A model generated the notes under the pieces. The model saw nothing but the letters and a program-made list of their open reading frames with translations, was not told where the DNA came from and made no database searches. Both the position numbers and the translations under genes were made by a program. A DNA stretch of 64,000 bases, taken from contig CANMJR010000003.1 in assembly GCA_947498025.1 (NCBI GenBank), positions 1-64,000 on the forward strand, given 5' to 3'. Origin of the DNA: Helicobacteraceae bacterium. Its GTDB lineage: Bacteria; Campylobacterota; Campylobacteria; Campylobacterales; Sulfurimonadaceae. This document shows, one piece after another, positions 1 to 64,000 of the stretch; position 1 is the first letter of the stretch, and each line of letters begins with the position of its first letter.

Positions 1-871
1 GCTCGATTACTTTTGTTGCAAGTGAGAGTATAGGCTGCGTTGAGCGGTAATTTTTTGTGAGCGTATGCACTTTTGCTTCGGGAAACTTTGTAGCAAATGA
101 GCCGATAATGGAAATATCCGCCCCGTTAAAAGCATAGATACTCTGGTCATAATCTCCCACACAAAAGAGCGAAGGCGGTTTCATCGCTTCAATGAGCGTA
201 CCTTGAAGTGCATTTGTATCCTGATACTCATCCACCAAAACTTCTTTATAGCCCAAATCATTGGTTTTACACATCTCTCGAAAATTAATGAGCAAATCGT
301 TGAAATTTACAAATCCGTACTCTTTTTTAAGGCTCTCAAACTCATCTACAATGTCGGCATAAATCATGGCAAAAAGCTCATGTTCTGGATACTTCTCTTT
401 TATCCACTCTTCAAAATTATTGTTGAGTTCGGTATTTTGATAAAAAGAGTAAACATCGTAGAGATAGTTGCCGCCATAGGGAGTTATTTCGGCTCCTATC
501 TGCATAAATGAGCGTTTTTCAAAAACACTTCTAAAGAGTGTTTTCAGCTCTCTTTGCTGTTTTAAGACCACCCTTTTATCATGTTTTTTGAGCCATCTGT
601 AACTCACCGCATGAAAGGTTCCCGCATCGATTTTGGCGGCTATCTCTTTACCGAAATATTCGGCAACCCTCTCAACCATCTCGGCGGCGGCTTTGTTTGT
701 AAAAGTGAGAAGCAGAATCTCCTGCGGTTTCACGCCAGAGCTTAAAAGGTGCCCTATTCTCCCGACTATCGTAGAAGTTTTCCCTGTTCCTGCCGAGGCA
801 ATAATTAAATTTTGTAAGCTTGCAGAAGTTGCAGCGGCAAACTGTTCTGGATTAAGACGAGATAGTGGCAA
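1..871 (-). CDS. UvrD/Rep-type superfamily 1 DNA helicase (3' end cut by window edge)
   Basis: The reading frame is open from a TTG at 871 to the window edge, giving about 290 N-terminal residues. It reads LNPEQFAAA, then a Walker A motif (ASAGTGKTS), TFTNKAA (motif Ia), VDEYQDTN (motif II, DExx box), GDYDQSIYAFNGA (motif III) and KNYRST (motif IV), in the order of UvrD/Rep/PcrA ATP-dependent 3'-5' helicases. The start is chosen because GGAG lies 8 nt upstream of the TTG; no ATG is in frame. A TATAAT box sits at 905-910 on the same strand, so the gene probably has its own promoter with a short leader. The family unwinds DNA in repair and replication restart. The C-terminal half is outside the window. 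Confidence 0.93.
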   Translation of the reverse strand, partial: MPLSRLNPEQFAAATSASLQNLIIASAGTGKTSTIVGRIGHLLSSGVKPQEILLLTFTNKAAAEMVERVAEYFGKEIAAKIDAGTFHAVSYRWLKKHDKRVVLKQQRELKTLFRSVFEKRSFMQIGAEITPYGGNYLYDVYSFYQNTELNNNFEEWIKEKYPEHELFAMIYADIVDEFESLKKEYGFVNFNDLLINFREMCKTNDLGYKEVLVDEYQDTNALQGTLIEAMKPPSLFCVGDYDQSIYAFNGADISIIGSFATKFPEAKVHTLTKNYRSTQPILSLATKVIE

Positions 872-933
872 AGAGGCAACTCCAATGAAAGTTTTAAGAG
901 CGTGATTATACCCGCTACCATCTGATGTTACGT

Positions 934-1015
934 ACCTAAACGAACGCGTCCGTTTAGGTGGCAGGTACAAATGTCCCTACAACCCCCTAAAGCTACCCAT
1001 ATCTTTCGGATATGG
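934..1015. repeat. Two inverted repeats between helicase and flgO-like genes
   Basis: A 9-bp perfect inverted repeat (ACCTAAACG at 934-942, CGTTTAGGT at 951-959, 8-nt loop) is followed by a second hairpin (CCATATC at 997-1003, GATATGG at 1009-1015). Neither has an obvious T tract. They lie between the 5' end of the helicase gene and the 3' end of the flgO-like gene, so the second could end that transcript. Function not known. Confidence 0.5.
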
Positions 1016-1059
1016 AAGAAAAACAATGCCCCATGAGACTGACCGTTTTACTCTATTTT

Positions 1060-1647
1060 TTATTTCGATACTAAAACTTTATGCGGTGCAAAATCTACCG
1101 TTGTATTTCCTGCAGAAGATATACGATTAACAATGCGTCTAGGTATAAATACTTGGGCGGTGGAGAGCACTATATGAGTTTTTAAATCGATTATTCTCGC
1201 ATTTATAACTATACCGCTCTTGTACTCTATGTATGTACCTGCTAAAGCGTAATTAACACTTAAACTGCTTTGTAGTTTTGACATATCACGGCTAAAAAGA
1301 AAATCTCCTTGAGAATCAATTTTAATATTGCCCATTGTCTTAAAATCTATTACCCTATACCCTCGTATCTGCATCTCATGAATAAAAGTCTCGCTAAGTA
1401 TATTGCTAAGGCGGGAGGTAGCTTTAAAATTATCTAAACATACAAAAGAGGTTATGGCTATGACTGGGGATTGAATATCGCTGAAATTTTTGTTTTTTGT
1501 CAATTGCTCTGACATACTGCTTACAAGCTGATTTATAACCTCTGCACTCTCAGCAGAAGAGACACTGCCCACCGTAATATAATTACTTCCGTAAACAGTA
1601 ACTTGCAGCAATAGCGCTGCTAAAACTGCTAAAAACATCTTTTTCAT
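1060..1647 (-). CDS. FlgO-domain outer-membrane/periplasmic protein
   Basis: This is a protein of about 195 aa with a Sec signal peptide (MKKMFLAVLAALLLQ, with probable cleavage after VYGS). The mature part has the FlgO-family pattern: an ITSFVCLD strand, TSRLSNILSE, RGYRVIDFK, FSRDMSKL, YALAGTYIEYK and NARIIDLKTHIVLSTA. In Vibrio, FlgO is an outer-membrane lipoprotein needed for stable flagella; here there is no lipobox Cys and no flagellar neighbour, so the role is open. The start at 1647 is preferred over an in-frame ATG at 1665 because GGAGATGAG lies directly upstream of it. The downstream hairpins at 934-1015 may terminate it. Confidence 0.72.
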   Translation of the reverse strand: MKKMFLAVLAALLLQVTVYGSNYITVGSVSSAESAEVINQLVSSMSEQLTKNKNFSDIQSPVIAITSFVCLDNFKATSRLSNILSETFIHEMQIRGYRVIDFKTMGNIKIDSQGDFLFSRDMSKLQSSLSVNYALAGTYIEYKSGIVINARIIDLKTHIVLSTAQVFIPRRIVNRISSAGNTTVDFAPHKVLVSK

Positions 1648-1662
1648 CTCATCTCCATGCTG

Positions 1663-1728
1663 CATTACAAATTATTTTAAAAATATTGTGAACTGCAAGT
1701 ATCGGCATTTTAAAAAAAATTTGTAATG
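1663..1728. repeat. 11-bp inverted repeat with 44-nt spacer
   Basis: CATTACAAATT (1663-1673) is repeated perfectly inverted as AATTTGTAATG (1718-1728). It spans the leader of the flgO-like gene and lies about 120 bp upstream of the yefM start. It could be an operator pair or a relic of an insertion. No promoter can be assigned with certainty. Confidence 0.4.
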
Positions 1729-1850
1729 AGAGGACTATTTCTCATTTATGTCTAAGTACATCTTTCGTGTTAAAAAACTTCACTTAAAGTAATATTGACA
1801 ATAACCCTTCATTGCGATAAAATGACAACATATTGACAAAAGGATTTTTC

Positions 1851-2102
1851 ATGCAGGCGGTTTTTTATTCACAGGCGAGAAATAACCTGCGAAGCCTTAT
1901 AGATAAAGTGTGTGATGATTTTGATGCATATATCATCACTACAAAAGATGACAAAGCCGCGGTTTTAATCTCATACGAAGAGTACAGCGCCATGAAAGAG
2001 ACGATGTATCTGCTCTCTTCAAAAACAAACAGAGACAGGCTGAATGAGGCGGTGGATCAGATAGATAATCTCCAATTTACGAAACGAGAGATTGATTTAT
2101 GA
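1851..2102 (+). CDS. yefM: Antitoxin of YefM/Phd family
   Basis: This 83-aa protein has the YefM/Phd fold signature: MQAVFYSQARNNLRSLIDKV, then AVLISYEEYSAMKETMYLL. Proteins of this type bind DNA through the N-terminal half and neutralise the partner RNase with the disordered C-terminal part, and they repress their own operon. The ATG at 1851 is preferred over one at 1833 because AAAGGA lies 7 nt upstream and the conserved family start is MQAV. The stop overlaps the toxin start (ATGA), as expected for translational coupling. A TTGACA-like stretch near 1830 may belong to the promoter. Confidence 0.93.
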   Translation: MQAVFYSQARNNLRSLIDKVCDDFDAYIITTKDDKAAVLISYEEYSAMKETMYLLSSKTNRDRLNEAVDQIDNLQFTKREIDL

Positions 2103-2359
2103 TTATCGGTTTTGCGGACAGAGGCTGGGAAGATTATCAGCACTGGCAGCTTAACGACAAAAAAAATTTCAAACGGATTAACCTTTTGCTAGAAGATATT
2201 AAAAGAAATCCCGACGACTCGGCAGGGCTAGGCAAACCTGAGAGATTAAAAGAAAACTATCAAGGATATTTTTCAAGACGCATCACAGCCGAGCACAGGC
2301 TAGTTTACAAACTATTAGGCGATTTGATTGTCGTTGCGCAGTGTAGGTTTCACTATTAA
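2099..2359 (+). CDS. yoeB: YoeB-type ribosome-dependent mRNA interferase toxin
   Basis: This 86-aa protein aligns over its full length with YoeB: WEDYQHWQ near the N-terminus, GKPERLK, SRRITAEHRLVYK and a terminal CRFHY. The catalytic residues known for YoeB (Glu in GKPE, Arg in EHRLVY, C-terminal His) are all present, so the toxin looks intact. It cleaves mRNA in the ribosomal A site. It overlaps yefM by 4 nt. It ends 32 bp from the end of a second, convergent toxin gene. Confidence 0.95.
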   Translation: MIIGFADRGWEDYQHWQLNDKKNFKRINLLLEDIKRNPDDSAGLGKPERLKENYQGYFSRRITAEHRLVYKLLGDLIVVAQCRFHY

Positions 2360-2390
2360 CATGGCGAGTCTTATTTTGTATTGGAAAGAT

Positions 2391-2669
2391 TTATCTATTT
2401 GTCCATTTAAAAATATCTAAGATTAGTATCTGATTTTTATCATCATCAATTAAGTAGGGTATTGTGTATCCCTTAAATATATAATCTCTGATATTATCAT
2501 CCTCATAATAAAAAGATTTTCGTGATTTATGCGGAAAGTTTGGAATTGTCTCAATCTTCACTTTGAGTTGACTTCGGAATTTATTAGCCAAGCCTATGCT
2601 CTCATTAGAGATATAATCCCAAATGATGCTAAAATTTTTCGTAAAAGCAGGATTATAAACTATTTTCAA
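2391..2669 (-). CDS. RelE/ParE-superfamily toxin
   Basis: This 92-aa basic protein begins MKIVYNPAFTKNFSIIWDYIS and continues ANKFRSQLKVKIETIPNFPHKSRKS, then FKGYTIPYLIDDDKNQILILDIFKW. This is the helix-hairpin plus beta-sheet layout of ParE/RelE toxins. Its first 17 nt overlap the end of the upstream antitoxin gene, so the two are translated together. It converges on yoeB with only 31 bp between stops. Whether it is an mRNA interferase (RelE) or a gyrase poison (ParE) cannot be told from the sequence. Confidence 0.82.
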   Translation of the reverse strand: MKIVYNPAFTKNFSIIWDYISNESIGLANKFRSQLKVKIETIPNFPHKSRKSFYYEDDNIRDYIFKGYTIPYLIDDDKNQILILDIFKWTNR

Positions 2670-2916
2670 TTTTACTCTTAATGTGCAAATCTATCTCTGC
2701 CCAAACATCATCATGAGAAATCGTTTGCATTGTTCCGCCTCTATACTCTTGAACAGCCCCACCCACTCTTTTTTTTGCCTCTTCTGTTGTAATAGCAGGA
2801 AATCCATCATCAATCAAATCAAATAAAAACTCTTTAAATTTAGCCTGAATATCAATCCCGTTTTGCACTATATTTTGATACATATTATCATCTAATTGTA
2901 GTTTTATCGTCTGCAT
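2653..2916 (-). CDS. Antitoxin partner of the adjacent ParE/RelE-like toxin
   Basis: This is a protein of about 87 aa: MQTIKLQLDDNMYQNIVQNG at the N-terminus (a ribbon-helix-helix-like strand and helix), an acidic middle (FLFDLIDDGFPAITTEEAKKRV) and a C-terminal tail rich in charged residues. Three ATGs follow AAAGGA; the third, at 2916, has the best spacing (9 nt). The gene sits first in a two-gene operon and overlaps the toxin by 17 nt, the usual arrangement. Family assignment is by context more than by strong motif. Confidence 0.75.
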   Translation of the reverse strand: MQTIKLQLDDNMYQNIVQNGIDIQAKFKEFLFDLIDDGFPAITTEEAKKRVGGAVQEYRGGTMQTISHDDVWAEIDLHIKSKIENSL

Positions 2917-2976
2917 AATCATCATTCCTTTATATTAAGGTTATTTCAAAAATTATATCAAAATTGAGTGCTACTT

Positions 2977-2990
2977 GCCAATCGATTGGC
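2977..2990. repeat. 14-bp perfect palindrome GCCAATCGATTGGC
   Basis: This self-complementary 14-mer lies about 60 bp upstream of the antitoxin start at 2916, in a 220-bp stretch without genes. Position and symmetry suit an operator for the toxin-antitoxin operon, but no -10 box was assigned. Confidence 0.45.
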
Positions 2991-3063
2991 GTATAGCATT
3001 TACACTCCGCTGAGTCAAGGCTGTTAAAAGTGGAGATTCATTCATGGTTTTTAATATAAATAT

Positions 3064-3094
3064 GCATTCCACCTCGGGAGAGGTGGAACGAGAG
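3064..3094 (+). repeat. Dispersed hairpin repeat, copy 1 (plus orientation)
   Basis: It has a perfect 9-bp hairpin (TTCCACCTC at 3067-3075, loop GGGA, GAGGTGGAA at 3080-3088) preceded by GCA and followed by CGAGAG. The same unit occurs at 30293, 31231 (inverted) and 51974 (inverted), and in a degenerate inverted form at 3802. It is the left boundary of the segment holding the Sel1-repeat gene. Confidence 0.8.
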
Positions 3095-3140
3095 AATATA
3101 TTCTTAGTGACTGTTACACTTTCACATGCAATGATATTAT

Positions 3141-3764
3141 TTATTGAAGCATATTCTCATCTATCATCTCTTGTGAAGCTACATCCCCATTTTGTGCTGC
3201 TTTTAATATCCATTCTTTGCTTTTTAAAGTATTTTTTTCAACTAAATGACCAAAATAATACATTATTCCTAATTTTCTTTGTGCAATGCTATAATCTTTC
3301 ATGGCTAATGATTCTAATATATTTAAACTCATATCATAATCTTGATTTTTTTGATAAGCAAGTGCTAAAAGATATGAATAATACAAATTATCTGAATTTA
3401 ATTTTGCAGCATTATTGCAAGCTTTAATTGCATCAGGAGCAATCTTTTCTCTATATTTTTTTATATTAACAAGATAGTCATCTTTATAATCAATTAGTTT
3501 TTCACATTTTACTTTCCACAAATAAGCTTCTGTTTTTTTTGTACTGTCTAGCAATACCTCAATATCCTCTCTTGCTCTATTTTCATCAAATTTAGCATTG
3601 CCAATTTCCAAATTACTTATCCGTATTAACAACTTATTATGATTTGACACATCATTAGTCATAACAAACGGTAAAATTATTCCAATTACTGCCACAATTC
3701 CACTAATTCCAGTCCAATATGGATGTTTCAACAAATTATTTAAAATTTCTTTCATTTTCTGCAT
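3141..3764 (-). CDS. Membrane-anchored Sel1/TPR-like repeat protein
   Basis: This 207-aa protein has one N-terminal membrane helix (GISGIVAVIGIILPFVM, about residues 19-35), a charged coiled region (about 40-90) and a helical repeat part. The repeats are SDNLYYSYLLALAYQKNQDY, SLNILESLAMKD and a Sel1-type unit ending IAQRKLGIMYYFGHLVEKN followed by SKEWILKAAQNGD. Such repeats usually bind other proteins; partner unknown. No strong ribosome-binding site was found, and an ATG at 3755 is an alternative start. The gene lies between a hairpin repeat at 3064 and a degenerate inverted copy at 3802, which suggests it came in as a mobile unit. Confidence 0.72.
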   Translation of the reverse strand: MQKMKEILNNLLKHPYWTGISGIVAVIGIILPFVMTNDVSNHNKLLIRISNLEIGNAKFDENRAREDIEVLLDSTKKTEAYLWKVKCEKLIDYKDDYLVNIKKYREKIAPDAIKACNNAAKLNSDNLYYSYLLALAYQKNQDYDMSLNILESLAMKDYSIAQRKLGIMYYFGHLVEKNTLKSKEWILKAAQNGDVASQEMIDENMLQ

Positions 3765-3801
3765 ATTTTAATCATACCCCTATTAATAAATCTCCTCTTA
3801 C

Positions 3802-3829
3802 TCTCGTTATCAATATCATGAGAATGGAA
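3802..3829 (-). repeat. Degenerate inverted copy of the hairpin repeat
   Basis: The stretch starts TCTCGTT exactly like the minus-oriented copies at 31231 and 51974, keeps GAG and TGGAA at matching places, but has lost the hairpin core. It lies 37 bp upstream of the Sel1-repeat gene, facing copy 1 at 3064. The match is partial and could be chance. Confidence 0.4.
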
Positions 3830-3893
3830 ATATCTCTCACAATCTGGAACAAAAAATTTTCACTACCCTTTCACATGCAACAAAACTATTTTC

Positions 3894-5105
3894 TCACTCA
3901 TACCTAAGCGCATCAATAGGGTTCATGTTGGATGCTTTTTTCGCAGGCAAAAGCCCGAAAAATATGCCGATGAGCATCGCAAAAACCAAGGCGATTACGG
4001 AGATTGCGGGGTCGATGATGACTGCGATATCAAGCCCGTATGCCACTGCTACGGTTATGCCGATACCGAGTACTAGCCCAATAATCCCTCCGAGCGCAGA
4101 GAGAACCGTGGCTTCTATGAGAAACTGGATGAGAATATCTTTTGCCATCGCTCCGACCGCCATGCGGATGCCTATCTCTCTGGTTCGCTCCGTGACGGAG
4201 ACAAGCATGATGTTCATAATTCCGATTCCTCCGACTACAAGCGAAATTGCGGCCACGGCGGATAACATGACGGTTAACATGGAAGTTACATTTGAGATAG
4301 TATCAAGGAGTGCAGTCATGCTTCGTATAGAAAAGTTGTTCTCCTCCTTCTCCTTTAAATGGCGTCTCTCCCTCAAAACCTGCTCTATCTGCACTTTTGC
4401 CTCTTCAAGGGGAGTAATCTCTTTTACAAGCGTCATCATAAGCGGAACATCCTCATTTCCACTTATGCGTCTCTGAAACATTTTAATAGGAACCACAACT
4501 AAATCATCCTGATCCGTGCCAAAAGTGTTTGCCCCTTTTGTGCCCAGTGTTCCTATAACTTCACATGAAAACTTTTGAAGTCTTATCTTTGTACCGATGG
4601 AAGATTCGCCCAGAGGAAAGAGTTTACCGATAACCGTTTGCCCTATCATACAAACATTTTGCCCCGTTCTAAGCTCACTTTGTTCAAAAAAACGACCCTC
4701 TTTGAGCTCCCATTTTTGAACGGCAAAATAGTCGTTATTGACACCGCGAACACTCGTTTGGTAATTTTGGTCTTTGTAGAGTGCCATAACAGAGGCGGTT
4801 GCAACGGGAGAAATAGCTTCGAGCGACAAAACAGATGCTTTTAAAATTTCTACATCCTTCATGGTAAAAGGTTTTGTAAAGGCCGTATTTCCACCCGGTC
4901 CATGCTCTTGGCTTGGCATGATATAAAGGATATTGCTTCCCAGATTGCTCACACTTTTCGTGATAGATTCACTCGCACCCTTGCCGATGTTTACCATCGC
5001 AATAACCGACGCTATCCCGATAACAATCCCCATGGCGGTGAGCATAGAACGCATAAGATTGCGTCTGATTTCTCTGATGGCTTGCAAAAACGCACTAAAG
5101 AGCAT
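3894..5105 (-). CDS. macB: ABC transporter permease, MacB/FtsX type
   Basis: This is a protein of about 403 aa: an N-terminal membrane helix (LTAMGIVIGIASVIAMVNIG), a large periplasmic MacB-core domain (about residues 45-270), then three C-terminal helices with the FtsX signature (GGIGIMNIMLVSVTERTREI, GIRMAVGA). MacB-type proteins are mechanotransmission permeases that drive export through a periplasmic adaptor and TolC. Here the ATPase is a separate gene just upstream, overlapping by 11 nt. The start at 5105 has GGGAG about 8 nt upstream; the longer frame from 5123 does not. It is the last gene of a seven-gene run. Confidence 0.92.
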   Translation of the reverse strand: MLFSAFLQAIREIRRNLMRSMLTAMGIVIGIASVIAMVNIGKGASESITKSVSNLGSNILYIMPSQEHGPGGNTAFTKPFTMKDVEILKASVLSLEAISPVATASVMALYKDQNYQTSVRGVNNDYFAVQKWELKEGRFFEQSELRTGQNVCMIGQTVIGKLFPLGESSIGTKIRLQKFSCEVIGTLGTKGANTFGTDQDDLVVVPIKMFQRRISGNEDVPLMMTLVKEITPLEEAKVQIEQVLRERRHLKEKEENNFSIRSMTALLDTISNVTSMLTVMLSAVAAISLVVGGIGIMNIMLVSVTERTREIGIRMAVGAMAKDILIQFLIEATVLSALGGIIGLVLGIGITVAVAYGLDIAVIIDPAISVIALVFAMLIGIFFGLLPAKKASNMNPIDALRYE

Positions 5106-5775
5106 GGCTTCTCTCCCTCTCAATTACCCCGTCCCGAAGGTAGATTGTGCGCGTTGCGAAGGAGGCAATATCCTCTTCATGCGTCACCATAATAACCGTG
5201 ATTCCATTTTTGTTAAAGGAGCATATTAGCTCCATAATCTCATGGCTTCTTTGGGTGTCAAGATTTCCCGTCGGCTCATCGGCAATTAAGACCTGCGGAT
5301 TTGTAACAATTGCGCGCGCGATGGCAACGCGCTGTTGCTGACCGCCTGAGAGTTCGCTCGGATTGTAGTTAACATGTGACTCAAGCCCCACACTTTTTAG
5401 TGCACTCAGCGCGCGCTCTTTTCTCTCGTTTGCCCCCACTCCCTGATAGATGAGCGGCATGGCAACATTTTCTAGTGAGGAGGTCTTTTTGAGAAGATTA
5501 AAACCCTGAAAAATAAAGCCCAAAACATAGCGTCTAAAAAGGGAGAGTTGCTCCTTTGAAAAACTGTTTATATTGGCATCAAGAAAGGTGTAACTCCCAC
5601 TGCTTGGCTCATCTAAAGCACCGAGAATATTGAGAAGTGTTGATTTTCCGCTTCCGCTGGGTCCCATGATGGCAACAAATTCCCCCTGCTTAATTTCTAA
5701 ATCAATATTTTTTAACACATTCGTAGCGGCTTCTCCGCTCCCATACATTTTATTGATTTGAGAGAGTTTTATCAT
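5095..5775 (-). CDS. ABC transporter ATP-binding protein, MacB/LolD type
   Basis: This 226-aa ATPase has Walker A (GPSGSGKST), Q-loop (FIFQGFNLL), signature LSGGQQQRVAIARAI, Walker B (VLIADEPTGNLD) and an H-loop (VTHEED), all intact. The GNLD and LSGGQQQR variants are typical of the LolD/MacB/FtsE group. It energises the permease encoded next (11-nt overlap) and its start overlaps the adaptor gene stop by 4 nt, so the tripartite exporter is translationally coupled. Substrate cannot be read from the sequence. Confidence 0.95.
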   Translation of the reverse strand: MIKLSQINKMYGSGEAATNVLKNIDLEIKQGEFVAIMGPSGSGKSTLLNILGALDEPSSGSYTFLDANINSFSKEQLSLFRRYVLGFIFQGFNLLKKTSSLENVAMPLIYQGVGANERKERALSALKSVGLESHVNYNPSELSGGQQQRVAIARAIVTNPQVLIADEPTGNLDTQRSHEIMELICSFNKNGITVIMVTHEEDIASFATRTIYLRDGVIERERSHAL

Positions 5776-6977
5776 TGAAATTTTTCCTGTGCGATGAGAA
5801 TTGCATCCGCCTCTTTAAGCTCATCAGAGACAATAGCAGTGAGTAAACCACTGTTTCCGAGAATTTTAACATGCACTTTTTTTGGCATAGAGTTTTCCAA
5901 AATCCATACATGCGGCTTTGAGTCGATTGTCTCTTTAATCTTCTCACCAAATCCGAAAAGTTTATTTTGAGTAGGTTTTACAGGGTTAAAAAGAAGTGCC
6001 GTTCTTGGAACTATAAGCGTATTTCCCAATGTCTCCACCGTAATGTCCACATCGGCACTCATTCCCGGTTTAAGAAGCATCTCGCGATTATCTACATCTA
6101 AAACAGCAATGTAGGTAACGACTCCGTTGAGCATTTCAGAATTTACACGAACCAATCGAATGCTTCCGTCAAAGAGTTTCTCAGGATAAGCATCCACGCT
6201 GAATGTCGCACTTTGAAGGGCTTTTACTTTAGATATATCCGCTTCATCGATGCTCACCTGAAGCTCCATTTTTGTTAAATCTTTAGCAATTTTAAAAAAG
6301 ACCGGTGTTTGAAAGGAAGCCGCCACACTTTGCCCGGGATCAATTTTTCGCACCAACACGACACCGTCAATCGGCGAATAAACCATAGTTCTATCAAGGT
6401 CATATTTTCCCGAAACTAAAGCCTGTTTTGCCTGTTCTATCTGAGCATTCGCATTTGCAACCTGTGCTTTTGCACTCATGTAAGTTGCCCAGTCATTCTC
6501 CCACTCTTTTTGTGATGGAAGCGCTCCTGCCGTGGATTCTCTAAGCGTTTTATCTCGCTCAATCGTAGCCTTAGCCTGAGCAAAAGTAGCCTCTGCATTT
6601 TGCAAAGTCGCTTCTGTAATGGCTAGAGCTGCAAAAGATCTATCCACTCCGCTTTTGTATTTTGTTTTGTTGAGCTGTGCCAATAACTGCCCTTTTTTTA
6701 CGATGTCGTTATAATCAACATACACATTTTCAACAGTACCGGAGACTTCCGAACCTACATCTACGCTCTCAAGCGGTTGAAGGTAACCGGTTGCAGATAC
6801 GCTGAGTTTTAAATCCCCTTTTTTGAGAGGTTCACTCACAAAACGGTACTCATCTTTTTGTTCTTGCGGCACTAACATGTATATCGCTATGCCCAGAAGA
6901 ACCAAACCCAGTACCACAAAAAGCTTCAACTTCCATCCGCTACTCTTATACTCGGTAATCTTTTTTAAACTTTCCAT
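5772..6977 (-). CDS. macA: Periplasmic adaptor protein (MacA/HlyD family)
   Basis: This 401-aa protein has an N-terminal membrane anchor (LKLFVVLGLVLLGIAIYML), a lipoyl/barrel-sandwich half motif (GYLQPLESVDVGSEVSGTV), a helical hairpin with many Ala/Gln residues (about 95-190), the second lipoyl half (YSPIDGVVLVRKIDPGQSV), and beta-barrel and membrane-proximal domains. This is the layout of MacA-like adaptors that join an inner-membrane ABC permease to an outer-membrane channel. Its first base is the last base of the TolC-like gene's stop (1-nt overlap), and its stop overlaps the ATPase start. Confidence 0.93.
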   Translation of the reverse strand: MESLKKITEYKSSGWKLKLFVVLGLVLLGIAIYMLVPQEQKDEYRFVSEPLKKGDLKLSVSATGYLQPLESVDVGSEVSGTVENVYVDYNDIVKKGQLLAQLNKTKYKSGVDRSFAALAITEATLQNAEATFAQAKATIERDKTLRESTAGALPSQKEWENDWATYMSAKAQVANANAQIEQAKQALVSGKYDLDRTMVYSPIDGVVLVRKIDPGQSVAASFQTPVFFKIAKDLTKMELQVSIDEADISKVKALQSATFSVDAYPEKLFDGSIRLVRVNSEMLNGVVTYIAVLDVDNREMLLKPGMSADVDITVETLGNTLIVPRTALLFNPVKPTQNKLFGFGEKIKETIDSKPHVWILENSMPKKVHVKILGNSGLLTAIVSDELKEADAILIAQEKFQ

Positions 6978-8161
6978 TACTGTTTTCCTTCATGCTTTGT
7001 GTCAAAATAGAGTGAAATTTTTTCTATTAAAATATTTTTCTTATGAATCTCTTGCTCATATTTTTGAATCTCAACAGAGTTTTTCAGAGACTCCAAATCG
7101 TATGTTGACTTATAGCCTGCCTTTACTTGGGCATCCGTAGCACTGTAAAGTTCTTCGTACATGGCTATCATCTCTTTGGCTAGAACTATTTTTTCTTTGT
7201 AATCTTCTATGGTTGAGAGATGCATCTCGTACTCTTTTTCAAGCTCTAGTTTACGGTCTAACTCCTCTGTTTTTGTTTGTAGCTGCTGCAAACGGGAAGA
7301 TTCTATTTTAGAGTTTTTGTTTATATCCAAAGGCATAGAAAACACAGCACCGTAGGAGTAATCATTCCCCTCATAGTTATTCAACCGGCTCTCAAACTTG
7401 GTATATCCTAACGAACCCATAAAGGACAATTTCGGCAAATAGGCTGAACGAGTAACTCCGGAAATTGCATCATTGAGCTTCTCTTTTTGGCTGTATTGCA
7501 AAAGTTCGAGATGAGATTTTATGTATTCATCCTTTGAGACCAGAGGAGTATCTGAGAGTTGGAGCATGTCGATATTAACATCGCCTACGAGTTTTTTGAG
7601 TTGATACTCCTCATTTTTAAGCGTGTTTTTCAGAGTGATAAGATTTGTGCGAACGGTGTCCCTGTCGATAGCAATACGGTTTAAATCGCTGATATCCGCA
7701 CTCCCAACCTTATATTTTGCTTTTATAATAAATAGGTCTATATCTCTATTTTTAAGTGACAGCTCATTTTGTTTATAGACTAATCTATCACGATTAATCT
7801 GCGTCATAAGCGTATATATCTGCTTCAAATAGAGAGCCTCTTCCATGTCAACACCGAGCAGATTTGCATCTTTTGCCGACTGAGCCTGAGTGATGCTGTA
7901 TTCAATTCCGCCGCTTCGAAAGAGGTCTTGGCTCCAATCCAAACCTGCACTGTCCGTCCGGCTATCTAAACTTGGATTATTGTTTTTATTAATCGCAGTT
8001 GAGAGCATCACAGGCGAGACCCAGCTATTCTTTCCACTCTCGCCATCTTGAATAATTTTTTCTCTCTTAAGCTTTAAAAGTTCTGCTTTTTGCTCAGAGA
8101 GCGGCAGATTTTCGCCAAAAAGAGTTACACATAAAAGTGCAAATAGAAGTAATTTATTCAT
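6977..8161 (-). CDS. TolC-family outer-membrane efflux protein
   Basis: This is a protein of about 394 aa with a signal peptide (MNKLLLFALLCVTLFGENLP) and two long coiled helical regions, DRDTVRTNLITLKNTLKNEE and ELDRKLELEKEYEMHLSTIE, typical of the periplasmic tunnel of TolC/CusC proteins. A YTKFESRLNNYEGNDYSYG segment probably belongs to the barrel. The ATG at 8161 with GGGAA upstream gives a clean signal peptide; an ATG at 8176 overlaps the previous stop and is an alternative. It completes the MacAB-TolC-like exporter. Confidence 0.9.
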   Translation of the reverse strand: MNKLLLFALLCVTLFGENLPLSEQKAELLKLKREKIIQDGESGKNSWVSPVMLSTAINKNNNPSLDSRTDSAGLDWSQDLFRSGGIEYSITQAQSAKDANLLGVDMEEALYLKQIYTLMTQINRDRLVYKQNELSLKNRDIDLFIIKAKYKVGSADISDLNRIAIDRDTVRTNLITLKNTLKNEEYQLKKLVGDVNIDMLQLSDTPLVSKDEYIKSHLELLQYSQKEKLNDAISGVTRSAYLPKLSFMGSLGYTKFESRLNNYEGNDYSYGAVFSMPLDINKNSKIESSRLQQLQTKTEELDRKLELEKEYEMHLSTIEDYKEKIVLAKEMIAMYEELYSATDAQVKAGYKSTYDLESLKNSVEIQKYEQEIHKKNILIEKISLYFDTKHEGKQ

Positions 8162-8175
8162 TTCATAATTTCCCA

Positions 8176-8922
8176 TTAATCTTTTATTTTACTCCACAAA
8201 ATGCCAATATACTCATGCACAGCTCTCTCTGAAACACAAAAGGAGTTCATATCCGGAGCCACTAAATATCCTTTAAACTCATCCTTTATAAAATCGCTCG
8301 GAGCTGCAATAGGATTTAATCCAATTGAGTTAAAGAGTTTCATAGCCCGTGGCATGTGGGTCGCTGAAGTGACGAGTATAAACGGCTCGTCTGCTGCTAA
8401 ACTTTTTGTAAAGAGCGCCTCCTCTTTTGTATCTTTTGGATTAGGCTCTATTATAATCTCTTCGGGTTTCACTCCGAGTGCTATTGCCAAAGATGCGTTC
8501 ATCTGCGCATTAGATGTATTCGTATCGCCAGCATACCCTGTAAATATCAGTTTTGAACCCGCTATCTGATTATGGATTAGTATCCCCTCCAAAACTCTTT
8601 TAATTCCTGCAGAACTTATTTGCGATGATAAAGGCTGTGCTGGGTCAGTATTATGTCCATTACCCAAAACATGGATATATTTGACACTCTGTTGATACGC
8701 ATATTTTGGATACTGCTCTTCCAAATTTTTCGCTAGAGCGTTAGAAAAAGGTTGGTAAGAGAATAAAAACAGCACTCCACATGCAGCGAGTAAAAAGCCC
8801 TTAGCCAAGCTCTGTTTTTTCATAAACAGCAGGGAAAGACCAATTACAAAAAGTGCTAAAACCATTCCGTACGGCTCAACAAAAAAAGAGACAAACTTCT
8901 TTAAAAAAAATCCTATTTCCAC
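8176..8922 (-). CDS. ElyC/SanA/YdcF-family (DUF218) membrane protein
   Basis: This 248-aa protein has two N-terminal membrane helices (GMVLALFVIGLSLLFM and GFLLAACGVLFLFSYQ) followed by a DUF218 domain: KYIHVLGNGHNTDP, SSAGIKRVLEGI, KLIFTGYAGDTNTSNAQMNA, EEIIIEPNPKDTKEEAL and PFILVTSATHMPRAMKLF. ElyC-like proteins are linked to envelope/peptidoglycan precursor metabolism at low temperature in E. coli. The gene starts 3 nt after the P-type ATPase ends, and its stop meets the TolC-like gene, so it belongs to the same operon. Confidence 0.9.
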   Translation of the reverse strand: MEIGFFLKKFVSFFVEPYGMVLALFVIGLSLLFMKKQSLAKGFLLAACGVLFLFSYQPFSNALAKNLEEQYPKYAYQQSVKYIHVLGNGHNTDPAQPLSSQISSAGIKRVLEGILIHNQIAGSKLIFTGYAGDTNTSNAQMNASLAIALGVKPEEIIIEPNPKDTKEEALFTKSLAADEPFILVTSATHMPRAMKLFNSIGLNPIAAPSDFIKDEFKGYLVAPDMNSFCVSERAVHEYIGILWSKIKD

Positions 8923-8925
8923 CTT

Positions 8926-11604
8926 TTACCCATCCGCCAAATTTAATTTTTTAAGTCTAAAATATTTATATGTTTCGTGTGATAGTAGCAATATTATAGG
9001 AAACGGCACAAGCAGCAACAAATCTGCTCCGTCCACATGAGCCGTATTAAAAACTTTTTGAACAGACGCAACATTTAAAAGAGCCCACATCCAAACGACA
9101 ATCATAAAAGAAGAAAAGAGCAACATCTTATTGGATGTTACATTAAGCGTCCAGATATTAAAATCCCAACTTCTCAGACTCCAAGAGTTTGCAAGATGAG
9201 TAGTAATTGCACCAAGAAGAGTCATGGTCATGGCCTGTGCTTGAAGATGTGGGTCATGCAAATCAACTTGACCATATTGCCAACCATGACGCAGCAAAAA
9301 TATTATAAAGGCAAACATAGCTGCACTCGCTTCTATTATACCTATAAAGAAATACCCTCTTTTAAACACTTCCCAATCCAGTATTTTCTCATTTTTTGAG
9401 ATGGGCGGTTTTTTCATAATATTTTTTTCAGGTGCTTCACTTCCAAGACCAAGCCCTGGGAGCATGTTTGAGCCTAAATCTATTGACAACATTTGTATAA
9501 CTGAGAGTGGATTTGGAATTTTAAGAAAAAATGAAAGTACATAAGGAACAATCTCCGGGACATTGGACGAGATTATATAAGTCACAACTTTTTTGATGTT
9601 GTAATACACCGTTCTCCCCTCTTCTATGGCTGAAACAATCGAGTTGAAATTATCATCTAAAAGAATCATATCACCCGCTTCTTTGGCAACATCACTCCCG
9701 CTTCCCATGGCAATTCCGATATTTGCTTTTTTAAGAGATGGAGCATCATTCACCCCATCCCCGGTCATTGCCACGACCTCTTCATTTTTTTGTAGCAAGT
9801 CGGCAATTCTTAGTTTTTGGCTACTCGCCATCCTAGCAAATATAAAAGTTTTCTCTTTGAGCATCTCCTGAAGCACTTCATCGCTCAGTCTTTCAACCTC
9901 TTTACCGGTCAAAACAGTATCAAATTTAAGTCCGATATCTCTACCGATTGAGGCCGCGGTATTAGCATTGTCCCCCGTAATCATAATAATACGAATTCCG
10001 GCACTGTAACATTTTTGCAAAGCCTCTTTTACCTCCGGACGGGCTATATCCATAATCGCCACTAAACCTAAAAGCGTCAAACCATCTTCTGCATCTTTAT
10101 CATGTACCGCAACTGCCAAAACTCTATAGGCTCTGTTCTCAAAAGCTAAAAGCTCTTTTTCAATTTTTTGTTTAGCCGCATCATCGAACTCTTTAATGCC
10201 GTCACAGTCTTGAAAATAGGCTGTTTTCTCAAAAATTGCCTCCGGAGCACCTTTTACAAAAAGTCTGTTTTTTCCATCTAATTCACCAAAGGATGACATC
10301 ATTTTTCGCTCACTGCTAAATGGATTTTCTTTTGTTTTATTAAAACTGTTCACTATCTTATATTTATGAGCTGCTGCGACTAAAGCTAACTCAGTCGGGT
10401 CTCCGATTCTTTTACCATCTTCAATGAAGGCGCGAGAATTAAACAAAACAGACTGTAATAAATGTTTTAAATACTCTTTGGAATTACTGTTTTCATTCTC
10501 AAAGCTGAATGCACCTTCCAGCTCATACCCACCACCACTAATTTTAATTTTTTCACCACTGCTTAAATATATCTCTTGAAGCGTCATCTCATTTTTTGTG
10601 AGTGTGCCTGTTTTATCTGTACAGATAGTCGTAACGCTTCCAAGAGTTTGAACCGAAGCCAAATTTTTAATGAGTGCATTTTTTTTTGCCATTCTTTGGG
10701 AGGCGATGGAGAGCGAAAGTGTAATGGTTGGAAGCAGACCCTCAGGTATATTTGCAACAATTAAAGAGAGTGCAAATAGAGCGGCAATAATGAAGCCCTT
10801 ACCGGAAAAATAACCTAAGGCAAAAAAAACAACACCGACAACCAATGCTATGATAGTGAAGAATCTTGTCATAATCACTATCTCTTTTTCAAGAGGTGTC
10901 ATACCTTTTTCTATAGTCCTTGTAAGTGTGGCAATTTTACCAAACTCTGTTGCCATGCCGGTTGCGACTACTATGGCAATTGCACTCCCATTTACTACGG
11001 TCGTTCCTGCATACACCATATTTTTTGCATCGATACTTCTTGAAGCAGAACCGTGACTGAGTTCTCTTTTACTCGGTTTTGATTCACCATTAAGAGAGGA
11101 TATATTTATATAGAGTTCATTTATCTCTATTAAAACAGCATCTGCTGCAATTTTATCGCCCTCTTCTATAATTATAATATCACCGACTACTAAATCTGTT
11201 GCATCAATTCGCTGAATGAGAGAGTCTCTTTTTACTTTTGTATTTGTCGGTATAAGTTTTAAAAGTTCCTCTATGGCTCTATCGGCTTTAAAATATTGCC
11301 AAAATGAGAAAGAGGCATTTATAAATACTGCTCCGAAAATTGCATATCCTAAGATATCATAACTGTTCTTTGGCTCATAAAAGTCAGCCACAAAAGCCAA
11401 CATGCCGGCAACTTCAAGAATAATCGGAAAAAATTGAATATATTGTTTGAAGTACTCTTTTATGTAACTCTTTTTAGCTTTTTTCTCAATGATATTTTTA
11501 CCGAACTGCTCTTGTCTTGATTTGACCTCAGAGCTATTTAAGCCACTTTCACAACTTCTAAACTTGTCAAAAAGTTCGGATTTACTTAAGGTAAAACTCT
11601 TCAT
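8926..11604 (-). CDS. P-type (type II-like) cation-transporting ATPase
   Basis: This 892-aa protein has all P-type ATPase elements: actuator domain (SSLNGESKPSKREL, the TGES-type loop reading NGES), membrane helix 4 motif VANIPEGLLPTITLSL, phosphorylation site CTDKTGTLTKNEMT, nucleotide-binding KGAPEAIF, MITGDNANTA, and hinge TGDGVNDAPSLKKANIGIAM. The PEGL motif places it with type II pumps (Ca2+, Na+/K+, or proton-like relatives); ion specificity cannot be read from this. About ten membrane helices. Its start overlaps the upstream Usp gene by 4 nt, which ties the pump to a stress-sensor-like protein. Confidence 0.95.
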   Translation of the reverse strand: MKSFTLSKSELFDKFRSCESGLNSSEVKSRQEQFGKNIIEKKAKKSYIKEYFKQYIQFFPIILEVAGMLAFVADFYEPKNSYDILGYAIFGAVFINASFSFWQYFKADRAIEELLKLIPTNTKVKRDSLIQRIDATDLVVGDIIIIEEGDKIAADAVLIEINELYINISSLNGESKPSKRELSHGSASRSIDAKNMVYAGTTVVNGSAIAIVVATGMATEFGKIATLTRTIEKGMTPLEKEIVIMTRFFTIIALVVGVVFFALGYFSGKGFIIAALFALSLIVANIPEGLLPTITLSLSIASQRMAKKNALIKNLASVQTLGSVTTICTDKTGTLTKNEMTLQEIYLSSGEKIKISGGGYELEGAFSFENENSNSKEYLKHLLQSVLFNSRAFIEDGKRIGDPTELALVAAAHKYKIVNSFNKTKENPFSSERKMMSSFGELDGKNRLFVKGAPEAIFEKTAYFQDCDGIKEFDDAAKQKIEKELLAFENRAYRVLAVAVHDKDAEDGLTLLGLVAIMDIARPEVKEALQKCYSAGIRIIMITGDNANTAASIGRDIGLKFDTVLTGKEVERLSDEVLQEMLKEKTFIFARMASSQKLRIADLLQKNEEVVAMTGDGVNDAPSLKKANIGIAMGSGSDVAKEAGDMILLDDNFNSIVSAIEEGRTVYYNIKKVVTYIISSNVPEIVPYVLSFFLKIPNPLSVIQMLSIDLGSNMLPGLGLGSEAPEKNIMKKPPISKNEKILDWEVFKRGYFFIGIIEASAAMFAFIIFLLRHGWQYGQVDLHDPHLQAQAMTMTLLGAITTHLANSWSLRSWDFNIWTLNVTSNKMLLFSSFMIVVWMWALLNVASVQKVFNTAHVDGADLLLLVPFPIILLLSHETYKYFRLKKLNLADG

Positions 11605-12407
11605 TCGTCATCATCGCATGGTATAAAATAAATGCTATTTATCATCGGCTTTTCAAAAAGAGTCTCTATAGGATGACAGTAAAAAAAATTTCTTTTATGA
11701 TGCCCGCCGATAATCGCCAAATCATAACTGTTTTTTGCAATGTGAGACTGCACCTCATACCCCTCAATTAGGGCATAACTATGTTTAATAGAAAACTTTA
11801 TATTCATAATAATTGCCAATCTAAAATAGTGTCTAAGATTAAACATCACATTTTGAAGTTTAATTTTCACATCTTTGGCACTTAAGAGTGCTGCTTGACT
11901 TTTTTTTATCTCATCCACGGAAAATATTTCAGCAGTTGCGCTGTAGGCGTTCACAAAAGCGGTAAAAAAAGTAAATTTATTAATAGAGAATTGATAACCT
12001 CGAATTGGCATGATAATTTTTTCTACGCCCACTGCACCGGTGAATTTCACAACTTTTACCACTGCCAAATCCACTCTCAACCCTAGTTTTATAACTTTTT
12101 TAACAAATGATTGTTCAAATATTGAACGGTCATGTTTTGTAGAACAGAACAGTATGTCAATGTTTTTATCTAAGATGAGTTGTTCAAGTTCTTTGAGACT
12201 TTCGTAAATAATCAACTCTACTTCAACATCAAGCGAAGTAGCCAGCTTTTTTATATCTGCAAAAACTTTATCAATTGCGGGTAATTTATCATTCTCTTTA
12301 ATATGAACCAGACTTAGCTTTAAAGAGAAGCTTTTTGCGTAATGGAGTGCATATATTGAAGATGTTTCGCAAATCATATTTGAATTTATTAGACTGACTA
12401 CTCGCAT
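11601..12407 (-). CDS. Tandem universal-stress-protein-like protein
   Basis: This 268-aa protein has a first Usp-like half (VSLINSNMICETSSIYALHYAKSF, later EQLILDKNIDILFCSTKHDR) and a second (KIIMPIRGYQFSINKFTFF, later SYDLAIIGGHHKR). The ATP-binding GxxGx9GS motif of ATP-binding Usp proteins is not seen, so it may not bind nucleotide. GGAG lies about 6 nt upstream of the ATG. It is the first gene of the seven-gene run to 3894 and overlaps the P-type ATPase start by 4 nt, suggesting that it tunes the pump. Confidence 0.72.
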   Translation of the reverse strand: MRVVSLINSNMICETSSIYALHYAKSFSLKLSLVHIKENDKLPAIDKVFADIKKLATSLDVEVELIIYESLKELEQLILDKNIDILFCSTKHDRSIFEQSFVKKVIKLGLRVDLAVVKVVKFTGAVGVEKIIMPIRGYQFSINKFTFFTAFVNAYSATAEIFSVDEIKKSQAALLSAKDVKIKLQNVMFNLRHYFRLAIIMNIKFSIKHSYALIEGYEVQSHIAKNSYDLAIIGGHHKRNFFYCHPIETLFEKPMINSIYFIPCDDDE

Positions 12408-12549
12408 GTGGACTCCATTTTTTTTGATACGGCTCTCTTCTTTTAGAACAACATAAAAAGTTATAAATTATGAAGTGCTGATTATAGCATGTTTGCATTT
12501 TTTGTGATTTCTTTTTTGATATAATTCCACAAAAAAGATGGATAAAAAG

Positions 12550-13284
12550 ATGCAAATATTCGGAAAATACGCAACAAATTTTGATGTAGAATACTTAGTA
12601 GAACACTATATTTACATACCAAATGAAGATGAAACTATAGATGTAGAAGAGTTTGAAGCACTGCTCAAAAACAGAAGAAAGAGCGTTGCCGGAACTCTGT
12701 TTTTTTACAACCCTTGCATCTCTCCTATCGGATACAACACCAACTCTAGGCTTGCAGACCAAGGGTATGAGTTTGAGGGTAAATACAATGAACTTAATTT
12801 TGACGACATGTCACACCTTCTAGCCAATGCGACAAAGAGTGAATACAAAGGGAAGCTTTTAGAGATAAAATATCTCTTCAACATCAATAAACCCAACATC
12901 GAACAGATGCCTATTTTGGAAGTGTTTGACAATGATTTAAATATATACAACAGCACTCAACTCACCCGCTTTGACAAAGAACTCAATTACCAAGATTATC
13001 TCAATATCCGCTTCAACGGTAAATTTGTCTTCTTCGGCTGGGGACACAAGTACGAAAAACACCACAAAAGTATTGTTACTTACGCAAGAAACATAGCGAT
13101 ACAAGCCGAAAAACTAGGCAAAGAGATAGTTTACATGTACGACAACACCTTTGACAAACAAGAAAGTAAAGAGAATGCGCACTTCCTTTCGCCGCTAGCA
13201 GTCGGAAAACTCAGACTCGTCCGTGCCAATGCTTTCAAAAATGCCTTTAGAACAAATCCTCCGACTATTCAGAAGATAGGGTAA
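12550..13284 (+). CDS. Uncharacterised 244-aa soluble protein
   Basis: Family not recognised. The protein has no signal peptide or membrane helix. It is rich in aromatic residues and Asn, with segments FDVEYLVEHYIYIPNEDE, TLFFYNPCISPIGYNTNS, FNGKFVFFGWGHKYEKHH and AIQAEKLGKEIVYMYDN. A TATAAT box at 12520-12525 suggests its own promoter starting near 12532. That leaves only a few bases before the ATG at 12538, so the second ATG (12550), with GGA about 7 nt upstream, is preferred. It is divergent from the Usp gene and stands alone. The frame is well kept, so it is probably expressed. Confidence 0.7.
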   Translation: MQIFGKYATNFDVEYLVEHYIYIPNEDETIDVEEFEALLKNRRKSVAGTLFFYNPCISPIGYNTNSRLADQGYEFEGKYNELNFDDMSHLLANATKSEYKGKLLEIKYLFNINKPNIEQMPILEVFDNDLNIYNSTQLTRFDKELNYQDYLNIRFNGKFVFFGWGHKYEKHHKSIVTYARNIAIQAEKLGKEIVYMYDNTFDKQESKENAHFLSPLAVGKLRLVRANAFKNAFRTNPPTIQKIG

Positions 13285-13335
13285 GAATCGTTTAGCAGAT
13301 TGTCACACCAAGAGCGTTTACCACTTCGTTCGCTC

Positions 13336-13359
13336 ACATGTGGAAATATTTCTACATGT
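13336..13359. repeat. Inverted repeat between convergent genes
   Basis: ACATGTGGAAAT is followed immediately by ATTTCTACATGT, a 12-bp inverted repeat with one mismatch and no loop. It lies between the stops of two convergent genes (13284 and 13379) and may act as a weak bidirectional terminator, although there is no T tract. Confidence 0.45.
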
Positions 13360-13378
13360 AGAGATTCAACACTTGATA

Positions 13379-14497
13379 TTAAAGTTTTTTAGCCCATCTT
13401 GCAAAAAATCTCGCTGGGGTCAGTCTCTCACTTATTTTTTTACCGACAAGTATATGCTCACTCAAAAGCTTTGCTAAATAGGGTGCCAATACAAAACCGT
13501 ATCCGCCGTTTCCGTTTATCATGTAGAGGTTTGGATAGTAAGCGTATTCATCATAGTTTGGTTTTTTTGTTTTAAACTTCAAATTTCCATAAGAGAGAGT
13601 TTCATTCGACATAACCAAGCCGCCGATGAGCGGCATATAATCAAACGAGCCAGACCTCAGCCCTGTAAAATCTCTTATAACTTCTACATTTTCAAGATTC
13701 AGAGTTCGTGATGCTTTTTCTAGCAGCTCTGCCCTCCCCTCGTTTATATCATAAGGCTCACACTCTTTTTGCGGATGATAGTGAATATTATGCGTCGCAC
13801 CGATTGCAAGGCAACCATTTGAACTGGGTGAGATAGAGACAAACTGATGGATTGAGCATGGATTTTGCGTGGTGGTTTTTATATCTATGCGGTGTCCCCA
13901 AACGCCGCGAAGCTTTATGTATGGCTCTTTTATGATTGCTTCATACGCACCGATTGCCAAAACAACATCTTTTGCGTAGTAACTCTCATTTATAATCCAT
14001 ACCCCATCATCATAGACCAAACTCTCAACTTTTTCTTTTACAAACCGAGCATTTTTACTCAGAGCCTCGCACATGGCTTTTGCATTTACTACGCCGCCAT
14101 CAATGCAGATATTTTCTTGGGATGTTGCTTCCGGGGTCAACTGTTCTAAAAGCTCTTTAGGAGGAGTTTTCAGTTCTAAAGAGGTCTTTTTTTTATACGC
14201 TTTTACTATTTCGGAGTCATCTTCATCTTGGGCAATATGCATAAGCGGAGCTTTTGTGAGAAGATGTGAAAAGTTTTTTTCATAAAAACCCATGCTATAA
14301 ACAAAAGCATCATGAATCAACTCTTTTAACTCACCGCTCTTTGAAAATTTTGGAGAAATAAACGCTCCGGCAGCACCGCTTCCGCCATGTGCAACACCAC
14401 CCATGTCAAAGATAATAACACTCTTTTTTGCTTGGCTAAACTCGTGTGCAACGCTGCAACCATTAATACCGGCACCGATTATGGCTATATCACACAT
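13379..14497 (-). CDS. FAD-dependent oxidoreductase, DAO family (MnmC C-domain-like)
   Basis: This is a protein of about 372 aa with an N-terminal Rossmann FAD motif (IAIIGAGINGCSVAHEF, then a Glu/Asp-type strand end IIFDMGG), HGGSGAAGAFISPKF, a mid-protein DGGVVNAKAMCEAL and a C-terminal NGNGGYGFVLAPYLAKLL. This matches the D-amino-acid oxidase/glycine oxidase-like fold and especially the C-terminal half of the bifunctional tRNA enzyme MnmC, which removes carboxymethyl groups from wobble uridine precursors. The methyltransferase half is not present here. The ATG at 14497 is preferred (AGGAG 5 nt upstream) over the GTG at 14503. Confidence 0.82.
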   Translation of the reverse strand: MCDIAIIGAGINGCSVAHEFSQAKKSVIIFDMGGVAHGGSGAAGAFISPKFSKSGELKELIHDAFVYSMGFYEKNFSHLLTKAPLMHIAQDEDDSEIVKAYKKKTSLELKTPPKELLEQLTPEATSQENICIDGGVVNAKAMCEALSKNARFVKEKVESLVYDDGVWIINESYYAKDVVLAIGAYEAIIKEPYIKLRGVWGHRIDIKTTTQNPCSIHQFVSISPSSNGCLAIGATHNIHYHPQKECEPYDINEGRAELLEKASRTLNLENVEVIRDFTGLRSGSFDYMPLIGGLVMSNETLSYGNLKFKTKKPNYDEYAYYPNLYMINGNGGYGFVLAPYLAKLLSEHILVGKKISERLTPARFFARWAKKL

Positions 14498-14602
14498 GCA
14501 CACTCCTGAATTATGTTTCTAGTAAAAGTTTGAAATATATTCCTAACTCACTCTCACATTTTAATATTCAGGATTTTATCTGCAAGAGAGTTAAGATGTG
14601 CT

Positions 14603-14935
14603 TCAAGCGATGGTTCGCGCCGCCGGACTTGCATTTAATCTATCAAGAGGGATTTCTCGCCCTGTTGTTTGGCAAACTCCATAAGTTCCACTCTTTATAC
14701 GCATCAAAGCATCGTCAATTTCTATAAGTTCTAATTTTAAATGCGCAAGTATCCGTTGATCTTTTGTATTTTGGATCTGAAGTTCTGCCATGTCCTCAGC
14801 GTCGTCAATCTCATCTTCAATCATTAATACGTTTAGCTCATCCCTAAGAATTTCAATACCTTCTTGAACTCTATCCCTTTCGCTAATGAGTTTTTTCTCA
14901 AAACTATCTAAATCTAAATCATCTCTCTTTTTCAT
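14603..14935 (-). CDS. DksA/TraR-family protein without a complete zinc finger
   Basis: This 110-aa protein has the coiled-coil hairpin of DksA-like factors (FEKKLISERDRVQEGIEI then DAEDMAELQIQN) and the C-terminal GTYGVCQTTGREIPLDRL, which is the DksA zinc-finger region. Only one of the four usual Cys is present (YGVCQTTG) and the protein ends SPAARTIA where the second Cys pair should be. Cys-poor, zinc-free DksA variants exist (for example DksA2 of Pseudomonas, from memory). The family binds the RNA polymerase secondary channel and modifies promoter choice with ppGpp. It overlaps the upstream gene by 4 nt. Confidence 0.85.
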   Translation of the reverse strand: MKKRDDLDLDSFEKKLISERDRVQEGIEILRDELNVLMIEDEIDDAEDMAELQIQNTKDQRILAHLKLELIEIDDALMRIKSGTYGVCQTTGREIPLDRLNASPAARTIA

Positions 14936-15393
14936 GAGACGCTCCCGTTATGTTTAAAATGGCTAAGTAATTGGTCGTCTGGAATTTTTGTCAAATCTAA
15001 GTGAAGATTAATTTTCATATTATCTCCGACTGAGGGTTCAAGCAACGCAACTATTTGATTATTTATTGCCTTTGGCGCAGCAAAATACCAATATGTATAG
15101 TTGTATTTTTGTAAAGCTTCTGAAATTTGTTTCGCTATCTCTTTGATTCTACGGCGTTCCTCTTCTAACGCAATATTATGATTTTCTCCTGCCCCGCTTC
15201 CACACACACCGATTGAATCTGAATTCTGAAAATGCCCTTGCTTATCCGAAACCTTTTCACTCAATCTTTGATGAGCCTCAAGGCTATCAGCACTCTCATG
15301 AAGCTCGACATACTCTCTGCCAAGGGGCTCTTTTTGAATACTATAAAGTTTAAAACGCTGTAAATCTACGACAATAATTAATTCTGACGACAT
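14932..15393 (-). CDS. Host-attachment-family-like protein (PF10116-like)
   Basis: This 153-aa protein reads ELIIVVDLQRFKLYSIQ at the N-terminus, then EAHQRLSEKVSDKQGHF, an acidic/basic helix EEERRRIKEIAKQISEALQK, YWYFAAPKAINNQIVALL and NLHLDLTKIPDDQLLSHF. This order (short RNase-H-like strand, RLSDxxGRF-like stretch, FAxxIAxxL helix, LVxxAPxxxLxxL, DLTxLxxxxLxxHF) matches the bacterial 'protein required for attachment to host cells' family, which resembles archaeal release-factor-like folds. The true function is not known; the name comes from Agrobacterium. It is translationally coupled to the DksA-like gene (4-nt overlap). Confidence 0.75.
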   Translation of the reverse strand: MSSELIIVVDLQRFKLYSIQKEPLGREYVELHESADSLEAHQRLSEKVSDKQGHFQNSDSIGVCGSGAGENHNIALEEERRRIKEIAKQISEALQKYNYTYWYFAAPKAINNQIVALLEPSVGDNMKINLHLDLTKIPDDQLLSHFKHNGSVS

Positions 15394-15686
15394 GCTAACT
15401 CCTTTGTTTTATTCCAACAAGATATATCTAAGTAGACTCAGCATAGTTAATCTTTTGGGCTAAATTATTGTAGCAAAAAATATTAAAAATAATATATAAA
15501 AACTATAAAGATTTATAAATAATAAAACGATTGAATTAATGAAACATCCTTTCACTAAAAATATACAGATAAATTGTAACATCTAAAAAAAGATTATCTA
15601 TTTTTGCACTTTTTTTCTAACATGAAATTTGTTTAGACAGGATATATGTTATTATAAATTAATTTCATTTTGGGAGGAGAATCATA
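15394..15686. other. AT-rich divergent intergenic region
   Basis: This 293-bp region lies between divergent genes and is very AT-rich around 15475-15560. It must hold the promoters of the host-attachment-like/DksA-like pair (minus) and of the response regulator (plus). GGGAGGAG at about 15672-15679 is an unusually strong ribosome-binding site for the plus-strand gene. No RNA gene or repeat was seen. Confidence 0.5.
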
Positions 15687-16796
15687 ATGATAGATAATAA
15701 ACTTATTTTGGAACACTCCAAAAACCTGAATGTCCTATATGTAGAAGATGATGAAACGCTTCGGGATGCCACAAAAAAAATATTCTCAAATTATTTTAAA
15801 CTTGTTGATACGGCCGTTGACGGACAACATGGATTAGAAAAGTTTATTCAGTTTAAAAAAGAAAACAATGATTACTATGATTTGGTTATTAGCGACATCA
15901 ACATGCCCCGAATGAGTGGAATTGAGATGAGCAAAGCCATCATGCATGAAAATCCAGGACAGTCTATTATATTTATAACAGCACATAATGAAGCTTCATT
16001 CTTGCATGATGCTATTAAAATCGGAGTAAATGGTTTTTTAACCAAACCTATTGAACCGAATCAACTCAAAATTATTTTGTACAAAACGACACAAGCGATT
16101 AATGATAGTAAATTGATTGATGCTTTTTATAAACAGGTTGAAGAGCTTAATATGCAGCTTCAAGAAAGAAATGAGCAAATTAGCCAAGAGAAGGCTAAAC
16201 TCGAAGAACAAATTAGCTTGCTTAAAACGCAGGTCAATGCCACGAATGTAAAACATCATCAAGTCGAAAAACTGCTTCAGCACTCAACTCCTAAAATCTC
16301 AGAACCTCTCTTAAATGAATACTTTACGGGGGATGAAGATGAGGGGAGTGAAAATGTCCTTTTCATGAGCGATGACCGTGATGAAATGTCAGAGATATTT
16401 GATGAGATGCCGGAGTTGCTGATGCAGTACACCCTAGATAAAAATATCGATAATATTTATAGGATAACATCTAGTCTGGCAAAAATCTCCTCAATATTAC
16501 TGCGTTACACCCCTTTTCTTGACCCCCTTGCTGAGAGTTTTAGAAAACTCGCTTCAACCATCAACGATAATACTCAGCAATTTGTGAAGTTATTAGAGGA
16601 AAATCCGGATAGTACAATGATGCTTTATGATGCTGTCAGAATCGACATGGAACATTACATGAAGCGCTTTAGCATAGAGAGTATGGCTATGAAAAATATT
16701 CATCATATACACCATCCGACAACATTAAGTATTGAGCAGATTATAGGCATGTTCTCTCCTGAAAATATAGAGGAAGGCAAGATGGAGTTTTTTTAG
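15687..16796 (+). CDS. Response regulator with receiver domain and long helical output region
   Basis: This 369-aa protein has an N-terminal CheY-like receiver: VLYVEDDETLRD (acidic pocket, about residues 17-28), phospho-acceptor Asp in LVISDINMPRMSG (about residue 70), ITAHNE (conserved Thr/Ser) and FLTKPIEP (conserved Lys, about 118). A coiled coil with many Glu/Gln follows (about 145-190). The rest (about 215-369) is a helical domain with no recognised DNA-binding or enzymatic motif. It is followed after 44 bp by a PAS histidine kinase on the same strand, probably its partner. Confidence 0.88.
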   Translation: MIDNKLILEHSKNLNVLYVEDDETLRDATKKIFSNYFKLVDTAVDGQHGLEKFIQFKKENNDYYDLVISDINMPRMSGIEMSKAIMHENPGQSIIFITAHNEASFLHDAIKIGVNGFLTKPIEPNQLKIILYKTTQAINDSKLIDAFYKQVEELNMQLQERNEQISQEKAKLEEQISLLKTQVNATNVKHHQVEKLLQHSTPKISEPLLNEYFTGDEDEGSENVLFMSDDRDEMSEIFDEMPELLMQYTLDKNIDNIYRITSSLAKISSILLRYTPFLDPLAESFRKLASTINDNTQQFVKLLEENPDSTMMLYDAVRIDMEHYMKRFSIESMAMKNIHHIHHPTTLSIEQIIGMFSPENIEEGKMEFF

Positions 16797-16840
16797 ATAA
16801 AAAGAGATGCTGTATGAAAAATACTAAAGTGAGTTAAGCC

Positions 16841-19006
16841 GTGTTAAAACATCGAAATAAACCAACCTTTTCACAATATGTATTTGCCATTTTAATTATT
16901 TTAGTTGCAGGTATTCTAGCTCGTGCCTATTATGATGACCAGCGTATTAAAGAGATGTTGAATAATGATATAAAAGAACTCTCTTCTCGAATACATTCAA
17001 TTATTGGAGACCATCTTCTACATATGAATATACAATATATTGCCATCTCAGCCCATTATCAAAATGATGAGACTCTTCAAATTCTGATTAAAACAAGAGC
17101 TCGTGAAGAACTTTATAAAAAAATACAACCTGATTATGAACGCTACTCTTCACTGGAGCCATCTCTTCATGGAATGCAGTTTTATGATAATAAAAATATT
17201 ACAATATTAAAAATGCATAATTATGATTCTTATGATGACAATGTAACAGAGATACGCCCTCTGATTGAGAGCGTCAACCAAGAAAAAGTGGCAAAAAGTG
17301 CGTTTGAGGTTGGACGAAGTGAAGTGGCATATCGCATTGCCGTTCCTTTGATAACAAAAAATAATGAGTATTTAGGCACAGTGGAGTATGGAATTGAACC
17401 GACTTATATTTATAATGAACTCATACAAGAGATAAGTATAAACGCACAAATAGTTGTAAAGACAGAAGATATAAAACATTTAAGGAAGAAAAAAGAGTTT
17501 AAACAGTTTAAAGAGTACTCCATTGTGAGCAGTGAATCTGTTTTTGAAAAAATAAATCGACAATTAATTCTTGAAAGAAAATATCAAGTTATGGATATAG
17601 ATAACAAGACATATGTTGTATTTAACGATATAAATTTTAATGACTCCAAGGGCAGAGAAGTTTCAAAAATTATTATTGCAAAAGATATTACCGAGCTTGT
17701 TCAAAAATACAATAAATCTTTATATTTCATATATGGCATGAATTTTTTGATGTTGCTTGCCATCTATTTATTGTTTAGAAAATATACAAACAAGACGCAT
17801 GCACTGCAAAACGATTTAGAAGAACTTAACAGAAGTTTAGAAGATAAAGTTGCAGAGCAAGTTGAAAATACCAAAAAATCACATTTGTTGCTTGCAACGA
17901 TTTTTGAGACAACAAAGGATGGTATCGCCCTTGTAAATTTGGATTCTACTTTTAAATTAACCAATGGGGCTTATGAGAGGCTGACCGGTTATAAAAAAGA
18001 TGAACTTTACCAAAGAACATGTTTTTCACTTACTCTTCCTAGTTATATTAACGCTTCTGAAGAGGTATTAAATCATGTTTTTAGAAAAGGATATTATGAA
18101 GGTTATGAGCATTCCTATCTTACAAAAGATGGGAAGATTATTGATATAATTATGGATCTTACCCTAATGCCGGACAAAACAAATATTCTTCTTATCGCAA
18201 CAGACATTACAGAAAAAAAAGAGCATGAAAAAGAGTTAAAAAAACAAGAAGAGAGATTTTTACAACAATCGCGCATGGCACAGATGGGTGAGATGATAAG
18301 CATGATAGCGCATCAGTGGCGTCAACCTCTGGGAGCGATTGCTTCTACTTCCATAGACCTAAGCATGAAAATAGAGTTAGAGACATTTGATTTAGAAGAA
18401 AAGAAAGGAAGAGAAGAGTGCCAGGCATATTTTTCCGATGGACTTAAAAATATTGATGCGCTTGTTCAAAACCTCACAAACACCATTGATGATTTTAGAA
18501 ACTTCTATCAACCCAACAAAGAGTCAAATTTTCTTCTGCTGCATGAACCTATTCAAAGAGCCCTTGGTATTATAAAAGCCTCCTTGAACTCCGATAATAT
18601 AGAGATAGTTGAAAAATGCACAAGCAAAAAGGGAGTAAATATTTACGGCAACGAGATGATGCAGGTCATCTTAAACATCCTCAAAAATGCACAGGACAAC
18701 TTCAAAGAGAGAGCAATAAAAAATCCGAAGATTACAATCACATGCAGAGATGATGATGATAAAGTTATTGCTGAGATTTGCGATAATGGAGGAGGAATTC
18801 CTGAAGAAATCATGCCTAAAATATTTATTCCCTACTTCTCAACAAAAAGTGAAAAAAACGGAACCGGTTTGGGACTTCATATGTGCAAAACTATTGTTGA
18901 AGAGCATCATAATGGGAGTTTGCTAGTAAATAATTGTGATGGCGGTGTCTGTTTTACAATTGTATTGAAGCGGTGTGTTAAAACAGTATGCAAATACAAT
19001 CTATAG
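16841..19006 (+). CDS. Membrane-bound PAS-domain sensor histidine kinase
   Basis: This 721-aa protein starts with GTG. It has a membrane helix near residues 14-32, a large extracytoplasmic sensor region (about 35-290, Cache-like), a second helix near 295-312, a coiled linker, a PAS domain (LLATIFETTKDGIALVNLDS to about 455), a HisKA domain with H-box AHQWRQPLGA (His about 490), and HATPase motifs: N box ILNILKNAQDN, G1 CDNGGGIP, G2 GTGLGLHM. The AHQWRQPL H-box is common in Campylobacterota kinases. It lies 44 bp after the response regulator. A decayed fragment of a related kinase follows it. Confidence 0.93.
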   Translation: MLKHRNKPTFSQYVFAILIILVAGILARAYYDDQRIKEMLNNDIKELSSRIHSIIGDHLLHMNIQYIAISAHYQNDETLQILIKTRAREELYKKIQPDYERYSSLEPSLHGMQFYDNKNITILKMHNYDSYDDNVTEIRPLIESVNQEKVAKSAFEVGRSEVAYRIAVPLITKNNEYLGTVEYGIEPTYIYNELIQEISINAQIVVKTEDIKHLRKKKEFKQFKEYSIVSSESVFEKINRQLILERKYQVMDIDNKTYVVFNDINFNDSKGREVSKIIIAKDITELVQKYNKSLYFIYGMNFLMLLAIYLLFRKYTNKTHALQNDLEELNRSLEDKVAEQVENTKKSHLLLATIFETTKDGIALVNLDSTFKLTNGAYERLTGYKKDELYQRTCFSLTLPSYINASEEVLNHVFRKGYYEGYEHSYLTKDGKIIDIIMDLTLMPDKTNILLIATDITEKKEHEKELKKQEERFLQQSRMAQMGEMISMIAHQWRQPLGAIASTSIDLSMKIELETFDLEEKKGREECQAYFSDGLKNIDALVQNLTNTIDDFRNFYQPNKESNFLLLHEPIQRALGIIKASLNSDNIEIVEKCTSKKGVNIYGNEMMQVILNILKNAQDNFKERAIKNPKITITCRDDDDKVIAEICDNGGGIPEEIMPKIFIPYFSTKSEKNGTGLGLHMCKTIVEEHHNGSLLVNNCDGGVCFTIVLKRCVKTVCKYNL

Positions 19007-19066
19007 ACTTGAGAAACAGGTGAATGAAGAGTTACAAAAAACCGCCAAAAAGATATTGTTCTGTTT

Positions 19067-19310
19067 CAACAGTCGCGTCTGGCTAAAATTTGAGAGATGA
19101 TTTCGATGGTAGCACATCAATGGAGACAGCCGCTTGGAGCCATACCTGATAACTCAATGGATTTAAAGATGCAGTCAGAATTCGAACTCTTTGATTAAAA
19201 AAAAGAGGAAAGTGCTAAAGCATATCAGGAGTATATTAATAACGGGCTTAACGGCGAACAATTTGAATGGTGACATCTGTTTTGCGATTTTATTAGATAT
19301 TCAAGAATGA
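19067..19310 (+). pseudogene. Decayed histidine kinase fragment
   Basis: In one frame the DNA reads QQSRLAKI, stop, EMISMVAHQWRQPLGAIP and on to ELFD, stop, KKEESAKAYQEYINNGLN. In another frame, after a large deletion of the ATPase core, it reads NGDICFAILLDIQE then stop. The first part matches residues about 475-540 of the intact kinase upstream and the last part matches its C-terminus (VNNCDGGVCFTIVLK). The remnant has stops, a frame change and an internal deletion, and it differs clearly from the intact copy, so it is the wreck of a second kinase rather than a fresh duplication. Confidence 0.85.
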
Positions 19311-19316
19311 TTTTTT

Positions 19317-19352
19317 AATTCCACATGCCCGACAGTTACGGCATGTGGAATT
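19317..19352. terminator. 13-bp stem-loop between kinase remnant and DAHP-synthase remnant
   Basis: AATTCCACATGCC (19317-19329) and GGCATGTGGAATT (19340-19352) form a perfect 13-bp stem with a 10-nt loop. It starts just after the stop of the kinase remnant, preceded by a T-rich run, so it probably was the terminator of the lost convergent pair. Confidence 0.6.
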
Positions 19353-19362
19353 CAAACCATAC

Positions 19363-19446
19363 CTAGGCTTGATCTGCTTTTAGAATATCTGCAATTAAAA
19401 ATGCCTTTTTTAAAGCTTGTTCAGCATTTAATCTTACATCACGCCA
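19363..19446 (-). pseudogene. Remnant of a DAHP synthase C-terminus
   Basis: Read on the minus strand, 19446 to 19363 encodes WRDVRLNAEQALKKAFLIAD and continues ILKADQA with a stop at 19363-19365. The intact DAHP synthase at 20272 ends [18 protein letters not shown] then TLKAR. The two ends match at most positions and have the same direction, yet no upstream part of the gene is here. It is a displaced or left-over 3' end of a diverged allele. A 178-codon repeat-protein gene lies between the remnant and the intact gene. Confidence 0.85.
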
Positions 19447-19596
19447 GATATTTTACAGATAAACTCGTAACATAACTTTTTATATTCAAAGACGACAAAT
19501 TTTAAATTTTTGCAAGAAATTCAGTAAATGATAGTTAAGTGACATATAAGTTTTATTAATATACAATTTATATCAACTCATAAGGGAGGTTAATAC

Positions 19597-20133
19597 ATGA
19601 GAAAAGGTATAGTCGGTAGAGTAACAATAGGATTGATGGTTTTAAGTTTGGGGGAGTGCGGTGCATCTTCTCTTGATAATGAAAGTCAAAAAATAGCGCA
19701 ACTAGATGCTGTAAAGCATAGTTACTATGCAATACAAAAGATTGAAAATCCAGATAAAGAAGTTCAACTAGCTGCGGTAAATCAAAATGAAAAAGCAATA
19801 GAGTTCATTAAAAATCCGGATAAAGAAGTTCAATTGTTTGCGGTTAATAAAAATTATACAGTAATAAAGTTCATTAAAAATCCAGATAAAGAAGTTCAAT
19901 TAGCTGCTGTAAATCAAAGTCGTCATGCGATACAAATAATTGAAAATCCAGATAAGGAAGCTCAGTTGGCTGCTGTAAATCAAAGTTACCTCTCAATAAA
20001 ATTCATTAAGAATCCGGATAAAGAAGTTCAATTGGCTGCTGTAAATCAAAGTTATCAAGCAATAAAATACATTGAAAATCCAGATGCAGAAGCTGTGCAT
20101 TTAGCACATGAAAAGATTAGAGGTGAAAAGTAG
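19597..20133 (+). CDS. Secreted 22-residue tandem-repeat protein
   Basis: This 178-aa protein has a signal-peptide-like N-terminus (GIVGRVTIGLMVLSLGECGA; Cys 21 is near but not in a canonical lipobox). It is then built almost wholly of about six 22-residue repeats centred on NPDKEVQLAAVNQS, each likely a helix pair. The pattern recalls DUF4116-type alpha repeats. AAGGGAGG before the ATG is a strong ribosome-binding site. Its DNA repeats of 66 bp are nearly identical, which suggests recent expansion. It converges on DAHP synthase and lies between the intact gene and a remnant of its 3' end, so it is probably an acquired cargo gene. Function unknown. Confidence 0.75.
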   Translation: MRKGIVGRVTIGLMVLSLGECGASSLDNESQKIAQLDAVKHSYYAIQKIENPDKEVQLAAVNQNEKAIEFIKNPDKEVQLFAVNKNYTVIKFIKNPDKEVQLAAVNQSRHAIQIIENPDKEAQLAAVNQSYLSIKFIKNPDKEVQLAAVNQSYQAIKYIENPDAEAVHLAHEKIRGEK

Positions 20134-20234
20134 TAAACTAAATGACGGCAGGCTATAGAATCTATATTAAAAAAGTTTCCATGAGTAAAGGGTCTAATTC
20201 ACAAACCCTTAGGTCGCAGAAAACAGTAATAAAT

Positions 20235-20261
20235 TTTAGGTATGAATTGCTCATACCTAAA
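20235..20261 (-). terminator. Stem-loop after DAHP synthase
   Basis: TTTAGGTATGA (20235-20245) and TCATACCTAAA (20251-20261) form a perfect 11-bp stem with a 5-nt loop, 11 nt after the DAHP synthase stop. On the minus strand it is followed by an A/T-rich stretch, so it is a likely terminator, possibly working for both convergent genes. Confidence 0.7.
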
Positions 20262-20271
20262 GCAGATTATC

Positions 20272-21624
20272 TTATCGCGCTTTGAGTGTATCTGCAATTA
20301 AAAATGCAAGCTCTAGTGCTTGGTCAGCATTTAATCTTGGATCGCAATGTGTGTGGTAACGAGAAGATAAATCCTCTTCACTTACAGTAAAAGAGCCTCC
20401 TATACATTCCGTAACATTTTTACCGGTCATTTCCAAGTGAACGCCGCCTGCGAAGGTTCCCTCAGCCTTATGAATTTGAAAAAACTGTTTCATCTCTGTT
20501 AATATTGCATCAACAGGACGCGTTTTAAAGTTGTTTGATGATTTGATTGTATTACCGTGCATCGGGTCACAACTCCATACAACTTTCATCCCCTCTTTTT
20601 CAACTGCACGAATAAGTCGAGCCATACCTGTTTTTTCATCGCCAACTTTATCAGCACCCATTCTCACGATGATGTTTAAACGACCCGCTTCATTTTCCGG
20701 ATTTAATCTGCTTACCAATCTTATTAAATCTTCCGTATCCATAGATGGACCGGCTTTAATGCCTATAGGATTGTTAATGCCGCGCATATACTCAACATGA
20801 GCACCATCAAGTTGGCGCGTTCTATCGCCTATCCATAACATGTGCGCAGAAGTATCGTACCAGTCACCTGTTAAAGAGTCTTTTCTAGTAAACGCCTCTT
20901 CATAAGGAAGTAAAAGAGCCTCATGAGAGGTATAAAAATCTGTTTCTCTTAAAGTTCTGTATGTTTTAGAGTTGATTCCACATGCCTCCATAAACTTAAG
21001 AGATTTACCGATATCTTCAGCTAAATCTTCAAATTTCTGGCTAATTTCACTCTTTTGAGCAAAATCTAAAGTCCATTTATGAACTTGGTGCAAATCAGCC
21101 AAGCCGCCCGATGCAAATGCACGCAATAAATTAAGTGTTGCAGCCGATTGATTGTATGCTTTTATCATTCTTTGCGGGTCTGGAGTGCGAGACTCTGAAG
21201 TGAAATCCACCCCGTTTATAATATCGCCGCGATACGCATCAAGTGTAACACCATCAATCGTTTCAGTATCAGCCGAACGAGGCTTTGCAAACTGACCGCC
21301 TAAACGACCGACCTTTACAACAGGAAGCCCGCCTGCATAAGTCATAACTACTGACATCTGCAAAATTGCTTTAAATGTATCACGAATATTTATCGCATGA
21401 AATTCACTAAAACTCTCCGCACAATCTCCGCCTTGAAGTAAAAATGCCTTTCCCTCTGATACATTCGCCAACTGCTCTTTCAAAGAGCGGGCTTCACCTG
21501 CAAATACAAGTGGCGGGTAGTTTTTTAGCTCTGCTAAAACTCTGTTTAATTCATCTTGGTTTGGATAAGTTGGCTGTTGTAAAATTGGTTTTTCTCTCCA
21601 ACTTGTTGGACTCCAAATACTCAT
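20272..21624 (-). CDS. 3-deoxy-7-phosphoheptulonate (DAHP) synthase, class II
   Basis: This 450-aa enzyme condenses phosphoenolpyruvate and erythrose 4-phosphate in the first step of the shikimate pathway. Class II (plant-like) hallmarks are present: [20 protein letters not shown] at the start, [25 protein letters not shown], a metal/substrate region [39 protein letters not shown] and [15 protein letters not shown]. Length is normal for the family. It is monocistronic with its own terminator. aroE and trpE, later steps of aromatic synthesis, lie 8-9 kb away on the other strand. Confidence 0.96.
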
Positions 21625-21796
21625 ATATAGTGCCTTAATTGATATAATTTTTATAATTTTACATAAAAAAACCTAAAATAGCTCTGATTTTAAGCTTAAT
21701 AAAATTAACAATATCTATATACTCTAAAAATAGCATAAAAGTTATTTTTATGCTTATAGATGTATAATTGCAAAATATTTTATTTGGAAACGCCTA

Positions 21797-22711
21797 ATGC
21801 AAAAAGATGATTTAAAATCCCTTGTTACTCAAATGTATGAAAATCTACTAAAACAAATAGATGAACAAGAAGATGCGAACAAAGAGCAGGTCATCAATTA
21901 TTTAAAAGACTCTGTAAATGTTATTTCAACAATAAATGATAACGAAATAGACTCTATGACACATGCAAGAGCCGCTTTTACAAATGCCTATAAAGAACTG
22001 ACAGACAAAAGTTTAGCATCCTACAAAGATACAAATATAAGGTTTGAAGAACTTGCAAGAATGCACAAGAATACAATTATTGAGTGTGCTCAGCAGGAGA
22101 TAGATCTCTCTCTAATAACAGAAAAATTCAATGATATTCAATCTCACATGATTGATGAAGTTAAAAAAGCAAATACTATTATTTCAAATCTTTCAAATCA
22201 GGTCAAAGTATTAGAAGAGACAACAAATCTAGACCCCTTAACAAAGGTTTTTAACAGAAGAGCCTTAATCGCCTACCTTGATGATGTCTGTTCAAAAACT
22301 ATGAACAACCAGCTTCATCTCTTAATGTTGGATATTGATAATTTTAAAGCAATCAACGATACATATGGTCATATTGCAGGAGATAAAGTTTTAATTTTTA
22401 TTGCAAATATTTTTAGAAAAACATTAAGAGACGGTGATAAAATTTTTCGATATGGCGGAGAAGAGTTTGTAATCGTACTAAACCGAATAGACAACTCGCA
22501 CTGCAAGGAGATTACCAATAGGCTTTTGGAGTTAATTAGAAATAGTAAACTTATCTATAAAGGTAAAAATCTTCAGGTAACTATGAGTATAGGTGCTACA
22601 ATTTATGCCCAAAACGATACACCGGACACAATAATAAACAGAGCAGACAAAGCACTCTATAAAGCAAAAATGAGTGGCAAAGACCAATTTCAAATAGCAG
22701 AGGATTTATAA
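21797..22711 (+). CDS. GGDEF-domain diguanylate cyclase
   Basis: This 304-aa protein has an N-terminal helical region of about 150 residues without membrane helices, then a GGDEF domain: LDPLTKVFNRRALIAYLDD, LMLDIDNFKAINDTYGHIAG and the active-site loop FRYGGEEFVIVL (GGEEF variant, about residue 220), ending MSIGATI and RADKALYKAKMSGKDQF. The GGEEF form is active in characterised cyclases, so it should make cyclic di-GMP. No clear RxxD I-site was seen before GGEEF (TLRDGDKI is at about the right place). Its stop overlaps the cvpA-like start by 1 nt. Confidence 0.93.
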   Translation: MQKDDLKSLVTQMYENLLKQIDEQEDANKEQVINYLKDSVNVISTINDNEIDSMTHARAAFTNAYKELTDKSLASYKDTNIRFEELARMHKNTIIECAQQEIDLSLITEKFNDIQSHMIDEVKKANTIISNLSNQVKVLEETTNLDPLTKVFNRRALIAYLDDVCSKTMNNQLHLLMLDIDNFKAINDTYGHIAGDKVLIFIANIFRKTLRDGDKIFRYGGEEFVIVLNRIDNSHCKEITNRLLELIRNSKLIYKGKNLQVTMSIGATIYAQNDTPDTIINRADKALYKAKMSGKDQFQIAEDL

Positions 22712-23352
22712 TGGAGTTAAATTATTTTGACTTAGTCGCATCGATTATTATCCTTCTCTTAGGCTTAAAAGGTATAGTGAATGGATTTTTCAAGGAAGTT
22801 TTTGGTCTGATTGGAATTATCGGCGGTATATTTGTAGCTTCTAGGGTTGGGGACAAAGTCGGTCAGCTCATGAGCGATTTGATTTTTAAATTTGATAACA
22901 GTGCGGCCATAAGCTTTACAGGTTTTTTAACAACTTTGGCACTTTTTTGGTTTCTTATGATAGGAGTGGGTTTTATTTTTAAAAAACTCAGCGCTCTAAG
23001 TGGATTGGGACCAATAGACAAGGTCTTGGGATTTATTTTTGGTGCAAGCAAATTTTTTCTTATTGCAGCCGTAATAGCTTATGCGTCCTATAGCATACAT
23101 GCAATAAAAGCAACTATCGATTCAAATATGAAAAGCAGTATGTTGTTTCCTATTTTGGTAGAGACCGGCTCTTTCATTATGAAATTAGACCCAACAGAGA
23201 TAAGCAACGACATCAATGCAACTCTACAAAATCAAGTTACAGAGAGTGTAAACACTGCAACACAAAATATAGTAAATGAAACTAAAAAAGAGATAAAAGA
23301 GGCTATGCCTCAAGTAGCAAAAGATGCAAAAATGATTAAAGACGGTAAATAG
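22711..23352 (+). CDS. CvpA-family membrane protein
   Basis: This 213-aa protein has four predicted membrane helices. The family start YFDLVASIIILLLGLKGIVN is followed by GFFKEVFGLIGIIGGIFVA, then TLALFWFLMIGVGFIF, GPIDKVLGFIFGASKFFLI and a charged C-terminal tail. CvpA proteins are named for colicin V production in E. coli and are linked to envelope integrity; the mechanism is unresolved. It starts on the last base of the cyclase stop codon and is followed 4 nt later by the Fur-family gene, so it lies inside an operon that runs to aroE. Confidence 0.88.
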   Translation: MELNYFDLVASIIILLLGLKGIVNGFFKEVFGLIGIIGGIFVASRVGDKVGQLMSDLIFKFDNSAAISFTGFLTTLALFWFLMIGVGFIFKKLSALSGLGPIDKVLGFIFGASKFFLIAAVIAYASYSIHAIKATIDSNMKSSMLFPILVETGSFIMKLDPTEISNDINATLQNQVTESVNTATQNIVNETKKEIKEAMPQVAKDAKMIKDGK

Positions 23353-23356
23353 ATAG

Positions 23357-23833
23357 ATGTCCAATATTGTTACAAACTTTAACAACAGAACTGTAGAGTA
23401 TGAGCAACTTTTAACTAATTTTAAAGAGCTTCTGAAAAAAAACTCTCTCAAATTTACAATTCAAAGAGAAGTGATTTTAGAGACTCTTTACAATTCTAAT
23501 GAACATTTGACACCGGAATCTTTGCACGCTCTTATAAAAAAGAAGTTTCCTGAGTTAAAGACAGGCATAGCAACCATCTACAGAACTTTGTCACTTCTTG
23601 AAGATTCTGACATGGTGACCTCTCTCTCTTTTGGGGCATCCGGAAAGAAGTATGAGCTCGGTGCAAAAAAACATCATGACCACATGATATGCACAGCATG
23701 CGGAGATATAACAGAGTTTGTAGATGAGCAGATAGAAAAACGTCAAAGAAGCATTGCAGATGACCTTGGATTTGAGATGTCGGATCACTCAATGCAGATT
23801 TATGGAATCTGCAAAAAGTGTCAAACTAAATAA
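23357..23833 (+). CDS. fur: Fur-family metal-dependent repressor
   Basis: This 158-aa regulator has a winged-helix N-terminus ([49 protein letters not shown]) and a C-terminal metal domain with [20 protein letters not shown] and a second CxxC near the end (ICKKCQTK). Both Cys pairs of the structural zinc site are present. Fur versus PerR or Zur cannot be decided by eye, but its place before lysS and glyA is as I remember it for fur in Campylobacterota. Confidence 0.9.
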
Positions 23834-23847
23834 AAAAGGAAAAACTA

Positions 23848-25362
23848 TTGGCTTTTGAAAATAAATTTGTTCAACTAAGAATTGAAAAAGCGCAAACTCT
23901 AAGAGATGCCGGAATCAATCCATATTGCAACCACTCAAAAAGAAATACAACAATTAAAAAATATCTTAATGTTAATTCCGATATTGAGCACAAAGAAAAT
24001 AAAAGAGATGAACACAGAAACTACACGGTAGCCGGACGAATAAAACTTTTAAGAGTTATGGGTAAAGCGAGCTTTCTTCAGTTAGAAGATGAGAGTGGAG
24101 TACTGCAAATATATGTGGCAAGAGACCATCTTCCAGAAGATTTTTACAACGATATATTTAAAAAAAATGTAGAGGTTGGAGATATTATTGAAGTTGGAGG
24201 ATACCCATTTGTAACCGGTCAAGGTGAACTTTCACTCCATGCATCTGAGTTTAAACTACTGACAAAATCCATCGCACCACTTCCTGAAAAGTTTCACGGA
24301 ATTACAGATAAAGAGACAAGATATAGAAAAAGATACCTTGACCTTATCATGAATGCGGATGTCAGAAAAACATTTCAGATTCGTTCAAAAGTTATATCAC
24401 TTACAAGAAGATTTTTTGAAGATAAAGGCTTTTTAGAAGTTGAAACGCCTATGATGCACCCAATTGCCGGCGGAGCAAATGCAAAACCTTTTGTAACGCA
24501 CCATAATGCACTTGGAATAGACAGATTTTTAAGAATTGCACCTGAACTTTACTTAAAAAGACTTATTGTCGGTGGATTTGAAGCTGTTTTTGAAATAAAC
24601 CGTAACTTTAGAAATGAGGGCATGGACGCAACACATAACCCTGAATTCACCTCTATCGAATTCTATTGGGCCTATAAAACATATAAAGACCTTATAGAGA
24701 TTACAAAAGAGTATTTTCTCTACCTTTTTGACCACCTAGATTTGCCAATGCACCTTCCTTACGGTGATTTGGAGATTGATTTTAACAAATTCAGTGAAGT
24801 TCCCCTCATAGAGTCTCTGCACACCATCGGCGAAGTTCCATCAGAGATTGTAAATGATAAAGAGAAAATTTTAGAATTTTTAAAAAGTAAAAATATATCC
24901 GTAAAAAATGGCTTATCTTTAGGGCAACTTCAGGGTGAACTCTTTGATGAATTTGTGGAACATAAACTTATAAATCCAACATTTATCACAGAGTACCCTG
25001 TTGAAATCTCTCCACTTGCAAGAAGAAGCGATGTAAACCCGGATATTACAGAGAGATTTGAACTTTTTATTGCAGGTCGTGAAATAGCAAATGCATTTAG
25101 CGAGTTAAATGACCCAGTTGATCAATATGAGAGATTTAAATCTCAGGTTGAATCAAAAGAGTGCGGTGATGATGAAGCACATGCTATGGACGAAGATTTT
25201 ATAGAGGCTCTTAGTTATGGAATGGCTCCAACTGCAGGACAGGGAATAGGAATTGACAGATTAGTCATGTTACTTACAAATGAACATTCAATAAGAGATG
25301 TTTTACTGTTTCCGGCGATGAAGCCGGTACACCATGAAGAATTAAATCAAGAAAAAGAATAA
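23848..25362 (+). CDS. lysS: Lysyl-tRNA synthetase (class II)
   Basis: This 504-aa protein has an N-terminal OB-fold anticodon-binding domain ([21 protein letters not shown]) and a class II core: motif 1 ([21 protein letters not shown]), motif 2 ([20 protein letters not shown]) and motif 3 ([11 protein letters not shown]). It charges tRNA-Lys. The start is a TTG ([11 protein letters not shown]) with AAGGA upstream; no closer ATG gives a better fit. It sits between fur and glyA in a compact operon. Confidence 0.97.
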
Positions 25363-25381
25363 AACAAATTAAGGAGATACA

Positions 25382-26629
25382 ATGAGTTTTTTACAAGAGT
25401 TTGACAGTGAGATATATGAGTTATGTGAAAAAGAGTTAGAGAGACAGACTGACCATTTAGAGATGATTGCATCTGAAAACTTCACGCTTCCTGCGGTCAT
25501 GGAAGCCATGGGTTCAGTTTTTACTAATAAATATGCAGAGGGTTACCCTGAGAAAAGATATTATGGCGGATGTGAATATGCGGATGGAGTTGAGCAGTTA
25601 GCAATCGACAGAGCATGTCAGCTTTTTGGTTGTAACTATGCGAATGTGCAACCTCATTCAGGAAGCCAAGCAAATGCCGCTGTGTATGCAGGATTGATTA
25701 AAGCAGGAGATAAAATACTGGGTATGGATTTAAGCCATGGCGGTCACTTAACGCATGGTTCTAAACCAAGCTTTTCAGGTCAGAATTACCACTCTTTTAC
25801 ATATGGTGTTGAACTTGATGGTCGTATCAACTATGAGAGAGTTTTAGATATAGCTAAGATTACTCAGCCTAAAATTATTATCTGCGGTGCATCTGCCTAT
25901 GCCAGAGAGATTGATTTTAAAAAATTCCGTGAAATAGCTGACGAAGTCGGAGCAATTCTGTTTGCCGACATCGCCCACATTGCAGGTTTAGTGGCAGCAG
26001 GCGAACACCCTAGCCCATTCCCGCATGCACATGTTGTAACAACGACAACACATAAAACTCTTGCGGGTCCAAGAGGCGGCATGATTATGACGAATGATGA
26101 AGAAATTGCCAAAAAAATGAATTCAGCAATCTTCCCGGCACTTCAAGGTGGACCGCTTGTTCATGTGATCGCTGCAAAAGCTGTTGGATTTAAATATAAC
26201 CTCTCTCCGGCATGGAAGGATTACGCTAAACAAGTAAAAGCAAATGCCAAAGTTCTTGCCGAGGTGCTTATGAAAAGAGGTTACGATGTAGTAAGCGGCG
26301 GAACGGACAACCATTTAGTGCTAGTCTCTTTTGTCGGTCGTGAGTTCTCAGGCAAAGATGCAGATGCGGCACTCGGAAATGCCGGAATTACAATCAATAA
26401 AAACACTGTTCCGGGTGAGACTAGAAGCCCGTTTGTTACTTCAGGTATTCGTGTTGGAAGCCCTGCTCTTACCTCTCGCGGTATGAAGGAAAAAGAGTTT
26501 GAACTCATAGCAAACAAAATGGCGGATGTTTTAGATGATATTAATAATACCACTTTACAAGCGACCATCAAAGAAGAGTTAAAAGCATTAGCTCAAAAAT
26601 TTGTTATTTATAATCAATCAACTTATTAG
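25382..26629 (+). CDS. glyA: Serine hydroxymethyltransferase
   Basis: This 415-aa PLP enzyme interconverts serine and glycine with tetrahydrofolate. It shows [56 protein letters not shown] in the form [13 protein letters not shown], and the PLP-lysine motif [15 protein letters not shown] (Lys near residue 225). AAGGAG precedes the ATG. Nineteen nt separate it from lysS and 9 nt from the next gene. Confidence 0.97.
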
Positions 26630-26638
26630 GAAATAAAT

Positions 26639-27184
26639 ATGATTACGGCAATGGATCTCAAGCTTATAAAAATGGTAAGCGACCACTACTGGCTAAAAAG
26701 TGAAACAGTAGTGGAAAAACTAACATTTAAAGGTAGAACTTTTTATAATAAGTTTGAAAAAATAAAAGCACCATTAACTCAGGCAATAATCAATCAGCAT
26801 CTAAAAGGTGAGATAACTGTCGCTCACTCTTTAGTAAATGCAAACAATAAAGTTGAAAATATTGTGATTGACTACAATGGAAGAGATCCAGAGCGATTCT
26901 ATCACAAAGCACAACTTTTGCTTCGTGAAGAGGGTTACATAAATTTTACTGCTTATACATCTAAAACAGAGGGTCATCTTCATGTTTATATACACAAAGG
27001 TCACACAACCCTGCAAGAAGCAATCCAACTTGGCAAAATGATTTCTATGAAACTGGCTGCAAAACAGCCTAAACAGTGGAGAATGTTCCCAAATGACGAG
27101 ATGCCCAATGAGTACAATATTTTAACCATACCGTACGATGTTTATGCAAAAGAGAGAGGGGCTTCTTGGTCAAAACACATGTAA
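26639..27184 (+). CDS. DUF1882-family conserved protein
   Basis: This 181-aa soluble protein has the segments [74 protein letters not shown] and [20 protein letters not shown]. It belongs to a family that I know from Campylobacterota, where it follows glyA; its function is not known. The Tyr/His-rich central part with [11 protein letters not shown] might bind nucleic acid or metal, but that is a guess. AGGA lies before the ATG. Confidence 0.82.
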
Positions 27185-27290
27185 TGTGCTTAACTTATCT
27201 GGTTTGGTACTAATAATGCTTTACAAGATAATATCTATATGCCAAAACTTGGTATCATAAGCGTTAGGAACTAAAAAAGGAGATAATATT

Positions 27291-27974
27291 ATGCAAGAAA
27301 AAAATGAATTAAATGACATCATCTTAAACAGAGGTGGGGCAGCTAATAACAATAAAAAAATAATCTTGGCAGTTGCAACTCTTGGGGTTATTTTGATTAT
27401 TGTTGTTATGCTCATGGATAGTGTTACTTCCAATGGAACGGACAATCTTCCTCAGGCCGTTTTACCTCCTAAACCAGAGATAAAATCAGCTCAGTTACCT
27501 TCGGATGAGCCCCTATTTGAAGAGGTTAAGGTCGTTAAAGATGAAAACAAAGATACTAATAATTTAGATGATGTTGCTAAAAAATTAAAGCAAGAGAGTC
27601 AAGAGACCCTAGACAGTGCACCTGTTGTTACGGAGACTGTTTCTAAAAAAGAGGTAATCAAAGAAGAGGCGGCGGCGAAAGAAGCAGTAAAAACGGTTAC
27701 TCCTATAAAAGAGAAGTTTCCTGCTGAAAAACCTCTAGTTGCAGGCTCATACTATATTCAGGTTGGTTCTTTTTCAAAATATGAGCCTAATCAGAAGTTT
27801 CTAAAATCTATTACAGACAAAGGGTACACCTATACCTATCAAAATGTGACAAAGGGTCCGATACCGCAACACAAAATTCTTGTCGGTCCGTTTAAAGCTG
27901 AGCAAGAGGCAAGAGACGCACTCAAAGTTATTCGTGCAAGCGTTGAAGCCGGTGCTTTTTTAACAAAAATGTAA
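27291..27974 (+). CDS. SPOR-domain membrane protein
   Basis: This 227-aa protein has a short cytoplasmic tail, one membrane helix (KIILAVATLGVILIIVVML, about residues 22-40), a Pro/Lys/Glu-rich linker and a C-terminal SPOR domain (SYYIQVGSFSKYEPNQKFL to KILVGPFKAEQEARDAL). SPOR domains bind denuded septal peptidoglycan, so a role at the division site is likely. A gap of 106 bp and a strong AAAAGGAG site suggest that it may also have its own promoter. Confidence 0.9.
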   Translation: MQEKNELNDIILNRGGAANNNKKIILAVATLGVILIIVVMLMDSVTSNGTDNLPQAVLPPKPEIKSAQLPSDEPLFEEVKVVKDENKDTNNLDDVAKKLKQESQETLDSAPVVTETVSKKEVIKEEAAAKEAVKTVTPIKEKFPAEKPLVAGSYYIQVGSFSKYEPNQKFLKSITDKGYTYTYQNVTKGPIPQHKILVGPFKAEQEARDALKVIRASVEAGAFLTKM

Positions 27975-27983
27975 CTCTAAATA

Positions 27984-28002
27984 TGCCCCTTCTTCTGGGG
28001 CA
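27984..28002 (+). terminator. Small stem-loop between SPOR gene and trpE
   Basis: TGCCCC (27984-27989) and GGGGCA (27997-28002) form a GC-rich 6-bp stem with a 7-nt loop, just after the SPOR gene stop. Without a T tract it may be an attenuating or stabilising hairpin more than a full terminator, since trpE follows 21 nt later. Confidence 0.5.
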
Positions 28003-28023
28003 AATACTCCACAAGGTTTTGCT

Positions 28024-29427
28024 TTGATATACTCTAAACAGTTTATACTTGACCAGTTAGCTCCCATTGCCGTTTATTCTAAACTAAAATCTATGTTCAA
28101 CAATGAGATAACCTATCTTTTTGAGAGTGCAGGACAATCCGAAGGAAACTACAGTTTCATCTGCATCGGTGCGAGAGAAAGATTACAATTTATTGACAAC
28201 AAAACAATCTATACAGATGCAAATCAAATGAAGCAGATAAAAGAGGAGAACCCTTTTACATTTTTAAAAGAGTACTATAAAAACATAGACACCTCCACAT
28301 ATAAACAAGCTGCAAAAGAGCTCAATGTAGGATTCATTGATGGGTTTATAGGCTATATCGGCTATGACATGGTAAAAGTGTTTGAACCAAAACTTTGCCA
28401 GAGCATGGAAAATTTAAAAGATGAACTGAACACTCCCGATTTAGATCTGATTTTGCCAAAAATGATTTTAGTTTACTCACACAAGAATCATCAAATCTCT
28501 CTTATCAGCACGCTCAAAGAGATGAGTGACAAATTTGAAACAATCGAGCAGACTCTAAAAAGCAGCTACGAATATGTTCACATGAAGAAAAACATAGGGC
28601 ATGACAGAGGCAGCTTTGCCCACTCAAAAGAGAAATTCTTTAAGATGATTGATGATTCCAAAGAGATGATACGGAGCGGTGATGTTTTTCAGATTTTAAT
28701 GACGAATCGTTTTACAAGAAATATCAAAGTTGACCCCTTTAGTTTTTATCGTATTCTCAGAACAAAAAATCCGTCTCCTTACATGTTTTTGATGGAGTAT
28801 GAAGATTTCAACATTGTCGGAAGTTCTCCTGAAGTTATGGTAAGGCTCACAAATGGTGAACTCCTCCTTCGCCCCATTGCAGGAACAAGAAAAAGAGGCA
28901 GCACAAAAGAGAGAGACAAAGAGCTTGAAATTGAGCTTTTAAATGATCCAAAAGAGCTGGCAGAGCATCTTATGCTTATAGATTTGGGTCGCAATGACAT
29001 AGGAAGAGTTGCAAAAACCGGCACTGTAAAAGTTGAGAACATGATGCATATAGAGAGATTCTCTCATGTTATGCACATAGTCTCAGATGTAACTGCAAAA
29101 CTTGACGACGGCAAAGACATGTTTGACCTCTTTATGGCAACATTTACAGCCGGGACTATGACAGGCGCGCCAAAAATCAGAGCCATGGAGCTGATAGCCG
29201 AATATGAGGGAATCAAAAGAGGCTTTTACAGTGGAACGGTAGGCTACTTTGGATTTGACGGGAATATGGATAGTGCTATAACAATCAGAACCGCCATGGT
29301 TAAAGCGGATAAAGTCGTCCTTCAAGCAGGAGCAGGAGTTGTGGCCGACTCTCAAAATGAGCTGGAGTATCTTGAAGTAAACAACAAGCTCGGTGCACTT
29401 ATGAGTTCATTAGAAGATTTAGACTAA
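28024..29427 (+). CDS. trpE: Anthranilate synthase component I (TrpE/PabB family)
   Basis: This 467-aa chorismate-binding enzyme has GFIDGFIGYIGYDMVKVFEP, RSGDVFQILMTNRFTR, SPSPYMFLM-like NPSPYMFLMEY, LLRPIAGTRKRG, LIDLGRNDIGRVA, FSHVMHIVSDV, FTAGTMTGAPKIRAMELI and GAGVVADSQNELEYLE, all standard for TrpE/PabB. TrpE is favoured by length and N-terminal domain, but PabB is possible. No glutaminase (trpG) is next to it. It starts with TTG, with AAGG upstream, and is followed 11 nt later by aroE. Confidence 0.9.
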   Translation: MIYSKQFILDQLAPIAVYSKLKSMFNNEITYLFESAGQSEGNYSFICIGARERLQFIDNKTIYTDANQMKQIKEENPFTFLKEYYKNIDTSTYKQAAKELNVGFIDGFIGYIGYDMVKVFEPKLCQSMENLKDELNTPDLDLILPKMILVYSHKNHQISLISTLKEMSDKFETIEQTLKSSYEYVHMKKNIGHDRGSFAHSKEKFFKMIDDSKEMIRSGDVFQILMTNRFTRNIKVDPFSFYRILRTKNPSPYMFLMEYEDFNIVGSSPEVMVRLTNGELLLRPIAGTRKRGSTKERDKELEIELLNDPKELAEHLMLIDLGRNDIGRVAKTGTVKVENMMHIERFSHVMHIVSDVTAKLDDGKDMFDLFMATFTAGTMTGAPKIRAMELIAEYEGIKRGFYSGTVGYFGFDGNMDSAITIRTAMVKADKVVLQAGAGVVADSQNELEYLEVNNKLGALMSSLEDLD

Positions 29428-29438
29428 AAGGTTTTAAA

Positions 29439-30233
29439 ATGTCAAAACTTTTTGCCATCTTTGGCGACCCCGTTGCACACTCTCGCTCTCCCCTCATGCA
29501 CAACTCTGTCTTTAAAAATCTAAACTACAAAGCATGTTACACAAGAGTGCATCTCACAGACGGCTCAAAACTTCGAGAGAGTTTCTTTTTACTTGGTTTA
29601 AGCGGAGCAAATATCACCGTTCCGCACAAAGAAGAGGCGTTCAAAGCATGTGACGAGGTAAGAGGTTTTGCAAAAAATATAGGCGTTGTCAATACTATCA
29701 TCAACGAGAACGGAAAACTAATAGGCTACAACACCGATGCAGACGGTTTTATGGAAGCCGTCAAAGAATTCGGGCAAATAAAAACAATTCTGATTATCGG
29801 AGCAGGCGGAACTGCAAAGGCACTGGCAAACAGATTTATTCAAGAGAACATAAAAGTTACAATTTTAAATAGAAGCGAAGATAGGCTCGGCTATTTTAAA
29901 GAGCTGAATTGTGCATGCCACACTTGGGATGATTATGCAACTCAAAAATATGACCTTGTAGTGAACACGACAAGTGCGGGCTTAAAAGAAGAGATACTTC
30001 CATGTCCTTTAGCGTTAGTTGAAGAAATTCTAAACAACACCTCTTTTGCAGCGGATGCAATCTATGGCAAACTAACACCGTTCTTAAAGCTTGCATCTGC
30101 AAAAAACATCACTTACAAAGACGGTGCAGACATGCTCTTAAATCAGGGGATTTTGGCGAATGAACTTTTTGTAAACCGCGAACTAAAAAAAGATGATATA
30201 AAACTCTACATGCAAAAAAGTTTTGAGCTTTAA
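29439..30233 (+). CDS. aroE: Shikimate dehydrogenase
   Basis: This 264-aa enzyme reduces 3-dehydroshikimate with NADPH. Motifs: FGDPVAHSRSPLMHN (substrate site), GANITVPHKEEAF (catalytic Lys), NTDADGFMEAV, the nucleotide loop IIGAGGTAKALANRF, NTTSAG and GADMLLNQGILANELF. Length is normal. Its stop (30231-30233) overlaps by 2 nt the stop of a decayed reverse-strand fragment of the hydrogenase ferredoxin gene. A matching decayed aroE end lies about 1.1 kb further on, beyond a cargo gene. Confidence 0.95.
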   Translation: MSKLFAIFGDPVAHSRSPLMHNSVFKNLNYKACYTRVHLTDGSKLRESFFLLGLSGANITVPHKEEAFKACDEVRGFAKNIGVVNTIINENGKLIGYNTDADGFMEAVKEFGQIKTILIIGAGGTAKALANRFIQENIKVTILNRSEDRLGYFKELNCACHTWDDYATQKYDLVVNTTSAGLKEEILPCPLALVEEILNNTSFAADAIYGKLTPFLKLASAKNITYKDGADMLLNQGILANELFVNRELKKDDIKLYMQKSFEL

Positions 30234-30280
30234 TCAGTTTGATTTTTGAATTTTTCCAATTCAAACTTATTTTTATTCAC
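30230..30280 (-). pseudogene. Remnant of the hydrogenase ferredoxin gene 3' end
   Basis: On the minus strand 30280-30230 reads VNKNKFELEKFKNQTD then stop. The intact ferredoxin-like gene at 31350-31751 ends VNEGWFELEKLKKQSD then stop: 10 of 16 residues are identical with no gap. The remnant stop overlaps the aroE stop with the same offset as the intact gene's stop overlaps the aroE remnant at 31353. So the gene junction exists twice. Confidence 0.85.
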
Positions 30281-30292
30281 TAGACTTTTTTT

Positions 30293-30322
30293 CATTCCAC
30301 CTCAGGAGAGGATGGAACGAGA
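30293..30322 (+). repeat. Dispersed hairpin repeat, copy 2 (plus orientation)
   Basis: CATTCCACCTC (30293-30303), AGGA, GAGGATGGAACGAGA: the same hairpin as copy 1 with one bulged A. It begins 12 nt after the ferredoxin remnant and ends 6 nt before the stop of the HNH-like gene. It pairs with the inverted copy at 31231, so the gene is enclosed by inverted repeats. Confidence 0.88.
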
Positions 30323-30327
30323 AAAAA

Positions 30328-31191
30328 TCAATCTCGCTTCGGTAGAGATTCATCTCCATAATTTTTAAAATCTTCAACTGCCATTTCAAAAGCATGTGTA
30401 TTGTAAAAGTTTGCCTTATTAAATCTATTTTGAGATTTAATATATTGAGTTTCTGAATATTGTTTGACACTATTTTTAACAGTTTCACAACTTTCCTTTA
30501 TAATATCTTCCATACTTGTATGCATATATTGGGTTTTTAAATCAATATATCCATAATTCTGTATTTCAGAATTTCCCCAATATTTATAATTGTAGTTTTC
30601 TACAAAAGCTAAAAATGTAAAATAAGGTAATTTAATATAAAAATATGAACCTCCTTCACTATCTGACATAAAAGTTGCTTCTGATGTTCTTAAGTAACGA
30701 TTAAAAGAAGGGTGAGGATATAAATTTTCATAAAGGATATAAATATTATGATTTATATCCTTCGGTATTTCATTAGTATCAGATAGTAGATATTCTCTCC
30801 AAATTATTTCATATCTATTTATTTTCTTTATCGTTGAATCTTCAAATTTATCAAATAATTTATCTTTTTTATATTTTATTAATACACGCCAAGCTAGTGA
30901 AATTACAAATTTTGATAAATTTATATCATATAGATTTAATATGTTTTCATCAATGAATGGATAAAAGAATTCTTTTGAAAAGTTTGTTTCAAGCTTTGAA
31001 AAATGTTGTTCACATTCATTGCAAAATAAATAGTCTTTGAATCCACCTTGATTTACTTTATCAATATTTTCTGATGACCTAATATTACCTGTAAAAGATG
31101 TTTTTTTTTGCCAATTGTGAATAAACTTTGGAATAATATGACTATCATTAAGTTTCGTATGCTTTTGACATAATTTACAAGTACCATTCAT
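30328..31191 (-). CDS. HNH-like zinc-binding protein, probable cargo gene
   Basis: This 287-aa protein has an N-terminal zinc-knuckle/HNH-like module: CKLCQKHTKLNDSHIIPKF (CxxC and DSHIIP, the His-containing strand of HNH-type folds) followed by LFCNECEQHF (second CxxC) by residue 65. The remaining 220 residues are aromatic-rich and helical (FVISLAWRVLIKYKKDKLF, YFYIKLPYFTFLAFVENYNY), with no recognised domain. The layout is that of HNH-nuclease-like stand-alone proteins often left as hypothetical. Codon use is more AT-rich than that of aroE or the hydrogenase genes. Enclosed by inverted hairpin repeats and a duplicated gene junction, it looks horizontally acquired; nuclease or defence activity is an inference. 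Confidence 0.72.
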   Translation of the reverse strand: MNGTCKLCQKHTKLNDSHIIPKFIHNWQKKTSFTGNIRSSENIDKVNQGGFKDYLFCNECEQHFSKLETNFSKEFFYPFIDENILNLYDINLSKFVISLAWRVLIKYKKDKLFDKFEDSTIKKINRYEIIWREYLLSDTNEIPKDINHNIYILYENLYPHPSFNRYLRTSEATFMSDSEGGSYFYIKLPYFTFLAFVENYNYKYWGNSEIQNYGYIDLKTQYMHTSMEDIIKESCETVKNSVKQYSETQYIKSQNRFNKANFYNTHAFEMAVEDFKNYGDESLPKRD

Positions 31192-31230
31192 AACAAGTAA
31201 CCTTTTTTAATTTCTTTTAGATAAAAATTT

Positions 31231-31260
31231 TCTCGTTCCATCCTCTCCCGAGGTGGAATG
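31231..31260 (-). repeat. Dispersed hairpin repeat, copy 3 (minus orientation)
   Basis: TCTCGTTCCATCCTC (31231-31245), TCCC, GAGGTGGAATG: the reverse complement of copy 2 with nearly every base kept. It lies 39 nt upstream of the HNH-like gene start and forms the right boundary of the cargo segment. Confidence 0.88.
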
Positions 31261-31287
31261 CCTACTCAAACCAAAGCTTTATAACAA

Positions 31288-31353
31288 TCCGACCAGAATT
31301 ATAACAATAAGCTCTTTGTAAACCAAGAACTTCTACATGCAAAAGAGTTTTAA
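31288..31353 (+). pseudogene. Remnant of an aroE 3' end
   Basis: In frame, 31288-31353 reads SDQNYNNKLFVNQELLHAKE then F and stop. Intact aroE reads NQGILANELFVNREL and, after a stretch missing here, ends YMQKSFEL. The DNA matches best in TTTGTAAACC, GAACT, CTACATGCAAAA and TTTTAATCA. The remnant stop overlaps the ferredoxin gene stop, giving the original convergent junction. No other part of aroE is present. Confidence 0.75.
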
Positions 31354-31751
31354 TCACTCTGCTTTTTTAACTTCTCAAGCTCAAACCAACCCTCATTCAC
31401 TCTGTCATCCACAACGGCGACTGAAGGTTTTTTATTGCTTTGCCAAAGTGCTTCATCCGGCTTTGGACATGCCCGCACACACTCGCTGCAATAGATGCAA
31501 AGATAGGGATTGTAGTGGTATTGCAATCCCTTTTTGTTCTTATCATTTTCCGGCGGATTCTCTACCGGTACAAATAAAATAGCCCCAGGGGGACAAGCTT
31601 TTTCACACTTTAGGCAGTAGATGCATGCCTCTTCGCCATACTCAATTAAACCTCTGTACTCTCTGTCTTTTACTATCGGTGTAACCGGATAATCAATCGT
31701 TTGCGGTTTTTTAAAAAGGTTTGTAAAAGCTTTTTTAAGTGAAGTCAGCAT
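31350..31751 (-). CDS. Ferredoxin-like 2x[4Fe-4S] subunit of group 4 hydrogenase (HycF/HyfH/NuoI-like)
   Basis: This 133-aa protein has two cluster motifs, CIYCLKCEKACPPGAI and CIYCSECVRACPKPDE, each CxxCxxCxxxCP. This is the polyferredoxin of Hyc/Hyf/Ech-type hydrogenases that carries electrons between the NiFe small subunit and the partner. It is the last gene of the hydrogenase operon, 10 nt after the large-subunit gene. It begins MLTSLKKAFTNLFKKPQTIDYP, as NuoI/HycF proteins do. Confidence 0.9.
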   Translation of the reverse strand: MLTSLKKAFTNLFKKPQTIDYPVTPIVKDREYRGLIEYGEEACIYCLKCEKACPPGAILFVPVENPPENDKNKKGLQYHYNPYLCIYCSECVRACPKPDEALWQSNKKPSVAVVDDRVNEGWFELEKLKKQSD

Positions 31752-31760
31752 CTCAAAATC

Positions 31761-32846
31761 CTACTTTGCCGTGCATGACAAACATGGGTCAAAAGATGCC
31801 AAAATAGCAGGAGCATCTGCATAATTTTCGCCCACAAAGATGTGAGAGAATACAGGAATAGATGCAAATGTCGGTGTTTTTATTCGTACACGCTCTAGCA
31901 TTGCACTTCCATTTCCTTTTACATAGTACATCAACTCCCCTCTTGGTGCTTCAAATCTCACAATAGCTTCACCGTTTGGTTTTCCTTTGAGTTTTGTAAA
32001 AATTGCACCCTCCGGCAATCCGCTCAAAACATTTTCACACATTAAAATCGAGTTGAGTATCTCATGCAATCTTACAATGTTTCTTGCGTTTATATCTCCC
32101 TCACTCTGCGTTTGCATGGCAAAGCCGACCTCATTAAAGGGTAAATAATCTATCTCATTTCGTACATCAATATTGAGCCCTGAAGCTCTTGCCAATGGAC
32201 CGATTGCATTAAACATGTAGGCGTCATCAAGGCTCAATGCCCCAATTCCTTTAAACTTCAGAGAGAGACTCCAGTTGTTTGTAAACTCATCCATGTAGCC
32301 TAAAACTCTCTGTTTCACTTCATAAAGATTTTCTATAATTTTTTTGGCTACTTCACTATTTATGTCTCTGTTGACTCCGCCGATATTGATATAATCAAAC
32401 TGAACTCTATTGCCCGTCAGAAGCTCTTGTATCTCCATCACAAGCTCTCTGTCGCCCATAATCCTCATAAACATGGCTTCAAACCCTGCATTTTCGCAAG
32501 TGTGGGAAAGGCATAACATGTGGGAGTGAATTCTGTCTAGCTCCAAGAGTAAGATTCTCAAATATTTTGCTTTTTTTGTAATCTCACCACCCAAAAGTTT
32601 CTCGACGGCGGCAGTATAAGAGAGTGAATGGGTAATGGCGCAAAGCCCGCAAACTCTTGCAACCACATAGCCGATTGCATCAAATTTAAACTTTGTAGTA
32701 CATGCCCGCTCTATGCCGCGATGCACAAATCCCACATCCGAATCAACACTTATAATCTTTTCGTTTTCACACTCAAACTTAAATCTCACAGGCTCTAAAA
32801 GTGAGATATGCTGTGAGCCTAAAGGAATATTTATTGTTTTTTTCAT
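31761..32846 (-). CDS. Group 4 [NiFe] hydrogenase large subunit (HycE C-domain/NuoD-like)
   Basis: This is a protein of about 361 aa with both nickel-binding motifs: ARVCGLCAITHSLSY (L1) near residue 62 and DPCLSC at the very C-terminus (L2). It also has DRIHSHMLCLSHTCENAGFE, GGVNRDINSEV and EAPRGELMYYVKGNGS. The presence of all four Ni cysteines marks a true hydrogenase and not complex I. The protein ends CTAK, so there is no C-terminal extension to remove after the L2 motif. The ATG at 32846 overlaps the upstream stop (ATGA), and the longer frame from 32855 is less likely. Confidence 0.92.
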   Translation of the reverse strand: MKKTINIPLGSQHISLLEPVRFKFECENEKIISVDSDVGFVHRGIERACTTKFKFDAIGYVVARVCGLCAITHSLSYTAAVEKLLGGEITKKAKYLRILLLELDRIHSHMLCLSHTCENAGFEAMFMRIMGDRELVMEIQELLTGNRVQFDYINIGGVNRDINSEVAKKIIENLYEVKQRVLGYMDEFTNNWSLSLKFKGIGALSLDDAYMFNAIGPLARASGLNIDVRNEIDYLPFNEVGFAMQTQSEGDINARNIVRLHEILNSILMCENVLSGLPEGAIFTKLKGKPNGEAIVRFEAPRGELMYYVKGNGSAMLERVRIKTPTFASIPVFSHIFVGENYADAPAILASFDPCLSCTAK

Positions 32847-33190
32847 ATTGCACATCCGCTCAAAGGTCTCTGCATGGAGTCTTCATCAAGATAGAGACCC
32901 TTCTCACTTCCATCCACTTTCACCCCAAACATGTCAACAATCTCTCTTTGTGAAATTATTGCCGATGGTACCATGTCAACGATTGAGGGAATAATATCCG
33001 TATATTCAATCTCTGCGTAATAGACAATTACCTCATCCAAAGCTTCATATTTTGAAAATATCCACTGAACTTCCATTCTGTTCTCTGCCAATGCCAAGCC
33101 GTTTAAAGTCAGGAAGTGCCACTTTTTATAATCATAAAAACTCTCTATTTCTTCTCTTACACTCTCAAGTGAAACTTTAATTTTCTTCAT
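32843..33190 (-). CDS. Group 4 hydrogenase 30-kDa-like subunit (HycE N-domain/NuoC-like)
   Basis: This is a protein of about 115 aa: MKKIKVSLESVREEIESFYD, WHFLTLNGLALAENRMEVQW, VYYAEIEYTDIIPSIVDMVP and REIVDMFGVKVDGSEKGLYL. The last part is the NuoC signature (E-xxD-xFG-x-x-F/V). In E. coli Hyc and Hyf this domain is fused to the large subunit; here it is separate, as in Ech-like and complex I. GGGAGAGG lies just before the ATG at 33190. It overlaps its neighbours by 14 nt upstream and 4 nt downstream. Confidence 0.87.
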   Translation of the reverse strand: MKKIKVSLESVREEIESFYDYKKWHFLTLNGLALAENRMEVQWIFSKYEALDEVIVYYAEIEYTDIIPSIVDMVPSAIISQREIVDMFGVKVDGSEKGLYLDEDSMQRPLSGCAI

Positions 33191-33710
33191 GAACCTCTCC
33201 CACTTTGAGTGCAACATTTCTTCTATTTACAACACCGTTCTCAGAAATTGCCTCTTTAAAGAGCTTAAGTGGTTTTTCCATCTCTTTACTCTTTTTCTCT
33301 AAAATATCAAGCGCTTTTACTACTCCATCTATAATTAACTCAGGAGAAACGGCACACCCCGCAATGTAAACATCTACGGGAATATATCTGTCAATTCCAT
33401 CCTCTACATTATACATGTCACGAAAAACTCCACCCGTACATGTGCAGCTTCCAACCGCTACCACAACCTTTGGTTCCGGCATTTGGGTGTAAAGTTCTAT
33501 CAATCTCTCTCTGCTTCTGTAGGTAACCGGACCTGTCACCAAAAATATATCCGACTGCTTCGGATTACCCGTGTTAATTACTCCGAATCTCTCCAAATCA
33601 TATTTTGGTGAAAGAGAAGCCAATATCTCAATATCGCAACCGTTGCAACTGCCTGCATTGTAGTGAAGTATCCATGGTGATTTTTTTCTATATTTTTTCA
33701 AATCAAACAT
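33177..33710 (-). CDS. Group 4 hydrogenase small subunit (HycG/HyfI/NuoB-like)
   Basis: This is a protein of about 177 aa carrying the single [4Fe-4S] cluster next to the NiFe site: YNAGSCNGCDIEIL (CxxC), VAVGSCTCTGGVF and YIAGCAVSPELIIDG. The last motif has GCAVSPE where most relatives have GCPPRPE. The start ATG at 33710 has AGGA 7 nt upstream and overlaps the membrane-subunit stop. It is followed by the NuoC-like gene with a 14-nt overlap. Confidence 0.9.
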   Translation of the reverse strand: MFDLKKYRKKSPWILHYNAGSCNGCDIEILASLSPKYDLERFGVINTGNPKQSDIFLVTGPVTYRSRERLIELYTQMPEPKVVVAVGSCTCTGGVFRDMYNVEDGIDRYIPVDVYIAGCAVSPELIIDGVVKALDILEKKSKEMEKPLKLFKEAISENGVVNRRNVALKVGEVHEEN

Positions 33711-34527
33711 AAGCAAGTCCTATGAGATTGCAGATGCCAAGGGTTAAACCAAGGCTCAAAACTATTTTTATGAGGTGTTTCATTTTTATTCTCGCAGTTG
33801 CATTATCTACTAAATTTACGAGTAAAAAGACTCCAATAAATAAACCAATTCCAAGGAGAATATTGTCTCCTGCAAAGAGCATTAAAAGCAGATAAGCAAA
33901 AATATACTCAAGCCACTTTGCCATGTACAAAAATTCAAAAAAAATCCCGCTAAACTCAATCTCCACACCGCCGACTATCTCTTGATGTGCTTCAGTGGCG
34001 TCAAATGGAGATTTTTTAAGTTTGATTGGAATTACCATTAAATATGCCAAAAAGAGCAAAAAGAGTGATGCAATAGATGCACCATGTTCTCTAATCACAG
34101 CTATATCAAAACTTCCGTTCACCATAAAGAAGCCGACAGCCATCATAATTAAAATCGGCTCATAGGCAAGCGCTGCCAGAAGTTCTCTGTTTGAGCCGAT
34201 ATGAGAGTAGATAGATTTCACACTAAATCCAGCTAAAATCAAAAAGATGGAGGAGAGAAGATGTAAAAATATCACATAGAGTAAATTTTGCCCCATTATT
34301 ATAAATGCAACCACAACCCAGAGCGTTATAAAGTGCATTATTCCCAAAATAGTGTGGTATGGATTGACTATAAACGCCTGCTTATCTATGAGTTTAAACA
34401 TGTCATAAAATGGCTGAAGCAGCGGAGGACCTTGACGGTTTTGCATCCTTGCACGAACGACCCTCTCAAATCCGTAAATTATACCGCCGATGAACGGTGC
34501 AAAAACAATCAATAAAATTTCTATCAC
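33703..34527 (-). CDS. Group 4 hydrogenase membrane subunit (HycD/HyfC/NuoH-like)
   Basis: This 274-aa protein has about seven to eight membrane helices and the NuoH signature: RARMQNRQGPPLLQPFYDMFKLIDKQ near the N-terminus, SNRELLAALAYEPILI, KKSPFDATEAHQEIVGGVEI and EFSGIFFEFLYMAKWLEYI. The start is GTG. It anchors the hydrogenase arm to the membrane and forms part of the proton or sodium path. Between it and the large NuoL-like subunit upstream there is an inserted rhuM-like gene. Confidence 0.92.
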   Translation of the reverse strand: MIEILLIVFAPFIGGIIYGFERVVRARMQNRQGPPLLQPFYDMFKLIDKQAFIVNPYHTILGIMHFITLWVVVAFIIMGQNLLYVIFLHLLSSIFLILAGFSVKSIYSHIGSNRELLAALAYEPILIMMAVGFFMVNGSFDIAVIREHGASIASLFLLFLAYLMVIPIKLKKSPFDATEAHQEIVGGVEIEFSGIFFEFLYMAKWLEYIFAYLLLMLFAGDNILLGIGLFIGVFLLVNLVDNATARIKMKHLIKIVLSLGLTLGICNLIGLAYV

Positions 34528-34549
34528 GATACAACTCCAATTGTTGGTC

Positions 34550-35527
34550 TCATCTCAAAGCCTTTAAATCTGCTTCTAACTCTTTTAAACTCTCTGCTCT
34601 TTGTGACTCTTTTTGATTTGTTTTATATTTTTCATACTCTAATGATAATTTTTCTTTCATTATCTCATAACCTATTTTTCCCGCATGTGTTAAAAGTTCT
34701 CTCCCGTTTAAGCTTATCACATCATCTAATTTTTTTATCCAATCTTGCATGTACATAACTTTTTTTTGCTGTGCCATTGTTTCTGCAAATGCTAAATACT
34801 GCTCAACTAAAAGACCCAAAAGTTTTATCTCATCTTCGTTAAGATAATTTTTTGCAATACTAACATCCGCTTTTGTAATTTTTTTGCCATCTTTATCAAG
34901 TGAGTTCATTCCAAGTTGTGGTAAATTTATATCCATTCTGTTGTGTACAAGTTCGGCAGCTGTTTGCTCTGAAACCGCCCAAAGAAGCTTGTTTTGCACT
35001 ATTTTAAAAAAGAGTTTTGTTTTTGCATCATCTTTATCATAATCTTTGCTTGTCATGTAGATATCTTTGATTTTTTGGTAAAAAAACCTCTCAGATATTC
35101 GTATCTCTCTGAGCCTTGTTTGTAACTCATCAAAATAATTCATAGAATTTCCGCTTTTAAACCTCTCGTCGTTTAAAACAAACCCTTTTGTTATATACTC
35201 ATTCAGCCTCTGTGTCGCCCATATTCGAAACTGTGTACCTTGCGGAGATTTTACTCTAAAACCTATAGCAATTATCATGTCAAGGTTATAGTGATTTACA
35301 TTGTAATTTTTAGCATCATTGGCAGTTATCCGGAAATTCCGGATAACTGCATCTTGCAACAATTCCTTTTCTAAAAATATATTAGTGATATGCTCATTTA
35401 TTGTTTTTACGCTTTTTCCAAAGATATCTGACATCTGCTTTTGACTGAGCCAAATAGATTTATCCTCAAAAGTTACATCTACTTTAACATCGCCATTTTC
35501 ATTTTGATATATTATTACATCACTCAT
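34550..35527 (-). CDS. RhuM-family protein inserted in the hydrogenase operon
   Basis: This 325-aa protein has the RhuM ('virulence protein') pattern: IYQNENGDVKVDVTFEDKSI, WLSQKQMSDIFGKSVKTINE (helix-turn-helix-like), NYNVNHYNLDMIIAIGFRVK, GTQFRIWATQRLNEYITKGF, SERFFYQKIKDIYMTSKDYD and a C-terminal helical part. The family is common near phage, plasmid and defence genes; its biochemical role is not established. It starts right after a 9-codon reading frame that follows the NuoL-like gene and ends 20 nt before the NuoH-like gene, on the same strand, so the operon can still be transcribed through. Confidence 0.88.
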   Translation of the reverse strand: MSDVIIYQNENGDVKVDVTFEDKSIWLSQKQMSDIFGKSVKTINEHITNIFLEKELLQDAVIRNFRITANDAKNYNVNHYNLDMIIAIGFRVKSPQGTQFRIWATQRLNEYITKGFVLNDERFKSGNSMNYFDELQTRLREIRISERFFYQKIKDIYMTSKDYDKDDAKTKLFFKIVQNKLLWAVSEQTAAELVHNRMDINLPQLGMNSLDKDGKKITKADVSIAKNYLNEDEIKLLGLLVEQYLAFAETMAQQKKVMYMQDWIKKLDDVISLNGRELLTHAGKIGYEIMKEKLSLEYEKYKTNQKESQRAESLKELEADLKALR

Positions 35528-35557
35528 CTATCTCACCACTTCTTCAAGCTGTTTCAT
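35528..35557 (-). pseudogene. Truncated short reading frame split by rhuM
   Basis: The ATG at 35557 directly follows the NuoL-like stop and reads MKQLEEVVR then stop. Removing the rhuM segment between TGAGA on both sides joins it to the bases before the NuoH-like gene and gives MKQLEEVVRPTIGVVS, whose stop overlaps the GTG start of that gene (GTGA). This reconstruction is an inference from the sequence. Confidence 0.55.
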
Positions 35558-37318
35558 CTAAAACATAACCCCAACTATCAATAGCAACATGCCGGCGATA
35601 GCTATCATGGCGATGTTTTTTTGAATCCTATGAGACATGTGAAAGTAGTACATGTTTAGCTGTATCTCATCCTTCTCACCGCAGTTATACTCTTTGACTC
35701 TATCTGCTTTTTTAAAGAGTATCAGTGCAAAAAGCAGAGGAACAATCGCAACCAAAAAGAGCGGCACAATAATTTCCAAAGAGCTTAGTAACTCCAGCTC
35801 AAAACTGATATAAATACCGACAACTAGCAAAATCAAAAGCAGATAGGATGGGATAGTGTAAAATTTTGATATTTTTATATCTACTGTTTTTATTTCAACA
35901 TCTTTTGCAAAAAGTTTTGTTACAACCTTAAAATAGAGCAGCGTCAAAAATGCACTTCCAAGTGCCAAAAATATAAGGGCAAATACATAGAGTGGATTTT
36001 TTATAATCTCACTTGCAATAGTTTCTATCGCCATAAACTTAGCTATAAAAGCCCCAAAAGGAGGAAGTGTAAGTGAGGCAAAACCAACGATTATAAAAAA
36101 TACCACAAGCGGAGAGTGGTTGATTAAGCCGTTTATATCGTTTACATATTTCAGATGAAAACTCTTCTCTAAAATACCTGCCTGTAAAAAAAGCAAAGCT
36201 TTTGAGAGCGCATGAAAAACTATAAGAACCAAACATGCAGTTATAGCCTCGGGCGTCCCAATGGCTGCAAGAGCCATCATAAGCCCAAGCAGAGCGATTG
36301 TGGAGTATCCAAGTATCTCTTTAAAATAATCTTTGCCTAGAGCCAGAAGCGAGGCGGCAAAAAATACAAATGTGCCAAGCAAAGTGATAGTAAGCGAAAC
36401 AAAGCCGCTCATGGCAGGGGCAAGTTTCAACATCAAATAAGGAGCAATTTTTACCATGGTTGCGCTATGCAAAATTGCACTTACTGGAGTCGGTGCAACC
36501 ATGGCACCCAAAAGCCACTTATCAAAGGGAATACTTGCACCTTTTACAAATGCCGCTATCGCTAAAAAAACAATCGGCAAGAGATAGTATTCGTTTATAT
36601 TAGCTATAAGTACATCAAAGCAAACTGTTTTATATTGAAGTATAGTAAAAACAAGAGCTATAAGAATTGCAACTCCGCCTATCTGATTCATCCATAGAGC
36701 TTTTTGTGCATTTAAAACTGACACCTCATCGCCGCGGTACCCGATTAAAATATAAGAGCAGAGAGTAGTCAGCTCAAAAAGCAGAAAGAATATTTCAATA
36801 TTGTTGGTTGAAACAATAAAGTTCATAACCGATAAAAAGAAAAAGAGCATGGCTATAAATCCATTTTTCTTTGCTCTGCTAAACTCTTCGCTCTCTATAT
36901 ATTTAAGTGCATAGACGATGATTATTCCGCCAACAATATTAATTATCAGGTACATGACCGAGGAGATTTCATCAACAAAAATGTCGTTTGAGATAAGGGT
37001 TGGAGCTAAAAAGAGAGCTCCAATATAGAGCATTATCTGCAACATGGCAAATATTTTTACAAGAGAGTTTTTAGTTTTAACCCCTTGCCAAAGGAAGAAG
37101 AGAAGAACCATACTGTCAAGTAAAATAAACAGATTATGAAAGAAATGTGGCAAAATAGTCTCTGTCGGTGCATGAAAAAGAAGAACATTTACGATACTTA
37201 GAAAACTTAAACCAATCACAAAAGCTATGGCAAGAATATTTCTAATAACAACCCCACTCACCATTACAACCAATGCAAAAAACAGTGGAGCAGTAATCAG
37301 GAGACTATAGGTTGTCAT
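35558..37318 (-). CDS. Group 4 hydrogenase antiporter-like subunit (HyfB/HycC/NuoL-like)
   Basis: This 586-aa membrane protein has about 14-16 helices and the proton-channel signature: FIVSTNNIEIFFLLFELTTL with a conserved Glu, FVKGASIPFDKWLLGAMVAP TPVSAILHSATMVK (conserved Lys and His), YFKEILGYSTIALLGL and VFHALSKALLFL. It belongs to the Mrp-antiporter/NuoL superfamily that moves H+ or Na+ when electrons flow in the hydrophilic arm. Its start overlaps the soluble hydrogenase large-subunit stop by 4 nt, so both hydrogenases are in one transcript. Confidence 0.92.
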   Translation of the reverse strand: MTTYSLLITAPLFFALVVMVSGVVIRNILAIAFVIGLSFLSIVNVLLFHAPTETILPHFFHNLFILLDSMVLLFFLWQGVKTKNSLVKIFAMLQIMLYIGALFLAPTLISNDIFVDEISSVMYLIINIVGGIIIVYALKYIESEEFSRAKKNGFIAMLFFFLSVMNFIVSTNNIEIFFLLFELTTLCSYILIGYRGDEVSVLNAQKALWMNQIGGVAILIALVFTILQYKTVCFDVLIANINEYYLLPIVFLAIAAFVKGASIPFDKWLLGAMVAPTPVSAILHSATMVKIAPYLMLKLAPAMSGFVSLTITLLGTFVFFAASLLALGKDYFKEILGYSTIALLGLMMALAAIGTPEAITACLVLIVFHALSKALLFLQAGILEKSFHLKYVNDINGLINHSPLVVFFIIVGFASLTLPPFGAFIAKFMAIETIASEIIKNPLYVFALIFLALGSAFLTLLYFKVVTKLFAKDVEIKTVDIKISKFYTIPSYLLLILLVVGIYISFELELLSSLEIIVPLFLVAIVPLLFALILFKKADRVKEYNCGEKDEIQLNMYYFHMSHRIQKNIAMIAIAGMLLLIVGVMF

Positions 37319-38985
37319 AATGTTTTTATCTTATATCTGCTTAGCTCTTTGCCCTTTGTGTCAATGATGTGAACCGCACATGCAAGACAAGGGTCAAAGG
37401 AGTGTAACACTCTTAAAACTTCTAACGGTTTTGAGGTGTCCTCTATTTTTAGCCCTATCAGAGCCTCTTCATACGCGCCTCTTAACCCATCCAAATTTTT
37501 AGGAGTGGCATTCCATGTTGTAGGAGCAATGACAGAAAAATTCTCAATTTTTGAATCTTTTATATTTACAAAGTGCGACAAAACACCGCGGGGAACTTCA
37601 AAAAAAGCTCTCCCTTTTGTATTTTTCTCTTGTGCATCAAAATCAAATTTTGTCCATGTATCCGTGTCATAATATTTGATATTTTGGATAAGTCTTGATA
37701 CAAGTTTAAAGATATACTCACAAATATAACTCGTCTCAATAGCTCTCGCACAGTTTCTGCCGACAGTTGTAGATAAATCTATAAGCTCCAAATTTGTCTC
37801 ATGCAAAAACTCATCCACAAAAGATTTAATAAGTTTATTGTCTTTTGAGTAGCTCACAAGAACCCTCGCTAATGGTCCGCTCTCCATTGTCTTGCCGTTA
37901 TATCGCGGAGCTTTAATCCATGAATATTTGTCACTGTTTTTTGCAGTTTTCAGGGTTCCGTCTTCATTTAAATCGGTGTAGCAAACTTCATTTTCTTTTG
38001 CATCACCGCTGTACCATGCACGGTCAATCTCTTCTGTTATTTTATTCTCATCAAACTCTTCGACATTTAAAAAGTCATGATCATAAATAACACCGCTGCA
38101 AAAAAGCCTCTGCTCACCCTCAAACTCATAACCGCCCACAGATAAAAAGTTACCGTTTGCACGACCCATCCCCGCTTTAATCTCACCTCTATAAGCAGTA
38201 GCTATAAGCTTCATGTCAGGCAGATACGCACGGTCAATAAACTCTTTTGCCTCTTTTATTATAAACAAGTAATCATTTAATCTTTGGGGGTTCAACATGT
38301 CGGCAACACTCGTTACTCCGCCTACAACTATGCTTTGAGGATGCGGTGTTTTACCGCCGAAAATAGCTACCGCCTTACTTATATTTGTCTGAAATTTAAG
38401 CGCCTGCAAATAGTGCGAAATCAGAATTAAATTTTGTTCAGGAGTGAGTCTGTAATCTGAATGTCCCCAGTACCCATTACCGAATGGCCCAAGTTTTCCG
38501 GCTTTGACAAAGTTTTGCAGTTTTATCAGTACGGTTTCATAGTGTGTATTTGAATTTCCAAATGGATTTTTAGAGTATTTATGTGCCTCAACAGATGTCA
38601 ATTCCGGGTCTGCATTTAACGCACTCGTTACATCTACAAAATCAAGAGAGTGCAGATGGTAAAAGTGCACGACATGGTCTTGAATAAAGAGTGCCATCGC
38701 CATTAAATCTCTTATAATCTCCGCATTCTTTGGGATTTTTAAAGAGTAAGCATCTTCCACACAAGAAACTGCCGCACGAAAATGAGAGTTTGTACATACA
38801 CCGCATATTCTGCCGGCTAAAAGTCCAGCATCTCGTGGGTCGCGACCGTTTAAAATAATCTCAATGCCGCGAAAGAGCTGTCCGCTCACATACGCCTCAC
38901 GAACAATCCCATATTCATCCACTTCAACTTCGGCTCTTAAATGCCCCTCAATTCTTGTGATTGGGTCAATTACAACTTTGCGCAT
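37315..38985 (-). CDS. [NiFe] hydrogenase large subunit (soluble, group 1/2-like)
   Basis: This 556-aa protein begins VIDPITRIEGHLRAEVEVD and has L1 motif GRICGVCTNSHFRAAV and L2 motif DPCLACAVH followed by a 17-residue tail (IIDTKGKELSRYKIKTL), which a maturation protease would remove after His. Other family parts: GNGYWGHSDYRLTPEQ, FGGKTPHPQSIVVGG and EVPRGVLSHFVNI. It forms a heterodimer with the product of the gene upstream (20-nt overlap). No export signal is present on the partner, so the enzyme is cytoplasmic. AAGGTAG precedes the start. Confidence 0.95.
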   Translation of the reverse strand: MRKVVIDPITRIEGHLRAEVEVDEYGIVREAYVSGQLFRGIEIILNGRDPRDAGLLAGRICGVCTNSHFRAAVSCVEDAYSLKIPKNAEIIRDLMAMALFIQDHVVHFYHLHSLDFVDVTSALNADPELTSVEAHKYSKNPFGNSNTHYETVLIKLQNFVKAGKLGPFGNGYWGHSDYRLTPEQNLILISHYLQALKFQTNISKAVAIFGGKTPHPQSIVVGGVTSVADMLNPQRLNDYLFIIKEAKEFIDRAYLPDMKLIATAYRGEIKAGMGRANGNFLSVGGYEFEGEQRLFCSGVIYDHDFLNVEEFDENKITEEIDRAWYSGDAKENEVCYTDLNEDGTLKTAKNSDKYSWIKAPRYNGKTMESGPLARVLVSYSKDNKLIKSFVDEFLHETNLELIDLSTTVGRNCARAIETSYICEYIFKLVSRLIQNIKYYDTDTWTKFDFDAQEKNTKGRAFFEVPRGVLSHFVNIKDSKIENFSVIAPTTWNATPKNLDGLRGAYEEALIGLKIEDTSKPLEVLRVLHSFDPCLACAVHIIDTKGKELSRYKIKTL

Positions 38986-41389
38986 CTTCTACCTTTCTTT
39001 CATTTGCATATTTATCAAAAAAGCCTATCTCTGTGCATCCCATACATCCATGTCCCGCTTGAACAGGCCAACTCGTACCGCCGTTAAATTTCATAGTCGG
39101 GCAGTTTACATTTGCATAAGGACCTTTACATCCCATCTCAAAAAGACAAAATCCTTTTTTCGCACCTATGTCGCCCCACTCTTTTACAAACTCTCCAAGC
39201 TCATAATGACCTCTTCTCTCACAGTTGTCATGTACTCTTCCCTCGTACGCCCACAGAGGACGGTTAAATTTATCAAGCGGAGGCAACTCTTCAAACATAA
39301 TGTAAGAAAGAAGCGTTCCAACTATATTTGTAGGGTTCGTCGGGCATCCGGGAATATTAATAACATCATTACGCTCTAGCGCCGTGCCGACACCCACGGC
39401 ACCGGTAGGATTAGGTGCTGCTGCCACAACTCCGCCATCAAGTGCACAACTGCCGACTGCAATAACAAGTGCAGCATCTTTTGCACATTTTTTCAAAAGC
39501 TCAATTCCTGTTTCGCCTTTTGGTCCTATTCTGAGATATTTACCATCCATCGCCAAAGGAACAGCACCCTCGACTATCAGAATATATTTACCTTTTTGAT
39601 TTTTTATAATATCTTCTAAAATTGTCTCGCTCTGGTCACCGCTTGCGCTCATCAAGAGTTCATGGTAATCAAGCGAAATATAGTCAAAAATCAAATCTTC
39701 AATAGCAGGATTATTTGATTTTATAAATGCTTCTGAATTTCCGCTGCAGTCGGAAAGTTCCAGCCAGACAATCGGTACTTTATTAAGAGACTTAATACCT
39801 TTTTCAACAACCTCTTCAAAGTTCGGATGAAGCTGCATGTTCGCCGTTACCATGGAAATCCAGCTATTGACCTCATGTTTTCCAATCTCTAAAGATGCCA
39901 TGGCAGACTCTAAATTATCAGTAGTCAGATTGTTTCTCGGATGAAGTGTATTAAACTTATCTATTCGCTTAGCAACCTCGGCTATTTCCTTCTCTCTTTG
40001 TATATCTTCAGGAGTTTTTCTCGGTATATTCGGGTCGATGAGATGTTGTGACTCTTTTATAACATCCGCGACCATTATCTTACATCTGCCACACACCCTT
40101 CCGGCTTGTGAGAAATCCGACAATTCTGAGAATGAAGATATACCGCTCTGTACTACAATATCAACCAAATCCTGATGATACACATGTTCACAACTGCATA
40201 TCAGCCTTCCTCTCTCACCGATAAGTCTGTTTTGATAGAGGTAATTTATGTCAACTTCATCGCCGTCTTTGATGAGGGTTTGAATATATCCTACATCCAC
40301 ATTGGAGTTGATTCCTACAAATTTTATTAATTTGTCATTACTTATAAAATATTCATCGACCCGCTTGTCTTTGCCGGATGTGATTAAAACCTTCTCAACG
40401 TTGGCATGAAAACATGGATTGCTTACATCGACTAAATCAAACTCTCCAACTTTCAACATGTCTATGCTGACTTCTCTTTCATACTCTTTTAAATCAGTTT
40501 GCAATATGTGAGAAATGGCACAATCTGCCTCTAAAGTACACTCTTTTACATGTCCTGCTATAAAATCAATCTCTTTTACCTCAGCACACTCTCCGACTGC
40601 ATAGATATCTTCATCTTCTGTCTGCATGTATCGATTGGTTACAATCCCTTTTTCACATGTGAGGCTGCCGCGAAAATCTTCAATATTCGGTTTTATCCCA
40701 ACACCAAAGACTAAAAATGGATTCTTAATTTCGAGCTTTTTAGTTTTTAGAAGCTTGATTTCATTCTCTTCTATGACCTTATCTACAATCTCATCTTCGT
40801 AAGAGATTTTGATTTTTCCGCCTTTTAGATAGCACTCTTCAATAATTTTAATAGATTCGATTGAAAGATTTTTATCATAAAGGTGTTTGCCGCGAATAAT
40901 AAGAACTATTTCCTTCACGCTCGGCATTTCATTGAGCGTTTCAAGAAGTTCCAAGCCTATTGGACCGCTTCCGACAATGACCGCCGTTTTGCCGATAACG
41001 CCATTTTTAATTGCTTCACAATCATCCGCACTTCTAAAAAGAGCCGCATTTTTGATACCATCTATGTTAAAAAGTGAGATTGGAAGTGAACCTGTAGCGA
41101 TAATGAGCTTATCGTAGCTAAACATGGAGGTATCAGAGAGTATCCGCTTATTCTCTTTATCTATTGTATGAATTTTTTGATTCAGTTCAAGTTTGACGGT
41201 TGGGTCAAGAACCAACGATATACCCTCTATATTCTCAGTTGAATCTACTAAGCGACAAAGGTGTATTCTATCGTAGGGAGGGTACTTTTCATCACTCACC
41301 ACCGACACCTGTAACTTACTGTTTTGTTTTTTAAGATTATTAGCCAAATAAACCGCAGCTATTCCGCCACCAACGATTACTACTCTCAT
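38966..41389 (-). CDS. Fusion: NAD(P)/FAD oxidoreductase + BFD-like domain + [NiFe] hydrogenase small subunit
   Basis: This is a protein of about 807 aa. Residues 1-390: a two-dinucleotide-fold flavoprotein (RVVIVGGGIAAVYLANNL, KLIIATGSLP, TAVIVGSGPIGLELLETL, EDIYAVGECAEV), like NirB and ferredoxin/rubredoxin reductases. Residues about 408-460: a BFD-like [2Fe-2S] domain (CSCEHVYHQDLVDIVV, AGRVCGRCKIM). Residues about 535-807: a hydrogenase small subunit (VWLELSDCSGNSEAF, AVGSCALDGGVV, NIPGCPTNPTNIVGTLLSY, CPTMKFNGGTSWPVQ, HGCMGCTEIGF). The proximal-cluster motif is CSGN where most have CxxC. There is no Tat signal. ATG at 41389 has AGAGG upstream. The fusion could pass electrons from H2 to NAD(P) or the reverse. 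Confidence 0.93.
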   Translation of the reverse strand: MRVVIVGGGIAAVYLANNLKKQNSKLQVSVVSDEKYPPYDRIHLCRLVDSTENIEGISLVLDPTVKLELNQKIHTIDKENKRILSDTSMFSYDKLIIATGSLPISLFNIDGIKNAALFRSADDCEAIKNGVIGKTAVIVGSGPIGLELLETLNEMPSVKEIVLIIRGKHLYDKNLSIESIKIIEECYLKGGKIKISYEDEIVDKVIEENEIKLLKTKKLEIKNPFLVFGVGIKPNIEDFRGSLTCEKGIVTNRYMQTEDEDIYAVGECAEVKEIDFIAGHVKECTLEADCAISHILQTDLKEYEREVSIDMLKVGEFDLVDVSNPCFHANVEKVLITSGKDKRVDEYFISNDKLIKFVGINSNVDVGYIQTLIKDGDEVDINYLYQNRLIGERGRLICSCEHVYHQDLVDIVVQSGISSFSELSDFSQAGRVCGRCKIMVADVIKESQHLIDPNIPRKTPEDIQREKEIAEVAKRIDKFNTLHPRNNLTTDNLESAMASLEIGKHEVNSWISMVTANMQLHPNFEEVVEKGIKSLNKVPIVWLELSDCSGNSEAFIKSNNPAIEDLIFDYISLDYHELLMSASGDQSETILEDIIKNQKGKYILIVEGAVPLAMDGKYLRIGPKGETGIELLKKCAKDAALVIAVGSCALDGGVVAAAPNPTGAVGVGTALERNDVINIPGCPTNPTNIVGTLLSYIMFEELPPLDKFNRPLWAYEGRVHDNCERRGHYELGEFVKEWGDIGAKKGFCLFEMGCKGPYANVNCPTMKFNGGTSWPVQAGHGCMGCTEIGFFDKYANERKVEDAQSCN

Positions 41390-41492
41390 GTGCAACCTCT
41401 TTTACATACATTTAACCTGCAAAAAGTATATCATAAAAGTATTCTATTTGGTTACAAATTGATTATTAAATGTTGTTTTTTAATCGACATAA

Positions 41493-42398
41493 TTACCTTG
41501 AAAAGCTAAATCCAACAGAACATTTAGTTATCTCATTATTGTAATCAATAAGACTCTCGCCATAGCCGCTAAACACTTTGAAGTACAAAAATGCGTCATT
41601 CAACAATGGATACGAGTATGTGCCCTCAATTGCTCCAAGACCTGTAGAAAAACTTCCTCTTCCCATAAGTGTGTACATTTGTTTGCCGGCAAAATAGCTA
41701 AGCTTCAGCTCTGCGTTTCCTTGATAATCCATGATATCCGGATTATCGTCTGTCTTCTCACTCTCTGAAAGCCTCGACATAAGCGTCAAATCAGTAAGGA
41801 GAGTGCCCTGCTGAAGCCTGATGGATGTGTAAATATAGTTTATGCTTCTTGAACGGTTACCAAGGTTATCTTCAGGTTTTGCATAAGTAACATCCCTGTT
41901 GCTTCCCTGCCCGTTTGATTTATGAGCCACTGCAAATTTAATAGACCTAAGATTAAAACCGGAATTTTCATCATAAATCGGAAAAATCACAAAACCGTCA
42001 GGATTGTAGTTTGTCTCTCTAAAAGGAGAAGATTCCGAATAAATTTGCCAAAGTGCAAGATGCGAATAGGAGAGGTAATAGGATTCATTCAGACCAAAAA
42101 GATTGTTTCCGACATTGAGCTTCAGACTCACCTGCAGCTCTGCTTCTGTACTTTTATACTTATCTGTAGGGGTATAGGATTTGTAGAGTTGATTTGAGTA
42201 TCCGTAAGGAAGTATATAATTCACCTTGTACGGCTGAAGCCCAAAAGTGCCGGAGAGCCAACGATTCATGGCATTTTTTGACTCTTTGTTTTGTATTTTA
42301 TCAATCTCAAGAGTGGTTAAATCAGAATCTATTGCATCAGGTATATCATTTGCAAAAATTGCTGCATTTATGAGCCATAGTAAAATGAGGTATTTCAT
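41493..42398 (-). CDS. pldA: Outer-membrane phospholipase A (OMPLA)
   Basis: This 301-aa protein has a signal peptide (MKYLILLWLINAAIFAND) and a 12-stranded barrel with the OMPLA active-site motif FAVAHKSNGQGS (catalytic His about 158 and Ser about 160) and the Asn-containing strand NRSRSINYIYTS. These correspond to the known catalytic His, Ser and Asn. It hydrolyses outer-membrane phospholipids that have moved to the outer leaflet and helps keep envelope asymmetry. It follows recR with an 8-nt gap. Confidence 0.93.
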   Translation of the reverse strand: MKYLILLWLINAAIFANDIPDAIDSDLTTLEIDKIQNKESKNAMNRWLSGTFGLQPYKVNYILPYGYSNQLYKSYTPTDKYKSTEAELQVSLKLNVGNNLFGLNESYYLSYSHLALWQIYSESSPFRETNYNPDGFVIFPIYDENSGFNLRSIKFAVAHKSNGQGSNRDVTYAKPEDNLGNRSRSINYIYTSIRLQQGTLLTDLTLMSRLSESEKTDDNPDIMDYQGNAELKLSYFAGKQMYTLMGRGSFSTGLGAIEGTYSYPLLNDAFLYFKVFSGYGESLIDYNNEITKCSVGFSFSR

Positions 42399-42406
42399 AG
42401 AAACTC

Positions 42407-42979
42407 CTAAATGTGTACTCTGTCTTCTAACGCCCTTGTCAGGGACAAAATATCTATATTTTCCAAACTCACACCTGTCGGAACACCTTGCGCGATTTTA
42501 GAAAAATTGAGGTTGTGACCGCTCAATTTATCTTCTATATAGAGGATAACCGCATCATTAGAGATAGACGGAGTGAGTGCAAAAATCACCTCTTCTATGC
42601 CGTTGTTTACACTGTTTATCAAATTTGAAATTTGCAACTCTTCAAGCGAATCTAAGACAAAATATCTTCCGTCAAACAGACCGTTCTCCTCTAAAAGCAG
42701 AATATCTTTTGCATTTTCTACGATGCAGAGTATTGTTGCATCTCGTCTCTCGTCTGAGCAGATAAAACAGAGTTCATCTTCGCTCATTCCTCCGCATACC
42801 GTACACTTTTTGAGTGTTCCCAGTGCATCCTCTATGGCATGTGAAATTTTCATTCCGACAAAACTATCTTTCATCAGCATATGGTACGCAAGTCGTGTGG
42901 CAGACTTTTTTCCTATCGTAGGCAACTCTTGAAGAGCTTCTACGAGAGTGTTAAACTTATCATGAGAGCCTCTTCTCAT
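42407..42979 (-). CDS. recR: Recombination mediator RecR
   Basis: This is a protein of about 190 aa: FNTLVEALQELPTIGKKSATRLAYHM (helix-hairpin-helix), zinc finger CTVCGGMSEDELCFIC, then the Toprim part CIVENAKDILLLEENGLFDGRYFVL and VIFALTPSISNDAVILYIED, ending ARGVPVG-like IAQGVPTGVSLENIDILSLTRAL. It loads RecA at gaps together with RecO. The ATG at 42979 overlaps the mltA stop (ATGA); the longer frame from 43018 adds unrelated residues. Confidence 0.95.
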   Translation of the reverse strand: MRRGSHDKFNTLVEALQELPTIGKKSATRLAYHMLMKDSFVGMKISHAIEDALGTLKKCTVCGGMSEDELCFICSDERRDATILCIVENAKDILLLEENGLFDGRYFVLDSLEELQISNLINSVNNGIEEVIFALTPSISNDAVILYIEDKLSGHNLNFSKIAQGVPTGVSLENIDILSLTRALEDRVHI

Positions 42980-44220
42980 AGACTGCTTACAACCACATTT
43001 TTGGGAAGTAAAATCCAAAGTTTTAGCGCTGCTTTAAGTTCCCCTGCTCTGTTCATAGCCTCTTCTCCGTACCCTAAAAACATATCTGCTCTCACTGCAC
43101 CTTTTATTGCACCACCGGTATCCTGCGCCAAAACTACTCTATTCATATTATCTTTGCCCGCATCCAGATACAACATGCTTCCAAGTGGAATATATCTTTG
43201 ATCCACCGCAATAGAACGATTTGCGGTGAGTTCAATACCGAGAGAACCTGTTGCTGCTTTGTCTCTTTGTTCAAAATAAACAACCGACTCATTATAATTT
43301 AGCACTTCATCTACTCTATCAGGATGTGCTATAAGCCATTTTTTTATATTTTGCAGAGTAACATCTTCGACTTTCAACTCTTTTATCTTTACCAAATAGC
43401 GCCCTATCGCTCTATATTTATGTCCGTTTTGGTTATCAAAACCCAAAAACATCGTCTCGCCGGTATCAAGCAAAACTCTGCCGGAGCCTTGTATCTCCAA
43501 GAAAAAGATATCCAATTTAGAGTCGGAGTAGCAGATAATATCCGCATTTATATGGTTAGAACTTGTCTCTTTTCTTGTATAGTAGGGAACCAGCTTTTTG
43601 CCCTTAAGCCTGCCTCTGAGTCTATAATCTTTAAGCGCCGGATAGATAGAGCTTAATTCAACCGTAATTAAATCGTCCGGAGTGTTATAAATAGGATATT
43701 GATATTTGCCATGTTTAGTAAGAGAGGCGTTTAAAAGCGGCTCATAATAGCCGGTCAGTAAGCCCTCATCCTTTTTCTTTTCATTTTTTATCTCGTAGGG
43801 TTCAAACTCTTGTTGAAGGAATTCTTTTGCATTTTTGGCACTTTTGGCTTTTAGACACAACTCACCATACATTTTTTGTGTTTTTTTTGTATTGCAACTT
43901 TCAACAAATGCTTTTAGTGCAGAGTTGTAATCCTCTTTTTCCCATTTTGGAAGCTCTTTAAAAGCACTTTTTACAAGGTGTGTTTTTGGAAGAGAGCTAC
44001 ATAAAACTTTTTGATTACTTATCTGTGAAACATCTTCTGAAACATTATCATCACTTTGTGCACTCTCTTGGGCACTATCATCACTTATTGTTGCATTCTC
44101 TTCAATACACTGTTTTATATCGGAGGACATGATAATTTCATCTTTTGGGGCAATTTCAATGTTGCTTGAACAACCAAAGAACAATAGTGCGGTTAATAAG
44201 GAGTAAATTGCTGATTTCAT
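42976..44220 (-). CDS. mltA: Membrane-bound lytic transglycosylase MltA
   Basis: This 414-aa lipoprotein has a lipobox near residue 17 (TALLFFGCSS), a Ser/Glu/Asp-rich linker, an MltA domain (GLLTGYYEPLLNASLTKHGKYQYPIY) and a C-terminal 3D domain with three Asp (LGSMLYLDAGKDNMNRVVLAQDTGGAIKGAVRADMFLG), which includes the catalytic Asp. It cuts peptidoglycan glycan strands to give anhydro ends. Coupled by ATGA to recR. It is divergent from dnaJ. Confidence 0.93.
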   Translation of the reverse strand: MKSAIYSLLTALLFFGCSSNIEIAPKDEIIMSSDIKQCIEENATISDDSAQESAQSDDNVSEDVSQISNQKVLCSSLPKTHLVKSAFKELPKWEKEDYNSALKAFVESCNTKKTQKMYGELCLKAKSAKNAKEFLQQEFEPYEIKNEKKKDEGLLTGYYEPLLNASLTKHGKYQYPIYNTPDDLITVELSSIYPALKDYRLRGRLKGKKLVPYYTRKETSSNHINADIICYSDSKLDIFFLEIQGSGRVLLDTGETMFLGFDNQNGHKYRAIGRYLVKIKELKVEDVTLQNIKKWLIAHPDRVDEVLNYNESVVYFEQRDKAATGSLGIELTANRSIAVDQRYIPLGSMLYLDAGKDNMNRVVLAQDTGGAIKGAVRADMFLGYGEEAMNRAGELKAALKLWILLPKNVVVSSL

Positions 44221-44325
44221 GGGTGGAATTATACTGATTTTAAACTGTAAAAACGGTATAATTCCAAAAAAATATTGAATTATCCCGAATTATCTACTAC
44301 ATAATTCGGGATTATGCAGGACAAA

Positions 44326-45453
44326 ATGGAAAATTTAAGTTATTATGAAATATTAGAAGTGACACGAACGGCAGACAAAACGACGATAAAAAAAGCGTAC
44401 AGAGAGATGGCAAAAAAGTATCATCCGGACAAAAATGCGGGCGATGCCGATGCTGAACACAAGTTTAAATTATGTAACGAAGCCTACCAGTGCTTAAGCG
44501 ACGACAAGCAGAGAGGCATTTACGACCGTTACGGTAAAGAGGGTCTTCAAGGCAGAGGTTCCAGTCGCTCATCCGGTGGATTTGATGATTTAGGTTCTAT
44601 GTTTGAGGAGATGTTTAGCGGTTTTGGCGGAGGCTCAAGAGGCAGGAGCCGCCAAAATCCTGCAGATATAGAGAAATATTCTCTTGACATGAATATCAAC
44701 ATGCAAATCAGTTTTCATGAAGCCGTTTTTGGATGCGAAAAAGAGATAGAGTTCTCCTATAAAAATGCCTGCGGCGACTGCAAAGGTACGGGTGCAAAAG
44801 ATGGCAAACTAGCAACTTGTAAGCAGTGTGGCGGTCAGGGTCAAGTTTACATGAAACAAGGGTTTATGACATTTTCTCAAACTTGTCCTGTTTGTAGCGG
44901 CGTTGGAAGTTCTGCGGCTGAGGCATGTGGAAGTTGTAAGGGTGTGGGGTACAAAGAGGTAAAAGAGAAAGTTACTATCAAAATTCCGGCGGGCATAGAT
45001 TCCGATAACCGCCTAAGAGTTTCAGGCAAAGGAAACATCGGTAAAAGAGGGAGTCGCGGAGATTTATATGTCACATTTACGGTCAAAGCCGACAAGCACT
45101 TTATAAGAAACGGCAACGATGTTTACATAGAAATTCCTGTATTTTTTACTCAGGCCGTTGCAGGCGAGAGTTTTAAAATCCCGTCACTCACAGGGGAACT
45201 TGATTTAAAACTTGACATCGGGACAAAAGATAAACAGCACTTCACTTTCAGAGGCGAGGGAATAGCCGATGTTCACGGACATGGAAAAGGCGATTTAATT
45301 GCACAAGTAAATATTACCTATCCTAAAAAACTAAACGACAAGCAAAAAGCTCTTTTAAAGGAGTTGCAAGACTCTTTCGGCATAGAGGAGTCAAAGCCGC
45401 ATGAAGGAATTTTAGACTCTGCAATCGATAAAATGAAAAGCTGGTTTAAATAA
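44326..45453 (+). CDS. dnaJ: Chaperone DnaJ (type I Hsp40)
   Basis: This is a protein of about 375 aa: J domain (YYEILEVTRTADKTTIKKAY, HPDK motif in KYHPDKNAGD), Gly-rich linker with GFGGGSRGR, four zinc-finger repeats (CGDCKGTG, CKQCGGQG, CPVCSGVG, CGSCKGVG) and C-terminal substrate-binding domains (VTIKIPAGIDSDNRLRVSG, FRGEGIADVHGHGKGDLI). It stimulates DnaK ATPase. The second ATG (44326) has AGGA upstream and gives the conserved start; an ATG at 44314 is possible. dnaK and grpE are not in this window. Confidence 0.96.
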   Translation: MENLSYYEILEVTRTADKTTIKKAYREMAKKYHPDKNAGDADAEHKFKLCNEAYQCLSDDKQRGIYDRYGKEGLQGRGSSRSSGGFDDLGSMFEEMFSGFGGGSRGRSRQNPADIEKYSLDMNINMQISFHEAVFGCEKEIEFSYKNACGDCKGTGAKDGKLATCKQCGGQGQVYMKQGFMTFSQTCPVCSGVGSSAAEACGSCKGVGYKEVKEKVTIKIPAGIDSDNRLRVSGKGNIGKRGSRGDLYVTFTVKADKHFIRNGNDVYIEIPVFFTQAVAGESFKIPSLTGELDLKLDIGTKDKQHFTFRGEGIADVHGHGKGDLIAQVNITYPKKLNDKQKALLKELQDSFGIEESKPHEGILDSAIDKMKSWFK

Positions 45454-45468
45454 TCTGCTTAATACCTT

Positions 45469-47373
45469 TTATAGACTTATAAAAGGTATTAATTCAGAAA
45501 AAACAACCGCTCTGCTCTCCTCTTTTATATCCAAGATTTTTTCGCACATCTGCACTAACTTCTCATCGGCAAAGGGAACTAGGTCTCTTACATTCTCTAA
45601 CTTCTCATTTTTAAGTACATTTGTAAATCTATCATAAGCGGAATATGCCTCTTTTCCTGCCAATTTTGCATAGAGTTTTCTGCCAAGCTCAAATACTTCA
45701 AACTCTTCATTTTTACCGGTTTTAACATTAGTTCCGAATCCCAACTCAATATCGATATTTTTTTCCCTCAGATAGGCTCCAAGCTGCATTATAAAACCGA
45801 TATTTGCCGATGTATATTGTGCCAAAACTCTATCTTGGAACTGCTCAAAACTCTCACTTGTGCCCTTGTGTTTTTTGTATTCCAGCATAAGAGTCTCAAC
45901 ATAATATTTGGCATATCTCAGAGGTGCAGATTTCACAACCGTATAACCCTCGACTCCTTCGCTGATAAGCTTTCCGCCAAGACTGATGTGAACCCCGTCT
46001 TCCGTTTCTCCGGCAACTTTTGCCTTGCATCCCTCAAATCCGACATCTCCCAAACCATGTATTCCGCACCCTTTTACGCATGCAGACCAATACATTCGAA
46101 CTCTGCCTGACTTTAACGCTACTTTCTCGCTCAAATATGTTGACATAGCAATTGCATCATTTTTATTTTCAATCACTCCAAAGGGGCAATGCGCTGTTCC
46201 CGCACATGCTATGAGGTGATTAAAATAGGGAGTATTTACACTCTTATATCGCTCAAAAAAACTCTCTTTTAAAAGTGTCTCAACATCTTTAACACCCAAA
46301 ATGTAAAGACTCTGTTCCATGTCAAAACGTATCTCTTTATTTCCGTAACTCTCACTCAGATTTGCCGCTTCAATCATAGCAGAACCGGTAAATACGCCCG
46401 AGGGAACAACCACATGCACAGCAAATGAGCCGTCACTAAGCTGTACTTTCCCCTGATCAGGGTCATAAAAATCTATCTTTGTCATGGTCTCGCCCGCAGT
46501 TGCGAAATCTACTCCCGCATTCTCTCGGATGGCGCTCGAAATCTCGCTCATCCCCACTGCCTCTATGAGAAAATGAAGTCTGTTTTTATTTCTGTTGTCA
46601 CGAAAACCGAATCTTTTAAATATATCTGCAATGGAAGCAAAGGCTTTTAACACTTCCTCCTCATTTTTTAAAAATATATCTGCATTCTTTGCGATTGTGC
46701 CGACTTTTCCGCCTAGATACATGTTATAACCGTAAACGCCCTCTTTTTGAGCCAACACAAAAGAGCAGTCATGCCCGTAAATATTACATCTGTTTGAGAG
46801 AGAACCCGTAATCGCCGTATTAAACTTTCTAGGAAGTGCAGAAATCCATTCAGGAGAGTACAAAAACATCTTCTGAAGTTTTAAAAGAAGTTGCTGAGAC
46901 GGCAAAACATTGTCAAATGCCAATGCATCCAAAGGGTCATTTAAGATATTTCTAAAATTATCCACGCCTGTTTGGAATGCGTCAATTCCAACAGATGAAA
47001 GTCGTTTTAAAAGAGTCGGCATATCCTCAATTCTAAGGTATCTCAGTTCACATTGGGCTCTTGTCGTCAAATCTATATAATCCTCTCCGTAATCTCTGGC
47101 ACACTCACCGATTGCTCTTGCCTGTTCGGCGTTAAGATGACCGCCCGGGATACGAAGTTTTATCATAAACCGCTCGGGAGTTGCAGGTCTGTCGTAAATC
47201 CCAAAACATTTTAAAAAGTACTTTTTATCCTCATCAGGAATAGAGTCATACCCGTTTTTTGCGTATGTTTGAAGTTTTTCAAAAGCTTCTAACGGACTCT
47301 TTGAGTTTTTAATCTCTTCTATTTTATTAAGTTTTTTATTTCTTGCTTCACTTATTTTTTGTAGTGCTTCCAT
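45469..47373 (-). CDS. nirA: Ferredoxin-nitrite reductase-like siroheme protein
   Basis: This 634-aa nitrite/sulfite reductase has two ferredoxin-like halves with GGHLNAEQARAIGECARDYG and DLTTRAQCELRYL. The siroheme-[4Fe-4S] cysteines lie in CAGTAHCPFG (C-x5-C) and SACVKGCGIHGLGDVGFEGC (C-x3-C). It is assigned to nitrite (to ammonium, six electrons) because it is divergent from a NarK-type transporter and shares an operator with nasA and nrtA. Sulfite reductase is the alternative. AAGGAG is 8 nt before the ATG. A -10 box TATAAT lies at 47404-47409. Confidence 0.87.
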   Translation of the reverse strand: MEALQKISEARNKKLNKIEEIKNSKSPLEAFEKLQTYAKNGYDSIPDEDKKYFLKCFGIYDRPATPERFMIKLRIPGGHLNAEQARAIGECARDYGEDYIDLTTRAQCELRYLRIEDMPTLLKRLSSVGIDAFQTGVDNFRNILNDPLDALAFDNVLPSQQLLLKLQKMFLYSPEWISALPRKFNTAITGSLSNRCNIYGHDCSFVLAQKEGVYGYNMYLGGKVGTIAKNADIFLKNEEEVLKAFASIADIFKRFGFRDNRNKNRLHFLIEAVGMSEISSAIRENAGVDFATAGETMTKIDFYDPDQGKVQLSDGSFAVHVVVPSGVFTGSAMIEAANLSESYGNKEIRFDMEQSLYILGVKDVETLLKESFFERYKSVNTPYFNHLIACAGTAHCPFGVIENKNDAIAMSTYLSEKVALKSGRVRMYWSACVKGCGIHGLGDVGFEGCKAKVAGETEDGVHISLGGKLISEGVEGYTVVKSAPLRYAKYYVETLMLEYKKHKGTSESFEQFQDRVLAQYTSANIGFIMQLGAYLREKNIDIELGFGTNVKTGKNEEFEVFELGRKLYAKLAGKEAYSAYDRFTNVLKNEKLENVRDLVPFADEKLVQMCEKILDIKEESRAVVFSELIPFISL

Positions 47374-47403
47374 AATAATGCTCCTTTATGTATTGTTGAG
47401 AAA

Positions 47404-47495
47404 ATTATAACAGCTAGTTTAATGTAAAATTAATAGTAACTGTATGATTTTTATACAATTTAATGACTAATTACTGACTAGAAAGGGGATATACT
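47404..47495. promoter_or_regulatory. Shared operator with divergent nirA and narK promoters
   Basis: A 19-bp palindrome at 47440-47458 (CTGTATGATTTTTATACAA; arms TGTAT/ATACA) lies between two -10 boxes: TATAAT on the minus strand at 47404-47409 (nirA) and TATACT on the plus strand at 47490-47495 (narK). From the palindrome centre (47449) the first -10 base is 40 nt away on one side and 41 nt on the other. The same palindrome and spacing recur at 60209 and 62427. This suits a dimeric activator at about -50. Its identity is unknown. Confidence 0.75.
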
Positions 47496-47511
47496 TTTAC
47501 AGCTCAAAAAT

Positions 47512-47530
47512 ACTTAATGAAAAATTAAGT
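47512..47530 (+). promoter_or_regulatory. Hairpin in the narK leader
   Basis: ACTTAAT (47512-47518), GAAAA, ATTAAGT (47524-47530) is a perfect 7-bp stem directly before the ribosome-binding site AAAGGA of narK. Almost the same sequence, at the same distance from a palindrome, is found at 60272-60286 with no gene behind it. It may mask or protect the start site of the mRNA. Confidence 0.5.
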
Positions 47531-47545
47531 TTAAAGGAAAATAAG

Positions 47546-48826
47546 ATGGCAGGATTTAAAGCGTTAAAAGGACAAGGACACTGGCCGACACTGCTGGCAG
47601 CATTTTTGTACTTCGATTTTAGTTTTATGGTTTGGACAATGCTCGGTCCCCTCTCGACAGAGATTTCTGAGGCATTGGCAGTCGGCGGATTTATAATAAG
47701 TGAGGGGCAAAAAGCAACACTTTTATCTATCCCTATATTAGCAGGTGCGATTTTAAGAATTGTTCTTGGCTTTGGAGTAGATAAGTTTGGTGCAAAAAAG
47801 ACTGCACTGGTTTCACAAGCTGTAGTTATTGCCGTACTTTTTTATGCATACTTTAGAGGTGCAGGAATTACTTATGATGAACTTCTTGTCGTTGCTTTTG
47901 GTCTTGGTTTTGCAGGAGCCTCTTTTGCGGTTGCACTCCCACAGGCAGGTCAATGGTATCCGCCAAAGCTTCAAGGTGTGGTTTTAGGAATTGCAGGAGC
48001 CGGTAATATCGGTGTTGTAATCGACTTCTTATTCGCTCCAAAAATTGCAGAGCTTTGGGGATGGGAGTCGGTGTTTTTAGTCGGTGCGGTTTTATCTTCA
48101 ATTATTTTTGTAACCTATATGTTTATGGCAAAAGATGCACCCGCAGAGGTTTATACGGTGCGCCCTAAAAAACTTAAAGATTACGGTAAATTGCTTAAAG
48201 ACAAAGATACTTGGTGGTTTAACCTCTTTTATGCAGTAAGTTTTGGCGGTTTCGTAGGATTTGCAGGATACATGAAAGTCTATCTTATGAGTACTTATCA
48301 GGCTGACATGAGCGCTTTTGGTTTGGACATGCTTAATGAGGGAAATGTTAAAGTAGTCGCAGGATATTTCGGTGCTCTTTGTATCTTTGCAGGTGCAATT
48401 TTAAGACCTGTCGGCGGAGCTATTGCAGATCACTTGGGCGGTATCAAATCTCTCTATATCTTTTTTGGTTCGGTTATACTTTTAGCAATTTTAAGTGCGA
48501 CGGTAACTCTACCTTTTGGCTTTGCAATATTGGTACTGTTTTTAATCATGGCGAACCTCGGCATGGCAAACGGTGCAGTGTTTCAGTTGGTTCCGCAAAG
48601 ATTCGGCAAAGATATCGGAATTATGACAGGCATTATAGGTGCAGCAGGAGGTTTTGGAGGCACAGCGCTTATCAATACTTTTGGATGGAGCAAAGGCACT
48701 TTTGACGGCTACTCAGCAGGATTTATGATATTTGCGGCAGTTGTTCTTGTTGCTCTTATGGGGATAAGCTTAGTTAAAACCAGATGGAGAACTACTTGGG
48801 GCGTTGCTGCAGGGGGCAGAATTTAG
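47546..48826 (+). CDS. narK: Nitrate/nitrite transporter, NarK-type MFS
   Basis: This 426-aa major facilitator has twelve membrane helices. It has FLYFDFSFMVWTMLGPLSTEI at the start, PILAGAILRIVLGFGVDKFGAKK (MFS loop 2-3 motif), GAGNIGVVIDFLFAPKIAELWGW and the nitrate-signature-like Gly-rich helices FGFAGASFAVALPQAGQWYPP and MANLGMANGAVFQLVPQRFG. It brings nitrate in or moves nitrite. It is divergent from nirA and shares its operator, which fits assimilation. A stem-loop at 48882-48912 follows. Confidence 0.93.
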   Translation: MAGFKALKGQGHWPTLLAAFLYFDFSFMVWTMLGPLSTEISEALAVGGFIISEGQKATLLSIPILAGAILRIVLGFGVDKFGAKKTALVSQAVVIAVLFYAYFRGAGITYDELLVVAFGLGFAGASFAVALPQAGQWYPPKLQGVVLGIAGAGNIGVVIDFLFAPKIAELWGWESVFLVGAVLSSIIFVTYMFMAKDAPAEVYTVRPKKLKDYGKLLKDKDTWWFNLFYAVSFGGFVGFAGYMKVYLMSTYQADMSAFGLDMLNEGNVKVVAGYFGALCIFAGAILRPVGGAIADHLGGIKSLYIFFGSVILLAILSATVTLPFGFAILVLFLIMANLGMANGAVFQLVPQRFGKDIGIMTGIIGAAGGFGGTALINTFGWSKGTFDGYSAGFMIFAAVVLVALMGISLVKTRWRTTWGVAAGGRI

Positions 48827-48881
48827 CAGACATTTCAATCAATAATTTTGAGATGATTACAAGTTTTATTCAAATCACATT

Positions 48882-48912
48882 ATGATACGATTAGTCAAAG
48901 TAATCGTATCAT
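48882..48912 (+). terminator. 12-bp stem-loop after narK
   Basis: ATGATACGATTA (48882-48893) and TAATCGTATCAT (48901-48912) form a perfect 12-bp stem with a 7-nt loop, 55 bp after the narK stop. There is no T tract, so termination may be Rho-dependent or the stem may protect the 3' end. It also borders the direct repeat at 48931. Confidence 0.55.
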
Positions 48913-48930
48913 GGGTAAGTATATAGACTT

Positions 48931-48967
48931 CTTTCAACATTTCAATAAACCCTCGAAGCTTAAACCA
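48931..48967 (+). repeat. 37-bp direct repeat, left copy
   Basis: It matches 49724-49760 at 34 of 37 positions (core AACATTTCAATAAACCCT). Read from the ATG at 48912 it encodes MGKYIDFFQHFNKPSKLKPP and continues LEP then stop, perhaps the start of a lost gene. Together with the right copy it encloses a toxin-antitoxin pair. Confidence 0.8.
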
Positions 48968-48998
48968 CCTCTTGAGCCGTAGATTGCATAATTCGGGT

Positions 48999-49292
48999 TT
49001 AAATTCTACTGGCTGCTTTTTTGTAAACTTCCATGCTATCTCTTTTACCTACAACAATAACAAAAACTTCTATTTTATCTTCAATTATTTTATAGACTAT
49101 TCTTAGTCGTTTATTGTCAACATAGACTTTTCTAAGTCCTGCAAGATTATTGTTGGCTTTGTTTCCAAGGTCATCACCAACAAGTGGATTTTGAGCTATT
49201 TTTAATAGTTTCTTAAACACAAGAGCTGCTGTGCTATGACCCAATTCCTTTAAATCTTTACGAACATCTTCATGAAACTCGATAGCATACAT
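48999..49292 (-). CDS. RelE-family toxin
   Basis: This 97-aa protein has the RelE/ParE layout: MYAIEFHEDVRKDLKELGHS, FKKLLKIAQNPLVGDDLGNK, LAGLRKVYVDNKRLRIVYKI and EVFVIVVGKRDSMEVYKKA. The central RKVYVDNKRLRIVYKI strand with Arg residues and the following VVGKRD are typical for RelE mRNA interferases. It starts 2 nt after the antitoxin stop. The pair lies between 37-bp direct repeats. Confidence 0.88.
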   Translation of the reverse strand: MYAIEFHEDVRKDLKELGHSTAALVFKKLLKIAQNPLVGDDLGNKANNNLAGLRKVYVDNKRLRIVYKIIEDKIEVFVIVVGKRDSMEVYKKAASRI

Positions 49293-49294
49293 AA

Positions 49295-49594
49295 TTAGTT
49301 CAGCTTGTCTAAATCTATGTCAAACGATTTTGCCATCTCTTCAAGTGAAATAGTTTTGTATGGCTTAGAAGTTCTTTCTTTGACTATGTTATAAATCTCT
49401 TGATTTTCAAGTAGTTCTAAAGCCTCACTCATTCTTTCATACTCATCTTTTGAGATTAAAACAGCTTCAACTTTATTATTTTTAAGTATTGCAAACTTAT
49501 CCATAGTGCTATCTTTAATCTGAGATAGATAACTCCCAAATTTTTTAGCAAACTCTGATGATGGGATGAGTTCATTTGTAGCATAAGTTACCAT
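49295..49594 (-). CDS. Phd/YefM-family antitoxin
   Basis: This 99-aa protein has the N-terminal Phd/YefM DNA-binding part (IPSSEFAKKFGSYLSQIKDS, FAILKNNKVEAVLISKDEYERMSE) and a C-terminal toxin-binding tail (IYNIVKERTSKPYKTISLEE). AAGGAG precedes the ATG. It is first in the two-gene operon and should repress it. The upstream region to 49650 is AT-rich and likely holds the promoter. Confidence 0.88.
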   Translation of the reverse strand: MVTYATNELIPSSEFAKKFGSYLSQIKDSTMDKFAILKNNKVEAVLISKDEYERMSEALELLENQEIYNIVKERTSKPYKTISLEEMAKSFDIDLDKLN

Positions 49595-49723
49595 AGTTTA
49601 ATTCTCCTTAATATATTCCGTAATATTATGCGTGTATTGTAGCATATGTTTGGATATAGAAGAATTGGATACGCAGTGAAGCAATCTAAAAAATGGGTTA
49701 TGAAAGAAGTCTATTCTATTTTT

Positions 49724-49760
49724 CTTTTAACATTTCAATAAACCCTTGAAACTTAAACCA
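49724..49760 (+). repeat. 37-bp direct repeat, right copy, in a 373-bp gene-free stretch
   Basis: This is the right partner of 48931-48967 (34/37 identical). It lies in the 49595-49968 gap, which otherwise contains the antitoxin promoter region, AT-rich DNA and an alternating TA run near 49930-49940 upstream of the ankyrin gene. Downstream of the repeat one frame reads LKLKPELFRFLGAL then stop, differing from the left copy, so both are probably decayed gene pieces. Confidence 0.75.
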
Positions 49761-49968
49761 GAATTATTTCGCTTCTTGGGAGCATTATGAAAAAATCTAT
49801 TTTTTAGAAGATGGGTGTGAGGAGCCATAAATAAATCTATAATTTCTCTCTCAAAAACCACGCTTGCATCTCCAACAAAACCCCAATTTCATCCACACAT
49901 AAAAAATAACAGATTAAGGCAAAACATATATATATATAATCCTCAACTTCACAAAAAAGGATTTATAA

Positions 49969-50400
49969 ATGGTAAAAATAACTTATTCTGATGGGCGGGT
50001 TGCAGAACTTCAAGATGCTTATGATAAGGCAGAGTTGCGTTTAGTGAGAGCATGTTATTGCGATAGTTTGGAGGAAGTAAAATATATTATAGTATCACAT
50101 CCAAAGATAGATGTGAATGCAGAAGTGATTTACTCAAAAACAAGAGGCAATGGAACACCTTTAATCGTAGTAGGAACGAAAGAGATTGGTAAAATACTTC
50201 TTGATAACGGTGCCGATGTGAACAGAGTATATGACACAGGAAGTGCAAAAATAACTGCACTTGATTCTGCATACAAAGAACTTACAAAAGATAGAGTTAA
50301 AAGAAATGACGCTCTAAAAGAGCAAATAGATGAGTACATACTATTTCTCGAAGAAAATGGTGGAAAAAAATACGATGATTTAAAAGAGGAGATGAAGTGA
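49969..50400 (+). CDS. Ankyrin-repeat-like small protein
   Basis: This 143-aa protein contains one to two ankyrin-like units: KAELRLVRACYCDSLEEVKY, GNGTPLIVVGTKEIGKILLDNGADVN and KITALDSAYKEL. There is no signal peptide. AAAGGA is before the ATG. Its stop overlaps the TPR gene start by 4 nt (ATGA-type, GTGATG), so the two are made together; the pair may act as binding partners. Specific role unknown. Confidence 0.78.
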   Translation: MVKITYSDGRVAELQDAYDKAELRLVRACYCDSLEEVKYIIVSHPKIDVNAEVIYSKTRGNGTPLIVVGTKEIGKILLDNGADVNRVYDTGSAKITALDSAYKELTKDRVKRNDALKEQIDEYILFLEENGGKKYDDLKEEMK

Positions 50401-51173
50401 TGAAAAACCTAACTCTCTCCCTCCTCTGTGCAGGATTACTAAGTACAGTTGCCATGGCAGAAGATATGTGTAATGCCACTTATCAGGCAGGCAATTACAC
50501 CCAATCCGAACAATGTTATATCAAACAACTCAAAACAGAGCGTTCGTTCGATAATTTTTTGTATGCTGGAGCATCACTAGTGCAACAACAACGCTACCAA
50601 GAAGCACTCCCTTACCTCATAGAAGCGGAGAAAAAAGCACAATCATTAGATGCTTATGCAGTCATTTATAATTTGCTTGGAGTTGCCTACTCTAACTTGG
50701 GTAATTCAAAACAAACATACACTTATTATATGAAAAATTTAGAGGTAAACTTGAAATTAGGGAACACAAATAATATAGCTACATCCTATCATAATCTTGG
50801 TCAGTATTATGACAAAGAATCTCAGCCCGAAAAAGCACTTGATTATTACGAAAAAGCATTGAAGTATAGCGAAGAGTCCGAGAAAGGAACCATTTATAGT
50901 AACATTGGAGTGCTTTATGATGGTATAAATAATATCAAAAAAGCAGAAGAGATGTATCTCAAAGCTATTGAAAACGATGAGAAGTTTGGAAAATACTCAG
51001 AGCTTGGGATACATAAGAGTAATTTAGGAATTTTTTATTTTAGACAATCACGGTTCGATGAAGCAAAGATAACATTTAACGAAGCTCTTATCATTGCTAA
51101 AAAAGTAGGTTTGAAAGAAACAGAAGCTTTGGTATTAATGGGGCTTTCAGAGATAGAAAAGGCTCAAAAATGA
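50397..51173 (+). CDS. Secreted TPR-repeat protein
   Basis: This 258-aa protein has a signal peptide (NLTLSLLCAGLLSTVAMAED, cleavage after AMA) followed by TPR units: YKQEALPYLIEAEKKAQ-like YQEALPYLIEAEKKAQ, AVIYNLLGVAYSNLGNSKQT, SYHNLGQYYDKESQPEKALD, IYSNIGVLYDGINNIKKAEE and HKSNLGIFYFRQSRFDEAKI. It is periplasmic and probably scaffolds other proteins. It overlaps the upstream ankyrin-like gene by 4 nt and the small frame at 51170 by 4 nt. Confidence 0.87.
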   Translation: MMKNLTLSLLCAGLLSTVAMAEDMCNATYQAGNYTQSEQCYIKQLKTERSFDNFLYAGASLVQQQRYQEALPYLIEAEKKAQSLDAYAVIYNLLGVAYSNLGNSKQTYTYYMKNLEVNLKLGNTNNIATSYHNLGQYYDKESQPEKALDYYEKALKYSEESEKGTIYSNIGVLYDGINNIKKAEEMYLKAIENDEKFGKYSELGIHKSNLGIFYFRQSRFDEAKITFNEALIIAKKVGLKETEALVLMGLSEIEKAQK

Positions 51174-51232
51174 AAACAAATGAATTTGAGAGAGCTGCGA
51201 AGATAGCTTGGAATAATTTTAATGCGGGATAA
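51170..51232 (+). CDS. Possible 20-aa leader or remnant frame
   Basis: The ATG overlaps the TPR gene stop (ATGA) and reads MKTNEFERAAKIAWNNFNAG then stop. Coupling is perfect for translation, but the product is tiny and unrecognised. It may be the 5' end of a lost gene or a translated spacer before the outer-membrane protein gene. Confidence 0.35.
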   Translation: MKTNEFERAAKIAWNNFNAG

Positions 51233-51262
51233 ATCTAAGATATACTTGGAGATAAATGTGAA

Positions 51263-51955
51263 ATGAAAAAGTTATTAACAATTTTAGCTTTGATTTATAT
51301 AAATTTGTTTGCTTATCCATTAGATGAAAATTTACCGTATTACAATGGCAGCAGATTTTATATAGGAACGGATTACGGTGTAACCAACAGTATGGACGAT
51401 GGTTATTTTGGTGGAAAAGAAAGTGTTGGAAATGTTGTCGGTGAAAAAAGCAGTGTGAGATCAGATATTGAAATTGGTACCATTAATTCATCTATTTATA
51501 GTCCTGTTAGTGGATTTATTTACAGATGGCAATATGATAGCAATAAAAATTTTGAAAATGGTTACGGTATTGGTGCACGAGGTGGATTTCAAATTAATGA
51601 TAATAAAAATTGGGGAATGATTACTATTGGTGCAAGGGGTGGCATTGGCTCACAGTCCACAAAAGGAAATTCTTTTATGACTAAAAATGGGCTAACAAAT
51701 GTTTCTTATGCAACACTCAGCAATGGTGTCGGACCAAAACCTGCTGTTTTTATAAAAGATACAGATGTTATAGAAATTAATTTGCTTTTAGGATACGCAT
51801 ATGACGTTTGTAAAACTTTTAAAATTTCAGCAAATGTAGATTACATCTATTCAAATTATCAATTTGCATATCATCTACAAAGCGGAAATGTATTTTTAGG
51901 TGGTGTAACGCAAGATACATTATATTTTAGTCTTGGTGTAAAATATGTTTTTTAA
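51263..51955 (+). CDS. Probable outer-membrane beta-barrel protein
   Basis: This 230-aa protein has a signal peptide (KKLLTILALIYINLFAYPL) and alternating hydrophobic/Gly-rich strands: GSRFYIGTDYGVTNSMDDGY, GYGIGARGGFQINDNKNWGM, ITIGARGGIGSQSTK, VIEINLLLGYAYDVCKTFKI and a final strand LYFSLGVKYVF ending in Phe, the signal for barrel assembly. Family not named. It follows the ankyrin/TPR pair on the same strand. A hairpin repeat copy lies 18 bp after its stop. Confidence 0.72.
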   Translation: MKKLLTILALIYINLFAYPLDENLPYYNGSRFYIGTDYGVTNSMDDGYFGGKESVGNVVGEKSSVRSDIEIGTINSSIYSPVSGFIYRWQYDSNKNFENGYGIGARGGFQINDNKNWGMITIGARGGIGSQSTKGNSFMTKNGLTNVSYATLSNGVGPKPAVFIKDTDVIEINLLLGYAYDVCKTFKISANVDYIYSNYQFAYHLQSGNVFLGGVTQDTLYFSLGVKYVF

Positions 51956-51973
51956 GTAATTGTCAGAAAATCT

Positions 51974-52004
51974 TCTCGTTCCATCCTCCCCCAAGGTGGG
52001 ATGC
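51974..52004 (-). repeat. Dispersed hairpin repeat, copy 4 (minus orientation)
   Basis: TCTCGTTCCATCCTC (51974-51988), CCCCC, AAGGTGGGATGC: same unit as copy 3, with a slightly altered loop and right arm. It lies in the 53-bp space between two convergent genes (stops at 51955 and 52009) and could serve as their terminator. No plus-oriented partner was found to its left. Confidence 0.8.
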
Positions 52005-52008
52005 ATGC

Positions 52009-52653
52009 TTATATCTCTTTCGGCTTACCCACTCTTTTTACTTTCTCTTTACGATGGCGTGATTTCTTTTTTTTATCTTTATCTGAGCGAGCTGCCTTAT
52101 CCATGCGAGGAGGTCGTGTCGCTGTAAAATCTTCTACCTCTTCTTGTGGAATCTCTTGCTTCATAAGCAACTCTATACTGCTTAACTGTCCTTGATCTTC
52201 CGGACTTACAAAAGCGATAGATACACCCATCTCTTTAAGGTGACCTACTCTCACAAAATAGTTCTCTAGCTGACTTGGAATATCATAGCTAAGAATCATC
52301 GCTACATTGGCTAAGTTGAGCGTTTGTAAAATTGTATCGGTGGTGATAAGAACATCTATTTCAGATTTATTAAAGGAAGCAGCGACTGCCTCTTGCTCTG
52401 AAGTTCTATGGTTGCCATGCGTCGCTTTAGCATTAACATTCTGAGATGCAAGATATGAACTTAGTTCATCCGCTTTGCGTTTGCTTTTTGTAATTACTAC
52501 AATCTGCTTATCTGCATTATTTTTGACGATTGTATCAAACATAGCAATTTTGTCATGCTGTGCGACAAGATGAACTACCTGCTTGGTGCGCGTTGCTACA
52601 CTTATAATATCGTAGTACTTTTTTTTGATAGATTTATAGGTTGGTTGTGCCAT
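52009..52653 (-). CDS. Lone helicase C-terminal (RecA2) domain protein with basic tail
   Basis: This 214-aa protein corresponds to the second half of a DEAD-box RNA helicase: YYDIISVATRTKQVVHLVAQ (inter-domain helix), KQIVVITKSKRKADELSSYL (motif IV), ATHGNHRTSEQEAVAASFNK, VLITTDTILQTLNLANVAMI (motif V; usually VATDVAARGLDI) and YFVRVGHLKEMG (motif VI; usually YxHRIGRTGR). Motif VI has lost the key Arg residues. A Lys/Arg-rich tail (KDKKKKSRHRKEKVKR) likely binds RNA. The first RecA domain with Walker A is not encoded upstream, so it cannot hydrolyse ATP by itself. Confidence 0.85.
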   Translation of the reverse strand: MAQPTYKSIKKKYYDIISVATRTKQVVHLVAQHDKIAMFDTIVKNNADKQIVVITKSKRKADELSSYLASQNVNAKATHGNHRTSEQEAVAASFNKSEIDVLITTDTILQTLNLANVAMILSYDIPSQLENYFVRVGHLKEMGVSIAFVSPEDQGQLSSIELLMKQEIPQEEVEDFTATRPPRMDKAARSDKDKKKKSRHRKEKVKRVGKPKEI

Positions 52654-52858
52654 GTAATGAATTCCTTGTGGGCGAATTATAGCTCAGCGCAGATAAAAAT
52701 CTATCCTAAAGTCAATGGCAGCTTTGTAGTTCATAAAACTCTCTAATGGTGTTTGCATATTGTCTATTCTCGTACTGATTAAATTTTATACATTAATTTT
52801 CTAATTAAAAAAATTTGGTGTATATAATTCAAGCAACAAATACTTTAAAAGGATTATT

Positions 52859-55474
52859 ATGAGTTCATCTCTTGTAGAATATAAAAATTTTCAGATATCA
52901 TCAGAATTACTTCCGTTTATTAAACATATGGATTCGGTTGAGCAGAGCAGAGAGAAGCTAAACGACATTAGCAAAAACTGGGACAGTCTTTCACTTTTAA
53001 GCCAACTTGGTGATGCCGGTGTAAATATGAGTAAAATCAAAAGCAACTTTACTGCTCTATCTTCTGAACTCATCAACTTTCTGGCAACTGAACTGCTTAA
53101 AAAAAGTGTAAATGAGATGAACTCCAAAGCTCAAGTGGCTGTTGATATTATGATAAGAAATCTTTTTGAGAGAACTGCCGACATAGGTTTTCTGGCAACT
53201 GACGAAAAGATAAGAGAGTTCTTGCGCAACAATCACACAAAATATAGTGATGGTTATGAGAAAGAATTTCAAAAGATGCAAAAACGCTTTAGAGAGTATG
53301 TCGATAAATACAGCGTCTATTTTGATATTGTTTTAATGAATACAAACGGAGATATCCTTGCAAATATAGACAACACAAACAAAGTTGCAAAGTCACATGA
53401 TTCAGTCATTTCAGAGGCGCTTCATACAGATAGGGAGTATGTAGAAACCTTCAAACATCATGATTTTCTACCTGCGCATAAAAAGAGTCTTGTCTATTCC
53501 TATAGGGTTACCAAGACTAATGACGCAAACTCTGAAGCACTGGGTATTTTATGCCTCTGTTTTAAGTTTGAAGATGAGATGAAAGAGATATTCAGCAACT
53601 TAGTGAATCCAAAAACAAAAGAGTGCATTACACTGCTCAATAATAACTCTGAAGTTATAGCATCAAGTGACAAGTATCACATTCCGATAGGTGCGACACT
53701 TGATACTGTTTTAGATAGTAATTACAAAGTCGTGTCTTTTGGAGGAAGAGACTACATTGCAAAAAGTTGCAAAACCACCGGATACCAAGGCTTTTTGGGT
53801 CTTGGCTGGTATGGGCACATCATGGTACCCATTGAGCATGCTTTTTCACACTTAGGGGATGAAAATTTTGAGATAACTCAAGAACTTCTCTTGGCAATTC
53901 TGCAGCATGGCAATCAATTCTCAGATAGTCTGAAAAATATTCCCGTACAAGCGAGTGATATTCAGCATAATCTCAACAGAGCAATTTGGAACGGCAATAT
54001 TAAACAGAGCAACTCCAGCAACAATAACAAACAATTCTCAAGAGCTCTGCTTCAGGAGATACGCAAAACCGGTGAAAACACTAAGGATATAATAGGTGCT
54101 TCCATGGCAAACCTGACTAAAACTATGGTTCTTGGCGACAGCCTCTTTTTAGCAGACCTTATACTTGACATTATGGACAGAAACCTCTATGAGAGAGCAA
54201 ATGACTGTAGATGGTGGGCTTTGACACCGGACTTTAGAAAAACTCTGGAAAATGAACAGATTAATTCATTGGAGCGCGAATATATTCAAAATATTCTTGC
54301 TTACATTAACGACTTATACACAGTTTATACAAATATTTTTCTCTATGACAGAGAGGGTGTGGTTATCTCTGTTTCAAATCAAGACGAGGCACATTTAATC
54401 GGTCGTAAATTATCAAACGGCTGGGTGAATAATACGTTAAAAAGTATAGATTCCTCCAAATACTTCGTATCGGATTTTGAGCAGTCAAACTTATACAACT
54501 CTCAACATACATATATTTATAATGCACCCATACTCTCACTGGAAAATGAAAAAAAAGTAGTCGGCGGCATCGGTATAGTATTTGACTCTCAAGTGCAGTT
54601 TAAGGCGATGATTCATGAATCTCTTCCAAAACAACATGACGGGAGCATTCAAAAGGGACTCATTTGTGTTCTAGCAACAAAAGAGCAAGTCATTATCGCA
54701 TCCAACAGTGATGAATACTCTACCGGCAGTTTATTTAACATTGATAAAAAGTTTTTTGAACTTAAAAATGGAGAGTCACTCAGCGAAATAGTTGAATTTA
54801 ACGGAACATATTATGCGCTTGGTGCACAATGTTCCAAAGGATACCGTGAATTTAAAAGCGAAAAAGATGATTATGTAAACAATGTCTACAATTTTGTTTT
54901 TTCTTACATAAGTGATGTAGAGGAGACAAAAGTATATGTAAATGAAAAGTTTGCACTTGAAAAAGATATATCTATGGATCTTACCCAAAATTGTGTTGAC
55001 ATTGCATCATTTATGATTGGCTCGCAGTGGTTAGGTGTAAGAGCATCGGATGTTGTTGAAGCTGTCTGTATCAATGATTTAATATCTACGATAAAAATGG
55101 ACAATGACCATCACTTTAAAGGAAATATTATCTATAAAGAGAGTGTTATTTCAGTCATCGATATACAGGGTTTTATAAAAGAGCATAATGAGCAAAAGTA
55201 TGAAGAGATAGTTGTTCTAAAATTCGGAAAAGAGGGAGGATATATAGGAATACTCGTAAATTCTCTCAGCGATATTCCTGAGATACGCATAGATGATATC
55301 AGACCTCTGCAAGAGTATGTCATAGGAAACGGAACACTTATTCAAAGTATCGTGTTCCCGTCTAAAGAATCCGGCAGTAAAGATGTTTTAAGTATTTTAA
55401 GCATTGAAAAAATAAACAGCAGTCTTGTAGAACCGAATCAGACACATATGATTCCTCGAACAAAATCGGCGTAA
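52859..55474 (+). CDS. Double Cache-like sensor with C-terminal CheW domain, no membrane helix
   Basis: In this 871-aa protein residues about 90-340 and 425-680 each look like a Cache/PDC sensor (MIRNLFERTADIGFLATDEK then VYFDIVLMNTNGDILAN; and IMDRNLYERANDCRWWALTP then VYTNIFLYDREGVVISV). Residues about 700-855 are a CheW domain (MIGSQWLGVRASDVVEAVC, YKESVISVIDIQGF, IGILVNSLSDIPEI). No signal peptide or membrane helix is visible, so it would be cytosolic, unlike most Cache proteins. CheW couples receptors to CheA, so a role in chemotaxis tuning is likely. An EAL gene follows 30 bp later. Confidence 0.87.
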   Translation: MSSSLVEYKNFQISSELLPFIKHMDSVEQSREKLNDISKNWDSLSLLSQLGDAGVNMSKIKSNFTALSSELINFLATELLKKSVNEMNSKAQVAVDIMIRNLFERTADIGFLATDEKIREFLRNNHTKYSDGYEKEFQKMQKRFREYVDKYSVYFDIVLMNTNGDILANIDNTNKVAKSHDSVISEALHTDREYVETFKHHDFLPAHKKSLVYSYRVTKTNDANSEALGILCLCFKFEDEMKEIFSNLVNPKTKECITLLNNNSEVIASSDKYHIPIGATLDTVLDSNYKVVSFGGRDYIAKSCKTTGYQGFLGLGWYGHIMVPIEHAFSHLGDENFEITQELLLAILQHGNQFSDSLKNIPVQASDIQHNLNRAIWNGNIKQSNSSNNNKQFSRALLQEIRKTGENTKDIIGASMANLTKTMVLGDSLFLADLILDIMDRNLYERANDCRWWALTPDFRKTLENEQINSLEREYIQNILAYINDLYTVYTNIFLYDREGVVISVSNQDEAHLIGRKLSNGWVNNTLKSIDSSKYFVSDFEQSNLYNSQHTYIYNAPILSLENEKKVVGGIGIVFDSQVQFKAMIHESLPKQHDGSIQKGLICVLATKEQVIIASNSDEYSTGSLFNIDKKFFELKNGESLSEIVEFNGTYYALGAQCSKGYREFKSEKDDYVNNVYNFVFSYISDVEETKVYVNEKFALEKDISMDLTQNCVDIASFMIGSQWLGVRASDVVEAVCINDLISTIKMDNDHHFKGNIIYKESVISVIDIQGFIKEHNEQKYEEIVVLKFGKEGGYIGILVNSLSDIPEIRIDDIRPLQEYVIGNGTLIQSIVFPSKESGSKDVLSILSIEKINSSLVEPNQTHMIPRTKSA

Positions 55475-55504
55475 TCAAATCAGCTATTAAAAAAGGATAT
55501 AAAA

Positions 55505-56689
55505 TTGTATTTTAAAGAACTTGGCATTACCCATATTGACATATATTTTCAGCCGATTGTATCTATAAAAAAGAAAAAGATTTTTGGATATGAAGCACTA
55601 TTAAGAGGATATAAAAATGATATTTACATACCACCGAATATCCTCTTTGAAGAGGCTAAAGCCGCTGGTCTAGCATTAGAATTAGATAAGCTAGCCAGAA
55701 TAATGTCTATAAAAAAGTTTAAAGACTATTATGACAGAGACAACAAGGTACTGCTTTTTTTAAATTTCGAATCATCCTCTATTAATAATGCATTTAAAAG
55801 TGAACAATACTCCTTTGAAGAGGTGCTTGCTACACTAAATATTCCTGCAAAAAATATCGTTTTAGAAGTGAAGGAAGATGAGATACAGAGCACTCAGTCA
55901 CTCAAAGATTTTTCAAATTATTATAAAGAGAGAGGGTTTAATATTGCGATTGATGATTTTGGCACGGGCGACTCACAATTTGACAGACTTTCTATTGTAA
56001 AACCGGATATTGTTAAAATAGATAAATCACTTTTAAAAGATATAGAAACAAATGATATAAATGCAGCTATATTAGGCGCAATCGCCAATATGTGCTATAA
56101 AATTGGTGCTATTGCTCTCTCCGAAGGTGTTGAATATGACAGTGAAGTTTTAAAATCTTTAAACTTCGGAATAGACCTGTTTCAAGGATATTATTTTGCA
56201 TATCCCTCTGTCGGTGAAGCTGACTGCAAAGAGGTAGTCAATAAAATTCAAACTATTGGATATAAACATAAAGATTATTTAGAGTCTATCATAAGAGTTA
56301 AAAATAATCTTCAATTGGAAGCCTTAAATATCTCGGAAAAAATCATTGCAATTATTACTAAAACTAAAGATATTCAAAGCACAAAAGTGCTGAAAATATT
56401 GGAGGAAGTACAAATTGTTGAAGCACTCTATTTTATAAATTCATATGATTCTACGCAAATAGGTGAAACAACTCTTCTAACAAAACAAAGAGGCTTTTAT
56501 GAACCTTCTGTGCATGGAGAAGATTATTCACTCAAAGATTACTACTACATATGTAAAAATTCAAAAGATGGTATATTTATCTCACAAAAATATATCTCCA
56601 GCGCATCAGGCAATATGTGCCGGACATTTTCAAAAAGATTTTTACATGATTCAAAGGAGATAATACTCTGTCTTGACTTATATCTGTAA
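55505..56689 (+). CDS. EAL-domain cyclic-di-GMP phosphodiesterase-like protein
   Basis: This 394-aa protein has an N-terminal EAL domain (KKIFGYEALLRGYKND, FLNFESSSINN, VLEVKEDE, IAIDDFGTGDSQFDRLSIVKPDIVKIDKSLL, GVEYDSE near residue 220) with the EALLR, DDFG and metal-binding Glu/Asp residues kept, so it may be active. Residues about 260-394 form a sensor-like C-domain. It begins with TTG, with AAGGA upstream, and lies 30 bp after the Cache-CheW gene, suggesting that c-di-GMP turnover and chemotaxis are linked. Confidence 0.9.
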   Translation: MYFKELGITHIDIYFQPIVSIKKKKIFGYEALLRGYKNDIYIPPNILFEEAKAAGLALELDKLARIMSIKKFKDYYDRDNKVLLFLNFESSSINNAFKSEQYSFEEVLATLNIPAKNIVLEVKEDEIQSTQSLKDFSNYYKERGFNIAIDDFGTGDSQFDRLSIVKPDIVKIDKSLLKDIETNDINAAILGAIANMCYKIGAIALSEGVEYDSEVLKSLNFGIDLFQGYYFAYPSVGEADCKEVVNKIQTIGYKHKDYLESIIRVKNNLQLEALNISEKIIAIITKTKDIQSTKVLKILEEVQIVEALYFINSYDSTQIGETTLLTKQRGFYEPSVHGEDYSLKDYYYICKNSKDGIFISQKYISSASGNMCRTFSKRFLHDSKEIILCLDLYL

Positions 56690-56729
56690 GTATTTTTTTC
56701 ATCTCAATGATTGGCAGAAGTATTCAGAT

Positions 56730-57233
56730 TCACTTATCCTCTTTATAGTGTTGGATATTTTTTCTGGCTAATTGTGAGAATTTATCCTTTTGTTCTGCAT
56801 CCAAAAAAGCATTTTTTGGTATAAATAAAAATGTAACGCCGTGATAAAGTAAGAAGCCGTTTTTTAAAGAAACAACTTCTAAAATTGCATCCCATTTTAT
56901 GAGAGTTTCATCAACTTTTATGCCGGCATTATCAGCGCTCATAATAAATTTATGATTTTTATTGGCAGATGTTTCAAAACCTTTCAAGAGTATTATTTTT
57001 CTTAAAGGCCAACGCATGGCGTACCAGTAAATTACTAAAACAGTGGAAATAATGAGTAAACCATATACATCTTTCTTTAAAGCACCGACAACACCAAACT
57101 GAGTAAAAGCAATAAATATCCATCCTAAAAATCTTTTATGGGAATGCTTCATTTCATAATCATAGCTTGCTTTGCTTGCTTCAAGAAATGTTTCCTTGTT
57201 CCAAACATATACGATATCGATAGCACTAGACAT
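56730..57233 (-). CDS. YcxB-like membrane protein
   Basis: This is a protein of about 167 aa with two adjacent membrane helices (RFLGWIFIAFTQFGVVGAL and GLLIISTVLVIYWYAMRW), a short basic loop and a C-terminal beta-rich domain (FIMSADNAGIKVDETLIKWD, FLLYHGVTFLFIPKNAFLD). This is the layout of the YcxB-like family (PH-like fold after two helices). The ATG at 57233 is preferred; the longer frame starts with TTG at 57251. It overlaps the upstream gene by 8 nt. Confidence 0.78.
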   Translation of the reverse strand: MSSAIDIVYVWNKETFLEASKASYDYEMKHSHKRFLGWIFIAFTQFGVVGALKKDVYGLLIISTVLVIYWYAMRWPLRKIILLKGFETSANKNHKFIMSADNAGIKVDETLIKWDAILEVVSLKNGFLLYHGVTFLFIPKNAFLDAEQKDKFSQLARKNIQHYKEDK

Positions 57234-57831
57234 GTTCTTCACACTTATCAATCAAAAGTTCATTCTTTGTAATGCAATGCTTGCCTTCAAGTTCATGTAT
57301 AAGATTCAGAGTATCTCTATATTTTTCATCATACATCTTTTTGTTTGCTGCATAAAGCTTTCTTTGTTTTCTTGCATAAAGCCAAGCAAAAAATACAGAG
57401 GATGCAAAAAGACCGTATATCCACCATTGCCACTCTTTTAGGTCGAGTAAAACTATAAAATATTGCACTGAAAAAAGTACAAAAAATTCGATTGAAAAGA
57501 TGATAACAAGGGTAGAGCTTTGTTCAAAATCCAGTGTATATTTTTCTATCTCTCTTAAATGTGATAGATTTTTATTTACCGTTTCGGCTTTGACTTTGCA
57601 ATCATCTTTTAAATCATTCAGATTTATATCCCGCAAATGAATGTTGCTCAAATTATATTCAACATTTGTTTGCATGTACTCTTTTAAAAGTTGTGGGTTT
57701 TCCTCTATAACCTTTAATATCTTCTCTTCATTCACTTTAGTATTTGAAGAAATTTTACATACATCTTGTAAGATTAAATCATACAAACCAACAGTTTTTA
57801 TCTCATGAGCCACTCTGTTTAAATTTATCAA
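57226..57831 (-). CDS. Uncharacterised protein with two membrane helices
   Basis: This 201-aa protein has a helical N-terminal half (about residues 1-105, with KVNEEKILKVIEENPQLLKE and a coil near 80-105), two membrane helices (STLVIIFSIEFFVLFSVQYF and WWIYGLFASSVFFAWLYA) and a charged C-terminal coil. Family not recognised. It is co-transcribed with the YcxB-like gene (8-nt overlap), which suggests a joint membrane role. It is 52 bp from the NO-reductase-like gene on the same strand. Confidence 0.7.
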   Translation of the reverse strand: MINLNRVAHEIKTVGLYDLILQDVCKISSNTKVNEEKILKVIEENPQLLKEYMQTNVEYNLSNIHLRDINLNDLKDDCKVKAETVNKNLSHLREIEKYTLDFEQSSTLVIIFSIEFFVLFSVQYFIVLLDLKEWQWWIYGLFASSVFFAWLYARKQRKLYAANKKMYDEKYRDTLNLIHELEGKHCITKNELLIDKCEEHV

Positions 57832-57883
57832 GAATTATCCTAAAGTAAAAGCAACCCAAGAAAAGGGCTGCTTCTATGAAATT

Positions 57884-59545
57884 TTATGCAATTTCCGGTT
57901 CTATGCCATAAGAAGCTGTTTTATCTTTGGCAGGTAAAAATATACCTATGAGACCTTTTAATCCAACACTCATAATAATATTGTATAAAAAGAGTACCCA
58001 AGCTAAAAGCAACATACTTCCGGCTACAGCTGCCAGTATCATGTCAGTTTGAAATTGTCCGTCTACATAAAGATGACGGCGAAGCATACCGTCAAGTCCC
58101 GCCATGCCCATAAATGCACCCATACCGATACCGCCGATGAGGTGTAACCAAAAGTGGGCATTTGCCAATTTTTTAGAGTATAACTGTGTGTTATTTGTCA
58201 CAATTGGCCATAAAACAAAGACGGCGCTATAGAGAGTCATATAGAGACCGACAATAATTGCGATATGTACATGCGCTCCAATAATCCACTGAGTATTATG
58301 CAGTACTCTGTTCATTCCCATATCTGCTTGAATAATTGCAGCGGGAACAGCCAAACCAAAACCTAACAAGCCTCCAAGAAGGTATTTTAACTCCATAGTT
58401 ACTTTAAGCGGACGAGCTTTCCATAAAGTGACTAAAGTAATAAACAGTGCCAAACCTTGAGTAAGAAGCTCAAATGCCGTAACCATCTCACCGGAGATGA
58501 GTTTCATCATGTCAGGTTGACCTTGATCACCCAACAAATGGTGAGACCAAACCATCCAAGAAACAAGAAGCTCCAGCATAAGTGCAGCACGAGCAACATT
58601 TTCCATAAACAATTTTTGACCTGTAATCAATGTAGCTAAAAGATACCATGAACCGGCAACATAGATGAGAACCAACCCATCAGCGACAAGGTCAAGTCCC
58701 CACCAAAAAAAGTTTTTGTATAAAAGAGCATCAATAGCGGTAACATCCAAATGAAGACCCCCTAAATCAGCTAACAAAAATATAAGCACCAATACACCTG
58801 CGCCTAAAATAACCACGGCATCTAAAAATGTATCAACAGTACCTCTAAAAATAGCAACAACCGGAAGTGCTAATGCAGGCTCTTTTGTATAAGGAGGCTT
58901 ACCTATAAGTTTATTAAAAAGATTGAGTATGCCGTCAATCCCAAAGCCGGAGATTAAAAGTTCTTTTGTAGTTTTATCTTTATGAACACCGATTCTTGCA
59001 AAAATAGTTGCATAGATGTTATAAATAAATCCGAAAGTACCAACCATAATCAGTGCGACACCGACAATAAATACAATACCGCCTATGACATGAAATTGCT
59101 CGGTATCGGCAGGAAGAGGCCAATAAAGCGTATAAAGTGGAGCATATTGCCATACAAAGGCAGCTATCCAAGCCAATAATGTGCCGAGGGTAATCATTAT
59201 CCATACAAAGTTGGCTAATTTTATACTGTAAAGCGGTTTCTTCGTTAAGTAGGGAACCAAAAACATAAAAGCACCAAATACCAGCTGATAAGTTGAGCCA
59301 AATATACCTATTATTGGGTGAACTGTCATAATTGAGAAAAAATGTTCCGGTTGAAAAAACATTTCAGGAATTGGATTTTGCGGTATTTTTCCAACCTCCA
59401 CCATTCTCATAATCATTCCCTCTAAGGCAACTAAGCCATAAAATAAAAATGACATTACGACAGCACGAAGTGTAACTTTTTGTAAAGCGTTTAAGCTTGT
59501 ATGGTCAAAATTTGTCCCACTCATTAAATTCTTTGTAAAACTCAT
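57884..59545 (-). CDS. Heme-copper oxidase superfamily catalytic subunit, gNOR-like nitric oxide reductase
   Basis: This 553-aa protein has about 14 membrane helices. The low-spin heme His is in TVHPIIG (His76), CuB-type His pair in VWSHHLLG (His335-336), and the heme His pair in GAHVHIA (His425, His427). At the place of the first CuB His (WWxxHLW in NorB) it has WWGLDLVADG, so Asp285 replaces His and Asp289 takes the place of the NorB Glu. There is no Tyr-His crosslink of O2 reductases. This agrees with the gNOR class reported for Campylobacterota (from memory). It overlaps its subunit II by 4 nt. Function as NO reductase is inferred. Confidence 0.85.
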   Translation of the reverse strand: MSFTKNLMSGTNFDHTSLNALQKVTLRAVVMSFLFYGLVALEGMIMRMVEVGKIPQNPIPEMFFQPEHFFSIMTVHPIIGIFGSTYQLVFGAFMFLVPYLTKKPLYSIKLANFVWIMITLGTLLAWIAAFVWQYAPLYTLYWPLPADTEQFHVIGGIVFIVGVALIMVGTFGFIYNIYATIFARIGVHKDKTTKELLISGFGIDGILNLFNKLIGKPPYTKEPALALPVVAIFRGTVDTFLDAVVILGAGVLVLIFLLADLGGLHLDVTAIDALLYKNFFWWGLDLVADGLVLIYVAGSWYLLATLITGQKLFMENVARAALMLELLVSWMVWSHHLLGDQGQPDMMKLISGEMVTAFELLTQGLALFITLVTLWKARPLKVTMELKYLLGGLLGFGLAVPAAIIQADMGMNRVLHNTQWIIGAHVHIAIIVGLYMTLYSAVFVLWPIVTNNTQLYSKKLANAHFWLHLIGGIGMGAFMGMAGLDGMLRRHLYVDGQFQTDMILAAVAGSMLLLAWVLFLYNIIMSVGLKGLIGIFLPAKDKTASYGIEPEIA

Positions 59546-60132
59546 TTTGAACCTCCATTCTTACAGCCTACAACTTCTAAAATATTATCTATTTTCATTA
59601 AATTTTCCCCATGCTCATTATATTGGGCAGGACCGGAATATTCTGTAGAATCCAAATTAAATACACCATTGTGGTGAAAGGTCCAAAGAATATCGTTTTT
59701 GCTTCCCGGATTCACCTGCATCTGCATTACCATCGATCCATCTTGGCGAAACAGTCCAAATCCATATGTTAAATCTTGACTGACAACATTAAAAAGAATT
59801 CTTTCATCACACTGGACAATGATTTTTTGAGACGGAAGTATCCATTTATGTTTGGCAATTGTAAAATCATAACTGGCATCCGGTTTAATTTCATGTCTGC
59901 TAATATCCTCTGATACCCATGGAATCGTATTATATGTAAATATATGATGTCCTACCCCGCCTGTAACTAAAAATGCCATATACCAATAAAATGGAATACG
60001 CACGACTGATTTAGTATCTTTTCTTACTAGGTTATACCCAAACCATGCAACAACTGATATTATCATTGCTGAATATATTGTATAAGCAACCCAATGAAAA
60101 GACAATAACTCTAATGAGTCTGTAAATATCAT
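59542..60132 (-). CDS. Cupredoxin-like subunit II of the gNOR-like enzyme, without CuA ligands
   Basis: This 196-aa protein has two membrane helices (YTIYSAMIISVVAWFGYNLV and YWYMAFLVTGGVGHHIF) and a periplasmic cupredoxin domain (DFTIAKHKWILPSQKIIV, NVVSQDLTYGFGLF, QMQVNPGSKNDILWTFHHNG). The region where oxidases bind CuA (CxxxCxxxH..M) reads STEYSGPAQYNEHGENLM, so both Cys are absent. It forms the operon start; its promoter has the palindrome at 60200-60218 and a TATAGT box at 60164-60169. Confidence 0.82.
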   Translation of the reverse strand: MIFTDSLELLSFHWVAYTIYSAMIISVVAWFGYNLVRKDTKSVVRIPFYWYMAFLVTGGVGHHIFTYNTIPWVSEDISRHEIKPDASYDFTIAKHKWILPSQKIIVQCDERILFNVVSQDLTYGFGLFRQDGSMVMQMQVNPGSKNDILWTFHHNGVFNLDSTEYSGPAQYNEHGENLMKIDNILEVVGCKNGGSK

Positions 60133-60163
60133 TTCTTCTTCTCCCCCTGATTTAATTTCAAAA

Positions 60164-60218
60164 ACTATATCATGATTTTAATGTAAATTTAATATCTAGT
60201 TGTATGATTTTTATACAA
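60164..60218 (-). promoter_or_regulatory. Operator and promoter of the gNOR-like operon
   Basis: The palindrome TTGTATGATTTTTATACAA at 60200-60218 (centre 60209) is followed on the minus strand, 40 nt on, by TATAGT (60164-60169), and by AGGGGGAG about 12 nt before the ATG at 60132. Spacing is the same as in the nirA, narK, nasA and nrtA promoters. Confidence 0.72.
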
Positions 60219-60310
60219 TATAGCGGTAATCTTGAGATAAGAAGTAATTTTATTGTATTATCTAGGTATAGTTAATGAAAAATTAAGTTATAAGAAAATT
60301 TAAAAGGACA
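60178..60310 (+). other. Relic copy of the narK promoter and leader
   Basis: On the plus strand this stretch matches 47414-47540 upstream of narK in order and spacing: TTAATGTAAA, the TGTATGATTTTTATACAAT palindrome, then TTAATGAAAAATTAAGTT and an AAAAGGA site. But no gene follows; the nasA 3' end comes next. It looks like the left-over 5' region of a lost or moved narK-like gene. Confidence 0.65.
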
Positions 60311-60330
60311 GGGCGCGCACCTACCCTGTC
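60307..60330 (-). terminator. Terminator of nasA
   Basis: GACAGGG (60307-60313) and CCCTGTC (60324-60330) form a 7-bp GC-rich stem, 22 nt after the nasA stop. On the minus strand it is followed by CTTTTAAATTTTC, a T-rich tail typical for an intrinsic terminator. Confidence 0.75.
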
Positions 60331-60351
60331 TATGATTTTTTGATTTATTTA

Positions 60352-62352
60352 CTACAAATCAATATGCGCTTCCATGTGCTTTTGGATTTTTACGGCACTG
60401 TGATTATAATCAGGTTGCAAGGACTCTCTGTCGAATAAATCATTTGTTAAATAATTCACTTCTCTATTGCTGATAGGAATAAATATTGTTTTCTCTCTGA
60501 TGTCGTTTGTTATCATGGCTTTAGTTACAAGCTCGCCTCTGATAGAGAGAATTTTTACAGTTTCACCGTTTTTAATGTTTAAATTTTCAGCATCAACGGG
60601 GTTTATCTCACAAAAATTCAACTCTTTATATTTCAGCAGAGTTGTCGGCAGATTTGTTTTTGTTCCGCTGTGCCACTGATCTCTGGTTCTACCCGTTAAA
60701 AGTATAAAGGGATATTCAAGAGTTGTTTTTTCGCTAAGCAGTCTGTTTTCCACAAAAAAAAGATTGCCCTTTTTGTCCGGAGTTAAAAAGTTTTTTATCT
60801 TCTCTCCCCAAATAAATGGTTTATTTCTAAGTTCATCATAAGAAACTTCACTCATATCCATGTAGCCGTTTAATTTAGTCATCTCTTGATACTCTTGAAA
60901 TATCTCTTTAGGATGTTTATACCTAAACTCTTTTTCATACCCCAATTCACATGCCAAAAGTTTAAATATCTCCCAATCAGGTTTGCACTCTATAGAGGTG
61001 CGTGTCAGTTTTTCCTGTTTTGTAATTGTTCTATCGAGATTAGTCTGCGTTCCCTCTTTTTCACCCCAAGGAGCCGCGGGCAGCCTAATGTGTGCGAACT
61101 TTGATGTTTCGCTATTTTCATACGCATTCATCTCGACAACCATCGGAATCTTTGCTATCATCTCTTCAACTCTATTTCTGTTTGGTAAATGGTAAACCGG
61201 GTCTGTATGGCAGACAATTAGAATATCCAAATTTGCCTCTAACATCTGTGTTGCTGTCAACCCAGGTTTATTGTCTATCTTATCGGTATTCCAAAATTTT
61301 GATACTTTTTTTATACTCTCACTGTCAAACCCCAAATGAACAGCAAGCATAGTTGAGAGTCCTCCGACTTCTCTTCCTCCCATCGCATTTGGCTGACCGG
61401 TAAGACTGAGAGGTCCATTTCCATCTTTAAATATTTTGCCGGTTAAAAGGTGCGTGTTTATAAGGCTTAAATTCTTATCTACACCCTGAACGGATTGATT
61501 TAACCCCATAGTCCATGCCGTGATTATATTTTCGCTCTTTTTGTAAAGCTCAAAAAACTCCTCAAACTGCTCAGTTGTCAGCCCTGTTCTTTTTAACATC
61601 TTTGTAACGGCTGCTCTTTTAAATTTGTTTTTCAGTAGCTCGAAGTTGTTTACATGATGCTCCACAAACTCTCGATTGTACAACTCTTCATCGATTAATC
61701 TTTTTGATATTAGGTTAAAAAAATCTATATCGCTTCCGACCTTGATGGGCAGATAGATGTCGGCAATCTTTGCCGTATCGGTAAATCTAGGGTCAATTAC
61801 TACTACTTTGAGTCCCTCTTTTTTTGCTTTTTTAATTTTGTTATGAAACACCACATGCGCTTCAGCCGTATTGGCACCTGCCAAAATAAGCAAATTTGCT
61901 TTAAAAATATCCTCCATTCTCAAAGGAACAAAATCAGCTCCAATCGATTTTTTATAAGCGACTACTGCACTTGACATACATGTACGGCTGTTTGTATCAA
62001 CATTATTTGTGCCGATAAACCCCTTGCCAAGTTTATTTGCAATGTAATAATCCTCTGTCAAAAGTTGCCCTGAGAGATAAAAACCTATCTTCTCTTTTGA
62101 AGTTTGTTTTATTTTATCTGAGATGGCAGCTATACTCTCCTGCCACGATGAAACTTTATACTCATCCTTTATACTCTCTCTTATAAGCGGTCTTAGCAAT
62201 CTAGTAGATGTATTTATACTTATAAGTTCAGAAATTCCTTTAGAACAGAGGTTTCCCTCATTTATAGGATACGCCACATCTCCTATAAGCTTATCTTTGT
62301 CAAATTCTATCCCACACCCTACCCCGCAATATCCGCAAACCGACTTTATCAT
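60352..62352 (-). CDS. nasA: Assimilatory nitrate reductase catalytic subunit (NasA/NarB-like)
   Basis: This 666-aa molybdopterin oxidoreductase has an N-terminal [4Fe-4S] motif (SVCGYCGVGCGIEF, then EGNLCSKG), the Mo-bis-MGD domain with NSRTCMSSAVVAYKKSIGAD (Mo-ligand Cys region), ANTAEAHVVFHNKIKKAKKE, GPLSLTGQPNAMGGREVGGL and a C-terminal dinucleotide-binding barrel (FILLTGRTRDQWHSGTKT, INPVDAENLNIKNGETV). No Tat signal is present, so it acts in the cytoplasm and not as NapA. A soluble ferredoxin or flavodoxin is the likely donor. GGGAG precedes the start. It is divergent from nrtA with a shared operator. Confidence 0.9.
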   Translation of the reverse strand: MIKSVCGYCGVGCGIEFDKDKLIGDVAYPINEGNLCSKGISELISINTSTRLLRPLIRESIKDEYKVSSWQESIAAISDKIKQTSKEKIGFYLSGQLLTEDYYIANKLGKGFIGTNNVDTNSRTCMSSAVVAYKKSIGADFVPLRMEDIFKANLLILAGANTAEAHVVFHNKIKKAKKEGLKVVVIDPRFTDTAKIADIYLPIKVGSDIDFFNLISKRLIDEELYNREFVEHHVNNFELLKNKFKRAAVTKMLKRTGLTTEQFEEFFELYKKSENIITAWTMGLNQSVQGVDKNLSLINTHLLTGKIFKDGNGPLSLTGQPNAMGGREVGGLSTMLAVHLGFDSESIKKVSKFWNTDKIDNKPGLTATQMLEANLDILIVCHTDPVYHLPNRNRVEEMIAKIPMVVEMNAYENSETSKFAHIRLPAAPWGEKEGTQTNLDRTITKQEKLTRTSIECKPDWEIFKLLACELGYEKEFRYKHPKEIFQEYQEMTKLNGYMDMSEVSYDELRNKPFIWGEKIKNFLTPDKKGNLFFVENRLLSEKTTLEYPFILLTGRTRDQWHSGTKTNLPTTLLKYKELNFCEINPVDAENLNIKNGETVKILSIRGELVTKAMITNDIREKTIFIPISNREVNYLTNDLFDRESLQPDYNHSAVKIQKHMEAHIDL

Positions 62353-62380
62353 TTAAAAACTCCCTATTTATTATACTTGT

Positions 62381-62472
62381 ATTATACACCATATTTTAAT
62401 GTAGAACTAAGATTACATTGTATAAAAATTATACAATTATTAGTACATTAATGCATCTACAACTGATATACT
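62381..62472. promoter_or_regulatory. Shared operator with divergent nasA and nrtA promoters
   Basis: The palindrome TTGTATAAAAATTATACAA at 62418-62436 (centre 62427) has TATAAT on the minus strand at 62381-62386 (nasA; 41 nt) and TATACT on the plus strand at 62467-62472 (nrtA; 40 nt). So the site is exactly in the middle of two promoters. It is the same element as at 47440 and 60200. Confidence 0.75.
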
Positions 62473-62514
62473 TCTCCAAGCGAAACAAAAAAAATGTAAA
62501 ATTAAGGAGATAGT

Positions 62515-63894
62515 ATGTTGAAAAGACTTGTTGTAATTGGTTTAGGATTATCCATAGTTACCACTTCACTGTTGGCTGAATTAGAGAAAAAAGAGTTAAA
62601 TATAGGTTTTATCGCTCTGACTGACTGTGCACCTATCGTTATCGCCAAGGAGAAAGGTTTCTTTGAAAAATACGGACTGAGTGTAAATGTGGTTAAAGAG
62701 GGCGGCGGATGGCCGGGAATTCAACAGAAAGTAATCTCAGGCGAATATGATTTTTCTCATGCGCTTGCAGGTATGCCCATTGCTGCAACGCTAGGAATAA
62801 ACGGTAACGCTAATCTTCAAGCTGTTTTATCTCTTGACTTCAACGGCAACGGAATTACATTCGGAAACAACATCATAGATCACATGAAAGAGTACGGCAT
62901 GGATGAGAGCAGTCGTCCTCTTGGTTCTGAGTCACTCAAAAAATATATAGATGCAAAACATAAAGCTGAAGGTTCAAACTATCAGCCTTTAAGTTTTGGT
63001 ATGGTTCACCCGGTTTCTACACATAACTATCAACTCCGTTACTGGATGGCAACTTCAGGGATTAATCCCGAAGCAGATGCGACTATCAAGCCATTTCCAC
63101 CGCCGACTATGCCTAGTAATCTCATAGCCGGGAATATTGAAGGGTACTGTGTCGGCGAGCCATGGAATGAGAGAGTTGTTATGATGGAAAAAGGTTCTAC
63201 TCTTGTAACGAGCTACGATATTTGGAACAACAACCCTGAAAAAGTTCTTCAAACAAGAGCTGATTTTATCACTAAAAACCCGGAGACAACAAAAGCTGTA
63301 ATGAAAGCAATCATTGAAGCGCAAATGTGGCTAGACACTTCGTGGGAAAACCGTAAGGAGGCGGCTAAAATTTTAGCTCAGAAAAACTATGTGAATTCAC
63401 CTGTAGATGTACTTGAAAAATCAATGGTCGGAACATTTCAGTACTTAAAAGGTCAGAAGTCTGAAGCAAATCCGATGTTTAATGTTTTTGCCAACTACTA
63501 TGCGGCGTATCCTTTCTATTCTCACGGCATGTGGTTTATAACTCAGATGTACAGATGGGGACAGATTGAGCAAGCAGTAGATATGAAAGCCGTAATCGAA
63601 TCGGTTTACAGACCTGATTTGTTTGAGCAGGTTGCCAAAGAGATAGGCTATGCACTTCCTCCGAGTCCTTGGAAAAAAGACGGTGTTGATAAATACAACA
63701 TGTTTATGGATGGAAAAGTGTATGACCCAAACAAAGCTGTTGATTATATCTTTGACTTTCAAGTAAGCCACTCTAAGGTCTCTAAAGAGGAGCTTTTAAA
63801 AATAAATAAATGGACGGTAAAAACTGAGCAGCCAAACTATGTATGTCCTTATGGACCGGCAGGATGTGCCGATCCAAAGTATGTAACAAAATAA
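62515..63894 (+). CDS. nrtA: Nitrate ABC transporter substrate-binding protein (NrtA/CmpA family)
   Basis: This 459-aa protein has a Sec signal peptide (LKRLVVIGLGLSIVTTSLLA) and the NrtA fold: ELNIGFIALTDCAPIVIAKE, VKEGGGWPGIQQKVISGEYD, SHALAGMPIAATLGI, PLSFGMVHPVSTHNYQLRYW, PPTMPSNLIAGNIEGYCVGE PWNER and NYYAAYPFYSHGMWFITQMY. Conserved Trp, Gln, Gly, Lys and His of the nitrate/bicarbonate-binding cleft appear kept. It captures nitrate for an ABC importer whose membrane and ATPase genes should lie just beyond the window. AAGGAG is in front of the ATG. Confidence 0.92.
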   Translation: MLKRLVVIGLGLSIVTTSLLAELEKKELNIGFIALTDCAPIVIAKEKGFFEKYGLSVNVVKEGGGWPGIQQKVISGEYDFSHALAGMPIAATLGINGNANLQAVLSLDFNGNGITFGNNIIDHMKEYGMDESSRPLGSESLKKYIDAKHKAEGSNYQPLSFGMVHPVSTHNYQLRYWMATSGINPEADATIKPFPPPTMPSNLIAGNIEGYCVGEPWNERVVMMEKGSTLVTSYDIWNNNPEKVLQTRADFITKNPETTKAVMKAIIEAQMWLDTSWENRKEAAKILAQKNYVNSPVDVLEKSMVGTFQYLKGQKSEANPMFNVFANYYAAYPFYSHGMWFITQMYRWGQIEQAVDMKAVIESVYRPDLFEQVAKEIGYALPPSPWKKDGVDKYNMFMDGKVYDPNKAVDYIFDFQVSHSKVSKEELLKINKWTVKTEQPNYVCPYGPAGCADPKYVTK

Positions 63895-63909
63895 TTTATG
63901 ATAACTCTC

Positions 63910-63934
63910 CCGGCATGTGAAATCCATATGCCGG
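63910..63934 (+). terminator. Stem-loop after nrtA
   Basis: CCGGCATGTG (63910-63919) pairs with CATATGCCGG (63925-63934), ten pairs with one G-U, loop of 5, followed by AAGTTT. It lies 15 nt after the nrtA stop. In an nrtABC operon such a stem often reduces, but does not stop, read-through. Confidence 0.65.
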
Positions 63935-63948
63935 AAGTTTAGACTTAC

Positions 63949-63999
63949 AGGTACCTAGCTATAAAAAATATATAACCTCCTAGATAACCCTAGGTACCT
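63949..63999. repeat. 10-bp inverted repeat at the window end
   Basis: AGGTACCTAG (63949-63958) and CTAGGTACCT (63990-63999) are perfect inverted copies with a 31-nt AT-rich spacer. Each arm contains GGTACC. Function unknown; it may be part of a longer element that continues outside the window. Confidence 0.5.
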
Positions 64000-64000
64000 C

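Follow-up and report, generated by a model that had tools for sequence, protein, structure and literature searches.

Insertion with long target duplication (ILTD) was described in Helicobacter pylori by Nobusato, Uchiyama, Ohashi & Kobayashi (2000, Gene 259:99; cited in PMC1643837, PMC3154945 and PMC3874152). In these later papers, ILTD is often tied to restriction-modification genes (PMC1643837), and a review puts the duplication on the scale of 100 bp, a long and variable length (PMC3874152). REP repeats are a second system of relevance here; they favour the gaps between convergent and unidirectional genes, and REP clusters with duplicated flanking DNA have been described (PMC3733652).

The window analysed here is a 64-kb stretch of DNA, contig C3 of a 2.93-Mb genome (G000). 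Comparisons were made within a genus sample of 135 genomes, mostly MAGs in many contigs and with one genome per species; the relatives named below are Sulfurimonas and Campylobacterales MAGs. In the window, aroE (plus strand) and a ferredoxin gene, fd (minus strand), would be expected to meet tail to tail, and their meeting is interrupted at 30.2–31.4 kb by a 973-bp unit that consists, from left to right, of a REP hairpin, a 287-aa minus-strand gene and an inverted second REP. Outside both REPs lie an fd-end remnant on the left and an aroE-end remnant on the right. The features of the locus were as follows.

29439–30233, plus strand: intact aroE (shikimate dehydrogenase; Pfam Shikimate_dh_N/Shikimate_DH; 95% amino acid identity in G100); its 3' ~94 bp (30140–30233) are part of the duplicated stretch.
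About 30140–30281: left junction copy, made up of the aroE end and the fd remnant.
30230–30281, minus strand: left fd gene-end remnant, VNKNKFELEKFKNQTD, recognised by in-register alignment with the right fd end and with the single junctions of relatives.
30293–30321, plus strand: left REP hairpin, found by pattern matches; the GTAG tag is missing and flanking T/A tracts lengthen the stem.
30328–31191, minus strand: cargo gene (ORF of 287 aa) of an uncharacterised family with a CxxC-SHIIPK-CxxC motif.
31232–31265, minus strand: right REP hairpin, GTAGGCATTCCACCTCGGGAGAGGATGGAACGAG, kept at the same place in G100 and G128.
31266–31291, minus strand: extended REP arm, GGATTGTTATAAAGCTTTGGTTTGA, at the same place in G100 and G128, with ~17 bp in common with the REP at G000:C11:41262.
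31306–31353, plus strand: right aroE-end remnant, with a ~20-bp deletion common to G000 and G100 and absent in G128.
31350–31751, minus strand: intact fd, a ferredoxin-like hydrogenase-operon gene of 133 aa (Pfam Fer4; orthologues in 22 genus genomes).
31306–31353 with 31350–31751: right junction copy, made up of the aroE remnant and the intact fd.

The two junction copies aligned in register across both genes with a score of 73 (gapped local alignment), against a mean of 23.5, a standard deviation of 4.8 and a maximum of 51 in 1247 same-size control windows of the 64 kb. An earlier note on this DNA had claimed a duplication of the aroE/fd junction around a unit of ~970 bp, and this was confirmed; chance similarity, which it had named as the alternative, was not borne out. 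Present identity between the copies is only ~69%, and the breakpoints are blurred for this reason. The length of ~115 bp given to the repeat proved too short, as the original duplication would have been nearer 150–165 bp and the right copy in G128 keeps about 94 bp of the aroE end. The same overlap of stop codons had been reported in both copies: the TTAA overlap is indeed kept twice, but the right aroE remnant of G000, having lost a few bases before the stop, is out of frame with it.

The same locus was then compared in relatives. In LacPavin34_15 and S03Bin072, aroE and fd adjoin directly and their stops overlap in the same way, and GH10, NORP168 and SulCav have a simple convergent aroE/fd junction; all five have neither remnant nor cargo, and so keep one copy of the target without an insert, as in ILTD. 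DNA of the empty-site LacPavin genome (L070) aligned across the junction with each half of the window (28023–30266 and 31345–35965), the two alignments overlapping by 42 bp, which is what duplication predicts. Two closer relatives have the duplicated junction. On either flank of the locus, DNA of G100 is 91–93% identical to the window, and that of G128 is 88% identical on the hydrogenase side, the G128 contig ending inside the cargo, before the left side of the junction. In both, the right aroE remnant, the extended REP arm and the REP lie at the same place as in G000. The left fd remnant is present in G100 as well, and no left REP is recognisable there, though the duplication is the same. The aroE remnant is longest in G128, and the right-hand remnants of the three genomes group together.

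The DNA between the junction copies is unrelated in each of the three: G100 carries a 320-aa lipoprotein with DUF4116 repeats and G128 a 134-aa secreted protein, and the 287-aa cargo of the window had no match at either junction locus. Relatives with the remnants and no cargo, an arrangement that the earlier note held to be incompatible with its reading, were not found; the same remnants were found instead with different cargo. Because G100 and G128 hold different cargo in the duplicated junction, the duplication is older than the present cargo. It is most simply placed as one event before the G000/G100/G128 split, with cargo changed afterwards, and as it is common to the three species the locus counts as one event only. 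Elsewhere in the hydrogenase operon, a 325-aa ORF (window 34550–35527; RhuM-like by eye) was present in LacPavin and G128 and missing in G100.

Our preferred reading, to which we give a probability of about 0.52, is that of an old insertion event with long target duplication, in a convergent gap that also holds REPs and whose cargo was exchanged later. The ancestor of G000, G100 and G128 would have had an ordinary convergent aroE/fd junction with overlapping stops. One ancestral insertion would have duplicated about 150–165 bp of target including both gene ends, so that neither aroE nor fd would have been damaged. The redundant inner gene ends would then have decayed, REPs of the resident RAYT family would have settled in the gap, and cargo would have been gained or replaced between species. 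The step that we prefer is one of staggered single-strand breaks about 100–170 nt apart, after which the gaps would be filled in and incoming DNA captured, with the duplication and the first insertion occurring as one event. The duplication, its presence in three species, the empty sites and the cargo differences are seen directly; the moment of insertion at aroE/fd is shown by no genome examined. Of the two readings offered by the earlier note, a process with very long target duplication fits best, and crossover with a foreign circle would be the less likely of the two at this locus. The locus is described here as working like ILTD, and not as a plain member, because its cargo is not of the restriction-modification type and the one-step origin is something that we infer.

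The hairpins belong to a dispersed family with the pattern GTA(G/T)GCATTCC-hairpin-GGAACGAG, present in 28 of 134 genus genomes; G000 has 11 copies by the strict pattern and others by a relaxed one. The right REP has the GTAG tag and the left REP is without it; RNA folding gave −18 kcal/mol (z −3.9) for the left and −11.7 kcal/mol for the right. An intact-looking RAYT gene at C13:43062–43595 (NCBIfam NF047646, REP-associated tyrosine transposase, 96.5 bits at a cut-off of 80) lies between inverted perfect copies of the same hairpin, and a related RAYT gene is on C11. They are ordinary REP repeats of the GTAG type, belonging to a RAYT family. The claim that inverted hairpins bound the cargo thus holds in that an inverted REP pair encloses the gene, but these are not unique ends, being members of a dispersed family. 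Since REPs favour convergent and unidirectional gaps (PMC3733652), their presence between aroE and fd needs no special cause. Their role today would at most be that of terminators and of landmarks for recombination. The sequence next to the right REP was considered as the tail of a RAYT gene, but the RAYT found ends differently, and this sequence is called an extended REP arm only.

A hairpin pair with another gene inside, proposed earlier as something to search for, was found at C13:42398–43018, where likewise oriented REPs surround a 142-aa lipoprotein-like gene. Around it (L012, G000:C13, 6078–7646), four alternating REPs enclose this gene and the RAYT gene, and the corresponding gap in G100 is much shorter. 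Comparison of window positions 51970–52003 and G000:C6:6107–6140 with G100:C8 (L175) revealed a rearrangement whose breakpoints lie at REPs: the gene end to the left of the C3 REP is next to aguA in G100, and in G000 aguA lies at the C6 REP.

With a REP pair enclosing a gene, the whole unit might be an oversized REPIN moved by the RAYT transposase. Its GTAG/CATTCC ends point outward and GAACGAG inward, as around the 142-aa gene, and the genome has a RAYT that looks intact, together with REPs that match it. However, the two REPs stand 0.9 kb apart and the unit has no second copy, so that inverted REPs moving as a unit in several copies, the mark of a REPIN, are not what is seen. The left REP is without GTAG, G100 shows the same duplication and no recognisable left REP, and the cargo at a second site (aguA of G128, below) is not enclosed by REPs. 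Target duplication is also not known for IS200-type Y1 transposition, and we consider movement as a REPIN very improbable.

At the other REP sites of G000 that were sampled by scan, no comparable flanking repeat was found, which argues that REP movement does not routinely produce such a duplication. Long direct repeats as a general consequence of REP insertion were looked for at ~50 REPs, and the idea was dropped, as controls gave some too and most of the clear ones had another origin. Local repeats scoring 60 or more occurred at 8 of 250 control positions, so that any recurrence of the duplication rests on the reading of examples and not on counts. Clear repeats at REPs in other genomes were mostly paralogous pilin genes (L124, L125, L129, L136, L142), RAYT repeats (L126) and tandem REP units (L117).

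A second site was met by comparing REP loci with G100 and G128. In G128, the 3' end of aguA, which from reading its sequence we take to be the agmatine deiminase gene, is duplicated (115 bp, 93%) around a toxin gene and its partner (L174, G128:C107, 1364–2270). The order is REP, aguA remnant (1393–1529), a 118-aa toxin of the PemK/MazF family (PF02452), an 82-aa partner and intact aguA. A REP stands at the aguA stop codon, and REPs do not surround the mazEF-type cargo. In G100 and G000 there is a single aguA end, with a REP directly behind it. The two G128 copies share five G128-specific bases. Their differences are unevenly spread: five substitutions seen in the intact copy alone fall within the 28 aligned columns at its end, the adjoining 96 columns being free of them (p=0.0004), and the remnant's own changes sit at its broken, opposite end. 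By this arrangement, aguA in G128 is a second site of the same architecture as aroE/fd.

A possible third site lies in G000 itself. Positions 75782–75930 and 76626–76774 of C6 form a 149-bp direct repeat, 97% identical and without a REP (L218/L219, 75709–76774), which encloses an antitoxin-like/ParE pair consisting of a 75-aa and a ParE-type gene; one copy makes up the 5' portion of a 69-aa antitoxin-like gene. The repeat scan of G000 covered about 0.81 Mb, with a threshold too high to pick up old copies like the one in the window. Two other repeats were set aside as not being insertions of the aroE/fd kind: one at C12:29765, around a long ORF read as glnD, and one at C4:94596, consisting of two near-identical copies of apparent tRNA genes.

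The order aroE, fd remnant, aroE remnant, fd would also be produced, exactly, by a plain ~160-bp tandem duplication across the junction, followed by entry of REPs and cargo into the harmless gap, and cargo that is unlike in three species is in keeping with such a history. Tandem duplication with a REP at the joint does occur in the genus. At L117 (G073:C38, 1297–1694), a REP is repeated in tandem together with 175 bp from the beginning of a short gene that by eye resembles a nucleotidyltransferase gene, the first copy being cut at the second REP; at L078 (G000:C11:63529–63802), 82-bp direct repeats (91%) surround a REP pair whose stems are of two further types, with a RAYT gene 0.5 kb away. 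Duplicated DNA beside REP clusters is moreover on record (PMC3733652). Such an origin in two steps nevertheless seems to us rather unlikely, as no bare tandem junction copies were found among the 22 fd loci and it does not by itself explain aguA, whose copies likewise enclose cargo.

The ILTD-like reading has also to be weighed against the other model of the earlier note, in which a single crossover brought in circular or concatemeric DNA that carried the cargo and the junction of a related species. The remnants might then be nearer to another species' junction than to this one's, and on this point the two remnants differed. The 111-bp aroE remnant of G128, the best preserved, is 78% identical to the intact aroE of G100, 75% to that of G000 and 58–63% to those outside the clade. 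It is thus closest to the clade's own aroE. This makes a distant donor less likely, and one from inside the clade would be compatible with it. The left fd remnant was slightly nearer to LacPavin/S03Bin072 (43–44/59, 73–75%) than to its own intact fd (34/57, 60%), in a comparison that spans only 57–59 bp. Its affinity is ambiguous because the own fd end is itself unusual (48/51 with G128, 44/57 with G100). The mosaic of the aguA copy in G128 is the pattern that would be expected of crossover with a slightly foreign segment, but gene conversion between the copies would leave an identical one. Neither a circle or plasmid nor a donor was found, and the divergent aguA end had no close source among 134 genus genomes. 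The ComEC profile (PF03772) was not detected in G000, though control profiles matched, and natural transformation was not relied on as a route for this reason. On balance we regard entry by crossover as unlikely.

The GC content of the cargo gene, 24.5%, equals that of the lowest 864-bp segment of the 64 kb, against 36.8% for the window. Scans against Pfam, NCBIfam and PADLOC gave no family match above cut-off, and no restriction-modification family among them. It had been called HNH-like, and the CxxC-SHIIPK-CxxC pattern fits this, but Pfam HNH_5 was matched only at E=0.074, below cut-off; HNH-like seems a fair description of a candidate nuclease. By tblastn, relatives of 26–30% identity were found as plasmid genes in Lysinibacillus, Haloplanus, Cytobacillus and Pseudoalteromonas, each standing alone with unrelated genes as neighbours, and one phage record also holds a distant relative. 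The motif is largely conserved in the cargo and four relatives, with C5, C8, S17-H18-I20-P21, C57 and C60-E61 invariant among them. No relatives were found in the genome-contig and viral-contig collections. Among 60 genus genomes searched for the protein, there was no trace beyond G000 except for a decayed fragment in G045 (L017, G045:C14:5742–5927), with 44% identity over 58 aa and seven stops. The cargo is a stand-alone gene of foreign composition that probably, at a guess, encodes a nuclease-like or defence protein.

The sites at aroE/fd, aguA and C6 could all be products of one general, integrase-free process of Sulfurimonas-type genomes, the same as in Helicobacter and reaching beyond restriction-modification genes, which sets small addictive or defence genes beside gene ends and duplicates 100–170 bp while the target gene survives; we offer this as a speculation that we ourselves doubt. 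Cargo other than restriction-modification genes in a free-living relative would show that ILTD is not tied to restriction enzymes, and sites with empty and filled alleles across species would make its mechanism testable, including whether the extra copy originates from the recipient or from the incoming DNA.

Compared with ILTD as the citing papers describe it, the locus is alike in being a small integrase-free module between direct target repeats of the order of 100 bp (about 150–165 bp originally, on both sides), with a single copy in a relative and within the same phylum. It differs in its cargo, which is HNH-like or uncharacterised (toxin-antitoxin genes at the other sites) and not restriction-modification; in its target, a convergent stop-stop junction with REPs bordering the cargo; and in its age, the event being old and common to three species, with the cargo turned over. 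With the GTAG-type REP/RAYT system (PMC3733652), it shares the GTAG tag, the short intergenic hairpin, the many copies between convergent genes and a RAYT flanked by the same repeats. It differs from that system in having GGAACGAG at the other end, in Sulfurimonas-type genomes, and in a REP pair with a 0.9-kb gene inside, a spacing well above that of the usual dimer. Direct repeats of a homologous segment around the integrated DNA are likewise left by Campbell-type single-crossover integration, whereas here no donor circle, integrase or clear foreign copy was found, and of the three systems it is ILTD that the aroE/fd locus resembles in the way it appears to work.
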